This document shows, one piece after another, positions 1-30,395 of a stretch of 30,395 bases of DNA. The position numbers and the translations under genes are program-made. The notes below the pieces were generated by a model that was given only the letters and a program-made list of their open reading frames with translations, was not told the origin of the DNA and ran no database searches. Every line of letters begins with the position of its first letter. Position 1 is the first letter of the stretch. The DNA comes from a virus: IMG/VR virus record IMGVR_UViG_3300017751_000129, positions 1 through 30,395 of that record. One strand, written 5' to 3'.

Positions 1-3000
1 GAACCGTGTCTTGCAATGACTGGTGATTTGTTCTTCGATTTGGATAAAAGTCCGGGTAGTTTCTTCTTGGAAAGCACAACTGACATTGAGAGAAACATCA
101 TTAATGATAAGAAAACAAGCACAAGCGCAGAACTTGACAGATACGGCGATGATGCAAACTATTGGCTTGGTGACACAAATGCTTTCAAGATGAATCAACG
201 CTCACCTGCTAAAAACTTCACAGTCGAACATATTGTTTGGAAGCGTATGGATGGTGGAAACCTCAGCCTTCCTGCTGTCAACGCTCGTGGTTTAGGTGCT
301 GTACCGTTCATCACGAGAGTAACAGGTGCAACAGGTTACACTACAGGAGAAAAACTGTACGGTATCAATCGCTTCTCCTTTGAAACCACTAACAGTGCTA
401 TGTTCCCAATCATACAAGCACAGGAACTTTCTCATCCTCAACTTGCCGCAAGTCATCCCGATGAGTTGCGAAATGTGTTGTCAATACCAAACGAGGAATT
501 ACAATTTGAGGAAATGCAGGTAGAGGATGATACAGGACAAATGCATGTTATCGAAGGTGGTTCACCATTTGGTACCGTTATCCGTACATTTAACACAGTT
601 TCCGACCGTAGTGCGGAAGGATTAGCACCAGCAATCGCAGGTAGTGGCATTGAGCCTAACATGAAGGTAAGGCTCCCACACCCCGACTCTATTCCCGGTA
701 ATCTAATCATTCGTAGTGGATTTGACAGATTACAAGCATATCAAAACGAAACAATGGGCACAGGTGGTATGACTCGACCACTTTCAAAGGACAGCCTAAA
801 ACATCTATTTACTGATGAAACAAAGGGGCCAAGACTCGGCGGAACATTTGGTGACCACAATTGGGAACACATCAGTCAAAGCCAATTCCCCGACCCCACC
901 CATTCGGGTTGGGAAAACGCTACAGGTCACGCACCGCTTGAAACATCATACGAATTACATGACCGCACGCTATTCTTCCATGTGACTAAGAATGGTAACA
1001 CGCACAGCCATCGCCACCCAACCTACTATACTCATAATGATGGTGTGACTAACAACGAACTAACAGGTGTGTCATACAGCGGTACCACTCTTACAGTAAA
1101 CACCGCACCCAACGCTACACTGTATAACGAATCAATTCGTGATGGACGAAAGTTCTTACGACTTTACAATCCAACAACAGACAAGGGTGGTGTAGCATCA
1201 TTCACAGGTATCGCTGGTTCTACCTTTACAGGATGTGTAGGTGACACTGATTTCGCTGAATTGATTGCTGGTGATATAACAGCACTTAAGGTGGTACCAT
1301 CGTATTATATTCCTGCTGGTAGCACTCGATTCTTTGCTTCACGCAGATTGCGTGACCATGCAGAAGTGAGTGGCAACAGCCCCGACATGGCACATACACT
1401 GTACAAAGATAATCATACACTCAATGCGTTGCTTGCTCACGCAATGTATGAAGTGCCTAAGATGAGTCCATTGGCTCTACCTCGTATGGGTCATCACTTC
1501 GTTACACCTACTATGGCTGTACTACCCGGTCATTTTGCCCACCCTGCATATCAAGGGTTATACAATAAACACCAAGCAATTCGTTCTGCTACTGTTAAAC
1601 ACCATGAAAGGTTGCTTATGGAAGAGCAAGATATGGATGATTTGATGAGTGATATTTCATCCACTCTTACAGATAACTTGTACGGTTATGACACACAACA
1701 TACATTCGGGTCACTTACTGCCACTCCAAGTGGCCCAAGTGACATTCACGGTGGGGCGTTCACATTGATGTTTGAATCTAAGATTCGCAGTGACGGTTAC
1801 GGCGTTCTTGCGTCCGAAGGCCAAGCAGGTGTAGTAAACGCCGCTGGTGGACACACAATTGTGCTTGAAGCCGCTGGTACATACACACTACGAGAGCACT
1901 TCCCCGACCCTTCCGAAGTAGGTGCGTATCAAATTGTCATTCAACCGAATGTGTTCAAATCACAGTTAATTGGTTTCCATGAAAATACTGGTGCTGATGA
2001 ACTGACGGGTCAACAAGTTGCTTTAGTGGTCGGTTTGCGTGAACCCGATTCCGCTACTGGTGGTGTAGGATTGGTTTTGGCTGAGGCTACATCAGCAGAT
2101 GTGAGAGGTTGTGAAGTGTTTATCAACGAACTTATCATTGACCACGACCCCGACCACGGTAGTCAATTTACCAACATACCACCTTTGATGTTGTATAACC
2201 CGCTTGGTGTTCAAGCGACTGAAAGCCCTGCGTTTGTTAAGCGGTCATTACCATATCACCCACAGATGTTTGTTAAATCCTCACCGGGTATGACAACTAA
2301 CATACCTTGGTGGAGTATTGTACACAAAGATGGACCCGACCATGTTGATGCTACTGGCTTCCGCCATCTCAATCATCATCGTCTTGACAATTACTACGAA
2401 TTTATTCGTGCAAGTGCAGGTAGTATTGCTTGCCAAATCACACTCGCAGGATACCCAAGTATCCATCCCGACATATATCACGAAGTGCTTGAGAACATTA
2501 GCCTCAACCCTGTGTGTACTGTTACCGTGAACCCTGCTTCGAGTGCCACGACTATCACTGTAGATGATGCTCGTGGTTTCCCACAGAAACCGTACTACGG
2601 CAACAAGTTGGAATACATAGATGCAAACGGCGTGCGCCGCACTCACACTTACACTGAGCGTAGTGGGTACGACTCAACTAACATGAATAAGCCAAAACAA
2701 TTCACCGTTGTTGCAAATGCTGATTTCACCGACAATATAGAAGTAGGTACAAAATTGCGGCTTACCCGTGCGTATGATTTCCGTCCCGCAGGTGCTATCT
2801 TCACTGATTCCTTGTCGAGTATGGTTACTCGAATTTTACCACAAATGTTGCAAGGAAGTCGTGATACAAATAGCCTACACATGGCCGATGCGTTCCTTTG
2901 CCTATGGCATCCAAATCTTGGTCGCCCCCACACCTTCTATTCGGATTCCAGTCGCACATGGTTAAATCCACTATTGGACAGGGCAGTAGCACAAAAACCA

Positions 3001-5667
3001 CTTAACAGTATGCCCGAACACTTTGAAACTGTTCACTACCACGATGCTACATATTATGCCAGCATGGGTCCATTCGCTTTCCACCGAAAGACCCTATCAC
3101 CTCCGTTTGATGTAATCGCACATGCTACTGTAGGTACAGATGTGGCGGCTACCGTGACAGCAGTTGACCCAGTTGCAAAAACCATCACTACAACTCGGCG
3201 TACTGCTTCTCTTTTTGGATACCAAATATCAGTGAACGGAATAACATTTGATGTTGCGGGTGACAATATCTTGAGTGGTGTCTTAAATGTATCACAAGAC
3301 ATAGTGAATCCTATTGCCATTGGTTCCACCATCAAAGTAGATGGTACGGGTGGGATGGCAAGTGCTCAACAATTAGATACTGTTCATGCTGTGGGTGTGC
3401 GTAGTTTCGCCCCACAAGGTGGTCAATATGATGGCAGTGATGCCTCAACCAAAACCATGCTTAATCACTTTTGGCCGTGTGGTAGTCGTGGCGGGCCGTT
3501 AGTTAGTCGCCTTGACGGGTACGGATATGTATCCGCCGCATGGGATTATCCGAGAGAATACACCTTTGATGGACCTGTTTGGACTGATGCTGATGATGAT
3601 GGCTCTTATGTTGTAACTAACGGTATTACCAAAACATCCTATGACGGGATTAGTAATCCTACACGCACCCGTCCGTTTGGGTATCGTATTGGCTTGCGCC
3701 AACCATACAACAAACCACAGTGGTCGTTGTATGGTATGCGTGCATTCCGTGAACAAGCGGTACTTGGTGGAACAACTGTAACTGACATTAGCAGTGGTTA
3801 TCCACACGGACCATTGGTACAAGGTGAAACTGAAACATGGACATACGCTGGTGGTAGTGGTCTTACTAACGGTACATACCCTAATACTCAAATTGGTATT
3901 ATGGAGCGGCAAACTAATTTCAGTGGTATGCTTGGAGTGGATAAACCGGAGTTCCAAGTGCGATATAGCGATGGTATGCGTATTGCACGACCATTTGGTT
4001 GCCCTGTGCGTACACTACGCAACAAAGAAACCGTACTTCGTGATTGGTGGGGTGACATAAATGCTAAAAACATCGCTAAGATTGATGAAGCGGTGGGATA
4101 TTATTTGGTAGATTGGTGGGGTAACACTCGTGGAGAAGAGGTTCGCCGTCACCCTGTTCGTGGTTTCGGTATTCGACCTGCTTGGGATGCGGCAGATGTG
4201 TATGAATATGATAGAACAAACGACGCTACACCATATCAGCGTCTATTCAACGGTGGTAAGCCGGTTGTAAACATGAAAGGATTGTTGGTTGCTGGCTTAA
4301 GTGGTAATTTAAGCGGTTCGCCGTATTCCACCATTCCACGCTTTGGTGGTCGTAAGAATGATGTGAACACAAACAATGCTAATGAGTTAGTCGATGTGTA
4401 CTTCCCTACCAACGCTCACCGAGTTGGTGATGATGGGCACGGGCGTGGTCTACGATACCCAACAGCATTCAATGAAGATGTACTTACAGCACTTGACGAG
4501 CCATATCACGCTACTGGTGTTGTTCTTTCACATCATACCTCCGAGCCTAACATGAATGACGGATTTATTCGTGCACGCAATGATGTGCTACAACCCGATG
4601 AAGTACCTCGTGGTATCAGTGCACGCCTCAACATTGCCGAAGATGGATTGCTCAAACCCGAAGCGGTAGTAAGTGACCGTGTTGAAACAGTAAGTGGCGA
4701 CTCACCACACAAAGATGCTGTAAGCCGTAGTAGCCCTCGTATCGGACTCGATACTGAAAACATAGAGGGAGTTGATGACAACCTTATCGCCATTAACACT
4801 GAGGCACACAGCCTACACACTGACCGTGGTGTAGGACAGCGTGTGGTACTACAAGGTGGTATGCAAGCAGGTTCACAAACCATCGGTCACTACGACTTAA
4901 CAGGAATTAACTTTGCTGGACAACCCCAAGGTGGTGCAATGCGCCTTAGTCACACTTCTAATTTCAGTCCACTTGGTGGTACATATGTTGCTGAATCTCG
5001 TAATTTCGTCAAACCAATTAACGACAAAGATTGGGGCGGTATCACCGGCTCTAACAAAACATCTAATCCATACGAAACGAGTACATTCGACGCATCATCA
5101 CAACAAACAAATCTTACTGATAAGAGTGTAACATACATGATGCGCCCTGTTCGTTTGCTCGATAAACAACACATTGAGATGTTCCGTCCTAACAACAGTC
5201 TTCACTCTTCAAGCCCACAATTTGGTAGTAATTACTTCTCCGCTACTGGTGGAGGTAAATACGGTATGTACATTTACGAGATTCTTAACGGTCGAGCGGC
5301 AAGTGGAAATTACATTCGTGCTACAAACCCCGACAGTAACCCACCATACGCCCCGTTGTATGTTATGGATATATCCAGTAATGATGCCACACCTGTAAGT
5401 AAAGGACCAAAGATTATCGGAACAAGTGCCAGTGGATTCGACTCGACAAAATTGGACAACGAAGTGACTCGTGTTGTGATGAGTGAAAATACACTACAGC
5501 ACTATCGTGCTGATGCACCTCGTAGGCGTGCACATAAAGAAGGCGAAACAAAGGAAGAAAGGATGGATTACAGCGTCCAGCCACGCTTCTCTCAATCCCT
5601 TCATCCAAAAGGACATAAAGGAGATGTAGACTACAATTCTACAGACCACAGTGGTGATGGAGCATGA
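1..5667 (+). CDS. Giant virion structural protein, probably tail/baseplate associated (5' end outside window)
   Basis: The frame is open from the first base. The first ATG, at 16, has no ribosome binding site although nearly every other gene here has one, so the true start is probably upstream. At least 1,883 residues are visible. The protein is rich in Gly, Thr, Asn, Ser and His and looks beta-rich throughout, with no long coiled coil, so it does not look like a tape measure. I see no enzyme motif and recognise no family. A charged tail rich in Lys, Glu, His and Asp closes the protein. Its stop overlaps the next start (ATGA), which makes it the head of the visible tail operon. Position directly before a hub-like protein and fibres suggests a tail-tip, baseplate or adsorption protein; that role is inference. 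A giant decoration or surface protein is the main alternative. Confidence 0.7.
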   Translation, partial: EPCLAMTGDLFFDLDKSPGSFFLESTTDIERNIINDKKTSTSAELDRYGDDANYWLGDTNAFKMNQRSPAKNFTVEHIVWKRMDGGNLSLPAVNARGLGAVPFITRVTGATGYTTGEKLYGINRFSFETTNSAMFPIIQAQELSHPQLAASHPDELRNVLSIPNEELQFEEMQVEDDTGQMHVIEGGSPFGTVIRTFNTVSDRSAEGLAPAIAGSGIEPNMKVRLPHPDSIPGNLIIRSGFDRLQAYQNETMGTGGMTRPLSKDSLKHLFTDETKGPRLGGTFGDHNWEHISQSQFPDPTHSGWENATGHAPLETSYELHDRTLFFHVTKNGNTHSHRHPTYYTHNDGVTNNELTGVSYSGTTLTVNTAPNATLYNESIRDGRKFLRLYNPTTDKGGVASFTGIAGSTFTGCVGDTDFAELIAGDITALKVVPSYYIPAGSTRFFASRRLRDHAEVSGNSPDMAHTLYKDNHTLNALLAHAMYEVPKMSPLALPRMGHHFVTPTMAVLPGHFAHPAYQGLYNKHQAIRSATVKHHERLLMEEQDMDDLMSDISSTLTDNLYGYDTQHTFGSLTATPSGPSDIHGGAFTLMFESKIRSDGYGVLASEGQAGVVNAAGGHTIVLEAAGTYTLREHFPDPSEVGAYQIVIQPNVFKSQLIGFHENTGADELTGQQVALVVGLREPDSATGGVGLVLAEATSADVRGCEVFINELIIDHDPDHGSQFTNIPPLMLYNPLGVQATESPAFVKRSLPYHPQMFVKSSPGMTTNIPWWSIVHKDGPDHVDATGFRHLNHHRLDNYYEFIRASAGSIACQITLAGYPSIHPDIYHEVLENISLNPVCTVTVNPASSATTITVDDARGFPQKPYYGNKLEYIDANGVRRTHTYTERSGYDSTNMNKPKQFTVVANADFTDNIEVGTKLRLTRAYDFRPAGAIFTDSLSSMVTRILPQMLQGSRDTNSLHMADAFLCLWHPNLGRPHTFYSDSSRTWLNPLLDRAVAQKPLNSMPEHFETVHYHDATYYASMGPFAFHRKTLSPPFDVIAHATVGTDVAATVTAVDPVAKTITTTRRTASLFGYQISVNGITFDVAGDNILSGVLNVSQDIVNPIAIGSTIKVDGTGGMASAQQLDTVHAVGVRSFAPQGGQYDGSDASTKTMLNHFWPCGSRGGPLVSRLDGYGYVSAAWDYPREYTFDGPVWTDADDDGSYVVTNGITKTSYDGISNPTRTRPFGYRIGLRQPYNKPQWSLYGMRAFREQAVLGGTTVTDISSGYPHGPLVQGETETWTYAGGSGLTNGTYPNTQIGIMERQTNFSGMLGVDKPEFQVRYSDGMRIARPFGCPVRTLRNKETVLRDWWGDINAKNIAKIDEAVGYYLVDWWGNTRGEEVRRHPVRGFGIRPAWDAADVYEYDRTNDATPYQRLFNGGKPVVNMKGLLVAGLSGNLSGSPYSTIPRFGGRKNDVNTNNANELVDVYFPTNAHRVGDDGHGRGLRYPTAFNEDVLTALDEPYHATGVVLSHHTSEPNMNDGFIRARNDVLQPDEVPRGISARLNIAEDGLLKPEAVVSDRVETVSGDSPHKDAVSRSSPRIGLDTENIEGVDDNLIAINTEAHSLHTDRGVGQRVVLQGGMQAGSQTIGHYDLTGINFAGQPQGGAMRLSHTSNFSPLGGTYVAESRNFVKPINDKDWGGITGSNKTSNPYETSTFDASSQQTNLTDKSVTYMMRPVRLLDKQHIEMFRPNNSLHSSSPQFGSNYFSATGGGKYGMYIYEILNGRAASGNYIRATNPDSNPPYAPLYVMDISSNDATPVSKGPKIIGTSASGFDSTKLDNEVTRVVMSENTLQHYRADAPRRRAHKEGETKEERMDYSVQPRFSQSLHPKGHKGDVDYNSTDHSGDGA

Positions 5668-5999
5668 CGGACTTTGACTTTTGTGATTGTTGCTCACCTG
5701 CTGACCTTGCTTTCGCTGTAATGAAGGCCAAAAAAAGTAAGCCATTTCATGGTTATAACCCAAATAAGCACAGTAAGAAAGGTGGACTGAACGCTAAGGG
5801 TCGTGCCGCCGCCAAGCGTAAGAGTGGTGCAAACCTCAAACCTCCTGTGACAACCAAGCCAAGCAAACTCAAGCCCGGTTCAAAGAAGGCGAAGCGTCGT
5901 AAGTCGTTTTGCGCTCGCATGTCGGGTGTCAAAGGCCCGACCAGCAAAGGTGGTAAATTGACACCAAAGGGAGCATCCTTGAAGCGATGGAACTGTTGA
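5664..5999 (+). CDS. Small basic protein resembling a marine-phage family (DUF6321-like)
   Basis: A 111-residue protein with an acidic, Cys-containing N-terminus (CDCC at about 7-10) followed by a very basic stretch. The middle carries KGGLNAKGRAAAKR and NLKPPV, then RRKSFCARMSGVKGP, and the protein ends in LKRWNC. From memory this order of motifs matches a short family of unknown function common in marine tailed phages, often labelled DUF6321; a search is needed to confirm the label. The start overlaps the stop of the giant protein (ATGA) and is preceded by GGTGAT with a 5-nt spacer, so it is translated with the tail operon. High Lys/Arg content could mean nucleic-acid binding or a minor virion role, but neither is shown. 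Confidence 0.75.
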   Translation: MTDFDFCDCCSPADLAFAVMKAKKSKPFHGYNPNKHSKKGGLNAKGRAAAKRKSGANLKPPVTTKPSKLKPGSKKAKRRKSFCARMSGVKGPTSKGGKLTPKGASLKRWNC

Positions 6000-6008
6000 G
6001 GTTGAATC

Positions 6009-7424
6009 ATGACCGTCCTCAAGAATACAAGGACTGGTCGGTACAACACTGACGCAGATGAGGTCATGACCCATGTGCGTAAGCCCGTGTTCGTGGACAA
6101 CGCCATTCATCACGGTCGCATCAGCGTGCAGAAGGCAAACAAGGCTAAAGTCACGGTGGAGAAGAAAAACACTCGTAATTTACAAGTGATGCCGCAACGC
6201 AACTATCGCATCCTTGAGGGCGAATCGTACATCCAATTGTCGCATAACAACACCCCCGGCCACTCGCTCAATACAGCCCCTTTCTTTGCTGATGATTTAA
6301 TTTCCAGCACCAACAGCCCCATGCTCATCTACAACGCTGACACACCCGCCCAACGGTTGTTACCTCACAATATCGAATCATCGTCATTTGGTGTGTTGAT
6401 GAACCTACGCAACATGAAGGGTAAGACGCTGGATGGTATAGGGTTTACAGGGCGTACAGTCAAACTCGGCCAACCAGTCGATGTAGGATTGCGTAGCACT
6501 GACTTGGCTATTCGACTTGGAGAATCAATTAACAGTGGTGCTACAAGCGTGAACATCTCACGCCCGAAGAGTGTTACATCATCTTCTGCACGCAAACACA
6601 GCACACGCTTTATTGGTCAAGATTTCAATAACATGAATCTTATGACGGCCCTTCGCTTCTTAGGTCGTCATGACAGTCGTATGCTCTTACTCGACCGCTT
6701 CGGCAATTTATTGTATATACCCATCACTTTTAGTGAAGCAACCTACACTGTAGACAAAAACTTCCGCTTCGGTCCAAAACAAGACAATCCAATTGAAAAC
6801 ATTTCAAACCGTGTAACCGTACAAGGTCATCCATTGGCTCTTAACGACTTGGTTATTGTAACTGTAGACGATGTTGAAGGGCAGGTCGAAGAGGTGCGAG
6901 AAGACACTGCGCCTGTGGTAGACAATACAGTTCGTACCACCAACGCCGCTCGGCGTGTAGCACGACAGATGCTTAAATCACGCTCACTTGTTCGTGGTAG
7001 CCTCTCAAGTGCAGGTCACATGAACTTACTTACACTGCGCCCCGGTATGACAGTAAAGTATGATGGGGTCAACAAGGTAGTCACCGAGGTTAAACACATG
7101 CCTATGCGGAACATGAGTGACCTTACCATGATGAACTTTGAAAGTGGTATTGAAGGGGTATTGCAGGGTATTTCCGAAGGGACAACAGTAAGTGCTAACG
7201 AGAATAATCCTGCTACCTATGTACAAGTTGTTGAGCAAAACTTAGCAATGTTTGGTAAAGTAGAATTAAGAATCGTATCAGCGGTAACAGAAAGAGGGGT
7301 ATTTAATACAGCATACCTCATCGGTGGAGTGAAGGGAACACACAATCGTGGGCTTATTGGTGGAAACGGGCTACCGATTGGTGTGAACAAGACAAGAACA
7401 AGGAGGAATATATATTCCAGTTAG
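6009..7424 (+). CDS. Probable tail baseplate hub protein (gpD/gp27-like)
   Basis: A 471-residue protein that starts at an ATG with GAGG 7 nt upstream, directly after the preceding stop. The C-terminal half has the layout of phage hub proteins of the late control D/gp27 type: a segment 'NRVTVQG' near residue 260, a helix rich in Ala and Arg (AARRVARQML) near 315, then a beta stretch 'LTLRPGMTVKYDG' and 'VTEVKHM' near 340-365. That order (helix, then 'L.PG..V...G', then '.V..V.H') recurs in hub proteins that form the central ring of the tail tip. Its place between the giant structural protein and the fibre genes agrees. The family call rests on pattern memory only; a generic tail protein is the alternative. 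Confidence 0.5.
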   Translation: MTVLKNTRTGRYNTDADEVMTHVRKPVFVDNAIHHGRISVQKANKAKVTVEKKNTRNLQVMPQRNYRILEGESYIQLSHNNTPGHSLNTAPFFADDLISSTNSPMLIYNADTPAQRLLPHNIESSSFGVLMNLRNMKGKTLDGIGFTGRTVKLGQPVDVGLRSTDLAIRLGESINSGATSVNISRPKSVTSSSARKHSTRFIGQDFNNMNLMTALRFLGRHDSRMLLLDRFGNLLYIPITFSEATYTVDKNFRFGPKQDNPIENISNRVTVQGHPLALNDLVIVTVDDVEGQVEEVREDTAPVVDNTVRTTNAARRVARQMLKSRSLVRGSLSSAGHMNLLTLRPGMTVKYDGVNKVVTEVKHMPMRNMSDLTMMNFESGIEGVLQGISEGTTVSANENNPATYVQVVEQNLAMFGKVELRIVSAVTERGVFNTAYLIGGVKGTHNRGLIGGNGLPIGVNKTRTRRNIYSS

Positions 7425-7431
7425 TGATTAT

Positions 7432-7758
7432 ATGCGTCGTCTTTTGCTTGACACCCTTGCAAGCAACATCAACGAGGTAATCTTAGGTTTTGATGGCACA
7501 CCAGCAACCGCTGATGATGGTTCTGCTGGTAGACCTGCCATCATTCTCACACCTACAGTGACGATTGTTGATGATACATCTTTATTGGTAGAAGCAAAAC
7601 TTCCATATGATACTTCATTTACTGAGCAAATAAAAGAAGTGTACATTCAATTTCGTGACAGTACCGATTTTACACCAGTGGGTCGATACACCATCACACC
7701 AATTACTAAATCAACAGCAAATGAATTAAAAATTCAAATCGCAATTGAGGTGGCATAA
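7432..7758 (+). CDS. Small tail protein, possibly fibre collar/attachment-like
   Basis: A 108-residue protein. The C-terminal 45 residues, with 'IKEVYIQFRDSTDFTPVGRY' and then 'ITPITKSTANELKIQIAIEV', resemble the region seen in phage tail-collar or fibre-attachment proteins, where an 'E(V/I)glf...' strand is followed by 'KT...L.I...I'. That resemblance is weak. The ATG at 7432 is preceded by GTGAT with a 3-nt spacer, the RBS pattern used by other genes here. The stop overlaps the next start (TAATG). Position between a hub-like protein and the fibre suggests a baseplate or fibre-linker role. Confidence 0.6.
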   Translation: MRRLLLDTLASNINEVILGFDGTPATADDGSAGRPAIILTPTVTIVDDTSLLVEAKLPYDTSFTEQIKEVYIQFRDSTDFTPVGRYTITPITKSTANELKIQIAIEVA

Positions 7759-8546
7759 TGAGCATTATGGATGATGCTTGGCTCATTCTTAAAGAGCGAA
7801 AGGAACAAGGGTATTATCGGGAAGCCACTATACCCGATGATAAAAGAAAACCTGTGACTAAAATTCCAAGATTTTTTGGTTCGCGGGAACACAGATACCA
7901 ACAACACCCGTTTGCAAATCGCTTTGCTACGCTTGCTTTATCACAGGCTCTTGCTGATATGGGTGAAGACATAGTACCCGAAACACCTATTCGTGGTGGT
8001 GGGGTAGAGCAACGCCAAATGGATGAAGTGTTTGGAAGGAGAGGCCGAAGTGACTATGGTGGTATGCATAATGAAATGGATGTTCAAAGAATAAGGCAAC
8101 TTCCACTGATGCAAATGCTCGGTTTGGCTGACTTGAAAGGCCAAAACATAGGTATGCAAGACAATAGAGTAAAGGTGTTTGACCCCGCCTTCCGTACTTT
8201 TAGAGGACATAAGATTGGACAATACGGAAAACCACTTGATTTTCAAGAAGGTACAGTTATGTCTAACATAAAAGAAAATTTCAATAATGTACCTGCCGAT
8301 GAATTAGCGGAACTTGCACAACAAGTTAAGGAATACAGACCTCAATTTGATGTGTGGGAAGACAGGGGTAATGCAAGGGAATGGAAGGAAGGTATGGGTG
8401 ATTATACTACAACAAGGGACACACTCGCTTATCTTAATTCATTAAACCAAGACCCACAGCAAACTAAATTATTTCAGCATGAAGGGTTTGGAGAAAACAC
8501 GCAACAATACAATAACATGTTAGAACAATTGGGGAGAGGGCAATGA
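7758..8546 (+). CDS. Unknown protein of the tail module
   Basis: A 262-residue hydrophilic protein that I do not recognise. It opens with MSIMDDAWLILKERKEQGYY and is rich in Gln, Arg, Gly and Asp. It has no membrane segment, no cysteine pairs and no catalytic motif I can name. Residues about 180-262 look helical and acidic. GAGGTGG lies 5 nt upstream of the ATG, and the stop overlaps the fibre start (ATGA), so it is co-translated with the tail genes. A role as fibre chaperone, adaptor or virion protein is possible but is inferred from position alone. Confidence 0.6.
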   Translation: MSIMDDAWLILKERKEQGYYREATIPDDKRKPVTKIPRFFGSREHRYQQHPFANRFATLALSQALADMGEDIVPETPIRGGGVEQRQMDEVFGRRGRSDYGGMHNEMDVQRIRQLPLMQMLGLADLKGQNIGMQDNRVKVFDPAFRTFRGHKIGQYGKPLDFQEGTVMSNIKENFNNVPADELAELAQQVKEYRPQFDVWEDRGNAREWKEGMGDYTTTRDTLAYLNSLNQDPQQTKLFQHEGFGENTQQYNNMLEQLGRGQ

Positions 8547-11062
8547 CAGGCAATCCATTATCGGGGCATACAGCGGCAAACCACGCATCAGCAATGACTG
8601 GTAGCGGGGTCTTTACAGACAGTTTAGAAGATGGTGAACACATTACCAGCCCTTCGCTCACTAACATGCTTGAGGGTGTGCATGGTAACGGTATTATGCT
8701 GGAAGAAGACACAGCAGGTACAGCGAGCATTCGTGACAATCCCGAAGATTTACCCGGTGTCTGTGAGCAGGTAACTAACACTCACACTGTACGCATCGTA
8801 GGTGGACACGCTGTGCTTGATGGTGTATTGTACAAATTCGCAGGTGGGCCGGGTTCATCTCAAGATGTTGCATTCACCACAGGTAGTGCACACAAGCGTG
8901 CTACATACAGTGCTCTTAGTAGCGGCCAAGAAGTATTGATTGTTGTGTACATTTCAAGCGACACAACGAATCAATGCATCACATGGGAAATGGGCACACC
9001 AGTCACCACGGCATCGAACACATATCCTACCACACCTTCTGCTTTCCTCAGTAATCCAAAATCAAGTGGGCTTGATGTGAAGCAAAGTGTCGTGCTCGCT
9101 GTTGTTCGTGCCGTGTATTCAGCATCGGGTGGTGACCTCAATTTGTCAATCACTGAGAGCAATGACAAGCGTGTGTTTGTACGCCCAACCCCGATGTACA
9201 TGTCACCAGTAACCAGCGGTGTAGTAGGTGCTACTACAGCAGTTGCATCACACACTGCTCTTGATGCTTACAATCAAGATACTGGTGATTTAACCGCAAG
9301 TCGCTTTGGTGCTCTATGGCAATCATACAATACTGACGGTGACGCTGTATTGTATTACTCAGCAAAGGATTCGGGTGGTACACGCCATACTCATGTTCTT
9401 GGTCCTACAGGCTATGTTACAGCCTCTCCAAGCGGTACGAGTACATTCACCTTCAATGAAGGGCAAGTCTTTGTTCTCAACCCATCCACAGCAGTGCAAT
9501 TCAATCCTACGGGAACATTCCCTGCTGGTCATACAGTGTATGTAACAAACGATGCGGCTCACGATACTAACGCCATCACTTTCGACAACGCTGGAATTGG
9601 CATGGTGTTGAAAGGTAAAGAATCGGGCTTCTTTGTTTATACTGGTAGTGCTTGGAAAAATGTCATGCTTGCAAGCGGGGCGGTTTCTCCTAATGGTCAC
9701 GGAGCAAATGGACTCTTACAACTCTCCGATGGTGGTGGTGGGTTCACCAGCGACACCAAACTTAGTTGGAACAGTGGTACACCCGAATTGGTCGTTGATG
9801 GTAAACTCACAGTAACAGGTTTAATCGACCCGCCGGGACTTGTCATTGACGAGAAGGTGGATATTGCGGCCACAGGTCACACCACAGCCGCAGGTAAAGG
9901 CTTGCTGTGGGTCAAGAGTGATACACCAAACAGACTGTATTTCACTGACGACGCTGGTACTGATAAGAAGGTAATACATGCCACCGATAGTGTAACCGAA
10001 CTTACTGATGTGAGTGCTGTAGGTAGTGGTTCTATCATTACTACTGCCGAGCGAAACAAATTAACAGGCATTGAAACAGGGGCAACTGGTGACCAATCTA
10101 ATGCTGAGATTCGTGCCGCAGTTGAGGCGGCTACTGATTCCAATGTCTTCACAGACAGCGACCATACAAAATTGAATGGTATTGAGGCATCAGCAGATGT
10201 AACAGACACAGCGAATGTTGTCGCCGCTCTAACAGCAGGAACCAATGTGGCGATTGCGGTTGATGGTACAATTAGTGCAACCGACACCAACACTGAATAT
10301 ACAGTTGGAGATGGTGGGCTTACTCAAAAGAACTTTACTACCACACTTAAAAACAAATTAGATGGTATTGAAGGTAGTGCAGATGTAACTGATACAGCAA
10401 ATGTTGTTGCCGCCTTAACTGCGGGAACGAATGTGACTATTGCAGGTGATGGTACAATCAATGCAACCGACACCAACACTGAATATACAGTTGGAGATGG
10501 TGGGCTTACTCAAAAGAACTTCACTACCACTCTCAAAAACAAATTAGATGGTATCGAAGCAAGTGCAACCGCAGACCAAACCGATGCTGAAATCCGAGCG
10601 GCTGTTGAAGCGGCTACTGATTCAAATTTATTTACAGACGCAGACCACAGTAAGTTGAACGGTATTGCCTCAAGTGCTACTGCCTATGCCGATTCGGATG
10701 CAATATCGGCAGTTGAAGGAGAAGCAGATTTAGCGTTAGCAGGACAAGTTAATTTTCGTGCTGATGTTGGAGTAGTAACTAGCGACCCAACTCCAGCAAT
10801 TGCTGATTCGGGTACAATATATCAATTTACCAAAGGTTCAGCAGGAACTTTTACTTTACCTGCAAGCCCAACCGTAGGTGTTCAATATGTTTTAGTTAAT
10901 GGTGATGGTCAAGATATTGTTATTACAAGACCCAATAGCAATTATAAAATTAACGGCTCCACTTCTTCTACTGTCACCAATACTACCGCTTATGCCGCAA
11001 CTTCAATAGTATGTGTAGTAGCAGGTAGCAGTGGTGAATGGTTAGTATTCGGTGGGATTTGA
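8543..11062 (+). CDS. Tail fibre / receptor-binding protein with tandem repeats
   Basis: An 839-residue fibre-type protein. Residues 1-220 form a mixed N-terminal region that probably attaches to the baseplate. Residues about 220-480 are Gly/Thr/Ser/Asn-rich and beta-like. Residues about 495-725 carry 'KL(D/N/T)GIE..A' repeats that include two consecutive 62-residue units ('ADVTDTANVVAALTAGTNV', 'EYTVGDGGLTQKNF'). The C-terminal 110 residues form a compact beta domain with 'TFTLPASPTVGVQYVLVNGD', a style seen in marine phage fibre tips. Such 'KL.GIE.GA' repeats are familiar from cyanophage and other marine phage fibres and probably make a triple-stranded shaft. GGGAGAGGG precedes the ATG, which overlaps the previous stop. 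Confidence 0.75.
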   Translation: MTGNPLSGHTAANHASAMTGSGVFTDSLEDGEHITSPSLTNMLEGVHGNGIMLEEDTAGTASIRDNPEDLPGVCEQVTNTHTVRIVGGHAVLDGVLYKFAGGPGSSQDVAFTTGSAHKRATYSALSSGQEVLIVVYISSDTTNQCITWEMGTPVTTASNTYPTTPSAFLSNPKSSGLDVKQSVVLAVVRAVYSASGGDLNLSITESNDKRVFVRPTPMYMSPVTSGVVGATTAVASHTALDAYNQDTGDLTASRFGALWQSYNTDGDAVLYYSAKDSGGTRHTHVLGPTGYVTASPSGTSTFTFNEGQVFVLNPSTAVQFNPTGTFPAGHTVYVTNDAAHDTNAITFDNAGIGMVLKGKESGFFVYTGSAWKNVMLASGAVSPNGHGANGLLQLSDGGGGFTSDTKLSWNSGTPELVVDGKLTVTGLIDPPGLVIDEKVDIAATGHTTAAGKGLLWVKSDTPNRLYFTDDAGTDKKVIHATDSVTELTDVSAVGSGSIITTAERNKLTGIETGATGDQSNAEIRAAVEAATDSNVFTDSDHTKLNGIEASADVTDTANVVAALTAGTNVAIAVDGTISATDTNTEYTVGDGGLTQKNFTTTLKNKLDGIEGSADVTDTANVVAALTAGTNVTIAGDGTINATDTNTEYTVGDGGLTQKNFTTTLKNKLDGIEASATADQTDAEIRAAVEAATDSNLFTDADHSKLNGIASSATAYADSDAISAVEGEADLALAGQVNFRADVGVVTSDPTPAIADSGTIYQFTKGSAGTFTLPASPTVGVQYVLVNGDGQDIVITRPNSNYKINGSTSSTVTNTTAYAATSIVCVVAGSSGEWLVFGGI
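10181..10552 (+). repeat. Two tandem 186-bp units in the fibre gene
   Basis: Unit one is 10181-10366 and unit two is 10367-10552, each encoding 62 residues from 'IE(A/G)SADVTDTANVV' to 'KLDG'. A stretch of about 60 bases in each (from 10281 and from 10467) is almost identical, while the rest differs mainly at third codon positions. Partial copies of the same theme flank the pair, for example the 'AEIRAAVEAATDSN' segments near 10102 and 10585. In-frame units of equal length suggest shaft-length change by recombination under protein-level selection. Confidence 0.85.
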
Positions 11063-12058
11063 TTGTTTCCTGTTGTTAGTGGTGTGCTTAATCAAGTAGC
11101 GGCGGTTAATACTAATCTCTATAATTTGGCTTCTGTTAAAGCCATACATGAAACTGCCGGAAACAATGCAGTGGGAATTAACTTTAACGCTGATGCGGCT
11201 GATTCGGCTTGGATGACTGGTATCCAAGTAATAGGTACAGACATGTATATTTCAAATAGAGGGAATAACAACTCTTTTGATAGTACACATGTGTTATTTT
11301 CAAAGTTACCAATTAGTTCTACTGGAAACGGAGCAGTTGTAAGGCAAAACCCTACGGGATTAAGCATAAACAGTTGTGATGGTTTTGGTTTTGATAGCAC
11401 TGAAACAAAAATGATTATTGCTGACTTTGGCGCAAATGCCGTAAGAAGTGGAACCCTTTCTCAAAGTGGCAGTAGTTTAACAGTAACTCTCAATGGTAGT
11501 TCTTTATCCGCAGGTGGTGGAATTAGATACGCTCGCTGGAACAATGATGGTTCTAAGTATTACTTCGGCTACCAAAATACTAGTCCGGCCAACGGTACAT
11601 CGAAAATTAAACAATATGCCACACAAACAAACTATGTGGTACGAAGCGACGACGAACAATTGGAAAGCGTTGATTTACCACATGACATCATCTCAGACTT
11701 AATTTTTAATTCCGATGGCACTAAGATGTATCTTTCTCAACATACTGGATATATTTACGAATACGGCTTACAGGATGCTTACGATATTACAAGCGGAAAT
11801 CTCATTACTACTCTTAATTTAACTTCTTTCTATGGTATTGAGGGTACATCCCCTTGGCGACCAAGTAGTAATAAGGGAACAACACCTTGGATTACCGGTA
11901 TATCTTGGAATGATGATGGAAGTAAATTATATGTCAGTTCATTATGGGGTATGACTAAACAATCTAAAGTTAGTGGAACTGTTAATCCTTCAACTGTTAC
12001 CGGAGATGGCGGCACACGAACCAACACTATGCCAGTTATTGAGTTTAGAGTACAATGA
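11063..12058 (+). CDS. Beta-propeller-like adhesin or fibre-tip protein
   Basis: A 331-residue protein. The start is a TTG directly after the fibre stop, with GGTGGG 6 nt upstream; no ATG lies near enough to compete. The protein contains several copies of a blade-like motif, aromatic-(N/D)-x-DG(S/T)K-x-Y-(V/L/F): WNNDGSKYYFG near 153, FNSDGTKMYLS near 217 and WNDDGSKLYVS near 290, plus a degenerate FDSTETKMIIA near 111. Such repeats form YncE/WD-type propellers and are found in phage adhesins and other surface-binding proteins. It is the last gene of the plus-strand module. Binding to a host surface glycan or protein is the likely role; the ligand cannot be read from sequence. Confidence 0.65.
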   Translation: MFPVVSGVLNQVAAVNTNLYNLASVKAIHETAGNNAVGINFNADAADSAWMTGIQVIGTDMYISNRGNNNSFDSTHVLFSKLPISSTGNGAVVRQNPTGLSINSCDGFGFDSTETKMIIADFGANAVRSGTLSQSGSSLTVTLNGSSLSAGGGIRYARWNNDGSKYYFGYQNTSPANGTSKIKQYATQTNYVVRSDDEQLESVDLPHDIISDLIFNSDGTKMYLSQHTGYIYEYGLQDAYDITSGNLITTLNLTSFYGIEGTSPWRPSSNKGTTPWITGISWNDDGSKLYVSSLWGMTKQSKVSGTVNPSTVTGDGGTRTNTMPVIEFRVQ

Positions 12059-12062
12059 TAAC

Positions 12063-12069
12063 AAAAAAA
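12063..12069 (-). terminator. Oligo-T terminator of the replication module
   Basis: Seven A on the plus strand read as T7 on the minus strand, 3 nt past the stop of the last minus-strand gene. This is the expected form of an archaeal intrinsic terminator. It separates the two convergent modules, whose stops are only 14 bp apart. Confidence 0.5.
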
Positions 12070-12072
12070 TAC

Positions 12073-12297
12073 TCATTCTTCTTCATTCATTGAAGGGTGA
12101 AGATACACATTTTTTAAACGGTACGGCTTCAACTTCTTGATAGCAGGGTCTAACCAAAATACCCCACATACCTTACAGTGTAACAAGTACACTCGTTCAC
12201 TATCGTAGTCGATGAAGCGACCTGTAAGGCGACGGGGTATATCATGCGCCCCGCATATCTTACACTTCTGCTTCAACCTGTCCATCAACCGGCCCAT
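12073..12297 (-). CDS. Small zinc-ribbon protein
   Basis: A basic protein of 74 residues from the ATG at 12297, with GAGG 9 nt upstream. The frame is open to a TTG at 12327 and also has ATGs at 12324 and 12285, so the start is uncertain. It has two CxxC knuckles, CKIC and CKVC, about 27 residues apart, typical of a zinc ribbon, and a basic C-terminal part (KKLKPYRLK). It is the last gene of the block and overlaps out of frame with the 36-codon zinc gene upstream. A nucleic-acid-binding or transcription-factor role is possible; nothing decides it. Confidence 0.6.
   Translation of the reverse strand: MGRLMDRLKQKCKICGAHDIPRRLTGRFIDYDSERVYLLHCKVCGVFWLDPAIKKLKPYRLKNVYLHPSMNEEE
12110..12115 (+). 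terminator. Possible oligo-T terminator of the tail operon
   Basis: A run of six T on the plus strand lies about 50 nt after the stop of the last tail gene, inside the opposing zinc-ribbon gene. A short inverted repeat (CTTCA-5 nt-TGAAG, 12081-12095) sits between. Archaeal RNA polymerase terminates at T-rich tracts, so this could end the plus-strand transcript. Confidence 0.3.
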
Positions 12298-12370
12298 TCC
12301 AACACGCCTCGCAAAAATCACCATCAATTAAAACCATACAAGGTTCGTTACACAATGCACAGACAAGCAT
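12260..12370 (-). CDS. Tiny zinc-ribbon protein (36 residues)
   Basis: This short frame starts at the ATG at 12370, with GTGAT 4 nt upstream; another ATG at 12376 overlaps the thermosome stop as TGATG. The peptide reads MLVCALCNEPC, then DFCEACWNG, giving two CxxC pairs about 13 residues apart, which fits a minimal zinc ribbon or knuckle. The coupling to the thermosome stop, the RBS and the paired cysteines together suggest a real gene. Its 3' end overlaps the next zinc-ribbon gene in another frame. Function unknown. Confidence 0.5.
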   Translation of the reverse strand: MLVCALCNEPCMVLIDGDFCEACWNGPVDGQVEAEV

Positions 12371-12375
12371 ACTCA

Positions 12376-13881
12376 TCACTGATTTGGACGACGAGCAACA
12401 ATATCGTCAATACGAAGGATAGCATTGGTCACTTCACTCGCACTAAGCACTGCTTGGCGTACCAATTCAAATGGCTCAAAGACAGGCTCCTTGAGCAAGT
12501 CCTTGACACCTCCTTCGGTTACATCGGGGCCAAGGTGCACATCACCTTGTAGGATACCGTGTCGCATAGCGAGGATAGTGTCAAGAGGGTCATGACCAGC
12601 ATTCTCCGCAATGGTGGCAGGGATGACCTCTAAGGCATCGGCAAACGACTCGATGGCCATCTGTGCCCGACCGCCGATTTGTGCGGCGTGCTGACGCAAG
12701 TGCATAGCCATGCGAACGAATGAGTTACCCCCACCAATCACATACTTCTTTCCACTCATCACAAGGGAAACAACACCGAGTGCATCATCAAACCCACGCT
12801 CGACTTCTTCAAGTGTGTGTGATGTAGCACCACGCAACACCAGTGTTGCTTCGTTGCTTTCAACACCATCACCAACAAAAAGATACCAAACACCATCTTT
12901 TCTTTCACGAGTAATTGAAACCTCGGCGGCTTCCTCAATGTCTTCGGGAGTCTGTGCGATTTCCACGCCGCTCATTCGACTAAGTGCACGCATGGATGAT
13001 TCCGGCATACGGCGTACAACCATGATACCGTTCTTCTTGAGGTATGTGCATACCATGTCACTCACACCATCACGAACAAAGGCTACTCCACCATGGGGCA
13101 TTTCATTCACAATGTGTTTTGCACTGTCAATTAAATCAGCCTTGCTTGAACCCTTGAAAGATTGATACGACTTAGCATCAAGTTGAACCTGTACATTATC
13201 ATCAGTCTTTTCAGTTTCAAGACCGTTGTTGATAAGCACCATTCTTCCGTATGTGTTTTCACCTTCAAGCACAAAGTCCTTGTTGACAATCACACCTTCA
13301 TACAAGTACGAATCTTCAAGCGAGCCACCGGGAAAAGAAACCACCTTGACGCTTTCAGCATCGCCAGCCTTCTCCACTGCGCTCACGCACAGTTCCGATA
13401 CAGCGTCCAACGCACTTTCAAGGGTCTTGCCCGTGATTGCCGTCTTAGCCACATTGATGAGTGCGCTACGCTCGTCACTCGTCATAGCCACATCATTCTC
13501 AAGGAACTTAACGGCCATCTGTGATGCCTCGTGATAACCACGACAAATCACATTCGGGTGCAAACCCTTCTCAAACAACATCTCGCTGTTCCCAAGCAAT
13601 TGACCAGCCAGTACGACTGTGCTTGTAGTTCCGTCATAACACAATGCCTCTTGGGTACGAGCGACTTCTGCAATCATCTTCCCACCGGGGTGTGATACAT
13701 CCAACTCTCGTAGGATGGTTGCTCCATCATTGGTGACGATGACATTACCGCCACCATCAACCATCATCTTATCCATACCCATAGGTCCGAGCGTGCTCTT
13801 GACTGTTTCTGCTACAGTCTTAGCCGCCCGAATGTTGTGCACTTGTGCTTTCTCCGATTTTCCTGCTTCTTTCTTATTCAT
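12376..13881 (-). CDS. Group II chaperonin (thermosome-like) subunit
   Basis: A 501-residue chaperonin subunit of the archaeal thermosome/CCT type, which forms an ATP-driven folding cage. Signatures in order: VKSTLGPMGMDKMM (27-40), NDGATIL (51-57), YDGTTSTVVLAG (82-93), an apical region with GIMVVRRMP (285-293), FDDAL (364-368), GGG (383-385), ESFADALEVIPATIAENAG (411-429) and AILRIDD (487-493). It is somewhat shorter than cellular subunits (about 540) and ends without the usual Gly/Met-rich tail. The conserved GDGTT loop reads YDGTT. GGTGA lies 6 nt upstream of the ATG and contains the stop of the exonuclease gene. It may fold virion or replication proteins, or mix with host subunits. Family certain; role inferred. 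Confidence 0.95.
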   Translation of the reverse strand: MNKKEAGKSEKAQVHNIRAAKTVAETVKSTLGPMGMDKMMVDGGGNVIVTNDGATILRELDVSHPGGKMIAEVARTQEALCYDGTTSTVVLAGQLLGNSEMLFEKGLHPNVICRGYHEASQMAVKFLENDVAMTSDERSALINVAKTAITGKTLESALDAVSELCVSAVEKAGDAESVKVVSFPGGSLEDSYLYEGVIVNKDFVLEGENTYGRMVLINNGLETEKTDDNVQVQLDAKSYQSFKGSSKADLIDSAKHIVNEMPHGGVAFVRDGVSDMVCTYLKKNGIMVVRRMPESSMRALSRMSGVEIAQTPEDIEEAAEVSITRERKDGVWYLFVGDGVESNEATLVLRGATSHTLEEVERGFDDALGVVSLVMSGKKYVIGGGNSFVRMAMHLRQHAAQIGGRAQMAIESFADALEVIPATIAENAGHDPLDTILAMRHGILQGDVHLGPDVTEGGVKDLLKEPVFEPFELVRQAVLSASEVTNAILRIDDIVARRPNQ

Positions 13882-13887
13882 GTATCT

Positions 13888-14490
13888 TCACCATTCCACT
13901 TCTATCTCCACGACCTCTCCTGTTTCGAGGCTTCGTGAGGAAATGTAACCTTCGCTTTTTCCAAATTGATACAAGTCGTAGGTCAGTTTAGCATCGCTTA
14001 AGCAATACTTCGCAACCTCGTCATACTTGCCTTCTCTCCAAGCGATAGGGGCATCAGCACTGTTCATAAGTTTACTGGTACCGAGAGAATGTTTAGTGAG
14101 CATTCCAAGGGATGTGTCCACTTTTGAGGCAGACAAAGCCGCCTTACTCACCAAGTGTCGTGTGTCGATTACTGAATCGGATTTCATCAAGTCGCTGGCT
14201 GTCCAGCAATCAAGAGCATCACGCAGTACAGGTAGGTCAAAACCTTTGATATTATGACCAAGTATCTGTCCACCCTTTGCTACATGGTCAGCCAAGTCAT
14301 CACCCAATGTCTTTGGGTGTAGTGCCTTTACAGTGCTGTCACTGTTGAGTCCTTTGTTACAGTATATCGTACCATCACTTCCATCCCATGTGGCCACTAC
14401 TGATGGCTCAAACAAGTGAGTGTTCTTCCACCCTCCTATCTCATGTGAGAAGTTCGATGTTTCAATGTCCAGTGCCATTATGTCGCTCAT
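13888..14490 (-). CDS. DEDDy-family 3'-5' exonuclease
   Basis: A 200-residue protein with the three exonuclease motifs: ExoI ALDIET (D8, E10), ExoII GHNIKGFDLPVLRD (N80, D85) and ExoIII YCLSDAKLTYDLY (Y162, D166). The Tyr four residues before the last Asp marks the DEDDy subgroup of the RNase H-like fold, which includes proofreading domains and YprB/PolB-like exonucleases. It removes nucleotides from 3' ends of DNA or RNA. It overlaps the helicase gene by ATGA, with GGTGAT 5 nt before the start, so it is likely co-translated and may act in replication, repair or recombination. The polymerase here keeps its own exonuclease domain, so this would be a second one. Confidence 0.8.
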   Translation of the reverse strand: MSDIMALDIETSNFSHEIGGWKNTHLFEPSVVATWDGSDGTIYCNKGLNSDSTVKALHPKTLGDDLADHVAKGGQILGHNIKGFDLPVLRDALDCWTASDLMKSDSVIDTRHLVSKAALSASKVDTSLGMLTKHSLGTSKLMNSADAPIAWREGKYDEVAKYCLSDAKLTYDLYQFGKSEGYISSRSLETGEVVEIEVEW

Positions 14491-15878
14491 TGTGTATCAC
14501 CAATCTTTCGGATGTAAACCCGGCCACCGCTCTTGCGGCTCTTGAATAGGGAGGCACCATAGTCCTTGAAATGCCTGTCGGCTGTGCTCTTCGATACCTT
14601 TGTCTTCTCCATGTAAGTACCGATGAAGATGTTCTTCAATCTCCAACCATCTCCATGTGAATCAATTTCTTGTCCAGTGAGTTCATGATAACATGTTACC
14701 ATTGCTTCTTGGGCTTTGATTTGCTTTTGTTTGTTACTACCCACTTCAACTGAGTCTTCAAGCCACGCAATGAGGTTAGCGAATAAGTCCTTAAGAATTT
14801 CAAACGCCATGTCGATGTGATGTTCATTTACTTCCCACGACTCATCGAGTATGGCCATGTGAATTGAAAAGATACCCAAGTAGTTTTCAACAGCAGGAGT
14901 AAAAGATGCTACGATTTCACTCATTGAAGGACTCATCGTGTGAAGTAATTCATATATTTGGTCCGATTTATCGAGTAAAGCGTTTGAATAATTTACTGAT
15001 GGAGTAAACATTTCCCACATGTACTCTTGCACAATATCTTCCTTCTCTTCATTACTACTTTCTTCCCACGAAGTGAAACTAACCTCAGCCATGTTAAGCA
15101 AGCGGTCACGAATACGCTTTTCTGTGTTCCTAAAGTATTCGTAAAGGTCATCTTTAGTAATGTCTTTCTCAACAGGCTTCTTCATGAAAGTGCCAAGTCT
15201 ACGATTACTTACTTCTTGCCTATCGTCCATGTCCCAATGCTTGTAGTACAACAAGACACGCTGGAAGATACCTTTCGTCAACACATAGTCTTTGACTCCT
15301 TTTGGTGGGTATGTGGTAATCCACAAAGACACAAGTGAGGGGCACTCAATCTTATTACCCTTCATGTGTTTCACGAGAGTGTTGTTTCCACTCCCAACAG
15401 GGTTACAGGCTGTTTGTAAATACAACACGGTTTCTTGATTGTGTTTATTTGGAGTGAGTAAGATAGAACCCTCATCAAAATTGATTGCTTTACGACCAGC
15501 AAGAAGACCTTCCACGGTTTCATACTCTCCTGTTGGTTTATTGTTGTCATCCAGTATAGCATTCGTAGAACCAATCATTCCGGCATCAGTACCGGATGCG
15601 AATAGTTCAAAGGGAATGTTAGCGTTTTCCATAATGTCGCTAATGAAGTTCCAAGCAATTGACTTACCTGTACGAGATGGTTGAATCCAAAACACATGCA
15701 CTCTCAAGTCAAGATGTGAGTCGCCTGTAGGAAGGCGAATGTAAGGAAGAGTGGTTTGTCCTTGAATAAAAAAGAAGGAAAGTAAAGCGGGCATTTCATT
15801 CTTCATTGAAGTTAATGAAAAGTGTTCAAGGTATGCTTTCAAGATTGGAAATTTTTTAACGGCAGTGTACTCATTCAT
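14487..15878 (-). CDS. AAA+ P-loop ATPase, candidate replicative helicase
   Basis: A 463-residue ATPase. Walker A is QPSRTGKS (about 66-73), Walker B is AINFDEGSIL (D135, E136), a sensor-like WITTYPP is near 186-192 and an Arg-finger candidate lies in GIFQRVLLYY (R207). A helical middle part follows. The last 80 residues look like a winged helix, with 'SKSTADRHFKDYG' near 430. The layout recalls MCM-like or D5-like viral helicases, but the Walker A does not match MCM and I cannot fix the family. No other helicase candidate is visible among the replication genes, so it is the best replicative helicase candidate here. The ATG at 15878 follows a GGGTTGAT-like RBS; a TTG at 15887 is less likely. 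It is the first gene after promoter A. Confidence 0.7.
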   Translation of the reverse strand: MNEYTAVKKFPILKAYLEHFSLTSMKNEMPALLSFFFIQGQTTLPYIRLPTGDSHLDLRVHVFWIQPSRTGKSIAWNFISDIMENANIPFELFASGTDAGMIGSTNAILDDNNKPTGEYETVEGLLAGRKAINFDEGSILLTPNKHNQETVLYLQTACNPVGSGNNTLVKHMKGNKIECPSLVSLWITTYPPKGVKDYVLTKGIFQRVLLYYKHWDMDDRQEVSNRRLGTFMKKPVEKDITKDDLYEYFRNTEKRIRDRLLNMAEVSFTSWEESSNEEKEDIVQEYMWEMFTPSVNYSNALLDKSDQIYELLHTMSPSMSEIVASFTPAVENYLGIFSIHMAILDESWEVNEHHIDMAFEILKDLFANLIAWLEDSVEVGSNKQKQIKAQEAMVTCYHELTGQEIDSHGDGWRLKNIFIGTYMEKTKVSKSTADRHFKDYGASLFKSRKSGGRVYIRKIGDTQ

Positions 15879-15891
15879 TAGAATCAACCCT

Positions 15892-15914
15892 TTTCATCTT
15901 AATTGGTTTATATA
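15892..15914 (-). promoter_or_regulatory. Promoter A: TATA box and conserved initiator region
   Basis: On the minus strand the element begins with TATATAAACC (TATA box, centre near 15910) and continues AATTAAGATGAAA. All 23 bases are identical to the element at 27732-27754. The TATA centre lies 32 nt before the helicase ATG, so transcription would start within about 10 nt of the gene, giving a very short leader. TGAATA just upstream is also shared and could be part of a TFB-recognition element. Confidence 0.75.
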
Positions 15915-15915
15915 T

Positions 15916-16614
15916 TCAACGACGAACCTTTCGTTCTTGTCGTACAGGTTCTTCACTTGTGAGTATATCGACAAGCATTTTCCTTCTTACATCACCAAGT
16001 CCTTTGACTTTCTTGATGGATTCGGGGAAACACATTTCTTCTATGCTACCACACTTCTCAAGCAACTTCTCAGCGGTTTCTTGACCAATGCCGGGGACTG
16101 TCATAATCATGTCGAGGCGCAAGTCATTACTTGCCACACGGCGTATGGATTGCGCTCCGTGTTTGCTGGCAGGTTTGTGCAACTTACCATGCAAGCGAAC
16201 GATAAAGGAAGCGGCTTCACTTACATTGTTACAGTAAAACACTTGGCAATCAAAGTCGGACATAAGGCGAGCGATTGTACCAATCAGTTCGTTCTGCACC
16301 TTGGAATATGTGAGTTTGGTTCGCCCGTTGTTGCGTGCCATCGCAAGATACTTCTCAACCGTACCATGTACAACGATAAAGAAACGCTCATAGTTTGCAT
16401 CCATGTTGTCGAGTTGTCGCCACAGGTGTCCACTGTGACTTGATTGAAACAGGTCACCAACACTCTTGGCTTCGACACACGCACCACCCAATAGGTAGTC
16501 ACCAACAACCAAAGGTTTCCTTGCTACTACAAGACCTACCTTCTTAGCCTTGCGTTCTATAGATTCGCAAAGTAAACCACGCTCGTTACTGTCAATGTAA
16601 AGTTGAGGTTTCAT
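15916..16614 (-). CDS. XPF/Hef-family ERCC4 nuclease with helix-hairpin-helix domain
   Basis: A 232-residue structure-specific nuclease. Residues 1-140 form the ERCC4 domain: YIDSNERG (D8, E11), VVGDY (D39), then VEAKSVGDL (E48, K50, D54), matching the GDx(n)ERKx3D signature except that the Arg is Ala. Residues about 165-218 carry two helix-hairpin-helix units (TVPGIGQETAEKL and VKGLGDVRRKML) that bind DNA and dimerise. Archaeal Hef/XPF enzymes cut branched DNA such as stalled forks and flaps. It is the last gene of the RFC-to-XPF operon and overlaps the zinc-protein gene by ATGA, with GGGAG 5 nt upstream. Likely use: resolving replication or recombination intermediates. Confidence 0.88.
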   Translation of the reverse strand: MKPQLYIDSNERGLLCESIERKAKKVGLVVARKPLVVGDYLLGGACVEAKSVGDLFQSSHSGHLWRQLDNMDANYERFFIVVHGTVEKYLAMARNNGRTKLTYSKVQNELIGTIARLMSDFDCQVFYCNNVSEAASFIVRLHGKLHKPASKHGAQSIRRVASNDLRLDMIMTVPGIGQETAEKLLEKCGSIEEMCFPESIKKVKGLGDVRRKMLVDILTSEEPVRQERKVRR

Positions 16615-16835
16615 TTGAACTCCCCCCCATCATGAAATTTACAACGCTCGGATTTGTATCCTTTCCAATGTCCACAACGCTTACCTTTCTTATTGACATA
16701 TTCACATCTGTATTCATCGGGTGCTTCTTGTTTCCTACAGGTGTGGCATATGAAAGTGTAATCATCGGGCTTGTCATTCATTTTCTTACTGCTTGATGGT
16801 CTGCAATTACAGAAAATACATCTTAAGTTATGCAT
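16611..16835 (-). CDS. Small Cys/His-rich zinc-binding protein
   Basis: A 74-residue basic protein with two likely zinc sites. The first is CIFCNC near 6-11 paired with CHTC near 30-33. The second is a C-x9-C-x10-C-x2-H array (RCEYVNKKGKRCGHWKG, then ERCKFH) near 44-68, a pattern seen in many tiny phage and bacterial proteins. It overlaps the primase stop by one base (TAATG), with GGAGTGGAT upstream. A run of seven G near the 3' end (16622-16628) is a possible error-prone spot, but the frame is intact. Probable nucleic-acid or protein binding; exact role unknown. Confidence 0.75.
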   Translation of the reverse strand: MHNLRCIFCNCRPSSSKKMNDKPDDYTFICHTCRKQEAPDEYRCEYVNKKGKRCGHWKGYKSERCKFHDGGEFK

Positions 16836-17926
16836 TAAATATCCACTCCTGTTCCATCGTAATACTTACATTTCCCCATGCAAAATCCTTCCATGTAGAG
16901 AGTCGAGCAAGTAGCATGAGAGTATCCTGTCATCACAACACTGCGTACTTGTTCTTCCGTTTTTTCGTAACGGTAGTCAACCCACTCTTGTGATTGGCAT
17001 ATACTCACTATGCTTTTGATATGCTCTTCTTTCTCCTTGTTACCCACACGCCACGCTGGATAGAACATACGAAACCTGTCTGCCAAGTAAGAGGCAAAAT
17101 GGTACCGTGCCCTGTGAGGTGGGTTACCACCTCCCATTGCGGCTTGGGACAAGCAAGGGAGAATATGAATATCGTTTAATGATACCGTAGGTAAGTCAAT
17201 GGGTTTTTGATTAAAGTTCTGTGAAAACTTATTCTCAATTATTTTCATGAGTAATTTATTTTCACCGAGGGGGATGTATCCAGTGTGTGCCTTCAAACCT
17301 AAGTCCATCAAGTCTTCATAGTCGAGTGACATTATTTGTTTACTGGTTAATGGAATAGACCATGCACCCCTCTTGGCATTGTATGAATTAGGTATGCGTA
17401 TCATACCCGAAGTATCAAACATCACAGTAGGGTCATTGCAATTGAGTGGGCCTATTTCTTTCTCCCATGTTTTAATCTGCACCCTTCCCGATTGTTTAAT
17501 TCGAGATACTTCACTTCCGGTTTCGGGTTTGAGAGTATCGGAAAGCGGTACCCATACATGGTATCCACCACCGCTAAACCACACATAGTGTAACAAGTTC
17601 TTACCCATCAAGTATTTGTGGAGTCTTTGTACTTCTTCTTGTGGCACATCGAATGGTACATCAGCACCACGGTTGTTGAAATCTTTACAATCGAAGTCCA
17701 TCACAAAGTGATGTATCAACGGCGTGTTGTAGTCTACTCGATGATGCTTTGGTGCCTGTGTGTCTGTGTACCCATACGCTGTGAAGTACACATTACCACT
17801 ACCGTTTTTACCACGCCAGTATGATTCTAATTCATCAGCGTTTCTTACCATGCGCCGCCAGCCTTTTTCCCCATTGCTTGATAACTCAAGCACTTCACGA
17901 GGATAATCAATTGGTACGAATGGCAT
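16835..17926 (-). CDS. Single-chain archaeo-eukaryotic primase (PriS domain plus PriL-like Fe-S domain)
   Basis: A 363-residue primase that would make primers for the polymerase. The catalytic AEP motifs are FVMDFDCKDF (D77, D79), WFSGGGYHVWVP (S118-H123) and FDTSGMIRIPNSYNAKRG (D171), as in archaeal PriS. The last 110 residues resemble the C-terminal domain of the large subunit PriL: ILPCLSQ (C258), NPPHRARYHFASYL (H271, R274), KTEEQVRSVV and ATCSTLYMEGFCMGKCKYY (C340, C349, C353). Four such cysteines hold the 4Fe-4S cluster needed for primer initiation in cellular primase. The N-terminal part of PriL is absent. The start is the ATG after AAAGGTGAT. A fused primase is known in Nanoarchaeum equitans. 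The AEP call is firm; the PriL match is by eye. Confidence 0.88.
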   Translation of the reverse strand: MPFVPIDYPREVLELSSNGEKGWRRMVRNADELESYWRGKNGSGNVYFTAYGYTDTQAPKHHRVDYNTPLIHHFVMDFDCKDFNNRGADVPFDVPQEEVQRLHKYLMGKNLLHYVWFSGGGYHVWVPLSDTLKPETGSEVSRIKQSGRVQIKTWEKEIGPLNCNDPTVMFDTSGMIRIPNSYNAKRGAWSIPLTSKQIMSLDYEDLMDLGLKAHTGYIPLGENKLLMKIIENKFSQNFNQKPIDLPTVSLNDIHILPCLSQAAMGGGNPPHRARYHFASYLADRFRMFYPAWRVGNKEKEEHIKSIVSICQSQEWVDYRYEKTEEQVRSVVMTGYSHATCSTLYMEGFCMGKCKYYDGTGVDI

Positions 17927-17930
17927 GTAA

Positions 17931-18239
17931 TCACCTTTGAGAATACAAGAACATGTTCAAATCTTTAACGAGTGCATGAAGTAATTCTTCTACTTTGTCT
18001 TCCTTCATATATCGAGCAGACACAGTGTACACAATGTCTTGAGGTAATGGCAGTGGCGCAACGCTACCAATACCATCATCCATAAATTCTCTTAACGAGG
18101 TCTGTCTGTACACCGAACGAGTGAACAACTTCCTACCGGGTAAGTTGCCACTCTTTGATGAGTGTAGTCTAACCGTGAAGTTCGCCTTTCCTATTTTTTC
18201 TTTCAACATTATTTCTATCAATTTTATTGTACTTCTCAT
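17931..18239 (-). CDS. Unknown small protein of the replication operon
   Basis: A 102-residue protein that I do not recognise. It is basic in its first half (LKEKIGKANFTVRLHSSKSG) and has a helical C-terminus (KVEELLHALVKDLNMFL). No cysteine pairs or membrane segment. The ATG is preceded by GGAGG with a 7-nt spacer and overlaps the nuclease stop (ATGA). Placement between a Cas4/RecB-like nuclease and the primase suggests a replication or recombination accessory factor; that is inference. Confidence 0.65.
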   Translation of the reverse strand: MRSTIKLIEIMLKEKIGKANFTVRLHSSKSGNLPGRKLFTRSVYRQTSLREFMDDGIGSVAPLPLPQDIVYTVSARYMKEDKVEELLHALVKDLNMFLYSQR

Positions 18240-19270
18240 TTTAATTCCTCCAACATTTTGTCGAGTGCATCATCTGTAAGCGACCAAAATTCACACGCAT
18301 CAACATGTGAACACCAATGGCATTTCATCTTCCCACTGTCACGCAATTCTTCAAGGGGCATACCCTTTGGTGGCTTACCCAACCACGGGTCTGTAGGGAA
18401 GTCCATTTCAATATGGGCTTTGATGAGTTTCTTAATTTTGTTTTCTACAGTGGTTTCAATTCTCTTTGCCGCTGTAGTAGGCTCGTAGTGTATGGTCGGT
18501 CCCTCACCGTCTTTGATGCCCCCACCCGGAAACTCCCATCCCCAATGGGTGATAGGAAGGAACTCAGCGTGTGGGCTGTGCTCAAGCATCATCTTGTAAA
18601 ATTGCATCTCAGCACGCATGGAAGGTACTTTACCTCGCTTCTTGTACTTACCAGTCTTCAATTCCATAAGAGCATAGCCTTCACCATCTCGAAACAAGGA
18701 GTCGATGAACCCTCTCATGTGGATAGGGATTGCTTCACCATCTACCTCAACGAACCGGGTAGCGTGAATGTTAGCCTCGACCCCTGCGGGTCGCCACTCA
18801 TCCCCACCAGTATATTCTAATCGGCGTAACTGCCATTCTAACCACTGATGGATTTGCTCTTCCTCACCGTACATGTACGGCGAAGGTGGTTGTGGTACTG
18901 CGTCAAAAAATAATTGTCGAGCCTCATCCATCTTTCCTTTCACCAGTAAATGAATTGCTTGCTGTTCTTGTTCTTCTGTGAAGTTGTTCCAAAACCATTC
19001 GACCATATCGTGTACATTCTTACCTCGGATGTGGTCGGCATTCTCTTCACCTCTCAACCCATCAAACTTTTCATGGAAGTATTGCCTTCTGCACCAACCG
19101 AAGGTACCGAGGCTTGACTTGGTGAGTCGCAAGATTTTGTCGGGTGTGGTGATTGGATTCCAATTGTACACACTTCGTCTGTATGACTCCACTTCTTTCT
19201 CGTTGCCTGTAGCATCGAGGTAGTCCTGTATTTCGGGACGGACTTCGGGACCGTTGACAAGGAACCTCAT
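18236..19270 (-). CDS. PD-(D/E)XK nuclease of the Cas4/RecB type with Fe-S cysteines
   Basis: A 344-residue nuclease. Near the N-terminus SSLGTFGWCRRQYF supplies a first cysteine (C60). GKNVHD (H87), MRGFIDSLF (D190), LMELKTGK (E203, K205) and EMQFYKMML (Gln and Tyr near 223-225) form the catalytic core. KCHWCSHVDACEF near the C-terminus supplies C317, C320 and C326. One early and three late cysteines around a RecB-like core is the arrangement that binds a 4Fe-4S cluster in Cas4 and AddB. Such enzymes resect or trim DNA ends. GGAGGTGG lies 4 nt before the ATG, which overlaps the MazG-like stop. No CRISPR array or cas1 is present, so a replication or recombination role is more likely than spacer acquisition. 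Confidence 0.87.
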   Translation of the reverse strand: MRFLVNGPEVRPEIQDYLDATGNEKEVESYRRSVYNWNPITTPDKILRLTKSSLGTFGWCRRQYFHEKFDGLRGEENADHIRGKNVHDMVEWFWNNFTEEQEQQAIHLLVKGKMDEARQLFFDAVPQPPSPYMYGEEEQIHQWLEWQLRRLEYTGGDEWRPAGVEANIHATRFVEVDGEAIPIHMRGFIDSLFRDGEGYALMELKTGKYKKRGKVPSMRAEMQFYKMMLEHSPHAEFLPITHWGWEFPGGGIKDGEGPTIHYEPTTAAKRIETTVENKIKKLIKAHIEMDFPTDPWLGKPPKGMPLEELRDSGKMKCHWCSHVDACEFWSLTDDALDKMLEELK

Positions 19271-19455
19271 TCTTCCACCTCCATCTCAATCAACTTCTGT
19301 AAGTACACGGCTAAGTCCATCGCTTCTTCTTGTGCGTGGATAAGCCATTCAAGGCGGGAGAGTGGTGCGGTTTCCATAGTGACCCCGTACTTGTTCTTGC
19401 CTACTTCTGCTCGCTGTGCAATCTTCTTGCATACTTCGTCTTCGATTCTGCTCAT
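19267..19455 (-). CDS. Short MazG-like (all-alpha NTP pyrophosphatase fold) protein
   Basis: A 62-residue helical protein: IEDEVCKKIAQRAEVGKNKYG, then LSRLEWLIHAQEEAMDLAVYLQKLI. The last part carries the E-E-x2-D motif (E43, E44, D47) of MazG-like enzymes, and short proteins with this whole pattern are common in marine phages. MazG enzymes hydrolyse nucleoside triphosphates or related nucleotides. It is shorter than catalytic MazG domains (about 100 residues), so it may need oligomerisation or may only bind. GGTGA lies 6 nt before the start, which overlaps the upstream stop (ATGA). Confidence 0.75.
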   Translation of the reverse strand: MSRIEDEVCKKIAQRAEVGKNKYGVTMETAPLSRLEWLIHAQEEAMDLAVYLQKLIEMEVEE

Positions 19456-19574
19456 TCTTCTTCACCTGTAATTTCCTTAATGATTCGTTCTGCTTCGCAT
19501 AACTTACAGTGACGACTACTTTCAAATTCGGGCCTGTGTATCATTGGTTTCACGCACTTCATTTTTTCTACCAT
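19452..19574 (-). CDS. Tiny Cys-containing protein (40 residues)
   Basis: This frame begins one base after the stop of the GHKL-nuclease gene, with GGGGA 7 nt upstream, and ends in an ATGA overlap with the MazG-like start. The peptide has KCVKPMIHRPEF and HCKLCEAERIIKEITGEEE, so a Cys, two His and a CxxC could bind zinc. The perfect fit between neighbours, with junctions of the kind used across the operon, argues that it is a true gene. Function unknown. Confidence 0.6.
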   Translation of the reverse strand: MVEKMKCVKPMIHRPEFESSRHCKLCEAERIIKEITGEEE

Positions 19575-19575
19575 T

Positions 19576-21027
19576 TCAATTCCCCACATCAACATATGTT
19601 GTTAGTACAGTTTTGTGTTGTGCGCTTGACTCTTCCCAATACTGTATGTTGAAATCTTTAAGCAAAGGCTTCCAATGTTCATCAAATTGTTTCTTAGCGT
19701 TAGCCAATACATTCTTTGCAAAGACCACGCCATGAGTAGCACCCACCGTTACCATGTAGCCCACGAGTTGATTCATGTCTTGAGCATTGAAGTTTCCTTT
19801 CTTAACCTCAAACACATAGAAGGCATCGCCACTGTTAGCGGTCACATCCATGCTAAGGTTGGTATCAGTGGATTCTTCTGTCTTAACATCGTTCCAAATT
19901 GCATCACCGTTTGGTAGCACTTGAGCCTTGAGATAATCTGCGAGTCCATCACGAATAAGTGATTCACTAAGACTGTCGTAATCATCATCGTTTTCGGGTG
20001 GGTTGAAGAAAGATGTGATTTTGGCTTCCTTAATTGCTTCGGAAATTACCTTCTTCATCTCATACCATTCATCTGTTTGCTGTATGTTATCTTTCTTTGG
20101 AGTTGTAGCCAAGTGCCCCTCCTTCACTACCAGTTGCCCGACAAGTCCGTTAAGTGAGGTGTGATTTTTCGCTCTCCATACTGTCAATGGTTCATACACT
20201 CGGTGCATGATTACTCGGTCGTTTTGTACCACATCAATACCACCACCATAACTATGCCTCGCCCATACACCTTCATGTTCTTCGGGACTCATCCCGATAG
20301 TAAGTTCAGCAACAATGTTTTGAGTTGTTATTTCTGTTTTAAGAAGGTGTACATTTGTAAGTGTTGTAGGGTGGAAGTATGGAGGAAAAATAGCCTTCAC
20401 TGTTACCGTTGTAGGATTCCCTTTTGCATCTTGAATAACTTGCCCATCTTTCATATCTACTTCGTTAATCACAATACTACCACCTTGATTGATGAAGTTA
20501 GCATAACGAATGCCCAAAGAATCTCGTAGGTTATTGACCCGCTTAACTGCAAACACATTCAGTAACACATTCATCACGATTTTTGTTCCAGTGGTAGTAG
20601 GGATAGGTAACCCGTCATCAATGTGAAGGTCATTACCTTCATATCCGCTTATCGCATACGAGTCCACCCCGTCATACGAGCGTATAATGTCAAGTCCTTG
20701 TGAAATATCTGTATCACCAAAGTATGCAATAGCACTTTTCATACCTACACCATGTTCATGTATGCCTTTATTGGTTCTTGCACCAACACTCAAAGCAACA
20801 GCCGCTTCGGAGAGTGAAATACCGTCACCGTCATCCACAACAGATATTTTCTTAATGTTTCTTTGTCCATGATTTTCAACCAATAAATTGATTGAAATGT
20901 TCTTGGCTGTCACGATGGCGTTGTCCACCAGTTCGTGTAATGCCGAAGTGAATGTAAATCCACTCTTGGACATTGTGTTTGCCATCAGTTCGTTGTTACT
21001 TTCCATTTTTATTATCTTCTTTACCAT
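19576..21027 (-). CDS. GHKL (Hsp90/MORC-like) ATPase fused to a PD-(D/E)XK-like domain
   Basis: A 483-residue protein. Residues 1-160 form a Bergerat ATP-binding fold: N-box ALHELVDNA (E32, D35, N36), G1 VVDDGDGIS (D65, G67, G69), G2 HGVGMKSA (91-99) and TTGTKI (145-150). Residues 200-315 look like the second (S5-like) domain, with a candidate Lys in TTPKKDNIQ. Residues 395-440 hold GDAFYVFEVKKGNFNAQDMNQLVGYM, read as the E-x-K core (E407, K409) of a nuclease, with a following Gln and Tyr. GHKL-nuclease pairings are known in prokaryotic relatives of MORC linked to restriction systems. The ATG at 21027 has GGTGAT 3 nt upstream; an ORF start at 21072 would overlap the polymerase. It may sense, clamp and cut DNA. 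Confidence 0.8.
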   Translation of the reverse strand: MVKKIIKMESNNELMANTMSKSGFTFTSALHELVDNAIVTAKNISINLLVENHGQRNIKKISVVDDGDGISLSEAAVALSVGARTNKGIHEHGVGMKSAIAYFGDTDISQGLDIIRSYDGVDSYAISGYEGNDLHIDDGLPIPTTTGTKIVMNVLLNVFAVKRVNNLRDSLGIRYANFINQGGSIVINEVDMKDGQVIQDAKGNPTTVTVKAIFPPYFHPTTLTNVHLLKTEITTQNIVAELTIGMSPEEHEGVWARHSYGGGIDVVQNDRVIMHRVYEPLTVWRAKNHTSLNGLVGQLVVKEGHLATTPKKDNIQQTDEWYEMKKVISEAIKEAKITSFFNPPENDDDYDSLSESLIRDGLADYLKAQVLPNGDAIWNDVKTEESTDTNLSMDVTANSGDAFYVFEVKKGNFNAQDMNQLVGYMVTVGATHGVVFAKNVLANAKKQFDEHWKPLLKDFNIQYWEESSAQHKTVLTTYVDVGN

Positions 21028-21031
21028 TGTA

Positions 21032-23428
21032 TCACCATAATTTTCTTGGCACCCGTCGTGCCGTGAGTCCATCTAAATCCCATTCAAGTGCGTCGTACAC
21101 TGATTTTAATTTACGATGAATCCATCTGTCAACAGTTGTTGTCCAATCTACTCCGTAGCCTTGCAACTGTTCTTCATGCTCAAAGGCTACCACATTACAG
21201 TAGGGTTGACCTTCCGGTACCTCATCGACAAACACCCATTGTGCACTGTCGCTTTTCCTGTACTGTGTGCCTATGTATTCGTTTGAATACTTTGCCGCTT
21301 TGATAGCGTTAGGAGTGTGACTTGGATGGTAGTCTTCGATGTTCTTCTTGATACCACCATAGGAGGATGCTTCTGTGACCGAGAGTTCACCGTTGTATGC
21401 TGAACGGATGAGTGGTCGTACCTCATTGAAAATATCTTCCTCCGACTTTCCAGTGGAAATCAAGGTGAATACTTTACCCAGTATTTCTTTTGTCATCACA
21501 GGTGCGCTCGATGCTTTGATAGAGAAACCTGTAACTTTCATCTTCCCTGCTTCGTTAGGAGGGAAAGACTTCACACCGAAGTTCATGTTCTTCACCTTCG
21601 CTGTAAACCAGTATGGGAAGAAAGCCTCAAGTTCTACATCGAGGTACTTGAGATTCATTTCTTCTTGAGCGATGCGAGTTAATTCATTCGCCACCACTTC
21701 TGCTTCATCAAACGGTACTTGAATGTAACAAGAGTCAGTGTGTCCTGCAAGCCCACGGTACCCCATATCTTCACTCTTGTCAACCAGCATACTGATTGAC
21801 TCACGACCAAGATAGGTAATCGACTGAGCGATTTCATAACTGCTCCATTGCCCACGAATCTTCTTACTTCCGAGCATACCGTATATGGCGTTCACAGCAA
21901 CCTTCACAGCCATCTGTAGCATATCATATCCCAACTGTTCGTCCGGGTCTGTAGCGGCCTTCATAAGACCCTTGTAGTGCTTACGAAGTGCAAGCATATC
22001 TTTGACCACCTTCGGAAGAATGCCTTCCTTGTCCTGTAGCCAATGGAATGTACCACCTGTACCGGGGATGTATGAACCATCATCATCCATCTTCGGTGGA
22101 ATGTTGAGTGTGAGAGTGTTGGGTCCGGGCTTGTCAGTGAGTGTAGTGTGGCATAGGTTAGCCGAGAGAATGATGTTTGGGTATAGCGAAGCAAAGTCAA
22201 CCAGTGCAACATTCTCATGTCGCCCCGGTACGGTGTTCATCACCCACGCCGCTTGTAGTGGTGCCCTTTCCTCTACCCAAGAAGTAGGTGCTTTCATGTT
22301 TGTTTTACGACCAATTAAACCACGGAAGTATCGACTCACATTGTGTGTACTACCGAACTGTACACCAGCGACCTGTTGTAGTGCAAGGTGGAAATCAGTA
22401 CAGTGTAACTTCTCATCAATATCACGAAGGAGAGTTGTATCGACTAAACAGTAATCAACGAAGTCATCGTAGTATTCTTTCCAACCATTGAAGACTGTCA
22501 TACCCTCAATGTCATCGGTGAGTTTGTGACCAAGCCCAAGTTCAGTAGCGAACCAATTCAACTTTCGTTGCTGTGCCTTACCACGACCACTCTTCTGCCA
22601 CACACCTTCAAACCCACTTCCTTCTTCTGCCATAGCCGCTGTGTCAAAGACAAGCCGACCTTTGATTGGTTGTGCTGTGGTCTTGTATCCCGAACCGTCT
22701 TTCTTAGGTGGAAGGAAGATACCAAGAGGCGACATATCATGTCGCAGTGCACCAAGCCTTGTGTGTAGTTTAGGTAAGTCAGCCCAACCACCAGCGTGAG
22801 CGATGAGCATGTCGGGGTCACACTCTCTCAAGTGTTCCAAGAATCCTGTAAGCATTGCATCTTCGTTTGGATAAGTACGGAGTTCGTACCCATCATATCT
22901 ATCAATCCACTCAGTCTTTGTAATCGTATCACGAATGGAAACCTCACTCCATGCGAACACAACATTGTGTTCAGCGTGTGAGTCTGCTACAGCCATGACA
23001 GTGATTTCACCATCACCTGTAGTCTGCCATTCTAAATCGTAATACCATTTACGGGGATGGAACTCCGGTATCTTGTCCGGGTAGTTCGTGAGAAGAATTT
23101 GGTCAAGGTAATTCAAATCAGCCTCACAAGTCCACTTGCCTACAGCATCTTTAATTTCCCATAAAACATTTGGATGATTGACTTCTACCTTCCACAACTT
23201 ACCCCCGTTGAGTGAAACTGAAACCTCTTCGGTAACACGGGCGTGCATGTTCTTTAGTCGCCTTAATACAAACGAAGGTGCTTCTTGTCTTAACCAACAA
23301 AAGGGATATACAAAGTCATCATCTTCGTGTGAGATGTAACGCTCTTTCAGTACACCATCGGCTCCACGAGTACGCACATATATTGTGGGTGGGTCGTAGG
23401 GGTCATCCGAGGTGTATTCGATAATCAT
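21032..23428 (-). CDS. Family B DNA polymerase with 3'-5' exonuclease domain
   Basis: A 798-residue replicative polymerase. Exonuclease motifs: YYDLEW (D131, E133), a divergent ExoII AHAGGWADLPKL (D217, lacking the usual Asn) and ExoIII YCLVDTTLL (D330). Polymerase motifs: A VDFASLYPNII (D411), B KVAVNAIYGMLGSKK (Lys near 509) and C GLAGHTDSCYI (D565). In motif C the usual DTDS is HTDS; the second Asp, which binds metal, is kept. The protein ends in a helical thumb region. The ATG at 23428 shares one base with the clamp stop (TGATG); a TTG one codon earlier is less likely. It sits between the clamp and the GHKL gene in the replication operon. The exonuclease may be weakened by the ExoII change. 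Confidence 0.96.
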   Translation of the reverse strand: MIIEYTSDDPYDPPTIYVRTRGADGVLKERYISHEDDDFVYPFCWLRQEAPSFVLRRLKNMHARVTEEVSVSLNGGKLWKVEVNHPNVLWEIKDAVGKWTCEADLNYLDQILLTNYPDKIPEFHPRKWYYDLEWQTTGDGEITVMAVADSHAEHNVVFAWSEVSIRDTITKTEWIDRYDGYELRTYPNEDAMLTGFLEHLRECDPDMLIAHAGGWADLPKLHTRLGALRHDMSPLGIFLPPKKDGSGYKTTAQPIKGRLVFDTAAMAEEGSGFEGVWQKSGRGKAQQRKLNWFATELGLGHKLTDDIEGMTVFNGWKEYYDDFVDYCLVDTTLLRDIDEKLHCTDFHLALQQVAGVQFGSTHNVSRYFRGLIGRKTNMKAPTSWVEERAPLQAAWVMNTVPGRHENVALVDFASLYPNIILSANLCHTTLTDKPGPNTLTLNIPPKMDDDGSYIPGTGGTFHWLQDKEGILPKVVKDMLALRKHYKGLMKAATDPDEQLGYDMLQMAVKVAVNAIYGMLGSKKIRGQWSSYEIAQSITYLGRESISMLVDKSEDMGYRGLAGHTDSCYIQVPFDEAEVVANELTRIAQEEMNLKYLDVELEAFFPYWFTAKVKNMNFGVKSFPPNEAGKMKVTGFSIKASSAPVMTKEILGKVFTLISTGKSEEDIFNEVRPLIRSAYNGELSVTEASSYGGIKKNIEDYHPSHTPNAIKAAKYSNEYIGTQYRKSDSAQWVFVDEVPEGQPYCNVVAFEHEEQLQGYGVDWTTTVDRWIHRKLKSVYDALEWDLDGLTARRVPRKLW

Positions 23429-24180
23429 CAAACATCACTCTCGTTTACAATCATCAGTAAAGTATTCTGTTGTTCAAAGATGACAAGTGTTTCATCACCC
23501 ATGTGTACACGAGCCTTGCCTATGTCGAGGTACTGCAAGCATACAGGGAGCCAGTCACCAAAGTGGGTCGAGATAGTAGCACTCGGCCCATCGTTGTCCA
23601 TGAACGGTAGTGTCGTGAAGAGTCTGCCCGTAGCCGCTTTACCAGCCACGATACCAAACTCACCTTCACCACAATGCGCTCGTAACTTGAACTGTGAATC
23701 TTTAGCAAGGACACCTTTCATACCTGCGAGGGAAATCAAATCTGTTGTCATCACATCACCATGCACATTCAACTCATCACCTGCGAATGAAGACCATCCA
23801 CTTGATGATGAGTTCTCAAGTAACTTGCGTACCACCACTGTCTTTGCCGCTGAAAGAATATCATCAGTGCTTGGAAGTTGTAACTTGTTTCCACCTGCTT
23901 CGATGTGCAATGGTTTAGTTTCAGCCGCCTGTCTAAGACTCACCTTGTCTTGCTTGCTTGCTTTGAGATAAGCAATAGCCTTCTCAAGCAAAGCGATGTG
24001 AATGAATCCTTCTTCGTCCACTGTAGCACCTGTCATTTGCTTACGCAGGTAGTAGTTGGCAAACCCTACCTCGATGGTAAGTCGGTTACCACTACAACTC
24101 ATACGAGCATCGGTGACACCCTTACCAAAAGATGTAAGGAAGGTCAACAAGTCTTTTCTTTCAACAGTTATCTTTGTCAT
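23428..24180 (-). CDS. Sliding clamp, PCNA-like
   Basis: A 250-residue protein, the usual length of archaeal PCNA (about 245-260). It has the alternating short strands expected of a clamp, including RLTIEVGFANYYLRKQM near 33-48, and ends in strands resembling the clamp C-terminus (ETLVIFEQQNTLLMIV). Motif conservation is weak, so the call leans on length, overall pattern and position between a clamp-loader-bearing operon and the polymerase. It would form a ring that tethers the polymerase and is loaded by RFC. GAGGTGAT lies 3 nt upstream of the ATG, and the start overlaps the stop of a tiny membrane-protein gene. A divergent processivity factor is the alternative. Confidence 0.7.
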   Translation of the reverse strand: MTKITVERKDLLTFLTSFGKGVTDARMSCSGNRLTIEVGFANYYLRKQMTGATVDEEGFIHIALLEKAIAYLKASKQDKVSLRQAAETKPLHIEAGGNKLQLPSTDDILSAAKTVVVRKLLENSSSSGWSSFAGDELNVHGDVMTTDLISLAGMKGVLAKDSQFKLRAHCGEGEFGIVAGKAATGRLFTTLPFMDNDGPSATISTHFGDWLPVCLQYLDIGKARVHMGDETLVIFEQQNTLLMIVNESDV

Positions 24181-24299
24181 AATATCACCTCAGTGAGAAG
24201 GGGGAATAGGAAGAGGAAAACCAAGACCCCTTGTAGTGTAAGTCGGAAACACTTTTGCTGGTTGAACATAGCCCCACGCTTGTTCTTCCACCCATTCAT
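24177..24299 (-). CDS. Tiny single-pass membrane protein (40 residues)
   Basis: The frame fills the apparent gap between the Sak4-like and clamp genes. It starts at the ATG at 24299 with GGTGA 4 nt upstream and ends in an ATGA overlap with the clamp start. A GTG at 24344 that overlaps the Sak4-like stop (GTGA) would give 55 residues and is also possible. The N-terminal part is basic (NGWKNKRGAM, KCFR). The C-terminal 20 residues (LTLQGVLVFLFLFPLLTEVIL region) form one hydrophobic helix. By the positive-inside rule the N-terminus faces the cytoplasm. Function unknown; it might bring replication to the membrane. Confidence 0.5.
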   Translation of the reverse strand: MNGWKNKRGAMFNQQKCFRLTLQGVLVFLFLFPLLTEVIL

Positions 24300-24340
24300 T
24301 ACTTCACCAAAACCCTTCTCAGTTGTGCTTGAGTAGAGTA

Positions 24341-25297
24341 TCACAAACTCCCATCATACAGTTCGGGTAGTCCGAACCATTGCGGTTCACCATTTGGTCG
24401 TGTCACAAACACAGTGCGTGTTTGGTCTTGAAGTGCTGGATTTGTCTTGCACTTCTTGAAGCGAGCCTTGTACTCCGTCTTGGTCAATTTACCATCGTCG
24501 TCGTACTCATCTTCTTGCTCCATCCAAATGATTGTTGGAAGGTAATTGTTTGTCTTCTTCTCCCATTCGGGTGACCATTTCGCTTTTGATTGGTCGTCCG
24601 AGAAGGAGAAGTTTGTATTGCGTAGGTGAGTTTCCCAAAAGACCCTCACACCAGCACGCACAAGGCTACGGGAGAGAGCCGTGAGTTGGTGAAACCGAGT
24701 GTTTCGGATAGCCCAATCGGACTGTCGCTCCACTCGCTTTGCATCACCAGCACCACGGTTGTCTGCCGCTTCGATACCATCCTTGGCCAGTCCCAAGTCA
24801 ATGATACGCATGTTGTTGGTACAAATCTCCAACCAAGAGTCGAGGCCGCTTACGAGCACACCCCACACTTCTTGTTCGCCGCTTTGTACTTGATGAAGAA
24901 TGTACTTCATAATGTCCATCACACGCTGATGCGTGCCGGGATAGTCGTATGCTGTACGGTCACTCACACCCATCTGCCATGGCTTCCATGACTTGATGTT
25001 CGTATTCTTGTTTACTGCTGAATTAAGCATGGCAACACCCATATCGAAGTCAACAGCGTGTAGCAAAGCATCGGGATGCTCTTTGACATACTCGCCAAAG
25101 GCATGTGTTACCATACCCGATTTACCTGTCCCGTCGAAACCAGCAAGCCCAATGAACATGTGAGTCATGTCTTGGTCTGCCATCTTCTCTTCTTCAATCC
25201 GAAGGTGAGCGAAAGGGTCGTTGCCCTTCTTAGGGGCGACCTTCTTGCTCTCTTCCTTCTTCGCTTCTGCTTTCACTGTCTGTCCAAATCCTGCCAT
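24341..25297 (-). CDS. Sak4/RecA-like P-loop ATPase
   Basis: A 318-residue ATPase with Walker A GFDGTGKSG (53-61) and Walker B WGVLVSGLDSW (D153). The first 40 residues are Lys/Glu-rich and likely flexible. The compact core with this Walker A fits the Sak4-like or AAA_24 group, which are RecA-like single-strand annealing or recombination ATPases of phages and archaeal viruses; full RadA features (N-terminal HhH domain) are absent. AGGTGG lies 7 nt upstream of the ATG, and the 49-residue gene stops 2 nt before it. Neighbours are the RPA-like protein and the clamp, consistent with recombination-dependent replication. A DNA-packaging or other P-loop function cannot be excluded. Confidence 0.72.
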   Translation of the reverse strand: MAGFGQTVKAEAKKEESKKVAPKKGNDPFAHLRIEEEKMADQDMTHMFIGLAGFDGTGKSGMVTHAFGEYVKEHPDALLHAVDFDMGVAMLNSAVNKNTNIKSWKPWQMGVSDRTAYDYPGTHQRVMDIMKYILHQVQSGEQEVWGVLVSGLDSWLEICTNNMRIIDLGLAKDGIEAADNRGAGDAKRVERQSDWAIRNTRFHQLTALSRSLVRAGVRVFWETHLRNTNFSFSDDQSKAKWSPEWEKKTNNYLPTIIWMEQEDEYDDDGKLTKTEYKARFKKCKTNPALQDQTRTVFVTRPNGEPQWFGLPELYDGSL

Positions 25298-25299
25298 AT

Positions 25300-25449
25300 T
25301 TATTCCACCTTTTTCATTACTACTGCATTGATTTGAATGTACTTATCCCCATTTGGGGATTCGACAATTTCTTTGCTGAACTCATCAAATGTAATTCTCC
25401 ATGCATCACCTTCGATAGTTATGTGGGTTGGTACTTCACCTTTAATCAA
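25300..25449 (-). CDS. Small unknown protein (49 residues)
   Basis: This frame fills the gap between the RPA-like and Sak4-like genes. I place the start at the TTG at 25449, with AGGAG 8 nt upstream; a GTG at 25473 would add eight residues. The peptide (MIKGEVPTHITIEGDAWRI, then TFDEFSKEIVESPNGDKYI) has a regular beta-alpha-beta look and ends MKKVE, 2 nt before the next ATG. It overlaps the RPA-like stop. Sequence quality and tight spacing favour a true gene. Function unknown; an accessory factor to the DNA-binding protein or ATPase is an inference from position. Confidence 0.55.
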   Translation of the reverse strand: MIKGEVPTHITIEGDAWRITFDEFSKEIVESPNGDKYIQINAVVMKKVE

Positions 25450-26791
25450 ATTGACCAACTCCTGTATCGCCACCAGTCATGCGGCGGCGTGCACGGCGTG
25501 GGTCGGCATAAACGCCGAACACCGTCAACTTAGGAGTCGTGAGTCCATCTCGTGTCTTCATACCAATGCGGCCAAAGACAAAGACAGTAGAGCGTTCTGC
25601 ATACGGGAACGCCTCTTCACCCCAATGGGATGTGAAAGGTTGTGTACACTTACCAACAGCACCCGGAATCCAGCAATCAATGTCACCGGCAATACTGCTT
25701 GAGAGTGTCATGTTGTAGTTGTGTCCTTCATCGTCATACTCGCTTTCACGAGGTTCAGTGGACATGCGAGTGATGGTTCCCTTTGTAACCACAAGAGGAC
25801 CGTATGCACGCTTGTCACCACCGATGGTCATGAACTGCTTACGGCTTTCGTATGCTTGCTCAAGTGAATCAATGGACACATAGAAGTCATGAAAGTCTTC
25901 CATTGTCCAAAACTTAGGAGGTTGTAGGAAGGGTTTGAGGTTGGGGTCAAGTCCTTGGAACTCATCTGTGTAGTTGATTGTAAACTCGCTGTATGTATTG
26001 AGCACATCTTTGAAGTTCTCGTTACCGCCTTCCTTCGGAGGTACAACCTGTACCTTACAAGGTCGCCCAATATCCAATGACTTGTACAGGTTGTCACCCT
26101 TCAAGTCAATGCGCCAAAGGCTAACGCTACCATTCTTTACGAAGTCTTGCTCTTCTCCACCCAAGAAATATGCGTATCGACCCATGTTCTTTTCGGGTGA
26201 TGCTTCGTTGTTGTATGTGGTTAGGCACACCCAATCGTTACCAGCCTTGAATCCATGTGGTGGAACGGGGTTACCCTCTACAGCCACACCTGTGTTTGCT
26301 GTACCGTCCTTTGTGGTGAGTGTCCACACTCCATCTTCCTTCTCATACAAACCAAGTCGCCCGTCACTAATGCAACCAGCAGGGTCTTCTTTGTACCGCT
26401 TAATGTTCGCACGAACAATGTTAGCAAGTCGGTCACGCTTCTTGTCAGCAACGCCAAGGAAACTGCCTACCCATGTCTGCAATTTACCATTACCGCCACT
26501 GCTTTGTCGGCGAGTTTCAACAATCAATGATTCAGCCCAATCAACGAGCAAGTCTTCATCTTCTGCCATCGGGTCAAGTGAGTTGTGTTGTGTCTTACAC
26601 AGTTCAATAAAAGAATTGACCACTACTTCATTCGATTGTCCAATACGCTTTGCATATGCGTGCAAACGACTCGTCACCGAAGACGGTAGCCCACTGGACG
26701 AGTTCGTAGTATCAGTCATGCTTCCAAAGCCATTACCGGAGGATTCATCCTCAATATCGCCGTATTCATCTTGGTTATCCCATGTGCTCAT
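25442..26791 (-). CDS. Probable RPA-like single-stranded DNA-binding protein
   Basis: A 449-residue protein. Residues 1-35 are acidic and Ser/Gly-rich and likely disordered. Residues 40-135 are helical (SFLGVADKKRDRLANIV near 110-126). Residues about 145-290 contain beta strands, and residues about 325-435 (GPLVVTKGTITRM, then STVFVFGRIGM and KLTVFGVYADP) have the strand pattern of an OB fold. The operon position, between RFC and the Sak4-like ATPase, is where an ssDNA-binding protein is expected. There is no sharp motif, so the call is from fold pattern and context. The start overlaps the RFC stop (ATGA). The basic C-terminus (RRARRRM) could contact DNA. Confidence 0.55.
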   Translation of the reverse strand: MSTWDNQDEYGDIEDESSGNGFGSMTDTTNSSSGLPSSVTSRLHAYAKRIGQSNEVVVNSFIELCKTQHNSLDPMAEDEDLLVDWAESLIVETRRQSSGGNGKLQTWVGSFLGVADKKRDRLANIVRANIKRYKEDPAGCISDGRLGLYEKEDGVWTLTTKDGTANTGVAVEGNPVPPHGFKAGNDWVCLTTYNNEASPEKNMGRYAYFLGGEEQDFVKNGSVSLWRIDLKGDNLYKSLDIGRPCKVQVVPPKEGGNENFKDVLNTYSEFTINYTDEFQGLDPNLKPFLQPPKFWTMEDFHDFYVSIDSLEQAYESRKQFMTIGGDKRAYGPLVVTKGTITRMSTEPRESEYDDEGHNYNMTLSSSIAGDIDCWIPGAVGKCTQPFTSHWGEEAFPYAERSTVFVFGRIGMKTRDGLTTPKLTVFGVYADPRRARRRMTGGDTGVGQFD

Positions 26792-27717
26792 GTTTTCACT
26801 TCCATTTTGTTTTTCAATCGAGCGACCAGTACATCCACATAGGATTCACTGGAACCACCCCATTCATACACATACTTCATCATATCACCCCACACCTCCA
26901 TAATCACAAAGGTGGTGTCAGCATCCATATCGAAATGCTTACGGATGTTACGATGAAATTTGTTCATGAATGACAATTTATCGCCCGAAGAATCTAAGAG
27001 TGTGAGAAGGTTCTCACGAAGGTCATTGAATTTGTGTGTAGTGGTGTACTCCCACCAGTCCTCATCATTTTGTTTAACGATGAATTGCTTGATGGCATCA
27101 TCTGTTTTAGGACAGCCTTGCAAAGCGGCCACTGATGCACGAAGGTCACCGCCGTGGTACTCCACTACATCTTCGTAGTACATCGACCACTTAGCAGGTA
27201 CTCCTTCAATGCGATTGAGATGGAGTGCACCCTGCTGAGGCGATACACGGGAAAAAGAATAAAGCGTGCATCGACTCTTGATGGCAGGACGAATCTTATC
27301 AGCATAGTTCGCAGTTAGGATAAACAACACCTTGTTGGCGTACTTCTCCATAATACCACGGCAAGCGTCCTGTGCGGCGGGGGTAAGACCATCAGCCTCA
27401 TCCCACACCACTACCTTACGCTTTGCACCAATACCACTTAGACGGACGAAGTTTTTGACCTCATCACGAATGTAGTTGATTCCCCTATCATCACTGGCGT
27501 TTGTCCACAAGATGTTCATGTCGTTGTAGGCACTACCAAGCAGGGTGCGAGCGAGAGCATTGGCGGCACTCGTCTTACCTGTGCCCGGTTCACCTACCAG
27601 TAGAACAGCCGCAGGGTATTCCCCTGTGCTCTCCCAACCTTCTGCGTCCCGAACAAACTGTGCGTTTCCAACCACTTGAGATGGGTGGACAGGTCGTAGT
27701 TGCTCATTCCAATTCAT
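26788..27717 (-). CDS. Replication factor C small subunit (clamp loader)
   Basis: A 309-residue AAA+ clamp loader subunit. Signatures: Walker A GEPGTGKT (42-49), NASDDRGI (73-80, canonical NASDERGI), Walker B VVVWDEADGLT (D106, E107), sensor 1 ILTANYADKI near 133-142 and the SRC box KSRC (147-150), which supplies the Arg finger to the neighbouring subunit. The C-terminal 130 residues are helical collar. Archaeal RFC opens and loads PCNA. No large subunit is visible, so the loader may be a homo-oligomer or use host RFC-L. It is the first gene after promoter B; GAGGTTGA lies 6 nt upstream of the ATG. Confidence 0.94.
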   Translation of the reverse strand: MNWNEQLRPVHPSQVVGNAQFVRDAEGWESTGEYPAAVLLVGEPGTGKTSAANALARTLLGSAYNDMNILWTNASDDRGINYIRDEVKNFVRLSGIGAKRKVVVWDEADGLTPAAQDACRGIMEKYANKVLFILTANYADKIRPAIKSRCTLYSFSRVSPQQGALHLNRIEGVPAKWSMYYEDVVEYHGGDLRASVAALQGCPKTDDAIKQFIVKQNDEDWWEYTTTHKFNDLRENLLTLLDSSGDKLSFMNKFHRNIRKHFDMDADTTFVIMEVWGDMMKYVYEWGGSSESYVDVLVARLKNKMEVKT

Positions 27718-27731
27718 TTCGACTCAACCTC

Positions 27732-27754
27732 TTTCATCTTAATTGGTTTATATA
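27732..27754 (-). promoter_or_regulatory. Promoter B: TATA box and conserved initiator region
   Basis: The same 23 bases as promoter A (TATATAAACC, then AATTAAGATGAAA), reading toward the RFC gene. The TATA centre near 27750 lies 33 nt before the ATG, the same distance as at promoter A. This is the likely start of the long replication operon. TGAATA upstream of the TATA box is shared with promoter A. Confidence 0.75.
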
Positions 27755-27758
27755 CTAT

Positions 27759-27774
27759 TCACCAAAATCGGTGA
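27759..27774. other. Short inverted repeat upstream of promoter B
   Basis: TCACC and GGTGA flank a 6-nt loop (16 bp in all), 5 bp upstream of the TATA box of promoter B and just after the stop of the preceding minus-strand gene. It could be an operator or the end of the preceding transcript. Five base pairs is short, so chance is possible. Confidence 0.3.
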
Positions 27775-27777
27775 CTA

Positions 27778-28218
27778 TCATAGTGAATCACAGAATGAGT
27801 CCCACGCCTCAACCCAGTACATGAACTTCTTCCAGTTCTTTCCTATCTTCTTACTGCGCCGTGTGCGTGTACCATCCTCGTTGTCTTTGTAGTTGACTTT
27901 GGGTATAGGGTTAGCACGCATCCACAATATCTTCTTGATGTTCTTTACATCCTGCACACACATCAATGATTGAAACGGTTCCAACTCATCAATGAAGCGC
28001 ATCATCTTGTCACCATATATCCTCTTAGTTTCCATTACGGAGAGTCCTTTGGAGTTAGCCCACACTTCGATGCACTTCTTCTGCTCTTCCGTACAGGACT
28101 TCTTGATGCAAATATACGATTCAACTTTGATTCCGTATGAGTATGGTGAGCGATGAGTGGAAACGACATACTTGATTTTCATCAATGCCATGCCCAAACC
28201 TATGTTTTCAAGATTCAT
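27778..28218 (-). CDS. Unknown basic protein
   Basis: A 146-residue protein from the ATG at 28218, with GGTGGTG 3 nt upstream. The frame is open to 28392, but that extension lies inside the upstream gene and reads like a shadow (ISNSLKWKTRW, TIYSTTTLLLVV). The protein is Lys-rich, with five cysteines, and has GTRTRRSKKIGKNWKKFMYW near its C-terminus, which may bind nucleic acid. I recognise no family. It is the last gene before promoter B. Confidence 0.6.
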   Translation of the reverse strand: MNLENIGLGMALMKIKYVVSTHRSPYSYGIKVESYICIKKSCTEEQKKCIEVWANSKGLSVMETKRIYGDKMMRFIDELEPFQSLMCVQDVKNIKKILWMRANPIPKVNYKDNEDGTRTRRSKKIGKNWKKFMYWVEAWDSFCDSL

Positions 28219-29419
28219 CTTCACCACCAGTAATAGCGTAGTAGTCGAGTATATCGTCAACGCTATCGACACCCATCGTGTCTTCCACTTCAATGAATTT
28301 GAGATGCCAACCGTCATCCGGCGACCATGTGTAATTGAACTTACCAACCAAACACTCATCCACATTGTGGAAGGTATGTCGTATGTTTGCATTCACACCA
28401 CGACGCTTCAATGCGTTGTCAAGTGAGAATGGTAGTGTGTCTATTGTGAGCGTAGTCGTATCCACAACTTCACCAGCATCGCTAAAACCGATAACAATTT
28501 CATAACCTCCTTTGTTTAAATTTTGTATGGTAAGTATCTGTGAGTACAATGTATTCGTCCCGTTGGACTTTAGGTAGTAGTTTGTTTTATGGTGAATTAA
28601 AAAACCACCCTTCGCATATGAATCAAGCAAGACCTGTGACTCGTGCCACTCATGGTTCATCGCCTGTTTCGGTTTAGAGAAAGGAAGGGGGGTGTTGTAT
28701 GAATGCCAGTGGCTTGTACCCGTAGGGTTCTCCCACATCCAACACACAGCGTTGCTATCAAGCATTGGTGTGAAGGTAGTGTTCAGTGTACCGTTTCGAT
28801 TTCGGACTATCCCGTCACCCACATACTTCAAGGTAGCACAGTCAGTAACGAACCACCACTCTTCCGGTACCTCTTCACCGTCCCACGATTCAAGTTTCTT
28901 GAAGGGGGTGTGATGTTCTTTCACTTCAAGCCCATCATAAATTACCGAAAGATGTATATCAAAAGAATGACCAGCGTTTAAATTACTGTGCTTGTATAAC
29001 CAGTTCTTGAATCGGTTTCGTTTAGAATACCAACGGTAGTCCAACGCCCACCTCCATATCAGTGCGGCTTCTTTCACGCTGATGCTGTTGGCAAAAGAAA
29101 GCACCCATTCGTCATTCGTGTGTGCGTTCCTCATTAGGTCCACCACTTCCTTAAGTGTGAATGTGCTTGGTACATCCCCCGATTCCCATGTTAAGATTTC
29201 CACAAACGGTCTATCATTTGCAACCTCTAAGATGCGCTCAAGCATCACGCCGCACTCTTTTGCAAGTTGCGTTTTCAATCTATGCAAGGACACTGAAAGC
29301 CTATTCGTAGTATGTACAAAGTCCCAAATCTCACGACATTCTTTTTTCGTGATTTCTTTCACCAGTAATTTATTTGGCATTCGGTTGATGAGTTCGGCCA
29401 ACCTCGCCAAAGTAAGCAT
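28208..29419 (-). CDS. Unknown protein, possibly a degenerate ATP-dependent DNA ligase homologue
   Basis: A 403-residue protein from the ATG at 29419; a GTG at 29437 inside the upstream gene lacks an RBS. Residues 1-140 are helical and recall the DNA-binding domain of ATP-dependent ligases (ALIWRWALDYRWYSKRNRF near 119-137). A later stretch, TLKYVGDGIVRNRNG near 195-210, recalls ligase motif I (KxDG) but has two extra residues. The C-terminal part (ECLVGKFNYT, then WHLKFIEVEDTMGVDSVDDI) recalls the ligase OB domain. None of these is exact, and other motifs are unclear. If related, it has probably lost adenylation. Unknown function is the safe reading; position next to replication genes is suggestive. 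Confidence 0.5.
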   Translation of the reverse strand: MLTLARLAELINRMPNKLLVKEITKKECREIWDFVHTTNRLSVSLHRLKTQLAKECGVMLERILEVANDRPFVEILTWESGDVPSTFTLKEVVDLMRNAHTNDEWVLSFANSISVKEAALIWRWALDYRWYSKRNRFKNWLYKHSNLNAGHSFDIHLSVIYDGLEVKEHHTPFKKLESWDGEEVPEEWWFVTDCATLKYVGDGIVRNRNGTLNTTFTPMLDSNAVCWMWENPTGTSHWHSYNTPLPFSKPKQAMNHEWHESQVLLDSYAKGGFLIHHKTNYYLKSNGTNTLYSQILTIQNLNKGGYEIVIGFSDAGEVVDTTTLTIDTLPFSLDNALKRRGVNANIRHTFHNVDECLVGKFNYTWSPDDGWHLKFIEVEDTMGVDSVDDILDYYAITGGEDES

Positions 29420-29423
29420 GTAC

Positions 29424-30146
29424 TCACTCTTCTTCACTGGTTGGTAAGTTCGTCTTTATCGAAGTGATGCCCCACATCCAAGGAGGCACTCTTTCTCCGT
29501 TACGCTCTTTGCCGAGGATAACAAACATTCCACCTACACCTTCATCGAACGCACCGTTTTCTGCGTACTCAACAAGTTGTTCTCGTGTTTGTGCTGTGTA
29601 CTTATGGGTGGTTGATTTCCACTGCATGAAGATTTCGTCACCAGCAAGTAGGTGGAAATCATCGGGGTCAACATTTATGTCTAAGCCACAAGAGTTACAA
29701 CCGAGGATGATTCTCCACAAATCAATAGGCACAGTCTTTCCATTCGATGTTTCTGCATCTACTGTTTCGATGTACTCGGCCTTTGATTTCTCAAAGTCAT
29801 TGTTAGCAAGTGGGTATCCACATTCACAAGCCCATGTTTGTGCAAGTTCTTGTTTTGCTTGGAACTGCATTTCTGCTTGAGCATTAGGGTCGAGTGGTGG
29901 TGTGGCCATTTCCAAACCATCGGGTTCTTCCATTGTAAAACCACATGCCTCCATGAGAAGGGTAAACTTCTCGTGGTGGTCTTGGGCCATTGGATGGTTA
30001 AGCATGAAGATAAGGGCGAAATTTGTTTCGGTCATCTTCCTATACTGCACACCACTATCGTCGGGTGCCCATACACCGTCAATCGGTATCTTAGCAAAGT
30101 GTTCGTTTCCCCATTCAATCAAATCATTCGTCGGTTGCCATTCCAT
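29424..30146 (-). CDS. Unknown zinc-ribbon protein
   Basis: A 240-residue acidic protein. I choose the ATG at 30146 because GGTGA lies 5 nt upstream; an ATG at 30158 is also possible. Residues about 105-155 carry two CxxC-type pairs (CECG and CNSCG) about 43 residues apart, likely one zinc ribbon with a long insertion. The N-terminal 70 residues are helical. The C-terminal part has GGMFVILGKERNGERVPPWM. I recognise no family. It overlaps the preceding gene and ends 4 nt before the next ATG. Confidence 0.6.
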   Translation of the reverse strand: MEWQPTNDLIEWGNEHFAKIPIDGVWAPDDSGVQYRKMTETNFALIFMLNHPMAQDHHEKFTLLMEACGFTMEEPDGLEMATPPLDPNAQAEMQFQAKQELAQTWACECGYPLANNDFEKSKAEYIETVDAETSNGKTVPIDLWRIILGCNSCGLDINVDPDDFHLLAGDEIFMQWKSTTHKYTAQTREQLVEYAENGAFDEGVGGMFVILGKERNGERVPPWMWGITSIKTNLPTSEEE

Positions 30147-30381
30147 TGTCCTCACCATTTACCTCGCACAAGGCGAATCTACCACAGCACTTCCCTATGT
30201 AAAGGTGCTGGCCGTTCTCTAAAAGGAAGAAGCGACTGTCCTTGTGATACTCATTACACATAGGACATTTCATATCATCCAGTAATACTTCGGCTACGAA
30301 TTTCGTATATTCTCCATCGACTAACAATTCATCATTAATGAAATTCTCATCCACATCGTCAGTAGTAATCGTTTCACTCAC
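30124..30381 (-). CDS. Small acidic zinc-finger-like protein
   Basis: An 85-residue protein. The start is a GTG at 30381 with GGAGGTG 5 nt upstream, so the non-ATG start is well supported. The N-terminal half is acidic (TTDDVDENFINDELL). The second half has CPMCNEYH (38-45) and KCCGRFALC (64-72), a Cys/His set able to hold one zinc ion. It overlaps the next gene by about 23 nt. Function unknown; the acidic plus zinc layout would suit a transcription or host-takeover factor, but this is speculation. Confidence 0.6.
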   Translation of the reverse strand: MSETITTDDVDENFINDELLVDGEYTKFVAEVLLDDMKCPMCNEYHKDSRFFLLENGQHLYIGKCCGRFALCEVNGEDNGMATDE

Positions 30382-30395
30382 GCCGTCACCTCCAC

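Follow-up and report, generated by a model that had tools for sequence, protein, structure and literature searches.

An optional single-gene cassette behind the DNA polymerase gene of a probable magrovirus-like virus encodes a predicted GHKL ATPase-nuclease

The analyzed window, i.e., the whole stretch of 30,395 nucleotides of the IMG/VR virus record IMGVR_UViG_3300017751_000129, carries an operon for RFC, PCNA, a family B DNA polymerase (PolB), a primase-like protein, an ERCC4 nuclease and a thermosome-like chaperonin. The labels PCNA and thermosome were read from the translations, in addition to a chaperonin PHROG match. Comparable operon genes were described for the magroviruses, tailed viruses of marine Poseidoniales archaea (PMC10768690, PMC12999244), and judged from its gene content the window virus is probably magrovirus-like. 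The nearest named PolB proteins belong to haloarchaeal tailed viruses and are 23-25% identical. Elsewhere in the window, two open reading frames on the same strand and in different frames (27778-28392 and 28208-29437) overlap by 185 bases. Both have viral relatives, and the arrangement possibly reflects a frameshift or a mis-called start.

The gene for the GHKL ATPase/PD-(D/E)XK nuclease (19576..21027, minus strand; 483 amino acids, stop codon included in the coordinates) follows immediately after the PolB gene (21032..23431, minus strand; Pfam DNA_pol_B, 6.3e-41), the upstream flank of the insertion site described below. The first-pass annotation had placed it directly after the polymerase, and this was confirmed in the window. 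The gene was delineated by its open reading frame, a conserved start, Pfam HATPase_c_3 and alignments. Its ATG at 21027 lies 4 bases past the PolB stop codon, with GGTGAT just 5' of it. This ribosome-binding-like site (21031..21036, minus strand) overlaps the PolB stop codon TGA (21034-21032). In the viral relatives the start equivalent to 21027 is kept, and a site of the GGTGA type again overlaps their PolB stop. A longer open reading frame of 498 amino acids, starting at an in-frame ATG at 21072 within the PolB gene, was rejected, as its frame is not kept in the relatives. The GGTGAT site also forms the left edge of the cassette, defined by comparison of the window with the relative L051, in which the site is empty; two other pairs of filled and empty sites are arranged alike. 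The right edge is given by the gene for a small Cys-containing protein (19452..19574, minus strand), annotated as an open reading frame of 19452-19595, for which the shorter start was deduced from L051.

The N-terminal part of the protein (residues about 1-190; 20458..21027, minus strand) is predicted to be a GHL-type ATPase resembling those of Topo VI-B, MORC and MutL. Complete Bergerat motifs had been claimed, and all those of the GHKL/GHL superfamily (E..DN, DxGxG, GxGxK) were indeed found, as E32xxDN36, D65DGDG69 and E91HGVGMK97. Pfam HATPase_c_3 passed its cut-off over residues about 25-103 with an E-value of 1.2e-8. Using a profile of the viral and four bacterial homologues against the PDB, Topo VI-B was matched with an E-value of 2.6e-8 (residues 25-192), followed by MORC3 (4.5e-4) and MutL/Mlh1 (5e-4). 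A PDB search with the single sequence had yielded FtsZ matches only, which were put down to chance. Throughout the viral relatives and the four bacterial homologues E32, D35, N36, D65, G69, G93, G95 and K97 are invariant. From the usual GHL architecture, residues about 191-320 (20068..20457, minus strand) may form an S5-like transducer region. Here R271, H289, N293 and K312 are invariant in the alignment including the bacterial homologues, and K312, found in a TxxK context (TTPKKD), is a candidate for the switch lysine. The structure model of the full-length protein reached a pLDDT of 46 and is weak over residues 213-321, i.e., in this middle region.

The C-terminal domain (residues about 354-465; 19633..19968, minus strand) is assigned to the PD-(D/E)XK nucleases by its modelled fold and its predicted D-ExK-QxxxY site, which consists of E355, D394, E407-x-K409 and Q420xxxY424. 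D394, E407, K409, Q420 and Y424 are invariant in the viral relatives (66-100% identity) and in the four bacterial homologues at 21-24% identity, while E355 was found in every viral relative and in the Priestia homologue. Modelled alone, the domain reached a pLDDT of 75 and a pTM of 0.71, and the order of its elements is that of the alpha-beta3-alpha-beta restriction-endonuclease core. The structural matches are EndoMS/NucS as the best (Z 9.7, rmsd 2.9, 101 residues), AF1548 (Z 9.6), EcoT38I (Z 8.6) and R.BspD6I (Z 8.5), and viral restriction endonucleases in BFVD. RPB5 was also among them; its N-terminal domain has the same fold as the restriction-endonuclease core. In the homologue profile the C-terminus gave a weak Cas4 match in the PDB (0.12), and several members showed weak Cas4/RecB-type matches in this region. 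Thus, a domain without restriction-endonuclease fold or a loss of E407 and K409, either of which would have spoken against the first-pass annotation, was not observed; E32, D65, E407 and K409, the residues named there, are all invariant among the viral relatives and the four bacterial homologues.

Repeated scans of IMG/VR returned the same 13 viral loci each time, 65-100% identical. Full-length bacterial homologues with 21-24% identity were found on plasmids of Priestia megaterium and Lactiplantibacillus as well as in Psychrobacter and Ligilactobacillus. The catalytic residues of both domains are invariant across 21-100% identity. The Priestia megaterium protein WP_241097392.1 (tblastn E-value of 1e-13) and the Lactiplantibacillus plantarum protein WP_318629771.1 (7e-6) are homologous over nearly their full length, share 22-24% identity and the same catalytic residues with the viral protein, and are annotated merely as "ATP-binding protein". 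Neighbors of the Priestia gene are dcm, a gene for an SNF2-related protein (helicase), two restriction endonuclease genes and SbcCD-like genes, a neighborhood of the sort described for MORC-type proteins (PMC2292703). The proposed kinship with MORC-related GHKL proteins that are joined to restriction-endonuclease-fold domains in restriction-linked systems is supported by this homologue. The Psychrobacter homologue stands alone amid housekeeping genes. Neither the viral nor the Priestia protein had a homologue among GenBank phages; as the best PolB match in that collection is just 25% identical, close magroviruses are apparently absent from it. With regard to archaeal hosts, the genome scan returned three relatives, all of them bacterial, from collections which may lack the relevant archaeal genomes. 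In two phyla with 299 bacterial genomes each, one match each was obtained at an E-value of 1e-12 or below, one of them being the starting genome.

The ratio dN/dS was calculated for closer pairs, most others being left out due to saturated dS. For the whole gene it was 0.037 (window virus/L002) and 0.029 (L010/L011), and for the nuclease domain of these pairs 0.015-0.026. Values this low for the nuclease domain, together with 0.03-0.04 for the gene, indicate that both domains are functionally constrained, and on this basis the GHKL-nuclease architecture was considered to lie far beyond chance. Purifying selection on the gene is strong, and it is highly improbable that we are dealing with a chance fusion or a pseudogene which has no catalytic role and was retained for DNA binding or regulation: both the dN/dS values and the invariant catalytic residues in both domains argue against this, and no tool result speaks in its favor.

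From the relatives, 80 PolB loci were fetched, of which the 78 with a long PolB were counted. The GHKL-nuclease gene was present at 10 of these 78 loci; the numbers of carriers are inflated by near-identical contigs from separate samples, and most records are fragments. On the PolB tree, parsimony requires at least six gains or losses, whereby gain and loss are indistinguishable. The usual order in the relatives is PolB, small genes, MazG-like and Cas4-like, with the GHKL gene absent. A whole-record search of 41 records without the gene at this site revealed no full copy elsewhere. An apparent GHKL remnant in L082/L083 (14 bits) was dismissed on inspection as an unrelated short Cys-containing open reading frame. 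Three pairs of filled and empty sites were compared: the window virus and L051 (flanks 92-94% identical, PolB flank about 94%), L056 and L057 (97-99%), and L068 and L066 (about 96%). In all three the insert begins just past the PolB stop and ends just ahead of the following gene, without disrupting the operon. Neither a target duplication nor a recombinase was seen. The GHKL-nuclease gene is thus a single-gene cassette with precise insertion, gained or lost separately from its neighbors. The first-pass annotation had grouped it into one system with the small Cys-containing, MazG-like and Cas4-like proteins. This grouping did not hold, as the MazG-like and Cas4-like genes follow PolB in nearly all of the about 70 relatives without the GHKL gene, and in L051, which lacks it, the gene for the small Cys-containing protein directly follows PolB.

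This distribution also bears on the question whether the protein serves the DNA of the virus itself. The location within a viral replication operon was correct as to position, but membership in the core replication machinery was rejected in view of the presence at only 10 of 78 PolB loci; the gene does not occur throughout the clade with PolB, PCNA, RFC and primase, as a core module of the magroviruses would. A role in own-DNA service could be envisaged, in which a MutL-like ATPase with a built-in EndoMS/NucS-like nuclease would follow the viral polymerase and sliding clamp, nicking mismatches or trimming intermediates of recombination or of the fork. It is suggested by the adjoining PolB and PCNA genes, by the resemblance of the ATPase to MutL and Topo VI-B, and by the fold comparison of the nuclease, in which EndoMS/NucS, an archaeal mismatch endonuclease, ranked first. 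However, EcoT38I, AF1548 and R.BspD6I match nearly as well, the nearest sequence homologues lie on plasmids and in restriction contexts, and the gene is absent from most relatives whose replication genes are otherwise the same, near-identical ones included. Overall, we regard such a role as unlikely. For a function in resolving topological stress, which had also been proposed, no specific support was obtained.

The cassette has also moved between diverged viruses. L068 and L002 lie on one contig. In L068 the PolB and Cas4-like genes match those of the sister L066 at 97-98%. Compared with the window, the GHKL gene of L068 is 85% identical at the nucleotide level versus 61% for PolB and 62% for the Cas4-like gene, indicating transfer of the gene into the same slot. 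The MazG-like gene was exchanged too, independently of the GHKL gene: in L114, without the GHKL gene, it is 94% identical to that of the window, versus 63% for PolB. A two-gene cassette of GHKL and MazG-like genes, considered after both showed 94% identity in L002, was rejected, since L066 has an equally similar MazG-like gene and no GHKL gene. The MazG-like gene itself (62 amino acids, window 19267-19455) matched unannotated PHROGs only and no Pfam family.

The identical and precise insertion site in every carrier, the filled and empty alleles in near-identical viruses and the arrival of the gene at this site in a distant virus would fit a selfish mobile nuclease, which, in the manner of a free-standing homing endonuclease, would spread by cutting the PolB-MazG junction of co-infecting relatives whose site is empty. 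Nevertheless, the transfer into L068 left no co-conversion on the PolB side beyond a few bases, a protein of 483 amino acids with an ATP clamp differs from the known homing nucleases, and the bacterial homologues show no such site habit. Consequently, we consider homing of this kind improbable.

The interval between PolB and the Cas4-like gene is a hotspot, where other viruses encode a CoiA-like protein, a Rep-type HUH domain, an N6/N4 methylase, or an HNH nuclease along with a C5 DNA methylase. The HNH endonuclease and C5 DNA methylase genes lie downstream of the GHKL gene in L061:14849-16415 (same contigs as L005/L006/L007), and the N6/N4 DNA methylase gene (1.6e-35) is found in L102:8718-9479. 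The CoiA-like protein (Pfam CoiA_N, 8.8e-11) was observed in L052:13177-14103 and at L057:3198, one a carrier of the GHKL gene and the other a non-carrier. The 146-amino acid protein of L091:12667-13104 gave a match to the Rep domain known from CRESS-DNA viruses, an HUH endonuclease (Pfam Viral_Rep, 7.1e-17), which is unexpected for a tailed archaeal virus. In the L108-L111 clade a PCNA-like gene directly follows PolB at the hotspot position.

Among the GHKL carriers a C5 methylase was found in the L005/L006/L007 lineage only, so that an obligate C5-methylase partner was rejected, and no N6/N4 methylase was detected in the 9 carrier records tested, most of which are partial. A partner methyltransferase, as in a classical restriction-modification system, thus did not accompany the gene generally in a search for C5 and N6/N4 types in mostly partial records. 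These data touch on another possible task, the early degradation of the host chromosome for nucleotides and host silencing, with the viral DNA being spared by modification or structure. The position in the early operon and the lytic lifestyle of the magroviruses with their virus-encoded replisome (PMC10768690) are in agreement with it. On the other hand, scavenging of nucleotides is expected to be a steady need, yet the closest relatives lack the gene, and a viral DNA-modification gene was not recognized in most carriers, many of their records being partial. This alternative appears rather unlikely to us.

Our preferred reading, to which we give about an even chance, is that the protein acts as a DNA-clamp nuclease gated by ATP, which lytic magrovirus-like tailed viruses of archaea would possess as an optional cassette and use as a conflict weapon against competing DNA, presumably of superinfecting viruses and plasmids and possibly of the host chromosome. 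It is preferred since the gene is accessory, mobile and a single-gene unit with restriction-linked homologues, in a hotspot shared with methylases and nucleases. The invariant catalytic residues, the ATPase profile, the modelled nuclease fold and the precedents of VcSduA and paraMORC3 (see below) also count in its favor. Degradation of host DNA or exclusion of rival elements, both of which had been suggested from the sequence, remain the preferred class of explanation. The conflict reading is weakened by the lack of a recognized methylase in most carriers that would spare the genome of the virus, and by the consideration that a gene coexpressed with the replisome might just as well act for the benefit of the viral DNA. 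Mechanistically, two subunits would bind ATP and their GHKL domains would close as a clamp on DNA, as in MutL, MORC and Topo VI-B. Closure would license the C-terminal PD-(D/E)XK domains to cut, and hydrolysis of ATP would reopen the clamp. Being translated from the PolB stop codon, the protein would be made early, alongside the replisome. A more specific version, virus-virus exclusion, holds that, in mixed infections, the genomes of related viruses without the gene are cut by the carriers, and that the gene spreads among diverged archaeal viruses into a single slot after the polymerase, perhaps through cleavage of the empty slot; in this detailed form it is distinctly unlikely. GHKL-gated nucleases were recognized as bacterial anti-phage systems only recently. 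The presence of a clade of the same architecture in the replication operon of probable marine archaeal viruses, gained and lost at an exact position, suggests a use of this weapon by viruses as well. Near-identical viruses with filled and empty sites represent natural isogenic pairs, and with a single gene of 1.45 kb both ATP-gated cutting and exclusion are testable in common laboratory strains although the viruses are uncultured.

Various known systems resemble the viral protein in part. MutL, Topo VI-B and MORC have the GHL-type ATPase in common with it and differ in the C-terminal effector: MutL contains another nuclease fold, Topo VI-B works with a Spo11-like subunit A as partner, and MORC is without nuclease. 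EndoMS/NucS, AF1548, EcoT38I and R.BspD6I share the fold of the C-terminal domain (Z 8.5-9.7) at 6-18% identity and have no GHKL domain. The Priestia and Lactiplantibacillus proteins are homologous over nearly the full length; they come from bacterial plasmids, one of them from within a cluster of restriction genes. By anatomy, the closest known kinds are GHKL-Shedu and paraMORC3. VcSduA, a GHKL-Shedu (type I-D Shedu), likewise is a single-gene system with a GHKL ATPase followed by a PD-(D/E)XK nuclease, and its restriction of phages requires the active sites of both ATPase and nuclease, while the host is not killed (PMC12137116). We did not file the viral protein as Shedu. Membership was rejected at the sequence level: no Pfam match to SduA_C/DUF4263 was found in the protein or the window, hhalign against seven Shedu members gave probabilities of 0.1-0.2, and the spacing from ExK to Q is 13 residues in the viral protein, clearly longer in most aligned Shedu members. 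In PADLOC neither Shedu nor any other family passed for the protein. The paraMORC3 proteins combine an N-terminal GHKL ATPase and an S5-type middle with a C-terminal nuclease domain of restriction-endonuclease fold carrying E-D-ExK (PMC2292703). The viral protein has this architecture of GHKL, S5-type and C-terminal RecB-like nuclease parts, with the S5 part being a prediction, and is likened to paraMORC3 by this architecture. For prokaryotic MORC proper, a GhXhhpXXRhl motif of the S5 domain was described (PMC2292703). As here, paraMORC3 proteins are often standalone and laterally mobile, with relatives linked to restriction-modification (PMC2292703). They are known from bacterial and archaeal genomes, whereas the gene described here resides in viruses, is coupled in translation to the viral polymerase gene, and is gained or lost as one cassette.
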